Shown: one piece after another, positions 1 to 64,000 of the stretch
Position numbering within the stretch: position 1 is the first letter of the stretch
How the letters are laid out: the number at the start of each line of letters is the position of its first letter
Source: Prorocentrum cordatum
Lineage: Eukaryota > Sar > Dinophyceae > Prorocentrales > Prorocentraceae
Direction of reading: 5' to 3'
DNA: 64,000 nucleotides
NCBI GenBank assembly: GCA_963575745.1
Contig: CAUYUJ010008613.1
Coordinates: forward strand, 315,355 to 379,354
The notes under the pieces: model-generated
Told to the model about the DNA's origin: nothing
Database searches by the model: none
What the model saw: only the letters and a program-made list of their open reading frames with translations
Program-made: the position numbers and the translations under genes

Positions 1-820
1 TGGCCGTGGCGGGCGCCAAGGCGATGGCCCGCGCGGAGGGGTCGAGTGCCAAATGGGCCAAGTGTCCCCACGACGCCTTTGGCTGGTGGTGACGCCCGCG
101 CGCCCGCGGATGCAGTTGTCGACCCAAGCTGAAGGAGGTTGCCCTGGACACCGACATGTACGAGCTCCCTACCAAAAGGCGGACGTTTGCGCTGACGGGT
201 TGCAGTGCGCGTGGGCGACGCACAATGGCAGCGCCCCCCATTTGCCGAGCGACGCGAAACAATGGGGCTCCTTGCCCGACGCCGGTGCGCGCGCGATCGG
301 AATGTCCCTGAGACGTTCCCCCGCCAGGATTGCTTTGGGACAGTTCGGAGTGCTCCCAAGGCCTATGGAAGTACCCGCGGACGAAGTTTGGACTAGTTCG
401 GGGTCGGGGGCTCGTGCTTGGGATTTGAGAGAAAGCCGCCCTGGCCAGTAGATGGGGCCAGGACCAGGCCCGCGACGATCAGCCAGCCCGCCGACGGTCC
501 GGCGCAGATTGGAACAGCATGGTGCGCATCTGAGTGGCGTCCGGAGGCAAGTCTCCATCGACTGGAAACGCGACAACAGGCGCCCCGCTTTTTGGAGTAG
601 CAGACCTGCCCCCACTCCTCTGCCGTCGCCATTTCTCGCAAGCTCGATGCCAAGACTGCGAATATAATCGGCGAGCGCGTCGCGTTGGTCTTAGTAGCTA
701 TGTGCAAGTGCAACAAATGCATCAATCGGGGCATGCCCCGTGATGAGGCACGAGCCCTGAAGCATCCTATTCTTTGCGAGGATGATCTGGATCTTCCTTG
801 GGGCCTGCCGGCGTCCAACG
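1..820. other. Region without a recognisable gene
   Basis: Open frames on both strands are short, overlap one another and show no domain, so I call no gene. The only notable item is a short motif at about 453-469 (GGGGCCAGGACCAGG) that recurs at 1997-2010, exactly at the junction between the two copies of the tandem duplication that follows. Confidence 0.5.
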
Positions 821-1997
821 GCCGCGTGGGCGCGCGGGTTTTTGCCCAGGGACATGGCGCGTAACCTCGTGACGTTCCTGGCCATTACAGGGAGGGTTTT
901 ACAAAAGTGGTCGCCCATGTGGTCGCCAACATGGTCGCCATAATCAAAATGGTAATCTATGTGGTCGCCAAAATGGTCGTCGAAAAACGCGAAAAAACAA
1001 TATGGTAAACCATGTGGTCGCCCAAACGGTCGCCCGACAGCGGTCGCCATCCCGTGTGGTCGACCATGTGGTAATTCAGAATCGGGTGAAATATGTAGTG
1101 CGTGTCGTCGTTTGCCGCATTCGCGTTGCGTAGCATTGCATCGCGTTGCCGCAGCGCGCCCGAAGGGATAGACAACCGCGCCCGCGGAGGTCTGTTAACC
1201 TCGCCTGTGTCTTGCTCGCAAGCGTGACAGACAACGACCAAACAATGCACGAATATGTCGCCAGCAAACATCAGTCATGCACGTGTGAGCTTTACCTCAT
1301 TCCAATACACCGCCCGAACACGTGTGAAACATACCCGCCCAAATCTAGTAAACAGCATGCATCGCTCCCATATAACCATTGGCCAAACGTGATACATTGC
1401 TAAATCAGAATAGGCCCCCGTCCGAACCACAGGCCATCCACGCCTTACGGACAGTCCTCTTTTCATCCAGCAGTGGTTCCAACACGTCATAGTTGCGCGT
1501 CCAATGTTTTGGGTTGTCTTTTGGGTTCCTTGGGAGAGTGTGCGCATTTACGACAGCCTGCCCATCCAGAAACGATGAGCACAAGGTTTGCCTTCATACG
1601 TTGTAAACCTCGTGACGCCCCCGCCCCGTGGTGACAAGGAATGCCGTATGGCGCAACCACGTGCGCAGTGTGTGCCGTGCCGTGCCGCCCCCTGGTCTCG
1701 CGCCGTTGAATAGCATAGCATGGCGCGCGGTTGGGTAGATCGCGGTAAACCGTATTGCATTGCATGGCATTTTATATCATTGCATAGGTTGTGTTGCGCT
1801 GCTTGTCAGTTCACACTGTCGCAAGCACCGCGTTGAATTGCATTGTGTTGAATACCTGTGGCAGCCATTGCGATTGAACTTCGTTTCTTGTGCCAACCCC
1901 TGTGGGCTCCATCCGTATCCATTTGTTCTCAATGACGTTTCTGGCTTCTCCGATATCGAACCCGATCTCCTCGCCATGGCTCAGGCCGACTTGCATG
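821..1997. repeat. Tandem duplication, copy 1 (period 1,190 bp)
   Basis: This block is repeated almost base for base at 2011-3187, with a constant offset of 1,190 bp and only a handful of single-base differences (for example at 870 versus 2060). Copy 1 stops inside the coding sequence that continues past copy 2: after the codons for the short MAQADLH start it runs into a GGGCCAGGACCAGG joint and then restarts. Copy 1 is therefore a truncated duplicate that cannot encode the downstream protein. Confidence 0.95.
868..1075 (+). repeat. TGGTCGCC-rich dispersed repeat (copy in duplication 1)
   Basis: The segment begins GTGACGTTCC, then CCATTACAGG, and continues as irregular repeats of TGGTCGCC alternating with CATGTGG and AAAATGG. 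The same order of motifs is found at 2058-2265 (via the tandem duplication) and, in reverse orientation, at about 22,500-22,735. It is a dispersed family with many short internal inverted repeats; no protein is encoded. Confidence 0.8.
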
Positions 1998-2010
1998 GGG
2001 CCAGGACCAG

Positions 2011-3187
2011 GCCGCGTGGGCGCGCGGGTTTTTGCCCAGGGACATGGTGCGTAACCTTGTGACGTTCCTGGCCATTACAGGGAGGGTTTTACAAAAGTGG
2101 TCGCCCATGTGGTCGCCAACATGGTCGCCATAATCAAAATGGTAATCTATGTGGTCGCCAAAATGGTCGTCGAAAAACGCGAAAAATCAATATGGTAAAC
2201 CATGTGGTCGCCCAAACGGTCGCCCGACAGCGGTCGCCATCCCGTGTGGTCGACCATGTGGTAATTCAGAATCGGGTGAAATATGTAGTGCGTGTCGTCG
2301 TTTGCCGCATTCGCGTTGCGTAGCATTGCATCGCGTTGCCGCAGCGCGCCCGAAGGGATAGACAACCGCGCCCGCGGAGGTCTGTTAACCTCGCCTGTGT
2401 CTTGCTCGCAAGCGTGACAGACAACGACCAAACAATGCACGAATATGTCGCCAGCAAACATCAGTCATGCACGTGTGAGCTTTACCTCATTCCAATACAC
2501 CGCCCGAACACGTGTGAAACATACCCGCCCAAATCTAGTAAACAGCATGCATCGCTCCCATATAACCATTGGCCAAACGTGATACATTGCTAAATCAGAA
2601 TAGGCCCCCGCCCGAACCACAGGCCATCCACGCCTTACGGACAGTCCCCTTTTCATCCAGCAGTGGTTCCAACACGTCATAGTTGCGCGTCCAATGTTTT
2701 GGGTTGTCTTTTGGGTTCCTTGGGAGAGTGTACGCATTTACGACAGCCTGCCCATCCAGAAACGATGAGCACAAGGTTTGCCTTCATACGTTGTAAACCT
2801 CGTGACGCCCCCGCCCCGTGGTGACAAGGAATGCCGTATGGCGCAACCACGTGCGCAGTGTGTGCCGTGCCGTGCCGCCCCCTGGTCTCGCGCCGTTGAA
2901 TAGCATAGCATGGCGCGCGGTTGGGTAGATTGCGGTAAACCGTATTGCATTGCATGGCATTTTATATCATTGCATAGGTTGTGTTGCGCTGCTTGTCAGT
3001 TCACACTGTCGCAAGCACCGCGTTGAATTGCATTGTGTTGAATACCTGTGGCAGCCATTGCGATTGAATTTCGTTTCTTGTGCCAACCCCTGTGGGCTCC
3101 ATCCGTATCCATTTGTTCTCAATGACGTTTCTGGCTTCTCCGATATCGAACCCGATCTCCTCGCCATGGCTCAGGCCGACTTGCATG
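2011..3187. repeat. Tandem duplication, copy 2, continuous with the downstream gene
   Basis: This is the second copy of the 1,190-bp-spaced duplication. It carries the TGGTCGCC-rich segment at its left end and the start of the 3171-3839 coding region at its right end, so it is probably the original and 821-1997 the duplicate. Near-identity of the copies implies a recent event. Confidence 0.95.
2058..2265 (+). repeat. TGGTCGCC-rich dispersed repeat (copy in duplication 2)
   Basis: This is the same element as at 868-1075, carried in the second copy of the tandem duplication. The two differ by a few bases only. Confidence 0.8.
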
Positions 3188-3839
3188 ATGAAGCCAGGCG
3201 CGAGCGTTCCAGGATCCCCGTGATCACGATAAACTTGGCGGACCTGCCGCACGGATATTCTCGAGACGAAGTGTTGCACGTTCCGATTGCGATCCCCTGG
3301 AGGTCGAAGGCTCCAGACGCCACCTCCGAGCGGAGGCAGTTCCTCAAGAGGCTGCGCGAGGGCAACTTCGCCGCCGACCGAGGGGGGGGGGGGGCGCTGC
3401 ATCGGTGCCGAAGGCGTCAGCAGCGGTCGGCGGCGGCGGCGCGCAGGAACACGTCGTGCCAGAGGAGATCGCTTCGTCGCAAGAGCCCGTCGACCAGACG
3501 ATTCCAGTTGCTAAGAAAGATCTTGCGCAGCCAGTGTTGCCAGTGCCTCTTTCGCACACCGTGCCTGTGCGAGCTGATCTTTCGGCTTCCTCTTTGGGCT
3601 CAGTGCCCGCGCCTGCTGCGCCGTACACTTTGGCTGCCGCTGAGCAGCCAGCAGCGCCCGCAGCTCCAGGTCTCGGCCAGCGCTCAAACGAGCCTGAGCC
3701 AGAGACGCTGCCGCCTTTCGAAGAGCCTGAGCTGTCAGAGGCTGCGCCGTCGTCTCAGCCTCATTTCGCCGACGTGCTGGCCGAGCTCGGTCACCCACTC
3801 TATCAGGATGTGCGTGAGGTGCCAGACACGCAGCCCTGA
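3171..3839 (+). pseudogene. Small uncharacterised coding region with a break at a 13-G run
   Basis: A coding-like frame enters from copy 2 of the duplication and uses an ATG near 3166 (MAQADLHDEARRERS...), running to a G-homopolymer of 13 bases at 3382-3394. Downstream a different frame (from about 3399 to the TGA at 3837-3839) continues with an acidic, Pro/Ala-rich tail. Changing the run length by one or two bases would join the two halves into about 220 residues. No domain is recognised. Either the G run is miscounted in the assembly or the gene is broken. Repetition of its start in copy 1 is a by-product of the tandem duplication. Confidence 0.45.
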
Positions 3840-4573
3840 TGTACAGTGTTCCGTTATGTGCTCCATCCTTTGTTGCGCGCGCATTCTTACGTTTGAAAGG
3901 TGTTGCGCGTCGGGGAAAAGTTACACGCACTATTGGTTCTGGAGGGGCGTTGCCGCGGCATGCTTCCTAGGCCCGCCCCAACATAGCTCCCGAATGGTCC
4001 CCGAACACGTTCGGAATTCATGCCGCGAGCCCTCTTAAAGCGTGTCGCATGCGCCTGGTGCATCGCCAGATGAGGTCCCATAGGGCCCCAAACCAAGGCC
4101 ATTGCAGTCCTCGACCAGGCCCCCAAGCGTACCTCGACCCTATATATCGCAATGCGTTGGGTCCGCAGCACAGTTCTCATGTATGATCGGCTTCATGTTA
4201 TGCCATGATTTGCTCTTCGCGCCGCCCCGCAAGTGCCAGCCCATTCAGATACGATGCCGAAGCAGTAAGCTGTCACACCAATGGAATGCGACCCTTGTCA
4301 TGCATCGGTGGCTTGCCATATTGTCTAGGGTTGGGCTCTCGGGCACAGGGTGTCGTGCCGTGCCGTGCCAGTAACATAACAATGAACATGCGCTGGATTG
4401 CGCTGCGCTGCCATAGCACAAGCGTAGCAGTATACCCCCCAGCGAGCACTGCACTCCATATCACGCGCTGCGTTGCAGTGCGTTGCTATGCAGCGTTTCG
4501 CCCTCGCTCCGAGGACCCCACGCGTGCAGTCATTTAGTTTGAGCTGTTGTCGTTCTCATGGTGGCCACGGGTT
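3840..4573. other. Intergenic region
   Basis: No gene is seen. Around 4380-4500 there is a loose low-complexity stretch of TTGC/GCAT words resembling that at 1740-1860. A 25-bp stretch at about 3988-4012 resembles one at about 16,857-16,881 (roughly 22 matches); its meaning is unknown. Confidence 0.4.
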
Positions 4574-4574
4574 C

Positions 4575-4595
4575 CCATCGCCATTTTGGCTCGAC
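4575..4595 (+). other. Spliced-leader relict upstream of a processed pseudogene
   Basis: The 21 bases match the dinoflagellate spliced leader at 17 of its 21 fixed positions, including the core GCCATTTTGGCTC. In dinoflagellates the SL is added to mRNA by trans-splicing. Finding it in genomic DNA directly 5' of an intronless coding block indicates that a mature mRNA was reverse-transcribed and inserted. The first in-frame ATG after it is at 4657, giving a 60-nt leader. Conservation is partial, so the copy is old. Confidence 0.6.
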
Positions 4596-4694
4596 ACTGG
4601 CGTCCGCCTTTCCTCCAGGCGTCCCTGAGGAGGATGCGCGCCCGACCAGAAGTTTGATGGACGAGTGGGGCGAAGCAGCCCTAGAGGCGGATGC

Positions 4695-4796
4695 TGCAGC
4701 AGATGCGGCTCAGCTGGTTGCAGCGATGGCAGAGTGGTCGGACGTTGCAGCAGACGCGGCTCAGCTGGATGCAGCGATGGACGAGTGGAGCGGGCC
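4695..4796 (+). repeat. Two 51-bp coding repeats
   Basis: Two adjacent 51-bp units begin at 4695 and 4746 and encode near-identical 17-residue blocks with the word AADAAQL followed by a Met-Glu/Asp-Glu-Trp turn. The length is a multiple of three, so the frame is kept, as expected for sequence once under coding constraint. Confidence 0.8.
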
Positions 4797-7171
4797 GCTG
4801 CCGAGGTCCACGCCGAGAGCGGCGACGGACAAGTGGACTTGGACGTCGACAGCGCTGCGCTCGTACCATGCGACGGTGAACAGCGAATGTCGGGGGCAGG
4901 CTTTCGGACTGCTGCTGCGACCTCGCGTAACACCTTGGACGGCGTCGGCTACATGGGGCGTGCCCTGGCCGCGTTGCAAGACACAGCCTGGCAGGAAGCG
5001 CTCGTGGTTTGCCCAGATGAGGTAGGTAAGATCGTCGACGCACTACTTGACCACGACAGCCATAGCCGATTGTCTTCAGTCCATTGATGCAGACATGGCT
5101 GGGAAGTCTCGGAAGTACATGGCATCGACGAAGTTGGTATTATCGTGCAGCCTTCTCCTTGTTCAGAGGGGACATGCCGAGCAGCTGATGCAGCAGTTGA
5201 TATCGTCCGCCCTCGGGAAGGGCTTCGAGCCCGCTGTTTTCTTTGAGAGGCATCGCGGGGACGAGGCTCCATTCGCGAAGGTCCGTATCCAGACTAACCT
5301 TGGGAGTGCTCGGGTACACGTGGCAGACCAGGGTGAGCAGCGCGGGGATGAGGACCCAGGTGCTGAGCTTGCCGTGCGCCGTCGGCAAGATGAGGCGATG
5401 GTTGAGTATGCAGTGAACGCCAAGGTCTACCAGAGTGAATTGGTGTGCGGCGCGCTCTTCACTTCTGCAAGCGGGGGCTCTCCGCTGGCATCGTTTGAAC
5501 TGCTACAGCCCTTGGCCACCGTGGACAAGGGCAAGGCTGAGTGCTACATAGAGCTCTTCAGGTGCTTATCCCAGGTGCTTCCAAGCAGGTCGCAGTTCAA
5601 CAGAGTGCAGAGGCCGGCAATAACCGGCGGCGACGGCGCGTTGGACCTTGCAGAGAGGGTTTATTGGGATCGCAACCGTGACGAGCTGGTTTGCTCCACG
5701 CTTGATGTGGAGTGTCTTATGCATCGTGTGCACCACTGTGTCAAGAAGCCGCTCAGGATGGTGAAGGCTTGGGTGACGAGCATAATTCGATGGGCGCTGA
5801 GCTTACGCGGCCCGAACCCTTCGTCGACTTCGCCACCATCCTTTGCAATTTCCTGCAGAACAGGTTAGACTACATATGGGATCCAGACGGGGTCGGGCCT
5901 GGGCCTGATGCAGCTCGATACCGTGACAGCTGCTACGACTTATTCCTCAGTGCTTCTGGCGACTCGACGCGGTACGGTGGTACTCTGACGACTTATTCTT
6001 CAGCGAGTACGGTGGTACGTTATCATGGGCATGGCGAATGGTGACATCAGGCTAAAGCAGACGTTCCAACACTTTTGCCGCCCAGGGTGCTGCAGGAACA
6101 GGAACCATTGCATTGAGAAGTTGGTCGGCCGCTTCGCCCGGGCATTGTGTGGAAAGATGCCGCCCATTTTCCCTCGTAGCCGCTGGGCTCGGGTTCTTGA
6201 CGCAGTCGATTATTTTGGGTTGCTTGAGAGCTTGCACGGGCTTGGATCTACAGTGTATACCCTCTGGCACGAGAAGACTACTTGGAAAAACGGTGTCTTG
6301 TGTGGGCAAGTGTTCTTACGGCCTCTGGGTGTGACGGTCGGGCTTCAGGGGCATGTTCGCATCAGGGTCCTTGGGTCGATGTCTTCTGGGTCTGGGGCCC
6401 GACTGTCGCCCCGAGAGGTTGTGGGAGGGCGCGCCCGCCAAAGGTTGACCCTGCAGCCGACCTGGACCTCTGCAATGCCATGCTCGACCTTCCAGCGGAC
6501 ATCGGCCAGGCAGACGATGGCCAGGGCGGCGGCGATTGCGACGCTGCAGGCGAAGCTGGCTTGGCGAATGCGCTGACTGGAGACGTCGGCAGCAGCGGGG
6601 ACGCCCTGCAGCTTGCGTCGAAGCTACACCAGCGAGTTTTTCGGCGCAGTGGTCTTGCCTTCGCTCGGCACGATGGCGCGCTGATCTGGGCTTGTATCGT
6701 TCGAAGGTGCTTTGGGCCGCTGTTCGAGCTAATCCATGTTGCGCCGAGGATGTCATCGGCGCGATGGGAGAAGGAGCAGCAAGCGAGGGCCACCCGCACC
6801 TCTCGTCGCTGCTATCGGGTTGGGATTGTCTCTAAGGGCGCGTTGGAGGATCATGTTCTTGACCGTATTCTCAGAGTGGCGCGCGACGTGGATGGTTGGA
6901 CCAGCACGTGCTTTGATGACCGATCGGTTGCGAAGGGGGCGGCAGTTTTCAAATTCATCAGTTGTATCAGGGCGCTGGTGTTCTTACACTTGAAGCAGGA
7001 GCATGGCAACTATCCCTACAGGACGTTTCTCATGTTAGACCACCCAGGTGGGTTACAGGCTGCCTACGATGATGAGTCTTGCAAGCAACGGTTTGATTCT
7101 TGGGTGGCTGATTTTTCAAGTATTGGTCTACAGAGCCTCGTTCCATCGCGTCTTCTGCGTGTCGGGCTGAG

Positions 7172-9604
7172 CTCATTGCTACCAGGGCCCTCCTGGTGGT
7201 GGACGCCATCAAGATCGAGGTTCAGCATGCGTCGCTTCGGCGCGATTTGTTCTTATCTGCAACGCAGGCCCACGCAGTGAGCATCCTCGACCTCAGCAGC
7301 AAGCACGTCCAACGTTCCTGGCGGAGAGTGCAGCGAGAAGCTTCGCATGGGCAGAAGCCCGCGGGCGAGCCAGGAGCCAGCGAGGGCGGTGGTGGGGGAG
7401 ATGCCGACGATGAAGGGGAACGCGCAGGTGACAGAGGAAAGAGACGACGCGGTGGAGGCGGCAGCGTTCGGGCATTCCAGAATGAGCAAGCTATCTTGGG
7501 ACATTCTCCCAAGCCAGCAGAGGCCGCAGCCCAGCATCGCCAGTTGTGCGAGGCGGAGCGTCGCAGGTTGGACGAGATGGGGGTTGCAGGAACGCAGGCC
7601 CACCAGCTCGGAGGCAGCAGCTTCTCGTTGGACAGACCAGTGAGGAAACGACAGCTGCGCCACCGCGATCATGCCAATGACGAGTTGCGCCAGTTCCGAC
7701 TTGAGCTTGGCCGCGACATCTCTGACAGAGACGCCTTGGCACTGAATCCGTCAGCATTTACGCCGCTTCCAGCCTCGGGAGAGTGGGCCTCCAACCTGGG
7801 GCATGTCATCAGGAGCGCTCGACAGGACAATAAGAGGGGCGCGCAGTTCGAGGAGCTCGCTGGCCAAAGCTTGGCTGCCTACTCATGCGACCGATCTTCT
7901 GCCAGGGATGGCCCAGGCAGCTTCGCGTACGACGACATTGCTAAATATTATGGTGGGTCGTCGTCGCTGTCTGTGCCCGACGATTCGGTTAGGGGTAACT
8001 GTTCGTTTCATCACATCGAGGGCAACTTTGATTTGGCGTCAAGGGATGCCGCGATGCTGGTCAAGCTGGACAGGGAAACGCATTTTGCTCAGGGTGTGTA
8101 TGCTGCATGCACGTCTACATGGGATAATATCCACAAGCCAGTGTTCTTCAATAGCGCACCACCCGTCACTGCAGCGGAGAAAAGAGCGGGGAAGCAGTCG
8201 CTGTGCCATCGTGCGAATATGTGCCTTTGTGGTGTTGCAGGTCGAATGACTGCGGCCCTGTTCAAGAAATTCAACCGTTGTATCGATGGCTTCACCCATA
8301 GCGACAAGCAGTTCCGCCGAGCACTCCATGAGTGTGATTTCGTGTACATGATTACTGGGGTCGACGTCACGTGTCCACCAGATCCAGGTGTCATCGATGA
8401 GTACGCTTGTGAACAGCATTGGTTGCATGCTGCATGGGAGCATGGTTCTCCATATCACTGCACTTTCAATTTGTTGCGCCTCACTGTAGCTGAGCGTATA
8501 CCGATATTCGTTGGTGTTGGTCGCTTTGATGTGGAAGTAGAGTGGGGGCGCCCGCCGCAGAATTTATTCTTGCATAGACTCGATAAGGATGCAAAGTGGT
8601 ACGTTCGCTTGTTCATGATTGAGGCGTCGGGCCGTCAACTTGGGTCTCTGGATCCAAGCGTTATCTCAGCCGAGACAGCTTCACACCTTGATGGGTCAGC
8701 AGCATCTGCGTGTTTCTGGGAGGGGGCGTCGGATGCGATTGCTGCACAGGAGGAGCACGTTCGCCGAAGGTCCAGCGGGGCTGCCCGCGGCCGCGGCCGT
8801 GGTCGAGGCGGCGGCCGCGCCAGAGGCCGAGGGGCCGACCCTCCATCCCCAGAGCCCATCGAGGACGGCAGCCCCCATGGTCACGGATATGTTCCTCCTG
8901 CTGTCGATGGCCATGACCATGGGTCAGTCTCCGAGCAGGCCGATAGCGATGTGAGTTCATATACAGATAGTTCTTCTAGTGAGTCATGGTTCCACAGCGG
9001 GTCGGGAGACGATGCTGACAAGTTGAGCTTGCACGAGTCTGACCCCGTGCAGTCGTCTGAGGCTGAATGCAGAGAGCACCCCGACGGTGTAGAAGAACGT
9101 TTCGGACACGCAGCTGACGATGAAGCTCCACCAGGCGGAGGTGCAGCGCCTCCTGGACCAGAAGGCGACGGCCATGCCATCGAGACGCCGGCCCCTGCGC
9201 CACCGCCTCCTCCGCCACCGCCTGGACCAGGAGGGGCGTCTACGGCTGGCGGCCCAGCATGCGTCTTGGTGCTCCCGAATGGCGACAGGATCGCCCACTA
9301 CGCGTTCAGGGACGAGTTCGTGTCGCAGTGCGGCTTGCACGGCCGCAACTGCAGGCTGACGAGAAAGAGCACAGCAGGGAATCGGCCACAGCAGGGGCGC
9401 TCTCTCGGCGCGATGATGCACTGGCTTGAGCACAAGCAGGCTGATGGTGATACCCATGCTCGGTTTCGTATGCTACCTGTTGACTTTGACGATCGCGCCG
9501 CCGCCAGGGGGCGTTTGGCCCTCGCCCCTGGCAGCGATCAGTTTTTCGCTCGAGAGCGGCCGACGCGTCCAGGCGAGGGTCTGGAGCCCGCCGCATGCCC
9601 TTGA
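7172..9604 (+). CDS. Longest intact frame of the 4.6-9.6 kb block: RGG/polyproline protein C-terminal part
   Basis: This is the largest uninterrupted piece (about 810 codons) and ends at the TGA at 9602-9604. There is no convincing ATG at its left end; the frame simply joins the previous segment near 7150. In order it shows a charged helical N-terminus with an Ala/Glu-rich stretch, a globular middle with several Cys and aromatic residues (8000-8700), an RGG-type box (GRGRGRGGGRARGRG, about 8785-8835), an acidic Ser/Asp-rich linker, a polyproline run (about 9195-9225), and a short C-terminal domain. The RGG box suggests RNA binding, by inference only. No catalytic motif is recognised. Confidence 0.5.
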   Translation, partial: LIATRALLVVDAIKIEVQHASLRRDLFLSATQAHAVSILDLSSKHVQRSWRRVQREASHGQKPAGEPGASEGGGGGDADDEGERAGDRGKRRRGGGGSVRAFQNEQAILGHSPKPAEAAAQHRQLCEAERRRLDEMGVAGTQAHQLGGSSFSLDRPVRKRQLRHRDHANDELRQFRLELGRDISDRDALALNPSAFTPLPASGEWASNLGHVIRSARQDNKRGAQFEELAGQSLAAYSCDRSSARDGPGSFAYDDIAKYYGGSSSLSVPDDSVRGNCSFHHIEGNFDLASRDAAMLVKLDRETHFAQGVYAACTSTWDNIHKPVFFNSAPPVTAAEKRAGKQSLCHRANMCLCGVAGRMTAALFKKFNRCIDGFTHSDKQFRRALHECDFVYMITGVDVTCPPDPGVIDEYACEQHWLHAAWEHGSPYHCTFNLLRLTVAERIPIFVGVGRFDVEVEWGRPPQNLFLHRLDKDAKWYVRLFMIEASGRQLGSLDPSVISAETASHLDGSAASACFWEGASDAIAAQEEHVRRRSSGAARGRGRGRGGGRARGRGADPPSPEPIEDGSPHGHGYVPPAVDGHDHGSVSEQADSDVSSYTDSSSSESWFHSGSGDDADKLSLHESDPVQSSEAECREHPDGVEERFGHAADDEAPPGGGAAPPGPEGDGHAIETPAPAPPPPPPPPGPGGASTAGGPACVLVLPNGDRIAHYAFRDEFVSQCGLHGRNCRLTRKSTAGNRPQQGRSLGAMMHWLEHKQADGDTHARFRMLPVDFDDRAAARGRLALAPGSDQFFARERPTRPGEGLEPAACP

Positions 9605-10937
9605 AGTTGTTACTGCGTTTGTTTCTGCCCTCGCTGATCGCATGGGCGAGTTGATTCTGTCGAACAGCGATAGGGTCATGTTTGAAGTTCGCCCATCGCC
9701 GATATCATTGCATTTGTGCTCGTCGTATGTTTCTGCATTGTTGTATTAACATGGCTTCGCCGTCGCCCCGCCCCGCCACCCTGCGCGTCCAGAGCGTGTA
9801 GTTATACCAAGGCTGCGCCTCAGCATCCAGTGGGTCTTGGGCCCGCGCGTATTGAGCCAAAGCTGGTTGACGGGAAGTGCGCTGTCAGGTGGAGCGGGCG
9901 GCGTTGTGCTAGTGATGCCGAGGCAACGTAAAGGTTTCGAGTGCCGCGTGTCCCGAGGAGGGAAGGCGGATGCGGCGGCAGCCACGCGTTAACCAGTTCC
10001 ACCAACATAGGAATTTTATGGGAGCTGGCCTGGCCAATAGCGGGAACATGCGCATTGCATTGCATGTGGTTGCGGTGCGTTGCAATGGGACTGCCAACCA
10101 TGACGAAGCATGCGATTGCGCACCGCATTTCCGAGCAAAGTAACACGCGCATTTCGTCGGCATGTTTAAGAACGTCACGTCACCATGTGATGCACAGTGC
10201 GGCTTGACACAGCACGCGCACAAATACGCGCAACGCACGATACTTGCATCTAAGAGCTGGTTCGCGCGCACCTCCTGCGGTACACTTAGGATGTTCCATG
10301 GGCGTTGCTTGCATGCTCTTATTGGTTACAAAGGGCTCTTTGGGGCGGGGCGCGGGGTCACTGGAGAGCACCGTTCAATCATATACTGTCTGGTCTGTGT
10401 GTCGGCCGACCGCTATTCAATGTAAATGGGTGAAAATCACATGGCGGGTGTCATGCGTAGGTTTGTCATAATCCACGGCGCTGCGTCTGGGATTTGTCCG
10501 AACCTTAAGCTCAGGTTCTGACAGGTCGCAGTCACAGCGCCGTTTGGGGAGGGGGCGCGCTATGTGGGCCATGCGGGCGCGCGGTCTGGTGTAGTGCGTG
10601 GGGGGAAAGTACGCATGTTAAGTTTAAAAACCGCGGGTTTAAAGCTTAAGGCTAAAGCCATTTCTTCCCAAGCTTGGTTTCTTGAGCGTCCCCCGCTGCA
10701 GCGGGTTGCCCTTAAATGGCGTCGTGCGGCTGACCTACAAGGCCGCTGCGTCCCTGGTGCTCTCTACGCCGCTCTCTCGCCGCATCGACATTGCACATGT
10801 GTCTTCCATGTTGCGTTGGGAAGCGAATGTCGGCACCTTGCAGAAGTAAGCAACGGTCAGGTACGCAAGGGGATGGCAAGGGCATGCGCAGTGAGGAAGG
10901 GCAGGCGCAGAAGGAGATAATGCGTGCATGCTTGCCG

Positions 10938-10940
<3 letters not shown>
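9605..10940. other. Non-coding region
   Basis: No gene or domain is seen. A near-palindrome at about 10,618-10,648 (TTTAAA arms around CCGCGG) is the only structured element noticed. Confidence 0.45.

Positions 10941-10975
<35 letters not shown>
10941..10975. repeat. (GA)n microsatellite
   Basis: A perfect GA dinucleotide run of 35 bp. The overlapping Arg/Glu and Ser/Leu open frames are artefacts of it. Confidence 0.95.
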
Positions 10976-10977
<2 letters not shown>

Positions 10978-12231
10978 ATGATGTTGGTCGCAGGGATAGA
11001 GCACTTGGCGGCAGAGTCGAAGACATCACATCGTGAGAATGCGTTACCACAAGCTTTCGTTCGGCTATAGTGCTTCCATCCGCTGATTCCCCCAAGCCCC
11101 GCCTTCGCCTTCATCCGCTCGTCCTAATTGGGCTCCTGCTTGCTCATCCCCTCGGCTCGTCGAATCGTTCGCCGTCGTTCTGTTCCAACCATCCCGTCGG
11201 ATTGGCCGTGCCTCTTTTGCTCGCCTAAATTAGAGCATTTGGCTGGTGCGCGCTGGAAGGAGCGCCAGCGTTGTTCGCGCAGAGGCGTTGAGCATTGCTC
11301 CCGCGTGGTCCTGCTGGGCCCAGACAGGTTGGGGCGGAGTCGGAGGGCAGCGGGTGGGCTAGTCCCGCGATTGGCCCGACGCTCCCAGGATCCAGGGGTG
11401 TTCGATCATTGCACTTGTGAGGGGCCGTTGCGTCCATTGCGTGCCTAATGTTGGTCCCGCCGCGTTCCAGGAGGCCGCGGGCGCGCCGCGGGACATGTTT
11501 AAGTCGCCACGGGGTGCGCCGACGAGGCCCGCGTTGCGCCGACGTCCGCGGAGCGCTTGGGGCTTTTCTTTGTGCCCGATGTCACCCGACGACACCAGAT
11601 GGCAGTGCGCAGTGTAGCGCCGACTTGCGGACTGGCGGCGCCCAGCGCGCTGCTGCGCGCGCGGCCCAGCGGCGCCGCGCGCGCCGCAGGGGGCAGTTTT
11701 CTCAACTGGTGAGAAGGGCATTGCGGGCTAGCGGCGTTCCATTAACGCGAATGGAGCATTGCTGGCTACGTTTGCGCGCGGGCCAGTGCAAGTGCATTGG
11801 CCGGCGTGCTTGCTGGGCCTGATGAAGCGCGAGCGCCGCGCCCGCGCTTCCACAGCGCCGTGCGGCCTGGCGCCCCGCGCGCTGTTATCCGCGCGCGGGT
11901 GCTGCCGTCGGGGCCTTGAGGGGCTTCCTTTGGTTAGTCGGGTGCCGCTTTCGCTCCCAACGAATGCCAGAGCGACAGGTGGGGTCGCACGCGATCGGTC
12001 TCGGAGGCGTCGGCGCGTCTGTTTGAGGCGTCCAAGTGCAAGGCGCATGCGCGCCACGACTGGCCGCCGCGCTCCTTTCACTCCAGCTGCGCCCGCCCGC
12101 TGGGCCGTCGGCGCGCGCTGCGGCACCCGCAAGGCCGCGGCACGGTGCGCGTGCGCGATGAGGCCATTCGCTGCGAGGTCGCCACATGGTGTCCCGCGCC
12201 GCGCACACCATGTGGCGCAGGGGCGGCACAT
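10976..12231. other. GC-rich region without a supported gene
   Basis: Both strands carry overlapping open frames of 100-190 codons between 11,100 and 12,280, as GC-rich DNA does by chance. Composition and lack of any recognisable motif give no reason to choose one. Confidence 0.4.
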
Positions 12232-12530
12232 GGAGCGCCACGCCCGCGGCGACCATTTCAAAAAAAAGGCAAGAAGATGACCCACCGAGTGCCAGGCCCG
12301 CGGCGACTATTTCAAAAAAGTACAAAAAGGTGACCCACCGAGTGCAAGAGCGCCCGCCGGCGCGGTTATACTACAAACAATCCTAAACAAAAATCTCCAA
12401 GAAGGTGACCCACCGAGTGACAGGCCCGCGGCGACCACCTCAAAAAAAGGCAAGAAGGTGACCCACCGAGTGACAGGCCCGCGGCGACCACCTCAAAAAA
12501 AGGCAAGAAGGTGACCCACCGAGTGCTACG
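12232..12530. repeat. 53-bp tandem repeat (about 5 units)
   Basis: Each unit contains the phrase GGTGACCCACCGAGTG followed by a CGCGGCGACCA word and an A-rich AAAAAAAGGCAAGAAG end. The last two units are essentially identical (starting about 12,402 and 12,455); earlier ones are diverged and one carries an insertion with TTATACTACAAAC. The array ends with a partial unit at about 12,511-12,526. Frames through it are repeat artefacts. Confidence 0.85.
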
Positions 12531-14040
12531 GTGCGCACCCTGCATGCCGCGCCTGCCGCATCTGGGGTGCAGGCGGTGGTAGTGCATGTGTCGTCGGCGC
12601 GGGCGCCCCACTTGCGCTTTTTGGGGTCTGCTCTGTGTGCGAGCGCTGCATATGGGCTTGCACCAGCTAGCTGGATTCGCGACAGGTTAGGGCCGAAAAC
12701 GGTTTTAATTTTTGCAATCTACTCCCCCCACACTTTTGGCGTCGGCACCAACCACGAAACAGCCAGTACTACAAAAATCCGCCCTGCGCGTGCGCGCACT
12801 GGATCACGCGCCGTGCCGCGCGGAACAGCTCGCATGGCCGCCGCTGTTTGCCCTGGTCGTTTTTTTTCGCAGGCGTCATTCGGCGCGCACCGTCCTTTTG
12901 CGGCGGGCCCGGGCCGCGCCGCCATGGCGCGTGCCCGAGCCGCGGGGGGGCGCCGTGCCCAAGGGCGCCGCGGGAGGCACGGGCGCAGGCGGTGGCGGGA
13001 ATGAAACGTGCACTTGGCGTCATTTGCAAGGGCGGCGGAGCGGTGTTGCGGCAGCGGCAGCGTTCCCAAGGTGTTCTGTGACAGCTGTTAAAGTGCCAAA
13101 GGCCCGTAGGGGCGTTGCATGCCGCGCGAGCCGCAGCATCGGTCTCGCGCTGTCGCGCGCCCGCCGCCATCTTCGACCACTCCCAGCTCCTCGCGCAGCT
13201 TGCTTTCCCAGCGCCGCTTCCTGCCATCGCAGGGTTTGGGCCGCTGCCATGGGTACCTGCGCGGCCGCCAGCGCGCTTGGCGGAGTGGCGCGCGGGGGGG
13301 TGGAGGGGGGTTCACGATGCAGGTCGCAGTCTGCGGCCCTCGCTGTCTAGTGCCAACCGCGGGATGGGCCACATCCTGAAGCCGCAGCATGCCATCGTCG
13401 CTTGCCGCCAAGCTCCTGGGCTTGCCAACAGCGGGCTGGTCAAGGCATTCATGGTAATCCCGAATGGCGCACCGCGTCGCCGTTTCCGCAACCGCGGGAA
13501 TCCATGTGCTTCGAGGCATTTGCCACGTCAGAGCTTATACGCTCTGAATGCTTAGGGGGGGGGCAGAGGGGGGGGGGCCTGCGTCGCGGGCAGCCGCGAC
13601 GTCATTGGGGGCTGCATTCCTGCGGGGGAGGGGGGGCGGGGGGGGGAAGGGGGAGCGACGAATTCTATTGGGCGGGGGGCGTGGCGTCGCCCGCGAGGCG
13701 CTCGTTCGCCTCAGGGCGGGCGGCTATAGCTGTTGTAGCCGACGTAGCGCTGGCATGCAGCCCCGCTGCTCATCCTGTGCGGCGGCCACGAATGGCGCGC
13801 GCATTGTGTCAGGGCAGGGCGTCTTGGAACCGATTTTCGGGGGTCCAGAGCTCCGCTGAGCATTGTCGAAGAATGTGCCTCGAGTCCTATGTTGTCGGGT
13901 TACCGCGATGTGTTTGTGCGTGTGCGTGTACAAAGTGGTTACAGAACTTTTTGCAACGGTCTTAGTGCGAGTGCGTGGCGGTGGCGGTGGGGCAGTGTAT
14001 GGCGTGCGCGGTCTTGCGTGGATTGTGTGCGTTTGTATGC

Positions 14041-14041
<1 letters not shown>
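12531..14041. other. GC-rich region with long G runs, no supported gene
   Basis: Open frames on both strands lack domains. G homopolymers cluster at 13,554-13,660. Nothing in the stretch is strong enough to annotate as coding. Confidence 0.4.

Positions 14042-14095
<54 letters not shown>
14042..14095. repeat. (GT)n microsatellite
   Basis: A GT run of about 53 bp followed by a short CG-rich alternating purine-pyrimidine stretch (14,096-14,113). The Val/Cys frames across it are artefacts. Confidence 0.95.
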
Positions 14096-14098
<3 letters not shown>

Positions 14099-14113
14099 GG
14101 GCGCGCGCGCGCG

Positions 14114-15021
14114 TGGGCAGGGCGGGGCAGGGCGGGTGGGGCGTCAATAGTTTCAGCGTTGCGCCAGCGTTACCTCTTCAGAACGGCATTCCAAGATTGA
14201 CCAGCCATGGCGGATGCATCCGCGGTAGTAAGCGATCCACAATCGGGTTGCTCAGCGCGTTCATGTGAGGTTTTGCGCGCGTGGATAGCGGTTGGGTTTT
14301 ACGTGTAGTGCTACGCTTGGGGGTGTATTCTCAAGAGGGCCATGTCGAGGTAAGAAGGGTTTGTCCATTGCCCCCGATGAAGGTACCCTGAAGGTCTTAG
14401 TGGGCTCCTTTTGTTCTGCGTACGCCCAGTTTAAATGTTCTGGCTGGCGCCTGGTTTTGATTAGGTCCCCATGACCCCTGGGATCCAAAGTTGCGTTCTT
14501 GTGGGTCTCGGGGCAGGGGTGGCGGCAGGATCCGCGAAAACGCTTCCACAGGCCCAGTGCAAGAGGCTCCTGAAGTTTGTCGTGTGGGGTCACCCAACCG
14601 CTTTGCTACCGCAGAGATCTCCCAACCACCCGCTAATCATGATGTAAGCGCACGTGGCGTAATGCCGCGTTTGTTTTCCATTTGAGGTTCGGCGGGGAAT
14701 GGTGCGCCGCTTCTGTGAGGTGTCATGCGTTGGAACTTCTTTGCTAATCAACAAGCGCGGCGCTGGGCCCGCGTTTGCCAGGACAGCCATTGCATGTGAA
14801 CGCTGTGTCCTGGGTCAATGTGGGTGGTAGACATAAGTTAAAGGCGAGCCCTCGTAATGCCCGCCTGGCCTTTTGTCTACACCCGCTCGCGCACACTTGC
14901 AGGAACCCCAGGGGCGCCACCACATTGATCTGTCACGGTGCGCCGTATTAGTCTCACGCGCAATGCGGGCGCATGGGGTGGGCGGGTAATCGCATGGCGC
15001 CACCAAGTGTATGCTGCTGAC
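14114..15021. other. No gene seen
   Basis: No coding signal, repeat array or RNA gene was recognised here. Confidence 0.4.
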
Positions 15022-15438
15022 AGCAACACTGTTTATTCCGGAGCGGTTTGTGGATCAAGCTTCCCCGCGCCAGTTCTTGAGATCGACGCTTCTTCGCTGA
15101 GCGCCCGAGAAGAGTTTTCTCAGCCCGAACCCATACCCAAGTCGAGTGATCCTCTCGCGGGGCCGCAGCCTGTTGGGAAGTGGTTCCAGACGCTCAACCC
15201 AAAGAATAAGGCCATGGTGAACAATCTTCTGAAAAGGTCTCGGATCCAGACTCTGATCATCCAGCGCCAGGGTCGCATCATCAGGGGCTTCAGGGCCTCT
15301 TTGACCAACAGCCAGGAGAATACCAGGGACGCGTTCGATCGTTGGGGCGCTTTCGACGACCGCACCAAGGAGTACGTGAATGAGATGAAGGACGAGATCG
15401 ACACTGATGCCGAAGGCGACGGGCGTCCTGCTCAGTGA
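15022..15438 (+). CDS. Probable 3' exon of an uncharacterised gene
   Basis: The frame ending at the TGA at 15,436-15,438 has a coding character from about 15,022: Ser/Pro/Glu-rich at first, then a basic helical segment (LNPKNKAMVNNLLKRSRIQ and onward) and an acidic end rich in Asp/Glu. About 138 residues look real. The frame opens further upstream without an ATG, so the start is unknown and this is best read as the last exon of a gene or a truncated copy. A pyrimidine-poor AG near 15,019 could be an acceptor but is not strong. No domain recognised. Confidence 0.4.
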   Translation, partial: SNTVYSGAVCGSSFPAPVLEIDASSLSAREEFSQPEPIPKSSDPLAGPQPVGKWFQTLNPKNKAMVNNLLKRSRIQTLIIQRQGRIIRGFRASLTNSQENTRDAFDRWGAFDDRTKEYVNEMKDEIDTDAEGDGRPAQ

Positions 15439-17440
15439 TGTCCTTCGATGCCCATGGCAGCCGTCCATATGTGGGAACGTGGCGTTTTTCTACTGCGCCG
15501 CGCTAGCAGTTCACAGTGCTTCGCTCTGATGCTTGCAGCAGTGCTTCGCTCTGCGCGCGGCGGTGTGTCGTCCGCCCACGTCCTGCCCTGTTTTAGAGAG
15601 CAGTTGCCAGTAGTGCTGGGCGTTGGCCGCAATTGTGCGATCACCACCTGCGAGCCCGTGCTCACCCCCTGGCGGAGGCTTAGCCGATCCTCATCATCAC
15701 CACCATCGCCACCATTGCCATCATTATCAGCACCGCCACCCTTGTGCTCCTCAGTGCCTCATGTGTGCCCCAAGGGTTCTTTGCAGGCTAGGACTAGGGC
15801 CTCTTGGGCCTGAGATGTTCAGGCCCTCCGAAGGTTCCGATTTGCCAGGGCGTGAACCTCGCGAGACTCATGTTTCTGGAGCAATGCGTTGGCCGCTCGA
15901 AGCCCAACGCGCGGAACACCTGGGGTTCTCATGTGCCGAGCTTGGGCCTCTCAAGGCCTCAGGGGGAGTCCCAAGTCGTCAGCGTTTGTGAGGGCCTCTC
16001 GAGGCCAACGGGTTTCATCTTCAGCATCCTCGGCGTCATCCCTACCCTACGCAGGTTGTCACTATCGAGAACCCCCCAGAATGGCAGTGCTGTTCGCATT
16101 GCCATCGCGAGGGGTGCAGTTGTCATCGGTACCATGGCCACCGTCAGTGTCATCGTTGCCATCGCAGCCGTCGTCGTCGCCGTTTTGATGAGCACCGTCA
16201 TCGTCATCATCGTTGCCGTCGTTCTCCCTACTATCAGCGTTACCATTGCCACCGCTGCCATCAGGTCACCAAGAAGAGCACCACGCGCATGGTCAACGTC
16301 GTCGTCGCAGTGTCGCCGCTACCGCCACGACCGCCGTCGTCATTCGATGGTCTGCGCCTTGAGGGGTGACGGGTCCTCGGCCCCAGGGGGTTCGAGGTCT
16401 ATCCATTCGTTGCTCCATGGGCATTCCAGGGCCAGCATCCTGTTTGTTTGGGGCGGTCCTGGGCCGCCCAGTCTGTCCGATGCACTTGCTCCCTGGCGTT
16501 CCCCAAGTCTGACCTTCTATCCAGGATATCCCCATGCTGGCCTCGCTGCCCCCGCACTCTCAACCATCCGTCTGACGAGCTTCCTCGGAGGGCGACACGG
16601 CGTCACTTGCTGCGCTTGATCCTTGCTCATCCTCTCTGCGTTGCTCCGCCTTCCGTCGCTTCGCCCTGCGGCTTCAGCGACTCGCGCCGAGGCGGGTCTT
16701 GCAGGGGCGGGGGAAGCGAGCGAGGGGTAGTGCCAGGGGGTGGAGGGTGAAGGGACGATATGCTAGACAGCAGCGGTGGCGCATACCTGCCTCGCCCCTA
16801 CGCCGGGCAAGCGTCACGCGTAGCCAGTGGAATCGTCATGTGATTTTCAGTCAGTTGCCGAATGGACCCCGAACCCGTTCAATGCAGGACCCGCACCAGC
16901 CCCAAGGAGGTCTTACATGAAGCCCCAGCCATGGCAAGCCTCGAGCACTCTGCGCGTATGCAGCACACGCAAGTAACACAATCCGCAAGCGCGTAGCATG
17001 CCAGCATCGCCTATGCATCGGCCCAGCTGTGCCCACGCATTGCGCACGCCAACGCTAAACGCAACCCAGCTCCAAACAAATAGTAGACCCACCCTCAAAA
17101 AAGACGCCACCCCGAGGACCCGAATAATTCAATACACAATACAATCACGTGTCACGCCCATGCAAGCCACGCCCAAACCAAATGCCACTCCATGGTAGGT
17201 AGATGTATATGAGGCCACCGAAGGGCCCTGGTCAACCTCTGTCCTTATGAAAAGCATACCCCATCGGGCCCCAGGGGGGCGCTGACCGAGTCTTCAACCA
17301 GTGCAAACTTGTCCCACTTCGGGCCCAGACGTGTTTCAACTGATGAGCCTAACGAGGGCCTCTGTGTGGCCCTAGTCATGTCCTTGGCCCGTGGGGCCCA
17401 GCTTAACAATGTATCCCGCATGAGCCCCACGTGTAGACGT
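15439..17440. other. Non-coding region with ATC/GTC-type simple repeats
   Basis: Degenerate trinucleotide repeats lie at about 15,690-15,745 (CATCAC/CACCAT) and 16,090-16,330 (GTCATC/GTCGCC). Frames across these give Ser/His or Val/Ile strings and are not genes. The remainder shows nothing recognisable. Confidence 0.5.
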
Positions 17441-17441
17441 A

Positions 17442-17462
17442 TGCAGAGCCATTTTGACTTGG
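17442..17462 (+). other. Weak spliced-leader-like sequence
   Basis: The core AGCCATTTTG plus CT (17,447-17,459) matches the SL, giving about 13 of 21 fixed positions. Alone this is not significant. Its position, about 70 bp before the ATG of the 17,530 coding block, makes a degraded SL relict possible. A pyrimidine-rich tract ending in AG at 17,526-17,527 could instead be a live trans-splice acceptor. Confidence 0.3.
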
Positions 17463-17529
17463 TTGTTTCTTCGCAAGGCGAGGTTCTCGTTCAACCACTC
17501 GGTTTACCGTTTCTCTGCCGCGCGCAGTG

Positions 17530-20235
17530 ATGGCGACCAGGGAGAGGCTTGCTCGCAAGGCAGCCGAGAAGCAGCTGTCAGCTCGAGGCGGCACCGATCC
17601 CGAACCAGACGATGATGGCACAGGTGCGGTGATGACCCTTGCAGCTACCACAGTGGTATCAGGTGCGGATGGCACCGCGCCTAGGAACAGGAAATCACAT
17701 GCCCAGAAGGAGAAGGTCGCTGACGCGAAGGCTGTCAGGATTGCTCGCCAGAGCAGGACTGGTTGCTGCTTCGGCACCTGCGGCAAGAAGCTGGCTGCAG
17801 CGGACAAGAGGGACAACAGGATTGCCTGCCCCACCCACTATGTGCCGTGGTGCGTTGGGTTCTCGTACATGACCGAGGAGGAGACAGGAAAGACGCACGG
17901 CGATGACCAGGCGTTCAAGAAGACGTTTGACGGCGCTTCGAAGTACATGGTTGAGCATGAGGTCTCGGAGGGCACCTTCGCACCGCAGAATGTCGAGGAG
18001 GGCTCCGTGCAGAAGGCTGCCTGCCAGCGTGTCCTCGGGTTCTGGACCCGCCCAGAGATCTTCAACAAGTTCAAGTGCATGCCCGATCAGCTTGGTTACA
18101 AATCCTTCAAGCTTTGGGACGAGATGGGATCGCCGACCTTGGGCGTTCTCACGAGTGATCTGGAGGGCGCCCCTCGGACGTTCACATTCGAGTTCTCCAA
18201 GAGGGTATATATATCGAAGCTGCTGGCCCGCCCAGAGTCGACCATCAACAGTGACCAGTGCGACCTCGTCTACGACAATGCCAAGGGCGCTTTGCAGGGT
18301 GAGCTCCACCCGACTGGCTGCACGGTCATTTCCATGTCCACGTTGTTGACCCGCGCAATCAAGAAGAGGACGGACCAGGAGTTGGCGGATACAAGAATGA
18401 TGTTGGAAGGAGAGGGCGACGATGAGGGCCTTGCGATGCTGCTACAGGATAGCGCGGCGCCTGGCGACGCAGCCTGCCCCAGTGGAGGCGATGCATTGAT
18501 GGGAGACGCTGGGCATCCACGTGACGACGCCGTGTCGCTCGGCCACGCTACCGCGACCCCTGGGAAGCACCCCGACGGCGTCCGCTCAGGCTTGCCCTCG
18601 TCAGCGGGGAGGTCCAGGGGCGGAGGGCCCGAGGATGCTGTCAACGAGGTTCCCGACGTTACAGACTTGCTGAAGACGGACCCCATGAATGCCAAGTGGA
18701 TGTTGCAGTTGGCGAAGGTTAGCTTTACGACGGCTCTCGCTGGGAAGCAGCCAGGAGGCGTTGGCAGGGAGCGAAACGCGCTGAAGATCTACGTCTCGGA
18801 GGCCGAGTCCATGGGGCGAGAGGAAGCCATCACCATGCAGGAGCACCGCGACTTGCACAAGGAGTGCGAGAATTACGCAACCGAGCAAGGCTGGCTTACT
18901 GCATCGACAGAGGATCTCAAGTCGTTCACGGAGTGCCTTCAGAAACACAAGGTCGATTTGCCAACGAATGCGAAGATGGCGTGCATGGCTCGGGCAGTCA
19001 AGGACTGGTCGCAGCTTCAGCATGGCATCGAAGCGAAGGCCAAGACGCTCCTGAACCTGATCACCCCGTGGCCCGTGATTGAGGACACTGGCGGCTTCGA
19101 TCCTGGCCAGCCCCTCGCTCGGCACATCGAGGGCAGCCCCGCTGAGAAGATGGACAGGTTGAGGGACACGCTGCTGTCGAAGATCCTTGCGCCCATGATC
19201 AAGGACGGTGAGCAGAGCCATGATGCGCTGGTGCGCCTCATCGCGTCGGTCCTCGAGATGGTCACCTCTGCCTCTGATGACGAGAAGATCGATTTTCGAG
19301 CCGTGCGAGGACCGCGCCGACCAGCTCATCTCGGTCTTCCGTGGTGTCATGGTTGTGATGTTGCCGGACATCGACTTGCTCAGCAAGCACGAGGCAACTT
19401 CGAAGGATTTCGACCGCTTGCAGGCCATTGAGGCTGGAGGTGGCCTCCCGTTCCCCATACTGACGGCCATGAAGCAGAACAGTCACTACAAGGCGCTCCT
19501 GTCAGAGTTCATTCGCACGCGGAAGGATTGCGACACCTTGCTGCCTCGCGTCGAGGATCTCACGAAGAAGATATCCACCAAGACCGAGTTCAAGTTCAAT
19601 GGTGACACGGGCATTATCATGCAGGGGTGGGGTCTTTTGAAGGAGGCGCGGGGTAAGCTTCGAACGGGCCAGGACATGAAACTGAGGTCCGCCGTCGAGC
19701 GCGCGACGTTGCAGGCGTTGGACGGTCTCGCGGAGCAGATCGATCAGAACAGCTTCATGAGGGAGAAGGTCGTGGATCTGAAGGAGTTGTTGGAGGTCAC
19801 GGAGGACATGTCTTTCAGCTTGCCGCAGGGCGACCTATTTGCCAGCTTCGTCTCTCGGGTCCAGAAGGAATGCAGTATGGATAGCCACGTCGCCACTATG
19901 ATCAAGCGCATGGGCTTCTTCTCCTTCGATGCCGAGCGGGGGAGCCGCAGTCAGGCCGTCGCGAGCCTCACTGCCCAGTTGAAAACCTACGGCGATTTCG
20001 GCTTGGTCGCTCCCCCTGTAGAGCTCGAGCAGGCTATCGACGATTTCACTTTGAAACTGTTTCAGACGATGGGAACTGGTGAGGACTTCAACATGACAGA
20101 TTATGCATGCAACTACATCGGGGCCGCGTGCGCTCTTGGCATGGGCCTCCTGGGCGCGAAGCCAGAGACGACCGCCGAGCAGAAGGACATACAGCAATCG
20201 CTTTCGGAGTTGCCGAAGCCCGGGTGGGGATTTCC
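17530..20235 (+). pseudogene. Long uncharacterised protein with Cys/His cluster; one-base break at 19,291-19,294
   Basis: The ATG at 17,530 follows a pyrimidine-rich stretch ending CAG, a plausible SL acceptor. The first frame runs to about 19,290; the protein then continues in another frame from about 19,300 to about 20,225. Removing one T from the TTTT at 19,291-19,294 joins them, giving roughly 900 residues. Near the N-terminus Cys79, Cys80, Cys84, Cys100, His103 and Cys108 form a possible zinc-binding cluster preceded by a basic KRxR-like region. The rest is helical and charged, without a known domain. After 20,225 the frame changes again near a GGGTGGGG run. It is either a decayed copy or an intact gene with homopolymer errors. 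Confidence 0.6.
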
Positions 20236-20504
20236 AAACGGCAGTTGGCTACAGGAAGCTCGGCAGCAGCGCGCAGGAGATCTTGCAGACCGGGGAGGGG
20301 CACCCAGAAGATGCGCAATTTCGTGGGTGCGGTCTCGGCTTTCGTTGAGGCGCGATGGCCTCGCAATCCAGACTGCCCCGCCGCCGACGCGCGCGGCCAA
20401 GCCTGCCCCTCCCTTCGAGCCCCAAACGCCCATTTCGACAGCCCCATTCCCCTCCCCCCCTCCGCCTGTGCCCCCGTCAGCTCACCGCCTCCCTGCATCC
20501 TGCC

Positions 20505-20584
20505 CCCCCCCCCCCAGTCTTTGCCGCCCCCCCCCCCCCCTCCCGCCACCCCTCGCCCCCAACAGATTGTTTTTTTTTTTTTCC
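20505..20584. repeat. Poly-C and poly-T tracts
   Basis: Two long C-runs (around 20,505-20,515 and 20,528-20,540) and a T-run of about 14 (20,569-20,582) precede the next coding-like segment. They could be an unusually strong pyrimidine tract of an intron upstream of 20,690, or simple low-complexity DNA. Confidence 0.6.
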
Positions 20585-20690
20585 GCGGCCTCTTGAAGGC
20601 CAGCCTTCGCGGAAGGGCAGGCTAGGTCGCGCGCGTCGGGCATGGGGCGGTTGCGATTGGAGGGCCGCCCAGGCAAGGCCGAATATCAAC

Positions 20691-21225
20691 ATGGAGTTCA
20701 GCGACCGCTGGTGCGGCCAGTTAGTGGAGCTACGCTCGGCGATGGCAGCTATTGAGTGCTCGGGCAAGGTGATGGCGCTCATTTCGGCGGTGGAGAAAGA
20801 GCTCCTGCCTGTTATCATCAACGGTGCCGAGGTCGGGGTGTGGAGCGCCGATGCAGGCAACCTGACGACGGCGGCGGGGTGGCTCGAGTTTGCGGGGCGC
20901 TCATTGTTCAGGAACGTGAGGCCGTCGACGATGAAATCCGCCATGGGTGCGGTTTCGGTGAGGTACGCTGCGGCCAAGCAGGCTCGCGACCTCTTCGGCG
21001 ACGGCGACCAGGCGAGGACGGACACGATGGTTTCCATCAAAGCGAAGATGGACAGGGCCGCAGTGACGAATGCGGAGCGCTTGCTGCTGGCATGCCGCAG
21101 GGACTTCGAGGGAACACCGCTGAAGCTCAAGCGGAACTTGAAGTTTCACATGAACGGCCTTTCGAAAGGGGCAGGTCTCGTTGGCGCCCCCGCTCTTGTG
21201 GAGCGTCTTCGAGGAGAAGTCCGAG
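20691..21225 (+). CDS. Coding-like exon ending at a canonical splice donor
   Basis: From an ATG at 20,691 (MEFSDRWCGQLVELRS...) an uninterrupted frame of about 178 residues has a natural composition: amphipathic helices, balanced charge, single Trp/Cys residues. It ends at GAG|GTAAGC (21,223-21,231), a textbook GT donor, after which the translation degenerates. It lies immediately downstream of the 17,530 block on the same strand and may be its continuation across a poly-pyrimidine intron. No domain recognised. Confidence 0.5.
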
Positions 21226-21231
21226 GTAAGC

Positions 21232-22499
21232 AAGCGCAAAGGCGCTGGTCCTCGAAGCCAGTTGGGCGCCGTTGCGCTCGCTGGTTGCGCCTCCTCGCCA
21301 AGCGATTTTCTTGTTCTGCCTGCCTCGTGTGACGTGGCGTGGGCGCGCGTGCGATGTGTGCGCGCTCAGCCCACGTATGTTTTTGTTCGAGCTGTGCTGC
21401 TCGAGGCTGCGGCAGGCCCAGTGCACCCCAAGACCTGATTAACACATGTGCGTGCGCGCAGACACTTGGCATAGCACCACATAGCAACAGCATGACACCA
21501 CGCGAACGCAAATCAGGTCTTACAGCGCACGGCGACGCGACACAACACAAGAAGCCTCAGCCTGAGGCAGCGTTGGCCCTTGGGGAAAAAAACGAGCGTC
21601 AGTGCGGGCGCCACCGTCGCCGCCCGCTATCGCCGCAGAGGAGGGGGAGGGAGGAGGGATGGGAAGAGCAGGGGGGCAGGTGGAGAGTCTCGGGGTAGCA
21701 GGGGAGAGGAGGATGAGGGCTGAGAGCTTGGAGGGGGCTTGGAGGGCGAGGTGGAAGGAGGGATGGATGGGAGGGTCCTCCTGCGCGTCTCCGTCCTCCT
21801 CCTCGCTCCTCCTATTTTGGTTGCAGTGGTAAGCGCTATCGTAGGGAAAAGCCCTGCAAGCTGCGTAGCGGCCATGCGCTTGCGAGCGCGACGTCGCCTT
21901 CCGCATCGCCACCGCGATTGCGAGCAACCCTCGACGTAACAGCCACACCAACAACACGCAGCAATACCACCATACTAGGTGCACCACTTGCGAAAGCCAA
22001 TAACTGGCGGTTGCTGCCCCTGGCGCGCCGAAGCTTCTACCAGTGCTACACCAACGGCTACGGCCACGACCACAGCCGCGCGCGGATGCCCTTGCAGTGG
22101 CCATCCGCGACCATCAGTGCATCCGTTGCTGGAGCCACCGTGTCGGCCACCACTGGCACGGCCGCCGCCACGTCATCCGCTGCCCGTGGGCGTGGCGTTT
22201 TACTTTGCTCCAATCCTCCTTGCCGCTACCGCGGCAAGCGCCGCTTCGGCGTGCGGGGCTCAGGCCGAGCGACGCTTGGACCCAACGCAGCCAGCGGCAG
22301 CGCGTGCCTGACGCGGCAACGCCAGCCAACGCCGCTGACAATAAGATTGTGCCGCCAACAACGGCAACGTATCGAACCGTGCGGTGACACCGCGACTGAG
22401 CGGTGCGCGGCGGTATTGCCTCTCGGGGCGAACGTGCGGGCAATTGCTTGATGCGCCGCTGCCGATGCGCGGTGGCCTTGCGAGCCACCGCGTTGCGCG
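21232..22499. other. Region without a supported gene
   Basis: A purine-rich G/A stretch lies at 21,640-21,790. Open frames of 100-195 codons on both strands overlap and lack motifs. No exon could be assigned after the donor at 21,226. Confidence 0.4.
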
Positions 22500-22735
22500 C
22501 AGTAACTTTTTTGGCTGCCATATAGGTGACCATTTCGGATGGTAACCAATTTGGTGGCGACCTTCTCGGCGACCATATGAACCAGTAGTTTGTTTTGCGG
22601 CGACCATTTTGGCGACCACATGGGTTACCATTTTGATTTTGGCGACCATGTTGGCGACCACATGGGCGACCATATAGCGACCACTTTTGTATAACCCCTC
22701 CTGTAATGGACCTGGAACGTCACAAGCGTAACCAT
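22500..22735 (-). repeat. TGGTCGCC-rich dispersed repeat, inverted copy
   Basis: On the minus strand this reads GTGACGTTCC, CCATTACAGG, ACAAAAGTGGTCGC and then the TGGTCGCC/CATGTGG series in the same order as at 868-980, with scattered substitutions and a diverged far end. It shows the element is dispersed and inserts in both orientations. Confidence 0.8.
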
Positions 22736-22868
22736 CGCTGCATACCATTTCGTACCATAGTACCCCGTTTCGTATCACATCATGTCATATCTGATATGAT
22801 CATAACCTGGCATCACATATCAATCAATATCATATCATGTCACTGCAAACCATGTCAAACCATACAAT
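22736..22868. other. AT-richer transition to microsatellite
   Basis: The segment is rich in CATATC and ATCATAT words, unlike the GC-rich surroundings. No gene. Confidence 0.4.
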
Positions 22869-23045
22869 GTATATATATATATATATATATATATACATAC
22901 ATACATCGGTTTATATATATATATATATATATGACTATATATGTGTATGTTCGCATGAGTGTATGCATGTATGTGTGTGTATGTATGCATGCATGTGTGT
23001 ATGTATGCATGCATGCATGCATGTATGTACGTAGATACATATCCA
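22869..23045. repeat. (TA)n / (TATG)n / (GCAT)n compound microsatellite
   Basis: TA dinucleotides (22,869-22,932) pass into TATG and GCATGCAT tetranucleotides. Tyr/Ile and Cys/Met/His frames through it are artefacts. Confidence 0.95.
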
Positions 23046-23620
23046 CACATTGCCCAAGCAGCACCCAAAGCGGCCCCGAGAGGGGTCCAAGAGGGGCCCC
23101 ACGGGGGGAATTCGAACCCACATTCCGACACCTTCGCCCCAACACGATCCCGAAGACCGCCAGCAGGCCCCTAAGGACCCCCCCGAGAAGACCCAAGAGG
23201 TTCACAAGAGGCCCCAAGACGGCTCCAAGGGGACCGTCAAGAGGGCACGAATATGCACACATTTCGCTGTGTCTATGCGCGCGGCGCCCCAGATGACCGC
23301 AGAGGCCTCCAGGAGAGCCCCAACATTGCCGAAGAGGATCCAAAACTGCCCAAGAGGGTCCCAAGGTGGCCCAAGCTGCACCCAGGACCGCCCACGGCGG
23401 CCCCAAGACGGCCCAAAGAGGGCCCCAAGAAGGGCATGGGGGTGGGGGGGGATTGCGAATTCACAGTTCCAAGGCACCCGTTTTAAATGATCCCCAAATA
23501 CCACCAGCAGCCTTCCAAGGACCCCCCGAGAGGACCCTAGAGGGCCAAAAGAGGCTCCGAAGAGGCGCCGACAAGCGCCGCAAGAGGCTTCAAACTTGTT
23601 TCCAAGAGGCTGCCCAGAGA
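23046..23620 (+). repeat. CCAAGAGG-type degenerate repeat
   Basis: Irregular repetition of CCCAAGAGGCCCC-like words with a spacing of about 10-12 bp. The same family occurs in this orientation at about 32,635-32,760, 42,240-43,560, 51,270-51,470 and 59,250-59,420, and in the reverse orientation at 40,815-41,250 and 60,260-60,780. All three frames give Arg/Pro/Lys-rich translations without stops, which are not genes. Confidence 0.8.
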
Positions 23621-24061
23621 TTTCCCCAGAGACGCGAACAGACATTCAAGCTGCTTTTCACCAACACTCCGGGCACGGTTGCAGGATGTGCAGGTCCACC
23701 AGGAGGGAAACATGTGGACGATTGGCACGGTGGCCCATCTCTCAGTGTCCTTTGCCTATTCTTCGTTTTCAAAGGCTCCACGTTTCCTTTTGATCCTGCC
23801 TGTCCTTCCCGTTCTGCCCTCGTCTTCGTCGCCATCATACTTCTGGACTATGTTCCCCTGACTCGACCTCCAAACCGCCCCCCATCGTCCTCTTCGCACT
23901 CCTCCTGGAGACCTCCGTGCTCAGGGAATGGTTGTTTAATACGTGTTTCCGTGGCGCGATTGGATTCAAATCATATCTCAAACAGCCGCCGAAACCCCGA
24001 CAGCTGATTGCGAGGTGGGTTCCGGGAGAACCTGAACGCACGCGAAGCGCGCTCTACCGTT
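23621..24061. other. No gene seen
   Basis: Short overlapping frames only; no repeat array. It separates the CCAAGAGG repeat from the TATG microsatellite. Confidence 0.4.
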
Positions 24062-24195
24062 CTGTTAATATCTCTATATATGTATCCATGTGTATACGTA
24101 CGTACGTATGTGTGTCTGTTTGGCTGTCTGTTTGCCTGCCTGTGTGTATGTATGTATGGGGGCGAGTATGTAAGTATGTAAGTGTGAGGTGTATA
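24062..24195. repeat. TATG/TACG microsatellite, left part of the retrotransposon target
   Basis: Degenerate TATG, TACG and TCTG repeats lead up to the left end of the retrotransposon at 24,196. The matching simple sequence resumes at 30,736 on the other side, so the element appears to have inserted into one microsatellite. Confidence 0.85.
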
Positions 24196-24279
24196 TGATC
24201 CTTTTAACAAGTGTATGCTGCGTACCACGGCGAAGTTGCCGCACTTGATGGTCATCCGTTGCCATCTCGCTCTAGCCTC
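24196..24279 (+). repeat. Split direct repeat A1
   Basis: 84 bp beginning TGATCCTTTTAACAAG and ending CGCTCTAGCCTC. It is repeated at 30,459-30,542 with one difference noticed (T/C at the 17th base). It is the left terminus of the element. Confidence 0.95.
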
Positions 24280-24296
24280 GAGCGAACTCCGCCCGT

Positions 24297-24689
24297 ATGC
24301 TTTCGGCCGCTCGCGCGGCGGCCGATCTGCTGCTGCCAGAGCTGGGTCGCGGGCTGAGCACCGGCGTGGCGCTGTACGCGGCCAACCAGGGGCACGCGCA
24401 GTGCCCTGCGTGCTCGTGTGCGCCGCAGTTCCACTGCCCTGAGCTGCGGTGCGACTGCTCAGGCCTTCAGGGCTCGAGCAGTCACGGGCCCAGCCTCTGG
24501 GCCGTGGCGCTGGCCTGCGCCGCCAGCGGGCTGGTCGGGGCCTCCACCGCCGCGCTGGCCTGCTGGCGCGCTGGCGGCTGCTTCGTGGCGGCCCGTCGTC
24601 CGCAGGTCGGCGGTGGCAGGGAGCCTGACTTCGAGGAGGAGGCCCGAGCTCAGGCGCGCGTGGCGCGCGCCAAGGCGCTGCAGCAGTGA
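24297..24689 (+). CDS. Small Cys-rich single-pass membrane protein, first ORF of the YR retrotransposon
   Basis: The ATG at 24,297 is only 17 bp after the end of A1. The 130-residue product has a Cys cluster (Cys36, 39, 41, 47, 52 and 54), one clear hydrophobic helix (about residues 66-90) and a charged, Glu/Arg/Ala-rich C-terminus that could form a coiled coil. Its TGA (24,687-24,689) shares its last base with the ATG of the next ORF in a TGATG arrangement, which suggests termination-reinitiation. I recognise no homologue. A membrane protein is not a standard component of YR elements; an envelope- or matrix-like role would be speculation. It could also be an upstream regulatory ORF. Confidence 0.7.
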   Translation: MLSAARAAADLLLPELGRGLSTGVALYAANQGHAQCPACSCAPQFHCPELRCDCSGLQGSSSHGPSLWAVALACAASGLVGASTAALACWRAGGCFVAARRPQVGGGREPDFEEEARAQARVARAKALQQ

Positions 24690-25933
24690 TGGCGGCGCCG
24701 GCGCCGCCGGTGCATCCGTCAGTGGCCGCGGCGGGGGTCCAGCCCGGCGACTTCATCGGGGTGCAGTACCACGTGGCGGGCGGGGCCCTGATCCACGAGC
24801 GTGTGGTGGTGCTGGTGCCGCCGGGGCTGCCTGGCGCGGCGTGCATCATCACGCCCGACGCGGACGAGTACGAGGAGCTGTACGTGGGCTCGCCGGACGT
24901 GCTGCGGTGGGACGTCTTCCCTGGCGGCGCGGCGGGAGGCACGATGGCCTGGGCGCCTGGCGCCCGCTACTACAGGTTCCGCAGCCTGCCGACGCCGGCC
25001 ACGCTGCTCACCGCCGCAGCCGCGGCCGCCGGCCGTCTCGGTCTTCCTGCCCCGCCTGGGCCCATCGTGGCCAACGCAGGTGGGCGACCGCTGGCAGCGC
25101 CGGCGGTGGCGGCAGCGGGTGCGCTGCTGCCTGCCGCTGCAGCCCCGGCCGCCGCCCCCGCTGCGGGCGTCGCCGGGCTGGTGGCTGCACTTGGGGGCCC
25201 CGCGGGGGCGCCCGGAGCACTCGTGCCCCCCTTGCCCGGCGGCGCGGCGGCCCCGGCCCCGGCGCCCGCGCCGGCGCCCGCGCCGGCGCTTCCAGGTGCC
25301 GCGGCCCACGCTGCTCCGCCTGGCGCTCAGACGGACGCCCGTGTGCTGCCTGTGGCGTACAACGCCCTCGGCCAGAGGAAGCTCGGCTTCTCCGAGGCGG
25401 TGCTGCGGCTCGTGGAGCATGACTGGCCGGACTGGCCGATGTCGGGGCCGCGGACGACGCTGTGGGTGCGCCTGTTCATGAAGGACAACGGCATGTCCCC
25501 GCTGGGTCGCCACAGCAAGTGGCGTTCGGAGGGGCGCCTGGCGTTGACTGACGCGGGGGTCGCCGAGCACGAGCGCTGCTGTTTCTACCTAGAGCAGATG
25601 GCGTGCTACGACCTGCTCAATGTGCCGGACGTGGCTGCGGCGGAGATGGTCTGCAGGAGCATCCAGGTGCAGGAGGAGAGGTGGCGGGACCGGTTCATTA
25701 CCAATGCCGACGAGTCCCTCGACTCGCACCTGTTCTACGGCACCTCGGCCAACCGGGGCAACGTGTGCGTCCACCCACAGCTGCTGGCCTATGTCAGCGG
25801 TGAGCTTTCGAAGGAGTATGCCGTGGCCAAGGAGAGGCGCAAGGCTCGCGAGGAGCGCCAGAGCGCCAGGGCGCCCAACAACGAGGACAAGAAGGGCGGC
25901 AATGACAAGGACAAGGAGGAAGGCAAGGGGTGA
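24689..25933 (+). CDS. Gag-like protein of the YR retrotransposon
   Basis: The ATG (24,689-24,691) overlaps the preceding stop in TGATG. The 414-residue protein begins with a compact domain of about 110 residues (PGDFIGVQYHVAGG...), continues with a long Ala/Pro/Gly linker (about residues 110-215), then a conserved-looking second domain (FSEAVLRLVEHDWPDW to about residue 350), and ends in a Lys/Glu/Asp-rich tail. Position, size and low-complexity linker match Gag proteins of retroelements, which form the particle holding element RNA. No CCHC zinc knuckle is seen. The assignment rests mainly on position. Confidence 0.65.
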   Translation: MAAPAPPVHPSVAAAGVQPGDFIGVQYHVAGGALIHERVVVLVPPGLPGAACIITPDADEYEELYVGSPDVLRWDVFPGGAAGGTMAWAPGARYYRFRSLPTPATLLTAAAAAAGRLGLPAPPGPIVANAGGRPLAAPAVAAAGALLPAAAAPAAAPAAGVAGLVAALGGPAGAPGALVPPLPGGAAAPAPAPAPAPAPALPGAAAHAAPPGAQTDARVLPVAYNALGQRKLGFSEAVLRLVEHDWPDWPMSGPRTTLWVRLFMKDNGMSPLGRHSKWRSEGRLALTDAGVAEHERCCFYLEQMACYDLLNVPDVAAAEMVCRSIQVQEERWRDRFITNADESLDSHLFYGTSANRGNVCVHPQLLAYVSGELSKEYAVAKERRKAREERQSARAPNNEDKKGGNDKDKEEGKG

Positions 25934-26560
25934 CGTTGAGCGGGCGGCGGGACTTGGGGCCCCCCGCCGCCCCAAAGCTCGAGCACCAGGCCCTTTTTCG
26001 CGGCCCCCGTGCCGCCACCGATGATCTACGCCATCGGGATCTTTTTCCGCTTCCTCACGCGGCTCGACGGACTGAGCGCGTGCCCGGCCGCCGCCCCTGC
26101 AGGGCCGTGCGCCAGCGGCTCCGCCGCTCCGACGTGCTGCTGCAGTGGGCCGACCAGGGCATTGACGCGCTGAACTGCCTGTATGGCCACGCTGGTTCAC
26201 CTCCTTCGGCGCCCGCGAACCTGGGGCAGCAGACGAGCCTGAACTTTCTGGAGGACTGCTACCTAGGCATGGGCGCGATGCCGAGCGAGCCAGGTTTTTG
26301 TGAAGAAGCCCTCCGCGAGCTTCTCAGTGGCTCCACCGTCTACTCTGAGGATGGTGGCGCACGGGTCCCGTACTCTAAGGAGCTGGTCTCCTGGCCTGAG
26401 GTGGGTTCCAGCCCCGTCGATCTTGTGGGCTGCCTCACTCAGGATGATGCTGATTGGGCACGGGATTGGCGACATAACTTGCTCAAGACGCCCGACGAGG
26501 CGCTGCTCGGGGCCCGACAAGCTTGTCTCGCGGACCTTTCGTTGACCCTCGGTTGGCGCG
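25934..26560 (+). CDS. N-terminal part of the Pol region in a different frame
   Basis: A coding-like frame (about 26,106-26,560: LLQWADQGIDALNCLYG and later EEALRELLSG, PDEALLGARQACLADL) leads directly into the RT domain, but the RT is read in another frame from about 26,530 (PFVDPRLARDPVLYG). The offset is -1 or +2. No obvious slippery heptamer was seen, so an indel is the simplest cause; programmed frameshifting is possible. There is no convincing ATG at the left end; the frame is open back to the Gag stop codon. Confidence 0.5.
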
Positions 26561-28195
26561 AGATCCAGTTTTGTATGGTGATTTTGTTCGGCGGCTTCAT
26601 CAATGTGGAATGTTGCGCTTCAAGGTGGCCTCCACTGCCAAGCACATGATTGGTGTATTTGTTGCGAGGAAGAAGTCCGGCAAGCTTCGCATAGTGTTCG
26701 ACACGAGGTATGCCGACGCCTACTTCCACCCGGCGCCCGCGACGCGGCTGCCCACGGCGGCCGCGGTGTCTTCAGTGGAGTCGGGCGGCTTGCCCCTGTG
26801 CGTGGCGGCCGGCGACCTCGACAATGCCTTCTACCGTCTCAGGCCCATGCCGGGCTTAGAGGACTACTTCGCGCTGCCCCCGCTCTCCTCGTCCCTCGCG
26901 GGCATCGCGGAGTTGGAGGGGGCGAGCATTCCGGCAGGGTCCAGCTTGGCCCCCTGCCTTACCATCCTGCCCATGGGGTGGTCGTGGGCGATGCACTTCT
27001 GCCAGGCCGTGACCATGCGCGCCATCTCTCTGGCGGGCTTCGCGGACTCGCAGATTGTGGAGGACGGTCGTACCAGCGTGGCCCTGCCCGACCGCTCAGA
27101 CACGGCGGCGGCGGGCTACGTGGACAACTTCTACGTCTTCGGCCACGACGCCTCGCTGGTCACGCAGCGCCGGGACGACGTGTCCGCCGTCTTGCGCGGG
27201 TGGGGCTTGACCGTCCACGAGGAGACGGATGCCTCCCCCGACGCCGCGCTGGTGGGCCTGGAGCTCAGGCAGGGCCGCTGGCTGTCCATCAAGCGCCGCA
27301 ACCTGTGGCGGCTCCGTGCGGCGCTGGATACCGGGCTACGCCGGGGCTGCTGCTCCAGCAAGATGCTTGAGGTACTGGTGGGCCACGTCACATGGGCCTG
27401 CTTGATCCGCCGTGAGCTGCTGTGCGTGCTGAGCTCCGTGTACCCGTATATGGCGGCCGGCCTGCCGACGACCTCGCGGCTGTGGCCCTCCGTGCGCCAG
27501 GAGCTGTGGCTCGTCCGCTCGCTGCTCCCGCTCCTCCAGAAGGACTTGAGCAGCCCGTGGCACGACGTGGTCGGAGTGAGCGACGCCTCCGAGTTCGGAG
27601 TCGGCGTCGCCGTGCGGCCGGCGCGGCCTGACGCTGCGGCGCAGCACGGCCGCCAGTGCGAGAGGTGGCGTTACCGAGTGCACGGTGCCGAGAAGGCCCG
27701 CGAGAGAGCCCTCCGCCCTCAGCCTCTACCATCCTCCGCATCCGCCGCAGCTTCGCTGCCTGCCGGACTGCAAGGGCTGGACGTCTTGGGGCTGGAATCC
27801 TTCATCCGGGTGCACCCGCGGGAGTTCATTGAGGTGCCCAAGGAGTTCTTCGACGGGGCTCGCTGGGCTCCTGTTATCGCATCAAGGGTCGTCGTGCCCG
27901 ACAACATTCTAGCTCTGGAGGGGGGCGCGTGTGTCTTGGGCATCAAGCACATCATGAGGTCCAGGGCCGCTTTCGGGAAGCACATACTTCTGTTCGTCGA
28001 CAACATGCCGTTGGCCCTGGGTTGTTGTAAGGGAAGGGCCGCCTCCATTCATCTTCGTCGTTCTCTTCGTAAACTGTGTTGCTTGGCACTGTGTTCAAAT
28101 TGTACTATTCACATACGCTGGACGTGTAGCGAGTTCAACTCTGCCGATGCTCTCTCTCGCGGGCGTTTAGGCTGGTTCACAGGGCCTTGCCGACG
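26523..28195 (+). CDS. Reverse transcriptase and RNase H of the YR retrotransposon
   Basis: The RT shows the fingers word KLRIVFDTRYA (about 26,683), motif A GDLDNAF (about 26,811), the ILPMGWSWAMHFCQ stretch (about 26,967), and motif C as YVDN (27,117-27,128) in place of the usual YxDD. RNase H follows, with VSDASEFG (Asp at 27,582), LFVDN (Asp at 27,999) and NSADALSRG (Asp at 28,146), the last typical of retroelement RNase H. The protein would copy element RNA into DNA and degrade the RNA strand. The same frame stays open to 30,227, so RT-RNase H and the methyltransferase-like domain may be one polypeptide. The second catalytic Asp of motif C is Asn. Confidence 0.88.
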
Positions 28196-28275
28196 CGCTG
28201 CTGCCGCCCAGCCTGGCTGCTCTCGTGCGGGGCCCTCCGTGGCTGACGGGCCGACACCTGCAGGAGCCGGGCTCG

Positions 28276-29406
28276 ATGGCGGGTGCCTCGGCCTCTCGCC
28301 GCCAGGCGGATCGCCACCGCAGAGCTGCGGCGGCTCGCCAGGTGGCGTCCGAGCGGGGGCCCTCGGGCGGCCTCTCGGTGCTGGAGCGCGCGGCGGTCAG
28401 GCCGGGCACGGAGCGCCTGTACCAGGTGTACCTCCGGGCCTTCCTGCAGTTCTGCCTGGTCATGGCCATCGACTGGACGAGCGAGGCCGAGATGGACGTC
28501 GCCCTGGTCACGTACCTGAATTCGATGTACTTCGAGGGCCGCGCCCCGAACGAGGGCTCCGCGCTGCTGGCGTCGCTGGCGCACTACACGCCGGCGCTGT
28601 ACAAGAGGACGGCGCAGGCCTTGCCAAGGGCGACGCGTTGTCTGGCGGGCTGGCGCCGGCGCGTCCCGACCAGGATGCGCCTGCCGCTGCCTCGCCGGGC
28701 CGCCTTCGCCATCGCCGGGACGCTGGCTGCCTGGGGCCACCCGCGCATGGGGCTCTTCGTGATGCTGTCGTTCGCGGCGTATCTCCGCCCGCAGGAGGCC
28801 ATCCGCCTGGCCGGGCGCCACCTCGTGCCGCCGGTGGCCCACCTGGGACAGGCCCCCACTCCGTGGGGGCTGCTGCTGCACGACTCCGACTTGCAGCTGC
28901 CCGGGAAGACCAACCTCTGGGACGAGAGCGTGCTGCTGGACCAGGCGCCGTGGCTCGAGCCAGCCCTGGAGGCGCTGAGGACTGTCGCGGGCGACGGCCC
29001 CCTGTGGGACTTCCTGCCTACGTCGATTGCTCGGCTCTTCGAGGATGCGTGCCACGCCCTGGGCCTGATGCACTTGCAGCCGCATCTGTATTCCCTCCGT
29101 CACGGGGGCGCCAGCGAGGACCTGCTGTCTGGCGCCAGGACGCCGGAGCAGGTCATGCGGCGGGGTCGCTGGGCCACAGTTGCCTCGCTCCGCCGCTACG
29201 GCAAGGAGACTCGCCTCCTCCGGGAGGCCGCCAAGGTGGACCCCGACGTGCTGCTGTTCGGCGAGATCGTGGAGCGCAACTTCCTGGATGTGCTGCGGGG
29301 CGGCCCCTTGCTGCCGCCGGCGTGGGCCGAGCTGCCTGCCAGCGTTGGCCCCCGCCTGCGGGGAGGGCCCGGGGCCCCCGCCGCCGCGCGGCGCCGCCGG
29401 CGCTGA
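28276..29406 (+). CDS. Tyrosine recombinase (integrase) of the YR retrotransposon
   Basis: Starting at the ATG at 28,276 the product is 376 residues; the frame is open upstream to about 28,180. The N-terminal half is a helical core-binding-type domain. Catalytic signatures are Arg171 in YLRPQEAIRL, Arg275-His276 in LYSLRHGGAS and Tyr308 in GRWATVASLRRYGK, the order expected for the tyrosine recombinase active site. The His usually found three before the second Arg is replaced by Tyr, as I recall for DIRS-type enzymes. It lies in the +1 frame relative to RT, wholly inside the other long open frame. It would integrate a circular DNA copy by site-specific recombination. Confidence 0.88.
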   Translation: MAGASASRRQADRHRRAAAARQVASERGPSGGLSVLERAAVRPGTERLYQVYLRAFLQFCLVMAIDWTSEAEMDVALVTYLNSMYFEGRAPNEGSALLASLAHYTPALYKRTAQALPRATRCLAGWRRRVPTRMRLPLPRRAAFAIAGTLAAWGHPRMGLFVMLSFAAYLRPQEAIRLAGRHLVPPVAHLGQAPTPWGLLLHDSDLQLPGKTNLWDESVLLDQAPWLEPALEALRTVAGDGPLWDFLPTSIARLFEDACHALGLMHLQPHLYSLRHGGASEDLLSGARTPEQVMRRGRWATVASLRRYGKETRLLREAAKVDPDVLLFGEIVERNFLDVLRGGPLLPPAWAELPASVGPRLRGGPGAPAAARRRRR

Positions 29407-29469
29407 CGGCGTCGCCTCAGGCCGCGCGGCTTCACCTGCAGCGGCGATGCCGCCGAGGCCGCGCTGGCG

Positions 29470-30227
29470 CCAGCAAGTGGAGGAGCTGCCTGTTTCTGGA
29501 GCTGTTCGCAGGGCAGGGTCGCATCTCCCAGCGCATCCGCGACCTTGGCTACGGCTGCCTGGACCTGGACCTCGTCCACGGGGCCTGTGAGGATCACCTC
29601 CGCACCACGTTCGAGTCGGTTGTGCGCGGGTGGCTTCTGAGCAAAGCCAGTGTAGGTTTGTGGCTGGGCACTCCCTGTACGTCCTGGTCGCAGGCTCTCA
29701 GAGACCCTCTGCGCTCCAGTCGCTTCCCCATGGGGAAACCAGGTCTGTCAGGACCTCGGCTGGACCGCCTCCGCGTAGGCAATCGCTCGTTCCACTTGTC
29801 TTGCCGGCTCATCCGGCTCTGCATCCAGATTGGCTGCCCTGTCTTTTTGGAGAACCCTCGCGGGTCGCTGCTCTGGCACGCCCCCGAGATGGTGAAGCTT
29901 CTTTCAGACTCATCGTGCGCCATTCACAAGATGGACATGTGCCGATTTGGCACACCCTTTAAGAAGCCGACTACAGTGGCCTGCTGGAATGCAGGCGTCT
30001 TCCCCAGCTTATGTAAATCGTGCTCTGGCAAGGGAGGCATTTGCTCGTCGACTGGCCTGCCCCACCTCATCCTCCAAGGCCGAGACAAAGGTGCGCCTGC
30101 CCGCCGCACCGAGCTGGCCGCGGCTTACTCGCCTCAGTTCGCCCGCTCGGCCGCCCTTGCCATGACGCACTCTGCCAACGCTCTCAGAGAGAAATGGATG
30201 ATGGATGCTGCCTTCAAAATCACGTAG
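29470..30227 (+). CDS. Cytosine-methyltransferase-like domain at the end of the Pol frame
   Basis: This is in the same frame as RT-RNase H, after the region where the recombinase frame overlaps. The order of motifs follows class I methyltransferases of the C5-cytosine kind: LELFAGQG (motif I, S-adenosylmethionine site, about 29,496) followed by LDLDLVHG; GTPCTSWSQ (motif IV-like, PC with Thr instead of Gln, about 29,667); FLENPRG (motif VI-like, ENP for ENV, about 29,844). It ends at the TAG at 30,225-30,227. DIRS elements carry a methyltransferase at this place, usually described as Dam-like, and cytosine methyltransferases are known in dinoflagellate retrotransposons. Activity is uncertain because the motifs deviate. 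Confidence 0.65.
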
Positions 30228-30273
30228 TCTCTTTTCGGTAGTTTAGGTTATTTCACGTGCGTAGTTCGTTTTC

Positions 30274-30289
30274 GGCCACTGGTGTGGCC
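30274..30289. other. Short hairpin after the last ORF
   Basis: GGCCAC-TGGT-GTGGCC forms a perfect 6-bp stem with a 4-base loop, 47 bp after the last stop codon of the retrotransposon and before B1. Function unknown. Confidence 0.5.
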
Positions 30290-30310
30290 AGGACTGCTCT
30301 GCGGGATTCG

Positions 30311-30459
30311 GGTGGCTCTCATCAGTGTCTTCGAGGGTGTGCGGCTATCGCCGGGATCAGCTGTCTCATGTATAGCCTCCGGTTTGCCGTGGCCTCGCCC
30401 TCCCGCGCTCGTCCCCATAGTAAATACATCGTCCTGGCATCTGGGGAGTGGAAGTAGCT
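30311..30459 (+). repeat. Split direct repeat B1
   Basis: 149 bp from GGTGGCTCTCATCAG to GAAGTAGCT, repeated at 30,587-30,735 with no differences noticed. Its last T is the first T of A2. Confidence 0.95.
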
Positions 30460-30542
30460 GATCCTTTTAACAAGCGTATGCTGCGTACCACGGCGAAGTT
30501 GCCGCACTTGATGGTCATCCGTTGCCATCTCGCTCTAGCCTC
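30459..30542 (+). repeat. Split direct repeat A2
   Basis: 84-bp copy of the left terminus, directly abutting B1. The B1/A2 joint is the expected recombination region of split-direct-repeat elements. Confidence 0.95.
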
Positions 30543-30586
30543 CCCTCCCGCTCCTCCCTTGCTCTCTCTCGTTTGCACGGATTTCA

Positions 30587-30735
30587 GGTGGCTCTCATCA
30601 GTGTCTTCGAGGGTGTGCGGCTATCGCCGGGATCAGCTGTCTCATGTATAGCCTCCGGTTTGCCGTGGCCTCGCCCTCCCGCGCTCGTCCCCATAGTAAA
30701 TACATCGTCCTGGCATCTGGGGAGTGGAAGTAGCT
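30587..30735 (+). repeat. Split direct repeat B2 (right terminus)
   Basis: 149-bp copy of B1, separated from A2 by 44 bp. Simple ATGTATAC sequence begins immediately after it at 30,736. Confidence 0.95.
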
Positions 30736-31060
30736 ATGTATACATGTGTATATGTGTATATATATATATATGTGTATGTATATATATATATATATATATG
30801 TTTATATATATACACATATATGTATGTATGTATGTTTGTATAGGTAGGCATGTATGTAGGTAGGTAGGTCGGCAAGTCGGTAGGTTGGTGTGCATGCATG
30901 CATGTGTGCATATGTGAATGTATGTGCTTATGTAGGTACTTAGGTAAGTCGGTAGGGGGAAATGCATTTACCTGTAGATGTATGCCATCATTCAGATGGT
31001 CACATATGCGCACACATACATGTGTACGAATATGTAACGATATGCACATATCTGTGTATG
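30736..31060. repeat. TATG/TA microsatellite, right part of the retrotransposon target
   Basis: TATG, TA and GTAGG words with interruptions. It continues the simple sequence found left of the element. Confidence 0.9.
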
Positions 31061-31487
31061 GATTATGTGGCACGCGGGCCCGTGGTTCTGGCCTTGGGAT
31101 CTCCCCGCGCCATGGGGTGTCACCGCCCTCCGAACAGTTCCGAACGGCTCGGCGAGAGATTCTGGGCAGCACAGCAGGCTAGAGACCAACGCGCTGATTG
31201 GCCCAAGGGCGCCCGACAACGCCCAAGGTAGACCCAAGACGACCCAAGAGGCTCCCCAGAGGCCCCAATAATAGTTCCAAGAGGATTCCCGCGGGGGCTC
31301 CCCGAAGCAAGACTCGTTTTTCCAAACCATCTTGTTGTATTGGGTCTTCGTTTTGAAGAGGCAGCGCCCCGCGTTGTCCTCCTTCCTTCCTCCTCCCCCT
31401 CCTGCCCCCTCCCATCATCATCATGATCGTCATCATTAGTATCATCGTCGTCATCGCCACCCATGTCGGCCTCCTTTCTCTTTCGGC
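31061..31487. other. Spacer with a short CCAAGAGG-type stretch
   Basis: A few CCAAGAGG-type units lie at about 31,220-31,280 and a short ATC/GTC repeat at 31,425-31,460. No gene. Confidence 0.5.
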
Positions 31488-32480
31488 ACACCCCTCCCAC
31501 GCTTCGTGGCCCCATAGGGAGCTCCACCGAAGGTCCCAGTGGGACCGCCCGGATGCGTCCGCCAGACCCAGTACAGCGTTTGGTGGCCCCATATGAAAGC
31601 CCATCGAATGTCCCAGTGGGACCGCCCGCATGCGTCCGCCACACCCAGTACAGCGCTTCGTGGTCCCATAGAGAGCTCCAGTGAAGGTCCCAGTGGCACC
31701 GCCCGCATGCGTTCGCCACACCCAGTACAGCGGTTCGTGGTCCCAAAGGGAGCTTCAGAGAAGGTCCCAGTGGGACCGCCCGCATGCGTCCGCCGCACCC
31801 AGTGCAGCGTTTCATGGTCCCCTATGGAGCTCCGCCGAAGATTTCATTTGGAGTGCCCGCATGCGTCCGCCACACCCAGTACAGCGCTTCGTGACCCCAT
31901 GGGGGGCGCCACCGAAGGTCCCACTGGGACCGCCCGCGTGCGTCCGCCATACCCAGTACAGCTTTTGGTGGCCGCACAAGGAGCTCCACAAAAGGTCACA
32001 GGGTCATGCGTCCGCCACACCCAGTACAGCGCTTCCTGGGCCCATAGGGGGCTCCACCGACGGTCCCAGTGGGACCGCCCGCGTGCGCCCGCCACAACCA
32101 GTACAGCGCTTCGTGGCCCCATGGGGGGCTCCGCCGACGGCCCCAGTGGGACCGCCCGATTGCGTCCGCCACACCCAGTACGGCGCTTCGTGCCCCCATT
32201 GGGAGCTTCACCGAAGGCCCCAGTCGGACCGCTGCGTCCCCCCCGCCCAGTACATCGCTTCGTGGCCCCATGGGGAGCTCCTGCCATGGTCCCAGTGGGA
32301 CCGCCCGCATGCGCCCCCCCCCACCCAGTACAGCGTCTCGTTTGGGAGCTCCACCGAAGGCTTCAGTAGCACCGCCCTCATGCGTCCGCCACAACCCACT
32401 ACAGCGCGTCGTGGCCCCACAGACAGCTCCACCGAAGGTCCCAGTGGGATAACCCGCAACCCCCCACCCATTACGGCACG
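31488..32480 (+). repeat. 77-bp satellite array (about 13 units)
   Basis: The anchor GTCCCAGTGG recurs at 31,533, 31,610, 31,687, 31,764, then about 31,841 and 31,918, a steady 77-bp period. Each unit reads roughly CGTGGCCCCATAGG, GAGCTCCACCGAAGG, GTCCCAGTGGGACCGCCC, GCATGCGTCCGCC, CCCAGTACAGCGCTT. Because 77 is not a multiple of three, every unit changes the frame, and open frames on both strands (about 270 codons forward, 230-330 reverse) are artefacts. A related 88-bp form occurs at 54-57 kb. Confidence 0.93.
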
Positions 32481-32634
32481 CCCCATCACGCGTTACGTGG
32501 CACACCGGAAGCGGCACCCACAACGCGTTATTCACAATCATTATGGTTGGGTCTTCCGATCTGATGATTTGTCTGATGTTTTTTGACGTTTTCGGCTTCT
32601 CGACGTTTCTTGTGTTGGACGCTCTGCGACGGCT

Positions 32635-32765
32635 CAGGAGTCCCCCGAAACCCACCCAAGACGGCCAAGAGGCCCCCCAAGAGGGCCCAAAGATGGCCCC
32701 ACAGGGCGCCAAGAAGGCCCAAGAGTCGCCCATGACGGCCAACAAGGACCAAAGACGCCCTCCTG
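32635..32765 (+). repeat. CCAAGAGG-type degenerate repeat
   Basis: Short block of CCCAAGAC/CCAAGAGG words in the same orientation as 23,046-23,620. Confidence 0.7.
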
Positions 32766-32839
32766 AGGCCCCCAGGCAGCTTCCCAGAGCTTCACGGGCG
32801 GCTGCCACGAAACGTGTGAGGTGTGTGTGCTGCATGCGG

Positions 32840-33060
32840 TGGCGCCATGCGGGCACTCCCAATGTGGGGTGTGCCGAAACGCGCGCGTTGACGCCATGCG
32901 GACCCTGCCACTGGGGCCTTCCGTGGAGCTCCTCATGGGGCCACGGAACATTTGAGGGGTGTGCCAGAATGGGCACGGGGGCGCCATGCGGGCCTTCTTA
33001 TTGGTCGGTTAGGTTCCTTATGGGGTCACGAAATGTGTGCAGGAGTGTGCCGAAATTTTT
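32840..33060 (-). repeat. Inverted, diverged units of the 77/88-bp satellite
   Basis: On the minus strand it carries the CGTGGCCCCAT, GAGCTCCACGGAAGG, AGTGGCAGGGTCCGCATG word order of the satellite. Two to three diverged units are visible. Confidence 0.65.
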
Positions 33061-33299
33061 GCGGTGCGCCAGGCGGAACCCCCATTCCGCCCAAAAAGTC
33101 GGCAAATCGTTCGAACACCGATATCCTCCAACGCGGAGTCTCGAGCCTCGCTCTTCCTGCTTCCCCCACAGCTCCCTCCGCTTCCCCTGCCCCCATCGCC
33201 CCCTTTGCCTTCCCTGTCTATTCCGGCTACTCCCTGCATCTGCCTCCCGTGCCTCTTGTCTCCGTCTTCGTGCCCCCCCCGATCTCCCCAGACCCCAGC

Positions 33300-33440
33300 T
33301 GCGGCAGCCGTGGGGGAACAGAAGCGGAGGACTGGCTCGCCATGAGCTGCGAAGACCTCGTGGCCCAGCTGCGGGGTGACCTGGAGATCTTCGGGAAAAT
33401 GGTCAAGGATCCAGAGATCGAGATCGGAGGCCTGCCCTGA
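33300..33440 (+). CDS. Possible exon fragment next to a GAG microsatellite
   Basis: A frame ending at the TGA at 33,438-33,440 has coding-like composition from about 33,300 (EAEDWLAMSCEDLVAQLRGD and on to PEIEIGGLP). The upstream part of the same frame is low-complexity. It may be a terminal exon or a gene fragment; no domain. Confidence 0.3.
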   Translation, partial: CGSRGGTEAEDWLAMSCEDLVAQLRGDLEIFGKMVKDPEIEIGGLP

Positions 33441-33534
33441 GGAGGAGGAGGGGGAGAGAGACGAGGAGGAGAGGAATGAGGCTGAGGAGGAGGAGGAGGA
33501 GGAGGAGGAGGAGGAGGAGGAGGAGGAGGAGGAG
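33438..33534. repeat. (GAG)n microsatellite
   Basis: GAG/GGA trinucleotides; poly-Glu and poly-Arg frames here are artefacts. Confidence 0.93.
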
Positions 33535-33941
33535 AGTCGCCATGCTTTCCGCTATGGGGGGGGGGGGGCTACGCGAGCACAGCGGGTCTCACGGCCTCAC
33601 TGCGCGTCGGGGCGCGGTGGGGCGCGTGCCGCGGGGTGGGGGCGGCTGCTGCCTGTCTTGATTCGCTCGGCCGCGAGACGTGATGCAGATGAGGTTCTTC
33701 GCCGCGGTGGTGCTGACGGCTGGGCTCTACAGTCCGCAGTCGCTGCCAGCGTGGAGGGCGGAGCTTTTGATATCGGTGCTGCAGGGCACCCAGCAGCGCG
33801 CCGACCCCGACATCGCCGTCACTTCCATCCGCTCGTCCAGGCACGTGGTCTTCCGCTGCAGGTGGAGGAGGGAGAGGCTCTCCAACAAGATCGCGGGACA
33901 GAGCATCTTTCTAGGGCGCAAGGTGCATACGTAAGTCATCA

Positions 33942-34733
33942 GTGCGCCAATTGTACATTCCCCCAGCTTCGACGGGAGAGACTGGCCGAGTGAGCGGCCT
34001 CAGGGTGGCCACGGCGACGACACCGTTGACGATTTTCGGCGTGTGCATGTCTCCTTCGGGCAGCTACGCGGAGAGACGCGGGGCCATGCAGAATCTATTC
34101 AAGTGGCTCAGTGACGTTTGGTCGGCGGCTGGCAATCGATGTGCGATTTTGGCGGCAAGGGATTTCAACGAACAGCAAGGGTACGAGGAGAAAGACGAGG
34201 CAACAGGGCGGCTTGGCAAACACCGGGCTTTTTCTCACGTGGCCACTCTGAGAATGTGGACAAAAAACAACGGTTTGACGGCCCGGCTGCGAACACCCTT
34301 TTTTCGAGTGCCAGCCAGCTGCTACGGTGAGTTCCCTTGCAGCTGGATCGACCATGTCCTCGCCAGCACGTCATCATCAGAGTTCGTGCGCCAGCCGCGG
34401 ATGATAACAGGCTTGATACGGGTGATGCCACCTCTCCTGTCCTCAGACGTTCACGACAACTGTCCTATGGAGTTTCAACTTGCCAGTCGCGCAGGGAACG
34501 AAGCCATCGAATGCGGTAGTATCAAGAGCGACCGCGACAGCCTCATGGCGTTCGTGACGAAAGGATACAGGAGGCACGAGTACTGCGTGATTGTCGAGTC
34601 CAGGCTGCAAGTGGTTGCATCAGAACGGGCAGCAACTGAGGGCGACCCAGCACCTGAGGCACGGCACCAGATGCTTGGGAGCGCCGCGCGCGACCGCGCG
34701 CGAAGCGGTCCACGCATGCTTTTCGATGGCTAA
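33942..34733 (+). pseudogene. LINE-type apurinic endonuclease domain (degenerate)
   Basis: The translated frame has the layout of the endonuclease-exonuclease-phosphatase domain of non-LTR retrotransposons: LTIFGVCMSPSGSY near the start, AARDFNEQQG (a GDFN-like metal-binding motif with Gly replaced by Arg), SWIDHVLAS (IDHI-like) and DVHDNCPMEF (degraded SDH motif). Such domains nick target DNA for target-primed reverse transcription. There is no ATG start, no reverse transcriptase follows in frame, and the key motifs deviate, so this is a dead fragment. The part after about 34,560 is Arg/Ala-rich and may no longer be aligned with the family. Confidence 0.65.
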
Positions 34734-34739
34734 CTAGTT

Positions 34740-35010
34740 CGGCCAGGAATACGACCACTACAGGCAGGAACGCACCCAGGCCCTTGCCGAACGCGCCGAA
34801 GCCGCTCGGGACCTGGGCCGCCAACGTCTCGATGGAGGGTCGGATGCGGCGAGGCCAATTGGTAGGTTCACCGGCGTTGCCATGCGCGTCTTGCGGTTGG
34901 TGGAGGTTGCCGTTGCGCGGCCCCGTCGGCCCACTGGCAAATTCCAAGCGCGGCGGCTCGCGCGGCACCTGGCCATCTTCGAGGAGCGCGCCGATGAGCT
35001 GAAGCATGCG
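34740..35010 (+). pseudogene. Coding-like helical segment following the LINE endonuclease
   Basis: A frame of about 90 codons (EYDHYRQERTQALAERAEAA to FEERADELKHA) ends at the TAG near 35,011. It is Ala/Arg/Glu-rich and amphipathic, like a coiled coil. It lies where the linker between endonuclease and reverse transcriptase would be in a LINE, but no RT motif follows. The longer minus-strand frame over the same DNA is judged a shadow. Confidence 0.3.
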
Positions 35011-35519
35011 TAGAGGGACAGGGATTTCTCGCGGGCGCGCGCTCCGCGAGGACGATTGGCGGGCGAAGGGAGAGGCGCCCGGAAGAGAACCCACATCGCG
35101 GCCGCGCGTGCCATGGGCGCCCAGGAGTGGAAGAGCGGGACGTCGAAGGCCCGGGCGGCAGGCGGCGCGACGGCGATGCGAACAACGCCGGGGCGGCAGC
35201 GAGAGGGGGCATCCGCGCGGGGACAGGGTCTGAAAGAGCAGGAACCATGGCGCGACGCAGCGCATGGCAATGAACTCTGCGAAAGCGCTCGGCGCGGCCC
35301 GATGTTCATCCAGCTCGACAGCCGGTCGGCCCGCTGGCGCGAGGCGTTCCCAGCGCGGGGCGCGCGCGGAGATGCTTTCGATTTTCCCGTCGCCCACGTT
35401 GAGCGTCGATAGCGCGGGCGCCAGGCTACGGCGCGCGGGCGGCGAGCCCCCGGCAACGCCCGCCCTTGACAAGCGCTTGCGCGAGCGGCTGCTGGGCGCG
35501 AGGCGCGAGAAAACAATCG

Positions 35520-38032
35520 CGCCGCCTGGGCCGCGCGCGAGGGCGAGTGGCGCAGGCAATCGGGCCTTGAAAGCCCAGCGCGCAATCCATTTCAACAAGC
35601 ACCTGCCCCAGGCGTGGCGCGGCGGCTGGAGGCGACGCCGACTACCTGGCGAATGCCCCGAATGGCTACGCTGCAGCCTGCTGCGCCGCAGTTGAGAGGC
35701 CGCGATGCTAGCCCTTCAGTCGGGGCGTTGGCAATTGCGCGATGGTGATTTTTCGATGGCACCACAGAGTTGGGGCGCGGCAGGTGCGCTTAATGCGACT
35801 GCTTGGAGCCGCCGGTGCAGTCGCGCTGGAGGCCGACCACAGGCCTCGGACAAGCCGATCTTCGTCCTGCTGCCGAGCGACTCGAGCGCCGCCGTCGCGG
35901 CGCCCGACGGCAAGTTTGAGTTCTCGCCGCCGATGGGGGGGGGGTGCTGCGGGCAGCGGCATCGCGCCGCGGGGCTCCGCGGCGGTCGACGACGCGCTCG
36001 ACGAGCTGAAGGGGCAGGTGGAGCTACGCGGGGGCGAGACGTTCGATCTTGGGGGGCTGCGCTTGCGGGCGACATCACGCGGCTGACGCCGATCCCCGCG
36101 GCAGCGAAGGCCAAGGACATAGCGGGCAGGCCCAACAGGATGCAGGGCGCTGTCAGACGCCACATGGACAAGCTAGGCGGCAGGCTCAACAGGGGCAGCA
36201 TCGGCGACGCACCGGCGCTGAGACGGCGCCTTGCCATCGCGGCCGCGCGGGCGGCTTGCGCGCCAGAGGGGTCGACGGGCGCGGCCGTTCGCGGCGCGAG
36301 GCTTCCTGGACCGACCGCCGCCTCCGACGCGGCGGCTCGCGGCGAGGTCAAGGCGGGGGCCGCGGCGGCGAAGAGGGGGCGGTGCGACGCGCGGTCCACG
36401 CAGCGCCGCGAGGCCCCCCTGAGGCGCGCGCGGCTCCAGCGCATCAGCTACGCGTGCGAGGCGGCCTCGCCGGCGCCGCGCGCGCTGCTGGTCGCTGGCG
36501 GCCAGATCGAGCGGGCCGCGACTACCCTCATCAGCCCGTTGCGGTCTCTATTGGTCGGGCGACCTATTGAGTGGGGGGGCGGCGGCGCCCGCGCAGCCGC
36601 GCCGGGCAGGGTGCGTCAATGTTGGGAGCTCGCGAAGCCAAAGGTGGAGCTTCGCGGCGGGGCGCCTCCGTTTCTTTCAGCGCGCGGTTCGGCGCCCGGG
36701 CGCCCATTGGCAGGCGCGCGTCGCAGGCGAAGCTCGGCGACGACGGCTGGTCGTCGCGACGACTGCGCCGCGGCGCCGCCGACTCCTGGCCGACATGGGG
36801 GAGATGGGGAATGCTGGCGGCGATTGCGAGGAGCTCTGGCAGGCGCTGCAAGATGTTCCAAGTGGGCTGCCGGGTCTGATCCTTGAGGGGGATCTGCACT
36901 CCGTGCTGCTGCCTCTGCGGTGCAGTTTCCCTTGTTCCTTCTGCGTCGCAGGGGGCGGGTGGCCCTGCGCCCCCGACCTCGACGGCGACGGGGCCGAGCC
37001 GCCCGATGCCCCGCCGACGGAGTGCTTCTGCAGCGAAGTCGTGGATGGCACGTCTCGCGGGAAGAACCCCTCTTCGCAGCCCCCCAGACTGATCGTCGCA
37101 TCGTCCGCGGGGCGCAGCGCAAACTGCATTGCGGATACTGGCGATTGCGAGTCGGGCCCTCGGCGCCACTGCCGTTTTCCATCGAGGGGGGGGGGGGGGC
37201 GCGCGGCGCGTCGCCGGAGCGACGGCGGGGCGGGTTTCGAGATGGGCGCAGCGCGCGCGGAGGATTTGCGCAAGCGGAGAGTTGATCATCCCCCCAGGCC
37301 GCGCGACCCCGTCGAACCTCGTTTTTCGAGTGCGAGAAATCTGTCGCGCATATGCTCGAGCTCCCGCCCGCGCCCGCTCGCATCAAAAAGGCACCGCTGG
37401 CTTCCCGCTCGCGCCTGGGAGCGACGGAAGCAGCGGCGGGCTCCGCCGAAGGCGCCAGGTCCATCGTCTTCCTGGCGCGGGGCATCTTGGCGGGGTCTCA
37501 GCGCCGCCAGAGGTCGAGGACCAACGAGGGCAAGGCGGACAAGATAAAAGTGGACGGCGGAGAGGAGGGGGGGGCAAGGGGCAAGGCCAAGAGAACCGCG
37601 AGGAAAAAGCCCGACGGGAATGGTGGAGCAGGGCGCGCCAGCAACGATTTTTTCGGCGACGAGATGATGGCCGGGCCCCAGGAGGGGGCGCGCTTGAGGG
37701 GGCGGCGCTGGTTTCATGCTGATTCCCGCGAAGAGCGAGACGGTCCAGGCGAGCGAGGCCAGCTGCGACGAGTACAACGAAGCGGTGGAAGGCCAAGCTA
37801 CGCGCAGAGGTGGAGGTAGGCGGCCCCCACATGCAGATCGCGCAGGCAATGGTGGACCGCCTCTTCGGACCTCGGGAAGGGGGGGCAGGCCGTGCCGGCG
37901 CAGGAGGCGACGTATTTGCTGAGTCAGTGCGTGGGAGGGGGGCCGTACCTGACGGGCGCAATTTTCAAGACGCCCGGGATCGAGCGGGCGAGGTTCGACG
38001 AGGAGAGCGCGGGTGGGCCGCGGCGAAACTGA
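35520..38032 (+). pseudogene. GC-rich broken gene with frame changes at G runs
   Basis: Short coding-like stretches follow one another in changing frames: 35,560-35,750 (ENNRAAWAAREGEWRRQ); 35,840-35,935 (DKPIFVLLPSDSSAAVAAPD) ending at a G run; 35,960-36,050 (SAAVDDALDELKGQVELRGG) ending at another G run; 36,065-36,240 (GDITRLTPIPAAAKAKD); and finally 37,790-38,032 (KLRAEVEVGGPHMQIAQAMV, then YLLSQCVGGGPYLTGAIFK) to the TGA at 38,030-38,032. The switch points coincide with G homopolymers (35,935-35,943; 36,051-36,056; about 37,878-37,886). No domain recognised. Homopolymer length errors or genuine decay are both possible. The middle (36,580-37,780) is uncertain. Confidence 0.35.
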
Positions 38033-38057
38033 CGGCGAAGTTTACCCGCCGCTGATC

Positions 38058-38841
38058 ATGCGAAATCGTCGGACAGATGGATTTCGTAGCCAATCTGGCT
38101 CGAGCGTTGGCGCATGCTTTTTTTTTTGAGCGAGGGTCAGTGGCGCTTCTGTCGCCGGAGCCGAACTCATGTGGGCGCGGCGATGAAAAGGGGGAAGCTG
38201 CGCGCGCATGCGTCAGCGCGGAGGACTGCGGGGCCCTGCCGACTTCCAGAAACGCAGCGCAGTTGTCGCGGATGCTGATGTTTGCGAGGATGCCCGACGC
38301 ACGGGTGGAGATTTTCGGATGTAGGTTCCGCGAAGAAGCGGGGCAGGAATAATCGCGGGGGGCTCTTGAAACTTGATCGACACTTCCCAGATTTTGACAG
38401 CGTCAGCACGCTGGCTGGGATGTCTTGAGCGAAACCATTGCGTCTGCGCGCGGTGCATCAAGGAACGCCAGGGGAATCGCGCGGATACCCCAGAGACGTC
38501 CGGGAACCAATCGGCAGTCCGTGGGACATGCTCGCCGTTGAAGGTGCCGCGCGAGAATTGCATGCTCTGCCATGCAGTGGAACGGATTGCGGCCGCTAAG
38601 TTTGAAAGGTAGAAGGCCCACCGCCCCTTCAAAAACCTGCGGCGCCGCAGCCCGCTGGCCCACTCGGAGTCGTAGAATTGTCAAAGGGGGCTCCTCCGAT
38701 GGCAACCATCGCCGCCTCATTGTTCAACAGAACCTTTGCCGACCAGAACGCACAGACGTAAACGTAAAACTGAACTTCCTTTTGTCTGAATCAGATATGG
38801 GGAAGGCGTCTGTCGTCGACGTTGTGGCCCTCCGCTGGGAA
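38058..38841. repeat. Diverged tandem duplication, copy 1 (about 784 bp)
   Basis: Starts with ATGCGAAATCGTCGGA and aligns, with many substitutions and small gaps, to the block starting at 38,842. Shared landmarks: AGTGGCGC with CGGAGCC, the CTTCCAG/AACGCAGCGCAGTTGTC region, TGCCGCGAAGAAGCG (diverged in this copy), and the end CAATGGCA/GCAACCATC. No gene could be supported. Confidence 0.6.
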
Positions 38842-39510
38842 ATGCGAAATCATCGGAGACGCCGATGTCGCGCCGGCGGCTTGTTTATAAGATCATGTAT
38901 ATGGCCCCGAATGACCCTTAGTGGCGCATGCGTCGTCGGAGCCAAAATGGATGCGGAAGTGGCGATGGTAAGGGCGATGATGCGCGTCTATGTTGCGCGT
39001 CTCTGTAAGCGCAAAGTGGTGCAGGGTCCTGCTGAGCTCCAGGAACAGTGCGCAATTGTCACGGCTTCGATATTCCCGAGTACGCCCCACGCAACAAGAC
39101 ATATGTTTGAAGGAAGTGCCGCGAAGAAGCGCATCTGACATCGAATTGGACCGCGGGGGGGGGGCCGGAAGCACAGTTGGGAACTGTCGAGAATCAGGCT
39201 GGTATTTGAGGATGTTTCAACCGTTGCAACCGAAACCAATGCTTGAGCGCGCAACGCAATGGGAGTTGGACGGGGCCCCCGACAAACTAGAGGGAACCGC
39301 CGGACATTTGAAAACATACGGAGCGACAGCTGCACTTGATTGCCATACTCCGGGGCCAGTTTACATCAGTCATTTTATAGAAGGTGGGGAACCCGCCTCT
39401 CCGTTCAGGAGCTCGCGAATCACCGCCCGCCAGGCCCGCGCGGAGTCATCGAATTTTGGAAGGGGTCTGCTCAATGGCAGCCATCACCGCGATGCTAAAA
39501 CACGGCATGT
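38842..39510. repeat. Diverged tandem duplication, copy 2
   Basis: Second unit, offset about 784-794 bp from copy 1, beginning ATGCGAAATCATCGGA. It contains a minus-strand SL-like sequence at 38,936-38,956 that is more degraded in copy 1. The right boundary is vague. Confidence 0.55.
38936..38956 (-). other. Possible minus-strand spliced-leader relict
   Basis: The reverse complement matches the SL at 16 of 21 fixed positions, including GAGCCAAAATGG on the plus strand. If real, a retroposed minus-strand transcript would lie to its left (38,213-38,935), where minus-strand frames are weak. The evidence is marginal. Confidence 0.25.
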
Positions 39511-40221
39511 GCATAACAAAACGCAGAGGGAAACATCAAAGTTGTTTTTTTTTGTTCTCCGTCGGAACGCTTTGGGGCGTTCCTGGCGACATCGTCTTGA
39601 GGTTCATCTTTGAGCCCTCTCGGGCCTTGTAGACTGGAGCCACATTGAGGCCTCAGGAGCCCGTCGGGAGCGAACGCGCGAGGAGACACATCACATATTG
39701 TCAAGCCATATTTGGGGGCCATGCTGAGTTGCTGTTTGAGGCTCTTTCAACGTATTCAAGGGAGCTTCGAGCCGCCTGGGAGTCGTTTGGGCTAGGCGAT
39801 CATCATCTAGGATTACATTGTGCCATATTGGAGGCCATCTTGACGCATCGAAAACCACCCGGGGGTCATCTTGGACCCAATAGGGACCCCTGCCAGGAGA
39901 GCTGGGGGACGGGGCAGGCGACCCGCAAGCCAGAAATCGTTTCGCTCCCTTCCCACCCCCCTTCACATCAGCAACGCCCATGTTCCAGCGTAGGCAGCGA
40001 TCGACGTTGGATGGACAGCAACTGGGATCAAAATGCAGACGTCACGTGCGCGACGCCGGCGAGGTCCGCCAGGCGTGCCACGCGCGCCGCGTCCACCAGG
40101 TGCGCCGCGGGGCCCCGGAGGCCCAAGCGTGCCAGGCGCGCCTGGGAAAGCCGGGTGCGAGGAGCGCTCCACGTGCGCCAAGTCTGCCACGTGCACCACC
40201 CACGCAGGATGCGCCATGTGT
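39511..40221. other. No gene supported
   Basis: A Gly/Pro-rich collagen-like frame at 40,033-40,170 arises from GC-rich CCAGG/GCGCC words in several frames at once and is not accepted as a gene. Confidence 0.45.
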
Positions 40222-40226
40222 ATTTG

Positions 40227-40422
40227 TCGGGCCGGGCGAAAGGGGGGGATTGGGAAAGGGGGGGTTACGAAATTTGCTGCATGCAGCTGGTTTCGGCCTC
40301 ACCGAGGGGCCCATTCCTCGATACATAGCCGCCTCTGGGCGCCGGGAGGCGCCGGGAAAATCAGCTACGTGAGCTGATTCTCAAACCCCCCCTTTGCTAT
40401 CCCCCCCTTTCGCCCGACCCGA
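40227..40422. mobile_element. MITE: 196 bp with about 40-bp terminal inverted repeats and 5-bp target duplication
   Basis: The left end TCGGGCCGGGCGAAAGGGGG and the reverse complement of the right end TCGGGTCGGGCGAAAGGGGG match at 23 of the first 24 bases. The inverted repeat extends to about 40 bp with small gaps in the G runs. ATTTG flanks both sides (40,222-40,226 and 40,423-40,427), a 5-bp target site duplication. There is no coding capacity, so it is a non-autonomous DNA transposon. The superfamily is not identified. Confidence 0.85.
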
Positions 40423-40814
40423 ATTTGACATCACACATCGGGACGAGAGAGCAGGGATGTAGACGGCGGACGTAGTGGCAGTAGGCTGCCGAGTTGCCCG
40501 GTTGGGGTTTTCATGCAGCGGCGAGGGTTTCTGGCACGAGCGCCCAGTGCACAAGATGCACGAGCAGGACTGCGTCTCCCGTCCTTGCTCGTCCCCGTCG
40601 TAACCCATCCTCCACATCCTCCACGTCCTCGTTTTCCCCCCTCTCGTCCTCGTGTCCTCCTCCTGGGATGCGCAGAGTGCCTTACTGCATCGAAGCCAGG
40701 GGTTGGAGGAGAAGGTGATCAATTTGAGCTTGGGCGCCTGAGCATCCGCACCCATTGATATATTTGAGGTATGGCGTCATCTGCCGCCAACCCTAGTCTT
40801 CACCCGTCTCGTGG
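40423..40814. other. No gene supported
   Basis: Open frames of about 75-125 codons on both strands without motifs. Confidence 0.4.
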
Positions 40815-41250
40815 CTGACTATGCTGGCGCCGTCTGGGGGCCTTTTGGGGCCTCTTGGAGGCATCTTGGGGCCTCTTGGTCCACCGCCAGGGCGCTTTGG
40901 AGTCATTTTGGTGCCTATGGGAACCATCTTGGGAGCCTATTCGGAGCATTTGTTGGCCATCCTGGGCGATATTGTCAACATCTTGGACCTCTCGGGATCG
41001 TCATGAGCAGCGTTGGCGGCTCCGGGACCGTCTGGAAGCGGTCTTCAGGCATCTTGGGAGCAGAACGTGGGATGGGCAAACACATTTTGAACATTCTGTA
41101 GGGTGGGAAAGTGTTTTACTCTGTGGGGGGCGTCCTCTTAGCCCTGAGCGGCCATCCTAGAGGCATCGTGGGGTCATCTGCGGTCGTTTTGGACTCTTGA
41201 GGACATCTTCGGAGCCTTTCGCCATGTGGGGCCAACCTGGAGGCATTTTG
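40815..41250 (-). repeat. CCAAGAGG-type repeat, reverse orientation
   Basis: Plus-strand words TTTTGGGGCCTCTTGG and CATCTTGGGGCC repeat at irregular spacing; this is the reverse complement of the family at 42,240-43,560. Confidence 0.75.
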
Positions 41251-41269
41251 GGGGGCACGAGTCGTCTTC

Positions 41270-41580
41270 TCCGCCGGTCATCTGCGCCGGCGGTTGTCTT
41301 CGCTGGCGGTCGTCTTCACCAGGGTCGTCTTCGCCGCGGTCGTCTTCGCCAGCGGGTCTGGCGGGCGGGACATTAAAACGGGCGGGCGGGCGTGCATGAA
41401 AACAAGCTACTGTGCGGATCATAGCCGGAGGGTCGGGCGGGCGGACTCTAATCGCGGGTCGGGCGGGCGGAACATCAATGCCGGCGGCGGGGTTGAGAGC
41501 AAACGAACGGGCAGACCCAGGCGGGCGGGTTTGGCGGGCAGGTTTAGAAGGGACAGGTCGGGCGGGTGGGATCCTGACGA
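41270..41580. repeat. GGTCGTCTTCGCC and GGGCGGGCGG short repeats
   Basis: Four to five GGTCGTCTTCGCC-like units (41,275-41,360) are followed by scattered GGGCGGGCGG words to about 41,570. Gly/Arg-rich frames across this are artefacts. Confidence 0.65.
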
Positions 41581-41890
41581 ACGGGCGAAGGCGACCGCTG
41601 CGAAGACAACCGCGACGAATGACGATGGGGCCAAAGTCGACCGCGGCAAAGAAGACTTGCTGCTTTTGGGCCCCTTTTGTGATGTCAAAGCAGCCAGTGG
41701 GGGTGTCGAAGTAGCCCAGAGCGGTCAGGGTGCTGAGGCATCCCCGCGTGGCGGTGGTTGCAATGGCAATGGTATTGATTGTTGCATTGGTAGTGGCGGT
41801 GATAGTGGCAGTGATAGTGGAGAATGGACCACCTTTGACACATTGGTGTGGTCCCGTCGGGCCTCTTCCCCAATGACCTCCTTACCGTGA

Positions 41891-42056
41891 TTGCTTCCCG
41901 TCCCCCGCCATGCCGTTGCCGATTGGCCAGCCCCTGCAGGCAGTCGGCAGGTGGTGGTGGAATACGAGACCCCTGATGTTGCCGCGCAGACCGTGCAAGC
42001 CATGAACAACGAGGGTTTGTTTCAGATGAAGTTGAAGCATGCCGCTGCAGGAGGGG
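41891..42056 (+). CDS. Possible RRM exon (C-terminal half of an RNA-recognition motif)
   Basis: The frame VVVEYETPDVAAQTVQAMNN followed by EGLFQMKLKH has the shape of RNP1-like beta-3, helix 2 and beta-4 of an RRM. It begins after an AG (CCTGCAG or CGGCAG, about 41,937-41,950) and ends near CTGCAG (42,050), beyond which CCAAGAGG-type repeats start. The N-terminal half of the RRM and neighbouring exons were not found, so this is an isolated exon of an RNA-binding protein gene or a fragment. Confidence 0.45.
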
Positions 42057-42239
42057 GAGGGAGAGGAATCAGAAGAAAGGGCCCTTGGAACATTCAACAT
42101 ACTTTTCTGGGGCGGGCCAGAAAGCCGCCCCAGTCTTTATATACATATAACGGCGCACCGGGCCCGGGGGCCCAGGGCCGGAACCTCGACCACAAATGTG
42201 GGCCCCAGGGCCAGCCCGCCTTTGGGCGCCTGAAATCGC

Positions 42240-43560
42240 CCTGGGGAGCTCTGAGACAGCAATCCCAGCGGCCCCAGACGGTCTCGAGGCACCCCCAAGA
42301 CGCCGTCCAGGGCTCTCTGGCGACGCACGATGCGTTTTAAACTGCCCTGGATGCCGCCAAGACGCCCCGAGAAGGCAAAATCGTTGATTGTCATCGTTTT
42401 GTTCAATGTTTTTGTTTGCATTCTCGCTGTTTCGTGTTTCCGGCGCTAAAGCACCGCCCAAGGGACTCCCCAAACCGCTCCCAGACGGCCCAAGAACCCC
42501 CCAAGACGGCCCCAGAGTCGCCCAAGACGGCGCAAGAGGGTCCCAAGGAGGCCCCAAGAGGGGCCCGAGAGAGGGAACGCGAACTGACAAATCAAGCTCT
42601 CCGCCCCAAGAGGCCCCAAGAGGCCCCCATGAAGCTGCTAAGAGGCCCCACGAGGCCCCCAAGAGGCCGCACGATGCGTTTTAAACTGCCCTGGAGGCCC
42701 CCCAAATGCCCCAAGAGGCCTTTAGGAGACCGCCCAAGAGCGCCCCGAGAAGGCAAAATCATTGATTTTCATGTGTTTTCCTATCTGTTTTGCATTCTCG
42801 CTGTTTCGTTTTTCCGGCGCTAAAGCACCGCCCACGAGGCTCCCAAAACCGCTCCCAGACGACGCAAGAGGCTCCCAAGAGGGCCCAAGACGACCCAAGA
42901 GAGCCCCGAAACGGCCCCAGAGCGGCCCAAGACGGCGCAGGAGGGTCCCAAGAAGGCCCCAAGGGGCCCAAGAGAGGGAAAGCGATTCAAAAATCAAGCT
43001 CTCCGCCCCAAGAGGCCCCCGGGAAGAGGCCCCCAAGAGGCACAAAGCGGCCTCCAAGAGGCCCCCAAGACGCCCCAAGAAAGCCCCGAGACGGCCCCAG
43101 AGCCACCCAAGACGGCGCAAGAGGGTCCCAAGAAGGCCCCAAGAGGGGCCCAAGAGAGGGAACGCGAACTGACGAATCAAGCTCTCCACCCCAAGATGCC
43201 CCCCAAGAGGCCCCAAGAGGCCCCAAGGAAGCCCCAAAAGGCCCCCAAGAGGCCCCAAGAGGCCCCCAAGAAGCCCAAAAGAGGTCCCAAGACGGCACCC
43301 AAAAGGCTTCAAAATTCGTCCTAAGAGGCCCCCGAAGACATGCCAACAAGGTCCCATGACGACTTCAAGCAGTCCAGGATGCTCCGAGGAGGCCCCAAGA
43401 GGCCCCCAATAGAGCCCAAGAGGCCCCCAAGAGGCCCCCAAGCGGCCTCAAGCAGCATCCAGGAGGCCGGAAAGAGGCCCCCAAGAGTCCAGCGGTCCAG
43501 GCGGGGGCCGAACGAACGTGTCCAGCCTTGGGCTCCCGGAAGCCCAAGAGAAAGCCTAAG
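42240..43560 (+). repeat. CCAAGAGG-type repeat, largest block, with modular sub-duplications
   Basis: Dense CCCCAAGAGG words with about 11-bp spacing. Larger modules are embedded: GATGCGTTTTAAACTGCC at about 42,329 and 42,673; CCGGCGCTAAAGCACCGCCC at about 42,440 and 42,815; AATCAAGCTCTCC at about 42,592, 42,992 and 43,173. The block grew by duplication of 180-400 bp modules as well as of the short word. Arg/Pro/Lys-rich forward frames and Leu/Gly-rich reverse frames are not genes. Confidence 0.85.
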
Positions 43561-43626
43561 GAGTTCGACCATCCAGCCTAGCTAGAACTTGAGCGCGCGC
43601 GAAGCGCGCGCGATGGTTCCAGTGTG

Positions 43627-43745
43627 TATATATATATATATATATATATATGCAAACACACATATATATATACATATATATATATATATATTATATATAA
43701 TATATATATGTGTATATATATATTATATATATATATATATACATA
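43627..43745. repeat. (TA)n microsatellite
   Basis: TA dinucleotides with TG and AA interruptions. Confidence 0.95.
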
Positions 43746-44093
43746 CCATCTGCTGGAGTATTGAGGCCCCGGGCCCCCTGGCTGGGACACCCACCCGGAT
43801 CTCTTCCCCTCTTTGAGCACCACCCCGTCGGCGGCTTCCCAGGCCTTCCTCCAGCTGCCCAAAACAGCTACGAGGAGCCCGATTCAGCGACAAGAGCGGC
43901 GCAATAGGGTCCAAGACGCGCCATCATGGCTTTAATATAGCCGAGGAGACCTCGAAATGCCCCCAAACGCCCCAAGAAGGATTCAAGATGCTCCCCGAGA
44001 AGGCGCCAGGAGGCCATAATTGCCCCACATCTTAAGGAAAGCGTACGTTTAAAGCACTTCCGCTTTTTAAAGCGTCCAAGGCTGCCCAAGAGG
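43746..44093. other. Spacer with minor CCAAGAGG-type units
   Basis: A few CCCCAAACGCCCCAAGAAGG-like words at about 43,955-44,010. No gene. Confidence 0.5.
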
Positions 44094-44115
44094 TCCGCAC
44101 CCATTTTGACTCAAG
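44094..44115 (+). other. Spliced-leader relict 5' of a Mei2-like gene
   Basis: The 22 bases match the SL at 18 of 21 fixed positions (differences at 44,098, 44,100 and 44,109) and have an allowed first base. The ATG of the Mei2-like N-terminal exon follows at 44,195, giving a leader of about 80 nt. This indicates that the 5' end of the gene came from a reverse-transcribed, SL-capped mRNA. Confidence 0.8.
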
Positions 44116-44194
44116 GTGGGCAACAGGTCGAACGCTGTCTTGCCCGATAATCTGGTGATTGGTGTTCGAACGCACGCAGTCTCCCGCATTGGTC

Positions 44195-44476
44195 ATGGCG
44201 CTCGTTAACGTGATTATCAAGAACACAGTCATTGAGGTCGAGACTTCCATTGAAGAGCCATTTGCAGTCTCTGGCTGTGGCATGCGCCGAGTTCAGTCAT
44301 GCCCTCCCATCCGTGGTAATTTAAGCGAGGATGGTTCTGGTAGTTCGGGGAACGAACACACCAAGACGCGCAGCGACGCCAGTCGCAGTATCATTCTCAG
44401 TATTCGGGCGGACCCGGCCGTCGTACACGAGGAGCCCGAGGATGAAACACTGAGCTGTTGCTCGATCGACCACTAG
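44195..44476 (+). CDS. N-terminal exon of a dinoflagellate Mei2-like RNA-binding protein
   Basis: The ATG at 44,195 opens 93 codons: MALVNVIIKNTVIEVE, then MRRVQSCPP. I recall a KNTFIEV-type motif followed by an RR-SCP/SAP motif at the start of many dinoflagellate Mei2-like proteins, whose C-terminal RRM is seen at 46,245. The frame stops at 44,474-44,476. A canonical donor ACAG|GTAAGT lies at 44,512-44,521 in another frame, so either the last exon part is frameshifted or splicing occurs earlier. The gene is interrupted downstream by LINE reverse-transcriptase sequence. Confidence 0.55.
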   Translation: MALVNVIIKNTVIEVETSIEEPFAVSGCGMRRVQSCPPIRGNLSEDGSGSSGNEHTKTRSDASRSIILSIRADPAVVHEEPEDETLSCCSIDH

Positions 44477-44873
44477 CAGTTGTCTCATGTTCCGCATGTC
44501 CACGCTGATCTTACAGGTAAGTTCGGCGAGAGTCCGCCAGCTGGCAAGCAGAGTGGTCAGGCATCGGCCTCTCCCAGCGCACGAACGCCTGTGAGCAGCA
44601 AGGCTGGAAGCTTTACACCCATGGATTGCAATGCTGCGGTGTTAGTTCCTTCCTGGCTGCCCAAAAAACACAGGCACGTTTGGTCGCTCCTTTTCCTCTC
44701 CAGGGCGGGGGCCTGACCCTCATATCCAACACTTACAAAGTGATAGCGAGCAGTACACCACGTGAGAAATATGCCCTCTGGTGTCACACGTGTTGAGTTG
44801 ATCAATGCGATTGACGGGGAAGGTTTCGAAGGAGCGTACGGGCTGGCCTCGCGTCTGCTGCGTCTCTGACTAA

Positions 44874-45386
44874 TTCGCAGAGGCCATCTGGCCCGCCAAA
44901 GCCCTGCCACAGGGCGACAGCTGCGCCCTGGGGGCCATGACAGCGGCCCTCGTGCCGTGGCGCCCCGAGTCCGCCTTGGGCTGGGCGTTCGCGGACGACA
45001 GAAGCTTGGACGCCAAGGACGAACGCGCCGCCGAAGACCTGCAGGCCGGCCTCGCAGCCACGCAAGCCTTCGACAACGACGTCGGCTTCGTGGCGAACGC
45101 CGCCAAACGCCAGGAGTGGGATGCTCAGGGCAAGCACCGGGTGGAGCACTTAGGCCTCACGGCGGTGCCGGCAGACTCGTCCAAACCCATTTTTCCCAGG
45201 GGAGGGTGGGACAAATTGCTCGCTGCCCTTGCGGTTTTCGCCTCGCTCCCAGGGGCCGTGGATGTGCACGAGCGGCGCAGCGTGTCGTGCATTCGCCCAC
45301 TGTGGAGTTGGGCGGCCCCGCTGGTGGCACCTGTTCCCCGCACAGTGCCTGGCCAGCTGTTCCGCGCAATCTTACGTTCGAAGTAA
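44874..45386 (+). pseudogene. LINE reverse-transcriptase fragment
   Basis: The open frame starts after a stop at 44,871-44,873 and shows LPQGDSCAL (RT motif of the LPQG type, about 44,904), FADDRSL (catalytic YxDD-like motif with Phe, about 44,985), then DLQAGLAATQAFDNDVGF and VEHLGL, the usual order after the catalytic motif in non-LTR reverse transcriptases. Fingers and the first catalytic Asp are missing upstream. It is a broken insertion between the two recognised exons of the Mei2-like gene. Confidence 0.7.
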
Positions 45387-46060
45387 ACGTGGTGGTGCCA
45401 TGGACGATGGTGGCTCAGCGCATCATGCTGCGCCCGCTGCTCTCGCCAGCCGCCCTTGCGGTCAACATTGTGGCCAGTCCATCCTCCTTGGCCTGGCGCC
45501 TTTCTGTACACCGAGCAGCCGCCGAACATGTCAAGCTTCTGGGGTTGACCATTTGCCGGTTCGAGCCCGAGTGGGGCCTTCAGGTGTTCGTGGGCCGCAA
45601 CGACTCTTATCACATTATCCAAGTAACTCGCGGCATTCGCCGTCACGACAGGTCATTTCGGACATCATCACCTTCGGCAGCGCACGTCCTGCGCGCAGTG
45701 GCACGGGTACGTTGTCTTGACAGCGTACACAGCACGAGGCTTGACGCCGCTGGAGTGGCCCGCGTCGACGTGGACGCCTCAAGCGCTGCCGTCTAGGCCA
45801 GGTGGCACAGATCGCTGTCGCACCGCGGCAGGAAGTACCTCGACATGTTTCGGTCCGGGGCCACCAAGACGCCGACGCGGGGGGGGCGAGGCAGCTCCGC
45901 GCCATTGGCGCCGCCAGCCGCTAGCCTGCACCTGCCGCGCGTTCCAGGAGTGCCTGCACCTCGACGCAGAGCGAGCAGCGATCGCCAGAGATTACACCAA
46001 ATCAGGATGAACCGCATATGGCGCGGAGAGGACCGCGGAACGACGCGGATCCCTGCAGGC
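45387..46060 (+). pseudogene. Continuation of the LINE pol C-terminus in other frames
   Basis: Coding-like pieces continue in a second frame (45,387-45,796, FEVNVVVPWTMVAQRIM and later WRLSVHRAAAEHVKLLGL). After about 45,720 a third frame carries ARGLTPLEWPAS. These match what would follow the thumb of the same element. Frame changes confirm that it is dead. Confidence 0.45.
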
Positions 46061-46179
46061 GGCAGCGTGCCGGTTTGGGCTGGCAATCGTTTTTGCTACG
46101 GTCGACCTCAACGGCGGCTCCATGTTCGACACGGAGTTTGCCTCCTGGTCGCGCCGCTCCAGAGTTAGGGTGGTCTGCT

Positions 46180-46197
46180 ATATATATATATATATAT
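46180..46197. repeat. Short (TA)n run
   Basis: Nine TA units. Confidence 0.8.
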
Positions 46198-46244
46198 GTG
46201 TCGAAGGAGCGCACAACTTTGTTTACTTGCCAATCGACTTCTAG

Positions 46245-46490
46245 ACCCACGAGCAAGGGGTACGCTTTTGTGCATTTTGCCAACGAGGACTTCGCCAATA
46301 ACTTCAGAGACACTTCCAGCGGTTTCACAAAGTGGCCCATCAGTTGCAGGAAGCTCGCTGCGGCAATGCGGTTTGTGATTCAGGGGGTTCAGGCCATCGA
46401 CCACTCCCGGAGCAGCGCAGTCATTGCGGATCACGCCCCCGATCAGTTCAAGCCCGCGATCTTCGTCTGTACGTCTGGGGCCCCCTTTGT
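46245..46490 (+). CDS. Mei2-like C-terminal RRM exon
   Basis: An acceptor-like TTCTAG at 46,239-46,244 precedes PTSKGYAFVHFANEDFANNF, in which SKGYAFVHF is the RNP1 motif of the Mei2-type RRM. FRDTSSGFTKWPIS, the IQGVQAI word and the later DQFKPAIF follow the typical C-terminal extension of dinoflagellate Mei2-like proteins. Some positions have drifted (RKLAAAMRF where a conserved RKVCEV-like word is expected). RNP2, the first strand of the RRM, was not found in the preceding kilobase, where LINE sequence lies. The exon runs to about 46,490, after which a dispersed repeat begins. Confidence 0.7.
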
Positions 46491-46670
46491 GCGCGATGGT
46501 GCAGGCCTGGCCGGTGGCCATTCCTGCGTAGCTCTACCTCTCACCTCACTGTGCGCTGCTCTTAAGGCGCGCGCGTCCCTAGGGTGCACCCCGACTCATA
46601 GTGCGGGCGTTGTCCCCCAGGGTGTTGGCAGATGCGGATAGGCTCGTTGGTGCGCTCATCGGCCTCTCAG
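46491..46670 (+). repeat. Dispersed repeat pair, member 1
   Basis: Shares GCAGGCCTGGCCGG, then CACCTC, GGCGCGCGCG, TAGTGCGGGCG and TGCGGATAGGCTC in the same order with 48,824-48,990. About three-quarters of bases appear to match by eye. Neither copy encodes a recognisable product. Confidence 0.7.
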
Positions 46671-46956
46671 GTCATCAGTTGCTTTTGCTTTGCCCTCAGG
46701 CCACGTGACCGTCATCGACAGTCGGTGGGAAGTTGCATGCGCGGGCAGCTCCCCGACCTGCGTCGGCGGCAATGCCCGCAGAGGTCAACGCGCCGATCTT
46801 CAACGCTTCGTGCGCGGGAGAGATAACTCGACCCCCCCCCCCCCCATTTATGAGGTTTCATCGCTTGTTCTCTACTCATCCATTGTCCTTTTACTTCCTC
46901 CATCTGTCTGGTGTTTCTCTGCTCCTCCCCATCCAAATGGCGACCCCTCATTTTTT

Positions 46957-47266
<310 letters not shown>

Positions 47267-47288
47267 CTTCGCTTCTGCTTTGTGCGGC

Positions 47289-47564
47289 ATGCCGCGCGCG
47301 CCGAACAGGCCATCGCTCGACGTCGCGGCGTACCTGAGCGCGCTTGCGTTGCTCGCGGGCAGAATTTCTACGATCGCGTCGCGGAACTCCAACGCCCTGG
47401 CAGAGTTGCATAATGCACGGCTCCTGGCTGGCCAGTTGGCTGCCCGACTTCGGCTTGCGATTTCGCCTCCGCAGGCGGCGGGCCTCGCGCAGGGCGCACG
47501 CGTCACCTCTCCCGGGCTCGAACAGAGATTCGAGAATCAGAGATTCGAGAATCAGAGATGCTGA
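47289..47564 (+). CDS. Small possible ORF after the CT tract
   Basis: From an ATG at 47,289 a frame of 91 codons (MPRAPNRPSLDVAAYLSALA and on) is Ala/Leu-rich and helical. It ends in two copies of a short QRFEN repeat caused by duplicated GAGATTCGAGAATCA DNA at about 47,525-47,555. No domain and no upstream SL or acceptor; support is weak. Confidence 0.22.
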   Translation: MPRAPNRPSLDVAAYLSALALLAGRISTIASRNSNALAELHNARLLAGQLAARLRLAISPPQAAGLAQGARVTSPGLEQRFENQRFENQRC

Positions 47565-48823
47565 AAAAGGCACGGGTTGCGGACATCCTTGCGCGTTTGG
47601 ATCGCGCAAGTCGCGCGGTGCAAATCGCGCCAGGCACGCAGGGGCCAATTTCGTCGCGCAGACGATTCCATGTTTTAGTGCAGGGGCCTTATTAGCGCGC
47701 CGCGGACCCATGACCTCGCACTCCGCCATCATCTACGCCCCCAGTCGCCTAGAGTAGCCCCGAAGTCGGCGTGGGCCATGATCGCCCTCATGATTCGATT
47801 GGCCGGCGAGGGTCGTGTCTGTCGCACTCTGGTTATTCTTCCCGTTCCTCTTCTCACTGCAGGTGCATGGGCACGGATGTCTCCCATCGGGGGGGGGGGG
47901 GGGGGGGGGCGTCTCCCCCCCCATTTTCCCCCCGTCGTCCGGCCCCGCAGCTTCGGGGGGCCGTGGGCCCCCCCCCCGCGTCTCCCTGGAGTCGGGCCTG
48001 GCCCCTCCTTCATTTGTTATCCTCTTCCCCTGTCAGGTAAGAAGCCCCCTAGCAGGGGGGTCGCAGCCCTGCAGAAACCGCTGGCAGATAGGTGACTGCC
48101 CTGCAGAAACCTCCCAGCGGGGGGGGGGTCACAGCCCTGCAAACAGGCACCTCTGGATAAGAGCATGACAGCAGTGCGCTCGCGGTGGCCAGTGTTCGGC
48201 CGGCGTGGAGGCTCGCGCCCTTTCGGTTGCATGCTTGTCGATTACGAGGTCTACTCATCCTTCCTCCTCTGCCTCCTCGTTTTTCCTTCCTTTCCGCGTC
48301 GTCTCGCCGCCTTCGGCGCCCCAGCCCCCGCCCGTGGCAGCTGAGCCCCGAGGGCCCCAGTTGCCGAACTCGCTGCGTTTACGCTGTTCCCGCCACTCGG
48401 ACCACGCTTGCGGCGCGTGCCATTATTTTATTGGAATGCGCCCCCTGGGTCGAGCGGGGAGAGCTCCGACCCCCCGCAGGTGCGCGTCGGCACGTTCGTT
48501 TTTTCATGTATTCTTACAGTCGTGCCATACGTCTCGGTCGTTGTCGCCAGGTGCACATCCCGTTCTTCTCCCACATGAGTTGGCGCCAAGAATCCCCTCC
48601 TCGCAGGCGTTCGTCGTGGCCTTTCTTTGCGACCGCCGTTCTACGATTGCTCTACCTGCGACGTTGATTCTGCCTTTCGCCCCTGCCAGGTCCTGTCGGC
48701 GCTCCGCCCGTTGGCGCCCTCTGGGCAGTTGTGCCCTCAGGGCGCCTGTCGTCGAGCTCCCATCTTCGGCCTACTTCCGCCGCGCGCGTCCGCGCGTCGC
48801 AAGGGGGGCGGAGGGGGGGCGCG
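47565..48823. other. Region with a 21-G run and short CCCTGCAGAAACC repeats, no supported gene
   Basis: A G homopolymer of 21 spans 47,889-47,909. Three CCCTGCAGAAACC-like units lie between 48,065 and 48,150. Proline- and serine-rich frames at 48,185-48,900 lack motifs. Confidence 0.45.
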
Positions 48824-48990
48824 CGCGACGGCGCAGGCCTGGCCGGCGGCGACACCGGCATAGCCCTGCCACTCACCTCGCCGCACGCCGCCCATGAGGC
48901 GCGCGCGCTTCTGGGGGCGGCCCGGCTTATAGCGCGGGCGCTGCCCCCCAGGGGGGGGGGGCATATGCGGATAGGCTCACCGGAGCGATC
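48824..48990 (+). repeat. Dispersed repeat pair, member 2
   Basis: Homologous to 46,491-46,670 in the same orientation, with a G run inserted near its right end. Confidence 0.7.
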
Positions 48991-49742
48991 ATCCCGCTCG
49001 CACCTTTCCCCCCGCCCGCTGGCCTCGCGCTTGGCAGTGTCTGCTGCAAATCGTGGACTTGGTCCTCGCGCCTCATCTCTCGCTGTTCTCCTCCACCCGT
49101 CCTCTTTCCTCCTTGGCTCCGTCCATTCCTCTCTCGACTGGCGGAAAGTGGCCGCGCGTCGCTTGTGCAGGCGCAAATCTTGAGGCCGATGTTCACGCGA
49201 TTCAGCGCGCCGGTCCAGTTCCCTGACGGGCGAGATTAGGTGACAGCGAAAACTGATGCGCCCACCATGGGAGAAATCGCAAGCGATTTGCCCCACCTAT
49301 TAGCGATCTTCGCTCAATCCCAGGCGATCTGCTTTCCCCGTGCGGTCTCCGTGCGATTCAAGAGCCAATGTCCCCATCGCCCTCTCATCTTTTCCATAGA
49401 CACCCTAGCCCCCCCAGCCCTCATTCCTCCTCTCCTGTTAGACTGCGCGCGTCGGGTTGCTCTGCCCGCGTTCGCTTTATTGTTGCAGCGCCAGTGCCCC
49501 CCCCCGGCCTTTCATATTTCCTATATCCGTCCTGGTCCTCCAAGTTCCCCATCCTCCTCTTTTATTTTTAGAAGAGCGCAGCACGCGTCGATTGATCTGC
49601 CGTGATCAACCTCTTTCTTGCAGCACGTGTTTGCCCCGCGCTGCCCTTCTTGGGTTCGCCCTCGCCTGGCTGCCTCGTGCGCTCCTCTGGGCAAGCTCGT
49701 CTCCGAAGCACCGTCGGTTGCCGCTTGCCGCTGATTTGTAGG

Positions 49743-49884
49743 ATGGGGCGCACCCACCAGCCGAATGCCCAGGAGGGCAAACCGCTCGACAGCCTTCTCG
49801 GGACAGGAACCCGAGCGTCCGCCGCTGAAACCATCAGGGCGTGGCGATGGGCTCGACGTGCCCAGCCAGCGCGCGGCGAGGGCG
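49743..49884 (+). CDS. Possible first coding exon with trans-splice acceptor and GT donor
   Basis: GATTTGTAG at 49,733-49,741 ends one base before an ATG (49,743). The frame MGRTHQPNAQEGKPLDSLLG... runs 47 codons plus one base to GGCG|GTGAGT at 49,881-49,890, a canonical donor. A leader acceptor directly before an ATG is typical of dinoflagellate genes. The product is unknown. Weakly coding segments near 50,764-51,049 could be later exons, but the phases do not join directly. Confidence 0.45.
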
Positions 49885-50172
49885 GTGAGTTGTCACCTTT
49901 TGTGATATTGTTGGGTTCGTGCTCGTCATGGTCGGCTGGGCCACGCGTCGATGCAGGCTGGCGCACGCTTTCCTTGGCGTTGGCTGGGTATGGGCCTGGA
50001 GTTCCAGCAAGTGTAGTGCGTAACGCGAATTTTTTTGATTGCTCGTAGTCGGGCGAAACTCCGCCTCGCCACGCTGGGCTTACAGGCGCAGTCCGACAGG
50101 GCACCGACAGGCCAGCGATCTCTCACACTGGACCATGATGTGGTCCAGGAAGACCTTTACCGCGAGGGAGGG

Positions 50173-50318
50173 GGGATGATGAGGGGCGGATGAAGAGGAG
50201 ACGGAGGAGGAGGAGAGGGAGGAGGAGGAAAAAAAAGGGGGAAGAGGAAAAGGAGGGGAGGAGGAGGAGGAGGAGGAGGAGGAGGAGGAGGAGGAGGAGG
50301 AGGAGGAGGAGGAAGAAC

Positions 50319-50349
<31 letters not shown>

Positions 50350-50440
50350 AGAAACAGAAACATAAGAAGAAGACGGGGAGGAGGAGGACGGGGAAGAGGA
50401 GGAGGAGGAGGAAGAAAAGGAGGAGGAGGAGGAGGTGGAG
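50173..50440. repeat. (GGA)n / (GAA)n purine microsatellite
   Basis: GGA and GAA trinucleotides on the plus strand; poly-Ser, poly-Leu/Phe, poly-Pro and poly-Arg/Lys frames are artefacts. A perfect palindrome GGACCATGATGTGGTCC-like word lies just before it at about 50,129-50,145. Confidence 0.95.
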
Positions 50441-50763
50441 CAGCAGCGCCGACCGATGTTTGAAAGCATGGTGCCCTGCCGGCCGGAGCCGCGCCGCGCC
50501 CTTGCTCACGCGCAGCTCCGCAGCCCCGCGTGCGCCGCCCCGCCCTGCGCGCCCCGCCGCCGGTCGGCGCCCCCGCGCGGTGCCGTGGTGCAGTTGACGG
50601 GCTGCAGAACTTGGGCGGGGCTCTCAGAGCCCCCCCTAGGCATAGGCAAAGTGGGAACTGGGCAGGGAGAAACCCTCGACGGTGCGCGCACAGTTTCTCG
50701 GATCGGCGCTGGGGCCCCCTGGCGGCGTTTTTGGCACCACCTTTGGCGCGCTCCGCGCGCCAG

Positions 50764-50898
50764 GGTGGCGGGTTCAACGCATATCTACTGGATGCTGGAC
50801 CAAGCAGAGAACGGTTTCCACCCAGGGATCGTGTGGTGTTTGGGATCCGCGTCATTGGGGAAGTATTTCCTCAGCTTGCTCATTATTTAGATGCTTTC
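50764..50898 (+). CDS. Possible internal exon
   Basis: The frame after CGCCAG (50,758-50,763) reads FNAYLLDAGPSRERFPPRD, then VVFGIRVIGEVFPQLAHYLD, and stops being coding-like at GGG|GTGAGT (50,897-50,904). Composition is protein-like (aromatic residues, alternating hydrophobics). No domain recognised. Confidence 0.35.
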
Positions 50899-50948
50899 GG
50901 GGGTGAGTTTGTAGACGTGCTTCGCGTATGGCTGGTGCCACTTACGCG

Positions 50949-51049
50949 CCGCGGACGCAGAAATGGAGGTGCAGGTGGATGAGGAGGAGACGGGGGAGGC
51001 AGGGGAGAGGGGATGGGAGGCCCGGGCTCGCTGTAGGCCTCGCTAGTTT
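50949..51049 (+). CDS. Possible terminal exon
   Basis: After an acceptor-like GGACGCAG (about 50,953-50,960) an acidic frame EMEVQVDEEETGEAGERGWE runs to a TAG at about 51,047-51,049. It could follow the exon at 50,764-50,898 across a short intron. Support is weak. Confidence 0.25.
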
Positions 51050-51269
51050 TCATGCCCGAGCCCGGGGCCACTGCAAGTTTTTGCCATCATATTGGCAGAA
51101 GGTGTTCTACGCGCATCTTTCTGTCTGCTAGGATTCACGGCTTGCTTGACTTGAGTCTTTTTATAAGCCACGTGGCCGCGACGGTTGCCTTCATATCCAG
51201 AGAATCCCCATAGTTGCTGAATGTCGTACCCTACGCCCTGGGTATCGATGCGCATCAAAAGAACAGATC

Positions 51270-51470
51270 GCCAAAGAGGCCCCCAAGTTCGCGCCAAGAC
51301 AACCAAAAAGGCCCCATGATGACCTCAGGACGGCCCAAAAGAGCCCCGAGACGGTCCAAGAGGCGCCCAAGAGGGGTCCAAGAGGCGGAAGTTGCTACAA
51401 GTGGGCAGCCCCCAAGAGGCTTTGAGAAGCTTCAAAAGTCGCTCCACGAGGCGCCCGAGAAGCATACCAC
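51270..51470 (+). repeat. CCAAGAGG-type degenerate repeat
   Basis: Same family and orientation as 42,240-43,560. Confidence 0.75.
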
Positions 51471-51499
51471 TAGACCCCGCTGCTGAGGAACACGCGTGG

Positions 51500-52050
51500 T
51501 CGGGCGCTGAACTCTTGGTGTGCCACGATCTGCGTCAAGGGTGTGTCGAATAATTTGGATGCCCCCGCGCGAACACTCCCACTGAGGCCTCAGGTGGAGC
51601 TCCTCTGGGCACGACCCGCGCGAAGCATGCCCCGAAATGGGCGGGAGTGGCGTTATGCGAAGCTGCCATCTGGTGCTACAGGTGGAACTCCTTCTAGGGT
51701 ATGATTCGCGTGCCGATGTGCGAACCTTGTCTCTGAGCTTGTAGGTATGGGCGTTGTGCGAACCTTGTCTTTGGAGTTCCTTCTTCGACATGGGCGCGGG
51801 GGCGCTGTGGGAACCTTGTGTCTCGGCCTGTAGGCGGTGCTCCATGTGGGCACGATCCGCGTGATGGGTTGAGCCGCAATGGGCGCGGGGGGGGGGGGGG
51901 GGGGGCGGAATGCGAACCTTGCCTCTGGGGCCGTTGGTGGAGATCCCTGAAGGCCACGATCCGTGTGAGAGGTGTGCCGACGTAGGCGGGGGGCGGGATC
52001 CGATCCCTGTCTCTGGAGCTGTCCGTGGACCTCCCCGCGGGCCACGAGGA
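51500..52050 (-). repeat. Diverged 77/88-bp-type satellite, reverse orientation
   Basis: Minus-strand units with CACGATC, GAGCTCCAC and GCGAACC/TTGCGAAC words at roughly 90-bp spacing, plus an 18-G run at about 51,888-51,905. It resembles the 88-bp array at 54-57 kb but is more degenerate. Reverse frames of 150-230 codons here are artefacts. Confidence 0.6.
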
Positions 52051-52056
52051 CTCGAG

Positions 52057-52135
52057 TCCTTGGTATCGCTCGGACGTGTGCCTTTTTTCTCGGCGAGGAC
52101 CATCGAGAAGCATCCTGGATCGTTCTGCAATATAC
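52057..52135 (+). repeat. Direct repeat flanking a LINE fragment, left copy
   Basis: TTGGTATCGCTCGGACGTGT with downstream CCATCGAGAAGCATCCTGG recurs at about 52,943-53,021 (offset 886 bp) with a few differences. The truncated LINE lies between the two copies. Confidence 0.7.
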
Positions 52136-52253
52136 AGCATGCACGGAACCGAGCTGAACTGCAGAAATTCCGATACGAAGTGCTTCAGCACGTCTTTCTG
52201 CTTGAGCGAACAGACTGGGGGAGGCCAGGGGAGCCCTTGATAAGTTATGCCTG

Positions 52254-52763
52254 GTATGGGGGCACGCGAACATCAGTCGGAGCAGAAAGATCATGCTGTT
52301 CAACGCGTGCGTAATTTCCAAGCTCTCCTACAGCATCGAGGCTTTGTGCTTGCGAAGAGCAGAGAGGGATAAACTTGATGCGTTCCAGGCCCAGTGTCTG
52401 CGCAAAATACTAAAGATTCCTCATTCCATGATCTCCCACGTGTCCAACCACAGCGTGCGGCAACAAGCCGGGCAGCACCGTCTTAGCAGCCACATTCTCA
52501 TGAAACAGTTCGATCTGTTCGGGAAGCTTGGCAGCATGCCGGGCTCAGCAGCTCGCGATGTAGTGTTCGCACCCGGGAGCGTGAACCCGCCGATCCTACA
52601 CGGAAGAAGGGCACGAGGCCGCCCCAGATTGACATGGGCTCGCGTAGTGCATGAGCACGCGTCGCTAGCATGCTCGGCTTCTGGCACATCTGTGCGCGTC
52701 GAGCTCGGGCCGAATTATAGCAGGGCTCGGTGGAGAAGCGCTGCCCAAGCGTATGTTGTCTGA
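52254..52763 (+). pseudogene. 5'-truncated LINE: C-terminal part of the pol protein
   Basis: The frame ISRSRKIMLFNACVISKLSY, EALCLRRAERDKLDAFQAQC, LRKILKIPHSMISHVSN, then GRRARGRPRLTW is the stretch downstream of the reverse transcriptase in a LINE family common in dinoflagellates (connection domain with LRKAERDKLDAF and RGRPRLTW signatures). It ends at the TGA at 52,761-52,763. The reverse transcriptase itself is absent upstream, so this is a 5'-truncated copy, as target-primed reverse transcription commonly leaves. It is unrelated in sequence to the RT fragment at 44,874. Confidence 0.78.
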
Positions 52764-52942
52764 GAGGCTGTGCGTTAGAACTGTTGTAATTCGCCTTGTG
52801 CTGTTTAGCCGATGCGCCGTGCGGCGCGGCTCCACTTGCTTGCTTACGGAACCGAGCAGCGCATTGGGAAAGGTTGCCAGAAGTTGGGACGTGGATGCTT
52901 CTCACTCCCCCCCCTTCCTCAGCCTCGAGGCGATAAGGCATC

Positions 52943-53021
52943 GGCTTGGCATCGCTCGGACATGTGCATGCCTTCTCTGCGAGGGCCATCGAGGAGCATC
53001 CTGGATCATCGAGCAAACAAC
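52943..53021 (+). repeat. Direct repeat flanking a LINE fragment, right copy
   Basis: Copy of 52,057-52,135 (see there). Confidence 0.7.
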
Positions 53022-53536
53022 GAAATCGAAACATGCCCGGGGAGTGGACTTCCGAGCGATGGCGAGGCGGCGGCTCTATTCCCGCACGGGGCGAAACCGC
53101 GCGGCTGTCCGAATCGGGCAGGCGCACAGAAGCGTCGCTTCAAACGCCCGCCTCCCCCCCCCAGGGACGAGGAAGGACCCCGCCCTACCCTCCACCTCGC
53201 GTCCCAAGCTGCACGGTGGGAAGTGATTGTCAAATCTGCGGAGGGGACTTGGACCGCGGGAAGAAAGGTGGGGGCAGGAGGGAGGAGGGTAGGGGGCGAT
53301 GAGCACAGCCGATGTCTCGGCCGAGCCCTCCTCCAGCAAAGCAGGGGAGGCGGCCAGAAGACCCGCCAGTGGACGCACGAGGACAAGAACAGAGCTAGCC
53401 TGTTCGTGGAGCGAAGGGGATGGGGACGGGATGCAAGTGGCTCGCCCGCGCATCGCGACATCTGTGTGTCGCGGCCTTTCCGGCCAGAGAAAGGAAGACG
53501 AGAACTTGGAGGACCAGGAACGACGATGAGTACGAT
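53022..53536. other. No gene supported
   Basis: Arg/Gly-rich frames on both strands without motifs. Confidence 0.4.
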
Positions 53537-53542
53537 GAGTAC

Positions 53543-53594
<52 letters not shown>

Positions 53595-53616
53595 GTGGTG
53601 ATGGTGATGGTGATGG

Positions 53617-53662
<46 letters not shown>

Positions 53663-53731
53663 ATTGATGCTGATGATGATGGTGATGATGGTGATGGTGA
53701 TGGTGATGGTGATGGTGATGATGATGATGAA

Positions 53732-53778
<47 letters not shown>

Positions 53779-53830
53779 CGATGATGATGATGATGACGGT
53801 GACGATGATGATGACGATCAGGAGGAGGAG
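53537..53830. repeat. (GAT)n microsatellite of about 290 bp
   Basis: GAT trinucleotides with GGT and GCT interruptions; poly-Asp, poly-Met and poly-Ile frames are artefacts. Confidence 0.97.
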
Positions 53831-54289
53831 GAGGAGCAGGAAAAGGAGGCGCATGAGGAAGAGGGGCAGGGGATGGGAACGAGATATTTCGATGGAGTAT
53901 GGGGAGTAGGGGGAAGGGGGAGGGCGGAGGGCGAACGAGAAAGACGGAGCAGGAGCAGGACGATCATATTATTGCCACCCATTTCACGGGCTCTCCGGGC
54001 GCTCCGGGCGCGGCTAGAAAGATTGTTGGAGGCGGTGGTGCCGCCCTCTGTCGTGTGTCCGACACACTGCTATCATGCGTTCGTTGTATCATTCCCAGGC
54101 ATATTGTGGTGTTTGGTCTTCGTTCTGAAGAGACAGCGCCCCGTGTCTACTCATTCCTCCTCCCCCTCCCATGCCTGCCTTTGCTCTCACACGTGCCGTC
54201 ATCACCATTATGATCGTCACCATCATCATCGCCATCATCCACATCGTCATCCGAATTGTGCATATGCCCTCCGCATGTCAGTTTCGGGA
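53831..54289. other. Spacer
   Basis: A short GAGGAG run at its start and a CATCATC run near 54,195-54,245. No gene. Confidence 0.5.
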
Positions 54290-54612
54290 CCACCCCTCAC
54301 ACGCTTCGTGGCCTCAAAGGGGGCTCCACCGGAGGTCCTAGTGGCAGGGTCCGCATGCGTCCCCCCGCCCAGTTCGGCCCACCCATCACGCGGTTCGTGG
54401 CCCCGTAGGGAGCTCCACCGAAGGCCCCAGCGGCAGGGCCCGCATGCGTTCCCCCGCACGTTTTGGCACACACTTCACACGCTTCGTGGCCCCATAGGGG
54501 GTTCACCGAAGGCCCCAGTGGCAGGGTCCGCATGCGTCCCCCCGCCCATTTCGGCACACCCCTCACGCGGTTCGTGGCCCCATAGGGAGCTCCACCGAAG
54601 GCCCCAGCGGCA
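54290..54612 (+). repeat. 88-bp satellite array, left part
   Basis: The anchor GGYCCYAG-GGCAGGG recurs at 54,335, 54,423, 54,511 and 54,600 (88-89-bp period). Units share the CGTGGCCCCATAGGGAGCTC and GCATGCGT words with the 77-bp array but carry an extra TTTCGGCACACC segment. The array is cut at 54,612 by a retrogene and resumes at about 56,815. Confidence 0.9.
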
Positions 54613-54613
54613 C

Positions 54614-54635
54614 TCCGTAGCCATTTTGGCTGAAG
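54614..54635 (+). other. Spliced-leader relict, near-perfect
   Basis: It matches the dinoflagellate SL at 20 of 21 fixed positions (only 54,632 differs, G for C), with an allowed first base T. It sits at the exact point where the 88-bp satellite is interrupted, marking the 5' end of a reverse-transcribed, SL-capped mRNA. Confidence 0.92.
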
Positions 54636-54702
54636 CCGTTCCCCCTCTACCGTGCTCGTTTTGGGCCCCGCGGGAGGTCGCTGAGTTTCGATAGCTTGGG
54701 GG

Positions 54703-56145
54703 ATGGCTGCGGTCGGTGGCCGAGTCGCCTTCGCGGCGGCCGAGCTGCCCCGGCAGGCTGGAGCGCCCTCGGCGTCCCTCTGGCCAGCGCGTCGGGCCCG
54801 CAGGGCCACGGCCCGCGTTGCTGACCGTGGGAGGCTGGAGGTTGCGCTGGCGCGAGTCGCTTCCCTCGAGAGCGAGCCCGCAGCGCGGGAGGCCTGCCAC
54901 GCGGCGGCGTCGGCGCAGGCTCTGCAGCTGTCCCGCGACCTCGGCTCCCTCGACCCCCAGCCCGACGTGCAGCTTCTCGACGAGGTCACGTCGCGGCTGG
55001 CGTTGGCAGTCCCCGTGATCTTAGAGGTGTTCGCGGGCCCGCAGCGCCCGCGCCCCCGCGCCTCCGACCCCCCTTCTCCCTCGGCCCGCGTCGGAAGTGC
55101 CGAGGAAGCGCAGCACAGCGACGCGGCGCTGGCGAGAGCCGACAACTACACCCAGGACGCCTCTTCGGGCATGCCCTCCGTCGGCGTGCCAGGCGCAGAG
55201 GCGGACACTGGTGCGAGTGCAGCTGCTGCCGCACCCGCGCACGACCAGAGCGACGAACAGTCGGGCGAAGGCGGACGCAGGAGAGCTGTGGCCCCTCGAG
55301 CATCGTCGCGATGCGGCAGGCCTCCCTCAACAGGCTGCAGCGGGCGGCCCTGGCGCTCGGCCGCCGCCGCAGCGCTAGGCGGGCCGTCCTCGCTCCGCCT
55401 CGGCCGCACCGCCGCCAGGCCTCGGTTCGCACGGCAGCTGGGGCGGCCTTTGGCGACTGGACGGTGGCAGGGCGGCGACGCGGAGCAACGTTGCCCGTTG
55501 GAGCCAGGTTCGCCTTGGCCGAGCGCGTCCGTGGCGGGGGACCTCCTTGTGATCCCCCCTTTGGGCACGGCCCAATGTGGTGAACATCTGACTTGGATTT
55601 GGCGGGGAGGGGCCTCCCCCCCCGCCCATGACGATGGTCCGCTTGTCAATCAGCAGGAGCGGGAGGCCTTGCAGCACGTGGACTCGGAACGCTCGGTTCT
55701 GGACGCCGAGCCCGTCGCCGAGCCCGACGAGCCGCCCCTCCTCTCCAACTTCGGCTCGTTGGCCCGCGAGCGGGGGCTCGCGCCGCCCGCCGTCGTTGAC
55801 TTCGTCCCCGACTGCACTGCGCTGGTCTTGAGCGGCGGCAGTCACAGGCCATTGCGCGTGCTCCAGCGGCACATGGCGGCGAACGTTGCGGTCCCTCTCG
55901 CTCGTTGCGGGTCTGTGGAGTGCTCGGCGGCCCTCGACCGTCTCTCGCGCGCCCAGCGGTGCTACGAGCAGGCTCGGCAACTCTGCTCGGTCGCCCCGAT
56001 GGCTTTGCATGCTAGCGCCGTTGGATGGCAAATCGGGGCTCGGCTGAAGCGGGCGACCCTCAAGGGCTCGCTTCGCGGCGCCCATGAACTGCCGTTGGCG
56101 TGCGTCGAGGTTCCTGCCAACGAGTCAGCCGACCTTTCGCGGTGA
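54703..56145 (+). CDS. Intact 480-codon ORF of the retrogene, function unknown
   Basis: The ATG at 54,703 lies 67 nt after the SL relict and the frame is open to the TGA at 56,143-56,145. The N-terminal third is Ala/Arg/Glu-rich and helical (a possible coiled coil, residues about 20-110). The middle is Ser/Ala/Arg-rich and may be unstructured; a second frame is also open there (55,311-55,583). The C-terminal third has balanced composition (PPLLSNFGSLARERGL, DCTALVLSGGSHRPL, LSRAQRCYEQARQL). No known domain. An intact frame suggests young age or retained function; re-expression would need a new promoter and acceptor. Confidence 0.5.
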   Translation: MAAVGGRVAFAAAELPRQAGAPSASLWPARRARRATARVADRGRLEVALARVASLESEPAAREACHAAASAQALQLSRDLGSLDPQPDVQLLDEVTSRLALAVPVILEVFAGPQRPRPRASDPPSPSARVGSAEEAQHSDAALARADNYTQDASSGMPSVGVPGAEADTGASAAAAAPAHDQSDEQSGEGGRRRAVAPRASSRCGRPPSTGCSGRPWRSAAAAALGGPSSLRLGRTAARPRFARQLGRPLATGRWQGGDAEQRCPLEPGSPWPSASVAGDLLVIPPLGTAQCGEHLTWIWRGGASPPAHDDGPLVNQQEREALQHVDSERSVLDAEPVAEPDEPPLLSNFGSLARERGLAPPAVVDFVPDCTALVLSGGSHRPLRVLQRHMAANVAVPLARCGSVECSAALDRLSRAQRCYEQARQLCSVAPMALHASAVGWQIGARLKRATLKGSLRGAHELPLACVEVPANESADLSR

Positions 56146-56318
56146 GCGTATGTGGAGGACCGCTTTTTCTTACGTGATGTCGCTGTTTCGCGTCAGTTTG
56201 GTGTTGAGTTTCGCGGGTCCCGCTTGACTGCAGTTGGTACTTGACACCACGCCGTGGTTGACGACGGCGGCGACGCCTTCGGCAGTGTCTTCCCCGTCCT
56301 GGCAGGCGGGCTGTCCTC

Positions 56319-56522
56319 GAGGGAGTGGCTTCGGTGGTCTTCCCGCTTTTGTGTGGGGGGGGGGGGGGGCGCGGCCTGGCTGATGGCGCGCGCTGTGCTG
56401 TTCCAGGTGACGCCACACACCTCCGCTCCCAGGGAGTGGCTTCGGTGGCATTCCTTCGGCTTGGGGGAGGCACCGCCAGGGTGATGGCGCGGGCTGCGTT
56501 GCCCCAGGTGACGCCGCACACC
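56319..56522 (+). repeat. Two-unit tandem repeat in the 3' part of the retrogene
   Basis: GGGAGTGGCTTCGGTGG recurs at about 56,319 and 56,430, and CAGGTGACGCCACACACC/CAGGTGACGCCGCACACC at about 56,404 and 56,505. The offset is about 101-111 bp, the difference being a G run. It probably belongs to the 3' untranslated region of the source mRNA. Confidence 0.75.
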
Positions 56523-56814
56523 TGTCATGGAGTTCGGTCCTTTCGCTTTCCCCTTCCACTGCGGAGGCGTGAGAGCCTGACGCGCTGGGGGCAGGGCCGC
56601 ATGTGGCTGCCATGGCGCGGTGAGGGGTTTTGCTCGAGTGGCGGCGTGCTGGCCCTCTGGATCGCTCGCCCCTTTGCCGTTCGGAACCCCGCTTGTCAGG
56701 CGTTCGCTTGCCGTCTGCGCCCTCGGCGACCGCCGCTGCGCGGTCGCTTGAACCTGAATCCGTGCCGCGCGAATCTGGCCCAGAGCTAAAGTACGATAAA
56801 AGACCCCAACGGCA

Positions 56815-57620
56815 GGGTCCGCGTGCATTCCCCCGCCCTTTTTGGCACACCCTTTCACGCGCGTTGTGGCTCCATAGAGGGCTCCGCCGAAGGCCACAGT
56901 GGCAGGGTCGGAATGCGCCACCCAACCAATTTTGGCATACCCCCACACGCTTCGTGGCCCCACAAGGAATCCCACCGAAGACCCCGATTGCAGGGTTCGC
57001 ATGCGCCCCCCCCCCTGGGAAATTCAGCATACCCTCATGCGCTTCGTGGCCCCATAGGAAGTTCCACCGAAGGCTCCAGTGGCAGGGGCGGCATGCGTCC
57101 CCCGCCCATGACGGCCCACCGCTCACACGCTTCGTGGCCCCACAAGGGGCTCTTCACGGAGGTCCCAGTGGCAGGGTCCGCATGCGTCCACCCGCCCATG
57201 TGGGCACACCCTTCGCACGGCTCATGGCCCCATGGGGAGATCCACCGAAGGCCCCAATGGCAGGGTCCGCATGTGCCATCCCGTTGATTTCAGTATGCCC
57301 GTCACACGCTTCGTTGCCTCATAGGGGGCTCCTCCGAAGGTCCCACTGGCAGGGTCCGCGCGCGCGCCCCCCCCCCCCCCCCGCCCGTCCAGCACGCCCC
57401 TCACACGCTTCGTGGCTCCATAGGGAGCTCCACCGAAGGCTTCAGTGGCAGGGTCCGCATGCGTCCCCCCCGCCCATCCTGGCACATCACTCACATGTTG
57501 CTTGAAATGGCAATGGGACTTCCACAAAAGATCATCGTGAGGGTGTTTGCATGCGCCCTTGCCACCCAGTCGACACACCTGCCGCACGCTTCGTGGCCCC
57601 ACTGGAAACTCCACCGAAGA
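56815..57620 (+). repeat. 88-bp satellite array, right part
   Basis: Continues the array of 54,290-54,612 after the retrogene. Anchors at 56,892, 56,980, 57,072, 57,161 and 57,250 give 88-92-bp spacing. The last units near 57,480-57,610 are diverged. Forward frames of about 290 codons are artefacts. Confidence 0.92.
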
Positions 57621-58140
57621 CGATGTCCACACTTACGTTACCCACAACTGCATATGGCTAGGTGTTTCGCCAGGCGACTCGTGTTGTTTTAGTTGCTCCA
57701 ATCTTGTATACCCCTATTGTCTACCAGGGGAGCCTCGACACGCGAAACAGCAAAGGCCAATTGGGGATTCAAAAAACCTGGTCGCATTCCACGCGGCCAG
57801 GAGGGTCCAACATATCTTGAGGACGACCCCAGGAATCTCCGAAGAGTGTCTCACGAAACCAATACGGCCGAGTAGGACCCCGATAGGGCAAGCAACATTG
57901 AGTCACCATTGTGTGTTTCATGTTGTGTGCCTGTCCTCTTCGCCATCGTGTGTGAACCCATCCTCCATGCATCGCCTGCCGACGCGCCTTGGGCGTGCGG
58001 CTGTGTCGCTGTCGTTGTCTCTTCGTTCGGTGCCTCCTCGCATACAATTCATTTTGCTATCTCGTTCAGTTTCCCTCACCCCCCACTTGCTCTACGTGGC
58101 CAGCGCATTATTCTGCTTGTGGGACTGCCTCCATTTTTGT
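57621..58140. other. No gene supported
   Basis: Short frames only; less GC-rich than its neighbours. Confidence 0.4.
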
Positions 58141-58218
58141 TTGTATATCATGTCCATGTATATGTATATGTGTGTGTATGTATGTATGTATGTATATCTA
58201 TATATATATATATATATT
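58141..58218. repeat. TATG / TA microsatellite
   Basis: TATG tetranucleotides passing into TA dinucleotides. Confidence 0.93.
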
Positions 58219-58599
58219 CAGCGTGGGCCACGCTTAATGAGGTCGCGTTTTGCCTACGTCGGCACGTCTCGAATGTCCTTCGGCTCATCCCGCCACCGTG
58301 CCTGGGTTGTGGAAATGATTCAGGCGGAGCAGCTCGCGGCAGCGTTGGGTGTTCGCTTTGCCTCCCGCCTGAGGGCGGCGGCAACTAGCTCGGAGCCTGC
58401 GGGGTTGTCTCAACGGCTTGCCACCGCGCCCCAGCGGCTCGCGGGTTTGCCCCGTCGGCCTGGCCCGCGGGGTTGGCCCGACGGCTGAGCTATTCTGCCG
58501 TCGGGGAACGCGCCCCTGCCGGGCGCGGCGGCGAGGACGCCGAGGAAAATCGGCACGCGCGCCCTTGCCAGGAGGAAGGGGAGGTGCATCGGGACAGCA

Positions 58600-58780
58600 G
58601 GCATGATGGAGATGAGGAGTGGGAAAAGGAGGATAACACATACGAGGAGGAGGGGGGGAAAATGAGGAGGAGTGGGAGGAGGACGAAGAGGAGGAGGACG
58701 AGGAGGAGGAGGGGGATAAGACATGTAACGGGTGGAGCGAGAAGGACGATGTCGATGAGGAGGAGGACGACGCAGAATCG
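58600..58780. repeat. GAG/GGA-rich purine tract
   Basis: Degenerate GAG trinucleotides; Glu- and Arg-rich frames are artefacts. Confidence 0.85.
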
Positions 58781-58982
58781 GGAGGATGGCTTGCGCTAAT
58801 CGAATAGGAAGAGGGCGAAGGGGCAATCTACATGGAATCTCGTGTGGGGCCCTACCGTCGGAAAAATTCCAAGGAGAACGCGCAAGATCCAGGCAAACGT
58901 TGTTCAAGAGGAAGGTCGGGCTCCGCCCAGGAAGGAGCCGTCGGAACCAAAGCGGTCTCGCCACCAGTTGGCCGGATCATCT

Positions 58983-59195
58983 TCAGACCAGTCCGTCCCC
59001 AAAGTCTCCCACTATTATCTTGAAGGGGATCGAAGCAAGCTTACCTATCTTGCCCGCAAGGTCTATGACCCTCTCGGAAAGCTCGGCCTCGACCAGGGGA
59101 CCCGTACCCGACATTGTTGCAGTCAGTTCGTCGATCTCGTTTTCTTGCGCAAAAAGCTCCGCGCCGACGGTCCCCAACTTTGTAGGAGGACGTAG
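58983..59195 (-). CDS. Coding-like minus-strand segment, function unknown
   Basis: The minus-strand frame reading KLGTVGAELFAQENEIDEL, GPLVEAELSERVIDLAGKIG, then FKIIVGDFGDGLV has natural protein composition and ends at a stop at about 58,983. To its right (59,250-59,420) CCAAGAGG-type repeats intervene, and a minus-strand SL-like sequence lies at 59,553-59,573. The whole may be a retroposed minus-strand gene with repeat insertion, or two exons around a repeat-filled intron. No domain recognised. Confidence 0.4.
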   Translation of the reverse strand, partial: LRPPTKLGTVGAELFAQENEIDELTATMSGTGPLVEAELSERVIDLAGKIGKLASIPFKIIVGDFGDGLV

Positions 59196-59249
59196 GAGGA
59201 CCCCGAAGGGGGCCTCCAGACGCGAGAGTGATGACTTCCTCGTTGAGAA

Positions 59250-59420
59250 TCCAGGGCGGTCCAAGAGGCCCCCCAGACAAGCCCAAGACAGCCTAAGAGG
59301 GCTCCGAGAGGGCCCAATAATGGGCCCAAGAAGAGGCCCTAGACGGCCCAGGAGGCACCAAGACCGACCAAGATGCTTCCAAGAAGGACCCAAGAGAGGC
59401 CAACCACGGGAAAGTCGAAG
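59250..59420 (+). repeat. CCAAGAGG-type degenerate repeat
   Basis: Same family and orientation as 42,240-43,560, inside the putative minus-strand gene region. Confidence 0.75.
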
Positions 59421-59552
59421 GGGCCGCAGGAGCCTGGTTGGGGAAACATCTTGCAACCTTGAACCCCGAGGGGGGCCAGCGGATTTTCTTGCAGAGAAGA
59501 AGTCGGTGGCCGCGCCCCCCCCAGCACGCCAACTCGAGCAGTGCGTATGGAC

Positions 59553-59573
59553 CTTGAACCAGAATGGCTGCCG
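59553..59573 (-). other. Probable minus-strand spliced-leader relict
   Basis: On the plus strand CTTGAACCAGAATGGCTGCC matches the reverse complement of the SL; 17 of 21 fixed positions agree. It faces the coding-like minus-strand segment at 58,983-59,195. Confidence 0.45.
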
Positions 59574-59870
59574 GCCTCCTCCCCCCCCCTCCTCGCCAGA
59601 TTCCCTCCCTCCCCTCCCTCCTCCGTGGGGGCGTAGGGCAACATCGGCTGGGAGACCACCGAGGCCCAGCTCAGGGAGCAGCTCGAGCAGAGCGCAGGCG
59701 GCCCGCCCCGCGGGGCCCCCTCTCAGTCCTCGTTCGCTGCGAGGTCGTGGTCGTCGTCGTCGTGCCATCTTGGACCGTTGATCGAGAAGAAGGCCAAGTT
59801 GAGTCATCATCAGCTCTCGGAGGTCCGCGCGGGTTTTCCAGGGGCGGACGCGCAAACCGATGCCCAGCAC

Positions 59871-60069
59871 GGTCGGGGCCTTCAATTGTCGTCATTTTTC
59901 TGTGTTACCGGCGTGCACGTTCTCGACGGAACAGGTTCAACCGCGATTGTGTTATTGCTTTTCAGGCCCCTGGTGGGCCCTAGCGTTCACGGTCGGGGCG
60001 ACTGGAGGGGGCCCGAGTCCCCCGTTGAACCCAATTGCTTTTGCCAGCCCACGCTGCACGGTCGGGGTC
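59871..60069 (+). repeat. Three spaced CACGGTCGGGG motifs
   Basis: CACGGTCGGGG occurs at about 59,877, 59,990 and 60,056 in one orientation within 200 bp. Spacing is irregular; role unknown. Confidence 0.5.
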
Positions 60070-60259
60070 TGGACCATCGGCACATACGCGTTGCATCGAT
60101 TCAACAGGCTTGCGCCAATCCGCCGATCCTCAGAAGAGGATGCATGTGCGGCTTCCGATTTCGTATCTGCTGTTTACCGCTTCCCGTCGTGCTGGCTGCG
60201 TGTAGTTGTTGTTGATTTGTCTTTCTCCTCTTCTCCGAGTCTGATGCGTGATTTCTTGC

Positions 60260-60780
60260 TTCTTGGAGGCCTCTTGGATGCCTCGGGGGCGGCTGGGAGT
60301 TTTTGTCAGGGCTCCCGGGGGCCCCCTGGGGGCTTTCTGGGGGCATGTGGGTTTCATAGGGGGCTACCGTGTGGGGGAGGGCTCCCGTGCCCCCGCGTTT
60401 TCCCCCTATTGGGGACCTCTCGAGGGCGTTTGTTGGTCGTGTTTGGGGTCTCTGGGGCTGAGTTGGAGCTCTCCTGGGCCGTCTCCGAGCTCTCTTGAGG
60501 GCTTCTTGGGCCGTCTCGGAGCGGTCTGGGGAGGCCTCAGGCCGCCTCAGGCTCGGGAGGCCCGCAGGCAAACAAACACTCAAAAATACATGTGATGTTT
60601 GCCTCGTGGAGCCTTCTCGGTGGTTCTCATGGGGCCCTCCTCGGGATGGGGGCCGCTTGGGCCTTCTTGAGGCCATCTCGGGTCTTCTTTAGGCCTCTCC
60701 AGCGTGCTGGAGCCCTTCTTGGAGCATCTTCGAAGGCGTCGTGGGCATCTTGAAGGCCACGAGAGGTGGATTCGGAGGCT
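60260..60780 (-). repeat. CCAAGAGG-type repeat, reverse orientation
   Basis: Plus-strand GGCCTCTTGG and GGGCTTCTTGGGCC words at irregular spacing; reverse complement of the forward blocks. Confidence 0.75.
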
Positions 60781-61163
60781 CCGAGGCCCAGGAGGAGCTC
60801 CGGCGAGCTCTGGGAGCCTCCCCTTCAACTGCATTTTGGACAGTGTGGGAGGGGGGAAAGAGGGAGGGGGGAACAGCGACATGTCTCGCACGTCTCGGGG
60901 ATCGGCGGATTCCTATATCCTCCGCGTTCCATTAGTTAGAGGTTCGGCCCGACATCGTTTCGTCGTTGCTGTCTCCTCTTGCTCCTCCTCCTCCCCTCTC
61001 CCTCCCCCTCCTGCGTCGAGGGAGGGCGAAAAGCAGGACAAATGCCCTCTTCAAAGAGACCATTGAGTCCTTTTCAGCTGCCTTGGGCATGATGGAGGAG
61101 AGAGGAGAGGGGCAGCAGGCAGCGAAGTATGGCAAAGTATCGAGGGAGGGCTACTGATCCGCA

Positions 61164-61832
61164 TCATTCCTCTCTGTTTTCTTCCCTCGAGCGCACCCTT
61201 GTTGTCTTGCGCCTCCTCCTCCTCCTCCTCCTCCTCCTCCTCCTCCTCCCTCGCTTCCCTGAGCTTTGAACATAGACAACCAGTTCACATTGCTTTCGAG
61301 CCCTGAGATGGGGCGGGGCGCCACACAGTCTGTCCCCGACTCTGGCTGTGGCTGCCTGTCTTCCTGGGGCCTCTCCAGGGCGCTGGTGGCCAACTGGAGC
61401 AGTCGTCCTCGGTCTCGGTGTCCGCCCCAGCTCCGAACCACGCCTCGACGCCGAGTTCCCCGTGCCGCCGTCATGCAGAGGCGAGCTGCAGAGCCTGGAG
61501 TGGGTGAGGGTGGCGAGGGATAAGGACCCCGCCTCGTCGGCGTTCTGATCCTCGCCCTCTTTGCTCGCATGACTCTCGCGCCCCCCCTCCGGCAGCAGGG
61601 GCATCGCCTCATTATCCGTGTCCTGCTCCTCGCCTCGCCCTTGTCCTCCCTCACACTCATGATGTCCCTTCCCCTCTACCTCCTTCTCCTTCTCATGCTT
61701 CTCGGGCTCCTCGTTCTTCCGCCATCTTTTCCCCTCGACCATGATGAAGCACCATGCTTCTTCCCGCAGCTGCTGTGCGTCCCTTTGTCTGTGGTGCACG
61801 ACCACATATTTTTGTCCCATGTCGAGATCCAT
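61164..61832 (-). CDS. Charged minus-strand ORF, doubtful
   Basis: A 222-codon minus-strand frame starts MDLDMGQKYVVVHHRQRD with an ATG at 61,832, continues Glu/Lys/Gly-rich, and ends in an Arg tract encoded by the CTC microsatellite. The first 60 residues look protein-like. The rest is biased and could be a by-product of CTC/CCT-rich DNA. Confidence 0.2.
   Translation of the reverse strand: MDLDMGQKYVVVHHRQRDAQQLREEAWCFIMVEGKRWRKNEEPEKHEKEKEVEGKGHHECEGGQGRGEEQDTDNEAMPLLPEGGRESHASKEGEDQNADEAGSLSLATLTHSRLCSSPLHDGGTGNSASRRGSELGRTPRPRTTAPVGHQRPGEAPGRQAATARVGDRLCGAPPHLRARKQCELVVYVQSSGKRGRRRRRRRRRRRRRKTTRVRSREENREE
61210..61248. repeat. (CTC)n microsatellite
   Basis: Thirteen CTC/TCC units. Confidence 0.9.
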
Positions 61833-62151
61833 GTGACGACTTCGAGGCGTGTACTCGAGCCACTGGGCGCAAGTTGAAGGAAGTGTATCAAGCCATCGCC
61901 CGCTTCATGCCAAGCCTGATCCAGTAGAGAGCATTGCATCGAGCACCGAGCATGTCGTTTCCGTGATAAAGTCTAAACGTCGCCGTGCTGTGCTGCGGGC
62001 ACGCCATACTCCTGAGTTTCCTCTCCTTCGTCCTGCTCCTCCCCCCCGCCTTCCCTCTCTTGCGCGGTGCTGTGGCTTCTCCTCCCCCTCCCCAGTCTGA
62101 GGCACACTGCTGGCCATCCTGTTCCCACAGTCTCGGCCCCACGCCCTGCAG

Positions 62152-62451
62152 CCCCACTGGTCTGCGGGCCCCGTTCTTTGACCAGGGGTCTGCCGTCGTG
62201 GCCTCCGCTCGCCTGCTCCCCGCGCAGGAGACCAAGGCCGGCAGGGGGTTCGGCTTCCTGGAATTCAAGGACGAGGCTTCCGCCATGGCTGCCCTGGAGC
62301 TGCTGCGAGGCGCCGAGGCCGAAATCACGGAGGTGTTCGGCAGAAAGCTCAGACTACGCCATGCGGGGCAAGGTGCCGGAGACGCCGAGCAAGGAGTATA
62401 CACCCGCGAGCGGTCACGTTCGCGCGACCGCCGCGGCGGCAGCGGCGTGGT
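62152..62451 (+). CDS. RRM plus RS-tail exon of an RNA-binding protein
   Basis: After CCTGCAG (acceptor, 62,145-62,151) the frame reads APFFDQGSAVVASARLL, then KAGRGFGFLEFKDEASAMAA, in which GRGFGFLEF is the RNP1 motif of an RRM, followed by FGRKLRLRHA (beta-4) and an RS-rich RERSRSRDRRGG tail. The first strand (RNP2) must lie in an earlier exon not found. The exon ends at 62,451 before GTGGGT; joining to 62,716 keeps the frame (last two bases GT plus C). SR-type proteins of this kind act in nuclear mRNA splicing. Confidence 0.75.
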
Positions 62452-62715
62452 GTGGGTGACGCTCTTCGTGGACGAGCTTTCCATGCCCGGCCGGCCCCAG
62501 CTCGAGCCCTTCCACAGCCCGAAGAAGGAACAGCAACATGAGCATAAAATGTTCGGAGTCACGCGGGGTTTCTTGGATCTGCGGCGGGCCCCGCTTGGCG
62601 GCGGCGCCGCCCCTGGCGAGCTCCGCGCGCCAGGGGGGGAATTCTAGCGCCGATCCCAGAAATCCGCGTGGACCTCTGAAAGTTGATGTTCACGCAGTTA
62701 TTCTTCTTCTAACAG
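62452..62715 (+). other. Intron (264 bp) between RRM exons
   Basis: Starts GTGGGTGACG and ends TTCTTCTTCTAACAG with a strong pyrimidine tract. Splicing restores the phase exactly. It contains a CGAGCTCCGCGCGCCAGGG word near 62,615 that resembles one near 50,745. Confidence 0.65.
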
Positions 62716-63040
62716 CGACCGTGAGGTTTGGGTCGACCCGCTCCTGGACGAGGGCGGCGGCCATCAGTGGCTGGCGGAGTTCGGCGAGGTCGAGGAGGTG
62801 TTCCGCATCCCCGACATCGACAACCCTGGCGAGGAGAGCGACCGCGGCTACGTGAGGTTCGCGACCCACGAGTCGGCCTTGGGCTGCGTCCGCTCCGGCC
62901 GCGCGGCCTGGTCGGAGTCCGAGAGGATCCTATCCTCGCAGAGCTCCTACGGGTCCTCGCAGTCAGGGGGCGCTAAGGCCAAGGAGCGACACAGATTGGC
63001 GGCGCGCACACGGGCGTGGCGCGAGGGGGCGGCCTTTTAA
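62716..63040 (+). CDS. Second RRM exon of the same gene
   Basis: Translation from 62,717 gives DREVWVDPLLDEGGGHQWLA, EFGEVEEVFRIPD, then RGYVRFATHESALGCVRSG: strand 1 (VWVDPL), helix 1, strand 2, RNP1-like RGYVRFAT and helix 2 of an RRM, followed by a Ser/Gln-rich and basic tail. The frame stops at the TAA at 63,038-63,040. The true exon probably ends earlier, since a KH exon follows, but no donor can be chosen. Confidence 0.7.
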
Positions 63041-63063
63041 GAGGGCAGGGGGCAGGGGGAACT

Positions 63064-63182
63064 TTCAGAAGGCACAAGACTTCTCAGAAGCCCTCCGCAC
63101 TTGTTCGAAGTCCTCTCAGAAGCACCCACGAGTTTCTGCGAAGGCCCCTGCCTTCTGAGAAGACCCCGTCCTTCTTAGAAGC
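63064..63182. repeat. Short palindromic repeats CTTCTNAGAAG in the intron
   Basis: Six or so variants of CTTCTCAGAAG / CTTCTGAGAAG / CTTCTTAGAAG occur at 18-25-bp spacing between the second RRM exon and the KH exon. Each can fold back on itself. Confidence 0.75.
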
Positions 63183-63218
63183 CCCCACTCCACTCGCGCA
63201 CCCCCATTCTGGGCGCAG

Positions 63219-63459
63219 CCAAACAGCGCGTATCCAGATAGCATCGCGGCCGAGATCATCGGCCCTCGGGGCGAGCACATCAACGGCATCCAGAGGGCGA
63301 TCGGGGCCGAGATGCTCGCCGTCCGCGGCGAGGGCCTGGGCGACAGCCGCAAGCCTGGCAACAGCCTCAGGAACCAGGGCCGGTTCCACTTTGTGTGCAA
63401 GGGCGACGCCGACTGCGCCTCCAAGTTGCAGCCCGCTCTCGAGAAGGCGCTGCAGCAGG
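63219..63459 (+). CDS. KH-domain exon of the same gene
   Basis: After GGGCGCAG (63,211-63,218) the frame is PNSAYPDSIAAEIIGPRGEH and INGIQRAIGAEMLAVRGEG. IIGPRGEHINGIQ is the KH signature (I-I-G-x-x-G followed by the helix). The segment RFHFVCKGDADCASKLQPAL completes the fold. KH domains bind single-stranded RNA; with two RRMs and an RS tail this suggests a splicing or mRNA-processing factor. Coding character is lost after about 63,459 (CAG|GATACT, a possible GA-type donor, or GT shortly after). Later exons would lie beyond the microsatellite and the window. Confidence 0.75.
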
Positions 63460-63583
63460 ATACTGTTTCCTTCCGCCCTGTTCTGGTCCTCCTCGCCCCT
63501 GCCCAGCTATTCACCGGTTCTCCCTTTCTGTCCTCTTCGGAACCGGGGAGGCGACGGCGGCGCGGGCGTGGGCAAAGATGAAA

Positions 63584-64000
63584 TGGTGATTATGATGGTG
63601 ACGTTGATGACGATTCTGATGGTGATGGTGACGATGGTAATGGTGATGGTGGTGACGTAGATGGCGATGGTGATACTGATGGGGATGGTGATGGTAATGG
63701 TGGTGAGGATGACGCCGATATAGTTGATTTTGATATTGATGTGGACGGATATTGGGATAGTGATGGTGACGTTTATTTGTGATCAATGGGGACGAATGGT
63801 GATGGCGATAGTGAAGGTGGTGATGGTCATGACGACGACGATAATGATGATTGCTACCAATGGTAGCGATGAGTATGAGTGTGTTTGGGAACAGGATTAT
63901 GTTTGTGGTGATGACAACGATGACAGTGATGGTGATGATGGTGGTGATCATGATGAGGATGAGGATGAGGATGGGGATGGGGATGAGGATGATGCTGCTG
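63584..64000. repeat. (GATGGT)n degenerate microsatellite running off the window
   Basis: GATGGTGAT-type hexanucleotides with GACGAT, GGTAAT and other variants to the window end. Asp/Gly, Met/Val and His-rich frames are artefacts. Confidence 0.93.

Follow-up and report, generated by a model that had tools for sequence, protein, structure and literature searches.

The combination of split direct repeats with a pol that carries a methyltransferase (MT) has already been described for PAT elements (PMC4157794, PMC2685390), and an A-coding-B-A-B arrangement with an MT in pol has likewise been published for dinoflagellates (PMC5890265). The MTs reported for DIRS elements are Dam-like adenine methyltransferases (PMC3783388). 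Here, we analyze an element in a 64-kb stretch of Prorocentrum cordatum DNA (the window), which by structure is a split-direct-repeat tyrosine recombinase (YR) retrotransposon, PAT-like and of the Toc3 pattern. Its end layout is already known; what is distinctive is the unusual reverse transcriptase (RT), a short C5-MT-like domain, and a conserved additional reading frame, ORF0. An initial annotation had presented the combination of PAT/Ngaro-type ends with a DIRS-type gene layout as informative for classification. That layout is indeed present, but its significance was overstated, because the published accounts cited above for PAT and dinoflagellate elements already contain it.

Ends, copies, and insertion sites

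The features of the element, all on the + strand, are as follows.

24196..24279, +, A1 repeat, forming the left end (the 14 compared copies have the same left end)
24297..24689, +, ORF0, 130 aa, Cys-rich with one hydrophobic stretch (from sequence and hydropathy)
24689..25933, +, Gag-like ORF, 414 aa (tblastn to P0021: 27% identity, E 5e-18)
26026..26526, +, pol N-terminal region in frame 1 (the RT of the window's copy lies in another frame)
26478..30227, +, long pol ORF, frame 3: RT, RNase H, linker over the YR, MT
26535..27620, +, reverse transcriptase, limits approximate (motif A Asp codon 26814; motif C 27117-27128)
27575..28193, +, RNase H, limits approximate (D/E/D/D codons 27582, 27918, 27999, 28146)
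28276..29406, +, tyrosine recombinase ORF, in a frame different from pol (PF00589 weak in relatives)
29466..30227, +, C5-cytosine methyltransferase-like domain, C-terminal part of pol (Cys 29676, Glu 29850)
30311..30459, +, B1 repeat, abutting A2 in a circle-junction-like B-A arrangement
30459..30542, +, A2 repeat
30587..30735, +, B2 repeat, right end of the element (TATG/TA microsatellite on the right flank)

The 84-bp A repeats differ at one position (1/84) and the 149-bp B repeats at none (0/149), with BLAST E values within the 64-kb window of 1.9e-38 for A and 1.4e-75 for B (a few flanking bases included) and no further matches to either repeat in the window at E 0.01. The coordinates, repeat lengths, and A1...B1-A2-B2 order given by the initial annotation are thus right to the base, and the near-identity that it took as a sign of recent activity fits recent movement. 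B1 and A2 have a single base in common, the T at 30459, and the same base occupies both outer ends, at 24196 (left) and 30735 (right); among 14 copies, 13 begin with T, all 14 have T at the B1/A2 joint, and in 13 B2 ends with T. A comparison of the element's two ends showed no inverted repeat longer than 9 bp, and Rfam gave 0 matches. A possible spliced-leader remnant was dropped: a 12-base leader pattern gave two one-mismatch matches, a number reached in 5 of 100 shuffles.

Copies were sought in the window's own assembly (4.128 Gb). The A and B searches each returned at least 40 matches, all of the 40 that were scored among 102 and 106 candidates, respectively, which makes the copy number a minimum. 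The order A-gag-RT-YR-MT-B-A-B is present in 16 of the 17 loci able to hold a full copy (window counted), and the flanking DNA differs between copies, as the initial annotation had predicted for further full copies. The full layout recurs in 13/13 further loci with paired A repeats, which were picked since both A repeats were listed, a choice that favors full copies, and in two (L022, L025) of four further single-A loci. L023 is truncated, lacking the MT and the right end although its stretch is long enough, and L024 falls outside the 17-locus count, as its stretch ends inside the element; the 14-copy statistics used throughout exclude L022-L025. At 12 A places no partner was listed; the bodies of seven were read (L001-L003, L022-L025), and a B match adjoins each of the other five. 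Repeats standing without the coding body had been named at the outset as evidence against this reading; in the part of this check that was run, A or B repeats adjoin element coding sequence in 25/25 loci (L001-L025), a set chosen by A matches that leaves out B places on contigs C19988, C17718, C20288, and C4834. Two P. cordatum protein relatives, P0008 and P0009, agree with the element at 79-97%, depending on the region. This is a real, multi-copy mobile element of P. cordatum.

Its insertions tend to favor AT-rich repeats: across the 14 copies, the mean AT fraction is 0.79 within 20 bp of the ends vs 0.38 at 400-900 bp, and the flanks of the window copy join to a TATG/TA repeat.

Coding regions and selection

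The coding regions that the initial annotation had placed between the repeats are all present: a Gag-like one, RT-RNase H, the YR, and the MT. It had missed ORF0 and did not note that pol is frameshifted, that the RT carries YVDN, or to which class the MT belongs. The ORF0 stop overlaps the Gag start (TGATG) in 14/14 copies, and the ORF0 frame is open in all 14. Neither a Cys/His pattern nor a CCHC zinc knuckle was found in Gag, and pol is likewise without CCHC. ORF0, Gag, and the MT are under the strongest purifying selection, with pN/pS values, pooled over all pairs such that related copies are counted repeatedly, of 0.11 for ORF0 (95% interval 0.07-0.19, bootstrapped over codons rather than copies), 0.13 for Gag, 0.15 for the MT, 0.30 for RT-RNase H, and 0.35 for the YR; wrong-frame controls gave 1.17, 1.33, and 2.95, the last being the +1 frame of ORF0.

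The 26116-26526 segment of the pol N-terminal region is 97% identical to residues 1-137 of P0008. This region and the RT share one frame in 11 of the 14 copies and lie in different frames in the window copy, so that this copy, which the initial annotation called complete, is complete in layout but not in coding. The window copy is a recent insertion with a frameshifted pol; it is young, yet probably not autonomous because of the frameshift.

In the RT, YVDN takes the place of YxDD as motif C, and the first Asp of this motif is replaced by Gly in 3/14 copies. All four RNase H D/E/D/D residues are present in 14/14 genomic copies; in a wider protein alignment, several rows of which are gene models with gaps, the Glu is kept in 12/15 and the second Asp in 8/13. 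When the window's own sequences were compared with Pfam and NCBIfam, neither an RT nor a YR nor an MT was recognized, and an NCBIfam narJ match (E 0.034) was regarded as chance. The pol ORF matched no PDB sequence, and viral contigs yielded no relative of the RT protein or of either the RT or the MT alignment. The search for protein relatives of pol scored a capped list of 7996 candidates, so that the relatives listed are a lower bound. PF00078 matches 7 of 12 aligned RT relatives (best E 1.1e-5) and does not match the window's own RT.

One of these 12 relatives has a weak match to PF00336, the hepadnaviral polymerase C-terminus (E 0.074). Kinship between the VIPER RNase H and the hepadnaviral polymerase has been reported. 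Together with the A1...B1-A2-B2 layout, which Ngaro, VIPER, and PAT elements have in common (PMC6681497), this match speaks for a Ngaro- or VIPER-like element, a reading that we nevertheless consider very improbable: Ngaro and VIPER are described as being without an MT (PMC4157794), whereas our element has an MT that is conserved and under selection and that was found in the window and in 15 further full-layout copies. By structure, the PAT-like assignment is the one that we retain.

The putative active-site residues of the YR lie at 28786 (R), 28906 (K), 29089 (Y/H), 29098 (R), 29170 (W), and 29197 (Tyr). The first R and the K are kept in all 12 copies without a deletion, and the second R, the W, and the Tyr in 14/14. 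A lineage carrying a deletion inside the YR has multiplied. The PF00589 matches of the YR relatives P0015 and P0025 are weak and below the cut-off (E 0.019 and 0.23). Across the same stretch, the pN/pS of 0.35 for the YR compares with 1.33 for the pol frame, which accordingly shows no amino-acid constraint there; of synonymous shuffles, 0.7-1.1% leave the pol frame open across the YR, or 3.5% across the conserved domain alone. Because this overlap is unconstrained, the pol linker is open in 8/14 copies, and the RT and MT share one frame in only 6/14 (window counted), a fused RT-RNase H-linker-MT protein is not certain. However, pol contains no in-frame ATG from 28005 to 29730, and the MT is therefore most simply seen as part of the pol polyprotein.

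A short methyltransferase of predicted C5 type

By predicted fold and motifs, the MT looks like a short C5-cytosine methyltransferase rather than one of Dam type, and its designation in the initial annotation as DIRS-type was wrong in kind. The MT-relative search gave at least 45 hits among 8000 candidates scored; alignment A6 comprises the window's MT, P0026, and 36 of the 45 hits, omitting P0029, P0063-P0065, and P0069-P0073 as short, distant, or long. The structure model built from these 38 sequences (pLDDT 93.4, pTM 0.90) retrieved C5 methyltransferases in all 50 of the best PDB rows listed, and in Foldseek all 45 hits at E <= 0.001 were C5 methyltransferases. The best Z scores were effectively tied, at 11.8 for HhaI (the best structural row listed), 11.2 for DNMT1, and 10.9 for DNMT3. 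An earlier model from five sequences (pLDDT 53.4), which matched generic Rossmann-type folds, was superseded. The catalytic Cys of motif IV is kept in 33/34 and the Glu of motif VI in 34/34 covering rows of the 38. Motif VI reads ENP, where C5 methyltransferases have ENV. The pN/pS of 0.15 points to stronger purifying selection on the MT than on the RT or the recombinase.

Profile matches are weak. Even at E values up to 10, no Pfam model matches the MT of the window. PF00145 (C5) matches 5/38 members of the family, with a best E of 0.002 (P0068 scores 18.1 bits against a cut-off of 22, and P0030 does not match); PF02086 (adenine, D12) matches 3/38, its best E of 0.00099 being slightly better than that of PF00145, and PF05869 (Dam) matches 0/38 at E 0.1. 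A match of alignment A3 to Tako8, a designed propeller, among PDB sequences (E 7.5e-8) was taken for a composition artefact and is absent with A6. The possibility of a second MT in P0031 (54685-56142) was dropped, as P0031 had no Pfam match and the proteins used in tblastn gave no hit there at E 1e-5.

Searched against the sequences of solved structures, the profile gave nine weak matches, led by DNMT2 (E 0.066), which is also among the Foldseek hits. At 253 aa, compared with 327 for HhaI, the domain leaves little room for a target-recognition domain. Both observations would suit an RNA cytosine methyltransferase like DNMT2, acting on tRNA or genomic RNA, rather than a DNA methyltransferase. 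We regard this as unlikely, since the DNA methyltransferases HaeIII (E 0.15) and HhaI (E 0.98) match too and HhaI leads the structural comparison; in addition, the DNMT of a DIRS element is said to methylate CG de novo, although that of a LINE did not in yeast (PMC5890265).

Proposed cycle and comparison with known elements

The ends, the many copies, the gene order, the active-site residues, the purifying selection, and the AT-rich sites, together with the predicted C5 fold, are very probably best explained by a PAT-like, Toc3-pattern family of YR retrotransposons in P. cordatum. By analogy with the PAT/Ngaro model in the literature, Gag would package a transcript spanning A1 to B2, which would be reverse transcribed with B1-A2 serving as the template that restores the ends; the cDNA circle formed next would contain a B-A junction. 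The YR would then insert this circle into TA-rich repeats via a very short shared core (T) and without target duplication. A shared core of only one base counts against the model. Pol might be made after Gag by frameshift or reinitiation; the C5 methyltransferase at the end of the polyprotein may methylate the new cDNA or an RNA-DNA intermediate; and ORF0, read just before Gag, could be a membrane or zinc-binding helper.

Taking these features jointly, we lean slightly towards a separate marine-algal YR lineage, in which the Dam-type methyltransferase would have been replaced by a minimal C5 enzyme with reduced target recognition (a small conserved Cys/His, possibly zinc, module), and which would combine a YVDN RT, a Cys-rich membrane-like ORF0, and a preference for TA-rich microsatellites. 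As the C5 methyltransferase is small and strongly constrained, its role in transposition becomes testable with a single short domain, while circle and insertion assays are straightforward, given that the ends are defined, that there is a B-A junction, and that the targets are AT-rich. A YVDN family outside the nematode BEL elements also bears on the question of activity with Asn in place of the second Asp (PMC554778).

YVDN in place of YxDD is shared with nematode BEL/Pao elements Cer7-Cer12 and with Atlas virus (PMC554778, PMC9094657), but those are LTR elements of the BEL/Pao family with an integrase of another kind. DIRS1-like elements have the same YR overlapping an RT/RNase H/MT pol; in contrast to them, our element has no inverted terminal repeats, and its MT is not Dam (PF05869).

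SymbioDIRS-Dnmt3 of Symbiodinium resembles our element in its dinoflagellate host, its A-coding-B-A-B ends, and its C5-type methyltransferase joined to the RT in one pol with a separate YR ORF (PMC5890265). The family could accordingly belong to that published group and carry a diverged Dnmt3, leaving little beyond a new host record; we think this possible but doubtful. The MT here is not assignable to Dnmt3, as the tied Z scores point to no particular C5 enzyme, the PF00145 matches are few and weak, and motif VI departs from the ENV of C5 methyltransferases. The SymbioDIRS study searched with Pfam domains such as PF00145, which does not recognize the window's MT, and ORF0 and YVDN go unmentioned in the available parts of its description (PMC5890265).

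The closest counterpart by structure remains the PAT-like Toc3 pattern, with which our element shares the A1...B1-A2-B2 repeats, the RT/RNase H/MT pol, the forward YR, and a Gag free of zinc fingers (PMC4157794), the last setting it apart from the Pat1 subgroup, whose Gag has one. It differs from that pattern in ORF0, in YVDN, and in a methyltransferase that by fold and motifs is of C5 type rather than Dam-like.

Repeat layout, copies and insertion sites

The initial annotation had placed two repeat pairs in the order A1-body-B1-A2-B2, and comparison of the repeats within the window bears out both this order and the positions: the A repeats (84 bp) differ by one mismatch, and the B repeats (149 bp) are identical. 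In the window element (24196..30735), the end of B1 and the start of A2 have a single T in common, and no inverted match longer than 9 bp was found between its two ends.

Copies were sought in the element's own assembly (4.128 Gb, 21,875 contigs). The Prorocentrum cordatum genome is described, in the available portions of PMC11453091 and PMC10666404, as having 59.7% GC and a 4.15-Gb assembly; the GC fraction of the window is 0.56–0.71 per 2 kb. Both queries gave at least 40 matches (A, 40/40 scored, from 102 candidates; B, 40/40 scored, from 106), and 28 of the 40 scored A places form 14 pairs spaced 6.0–6.8 kb, the window's pair included. Loci were obtained for the 13 other pairs and for four of the 12 single A places, with three further singles taken directly from the A search. 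The order A, gag, reverse transcriptase (RT), tyrosine recombinase (YR), methyltransferase (MT), B, A, B is found in 16 of the 17 loci long enough to judge (the 13 A pairs, the window, L022, and L025), the lone exception being L023, where the stretch is long enough and the element ends after the YR. At L024, which is cut by the stretch obtained, the YR end, MT, B, A, and B are visible. Flanking sequence is not alike between copies.

The 14 aligned copies (13 A-pair loci and the window's) are 90.1–98.9% identical to one another (median 94.9%), and the others are 91.9–98.5% identical to the window copy. The latter is among the youngest of the 14, because only 1/233 of its repeat positions (A and B together) are mismatched, compared with 18/1176 for A1/A2 and 36/2085 for B1/B2 pooled over all copies. 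All named relatives of the window pol are from P. cordatum, and the protein P0008 is 97% identical to it in the pol N-terminus, 84% in RT (with gaps), and 95% in YR. Three other P. cordatum proteins (P0015, P0021, and P0025) have 30–44% RT identity, some of them with YR and MT, so that the same genome holds several diverged families of such elements.

At the insertion sites, an A directly precedes A1, the first element base is T, and the final base of B2 is T in 13/14 copies each, and AT opens the right flank in 12/14. The AT fraction in the 20 bp on either side of the element averages 0.79 (0.50–1.00) versus 0.38 at 400–900 bp. In the window, a TATG/TA microsatellite forms the right flank, beginning directly at the element end, and the two flanks, when joined, give a single TATG/TA repeat. 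The elements prefer TA-rich repeats, and a selection effect of the assembly may contribute. No target duplication was seen at the insertion sites when the flanks were judged by eye.

The surroundings hold other repeats. Degenerate 11-bp CCCAAGA-type repeats flank the element (23349–23436 and 32655–32725), a tandem array with a 77-bp unit lies to its right at 31500–32449 (12.6 units with 76% matches), and 31462–31555 is complementary to 32895–32988 at 74%. An ORF at 33915–34730, possibly a LINE remnant, weakly resembles the endonuclease/exonuclease/phosphatase model PF03372 (E 0.0004) without reaching its cut-off.

ORF0, Gag and the start of pol

A first reading frame, ORF0 (24297–24689, 130 aa), had been missed by the initial annotation. 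It is open with an ATG start in 14/14 copies, all of which also have the ORF0/Gag overlap TGATG, and its pN/pS among genomic copies is 0.11 (2.95 for the +1 frame). ORF0 has a single hydrophobic stretch, and seven of its nine Cys residues are conserved in 13 or 14 of the 14 copies, the remaining two being present in one copy only; a role at a membrane or in zinc binding is conceivable. Gag (414 aa) matches P0021, has a pN/pS of 0.13 among genomic copies, and is intact in frame in 10/14; no zinc knuckle was found in it. In 11/14 copies, the reading frame of the pol N-terminus is one behind that of Gag, and in 11/14 it runs on into the RT frame, the window being one of the three exceptions to the latter. 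Since this N-terminal frame has no in-frame ATG upstream of 26269, translation of Pol probably depends on frameshifting or reinitiation.

Enzymatic domains of pol and the recombinase

Motif C of the RT is YVDN. Asn occupies the second catalytic position of motif C in 16 of the 17 proteins covering the site in an 18-protein alignment of RT and RNase H, the only exception being a distant relative, P0024, with IDD; the first Asp is conserved in 14 of these 17. Among the genomic copies, the Asn is present in 14/14 and the first Asp in 11/14. Gly replaces this Asp (codon 27123) in three copies and in P0008, P0010, and P0016. In the accessible open-access literature, YVDN was found with reverse transcriptase in PMC554778 and PMC9094657 only, where it is published for nematode BEL elements; the available text of PMC554778 calls its activity there still to be determined.

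The YR lies between RNase H and MT, in a different frame. Its first Arg and Lys are conserved in all 12 copies having that stretch, its second Arg, Trp, and Tyr in 14/14, and the H/Y position is Tyr in 13/14. Over the same bases, pN/pS is 0.35 in the YR frame versus 1.33 in the pol frame. Among the 16 full-layout copies, L015, L022, and L025 show one and the same deletion junction within the YR (query positions 491/713) but are flanked differently, and the deletion in L017 is slightly different from theirs (492/731). A lineage without intact recombinase has therefore multiplied, presumably aided in trans.

We favor, with doubt, a polyprotein in which the MT is made together with the RT. From 28005 to 29730, the pol ORF lacks an ATG, and it is open across the YR; such openness is equalled by 0.7–1.1% of synonymous shuffles (3.5% for the conserved domain alone). 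Counting against a polyprotein, the linker is open in only 8/14 copies, and RT and MT have a common frame in only 6/14. Among MT relatives, P0026 has Tyr where the catalytic Cys is expected, and four MT fragments 83–96% identical to the window's in a 38-sequence alignment (P0061, P0062, P0066, and P0067) are listed in EukProt under the green alga Pyramimonas sp., which may reflect contamination or transfer.

Classification and known relatives

By the structural scheme for YR elements, as set out in the available text of PMC4157794, the window element is PAT-like with the Toc3 pattern, because it combines split repeats, an MT, a forward YR, and no zinc finger. DIRS1-like elements, Pat1, Ngaro, and VIPER were each rejected on one tested feature that the element does not share. 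Within the accessible open-access literature, searched without ORF0 itself as a query, no description was found of ORF0, of YVDN in a YR element, or of the window's MT family. The dinoflagellate SymbioDIRS-Dnmt3 elements, whose MT may be of one lineage with the window's, have these ends as well, and their pol likewise carries an MT of the C5 type (PMC5890265, section 6).
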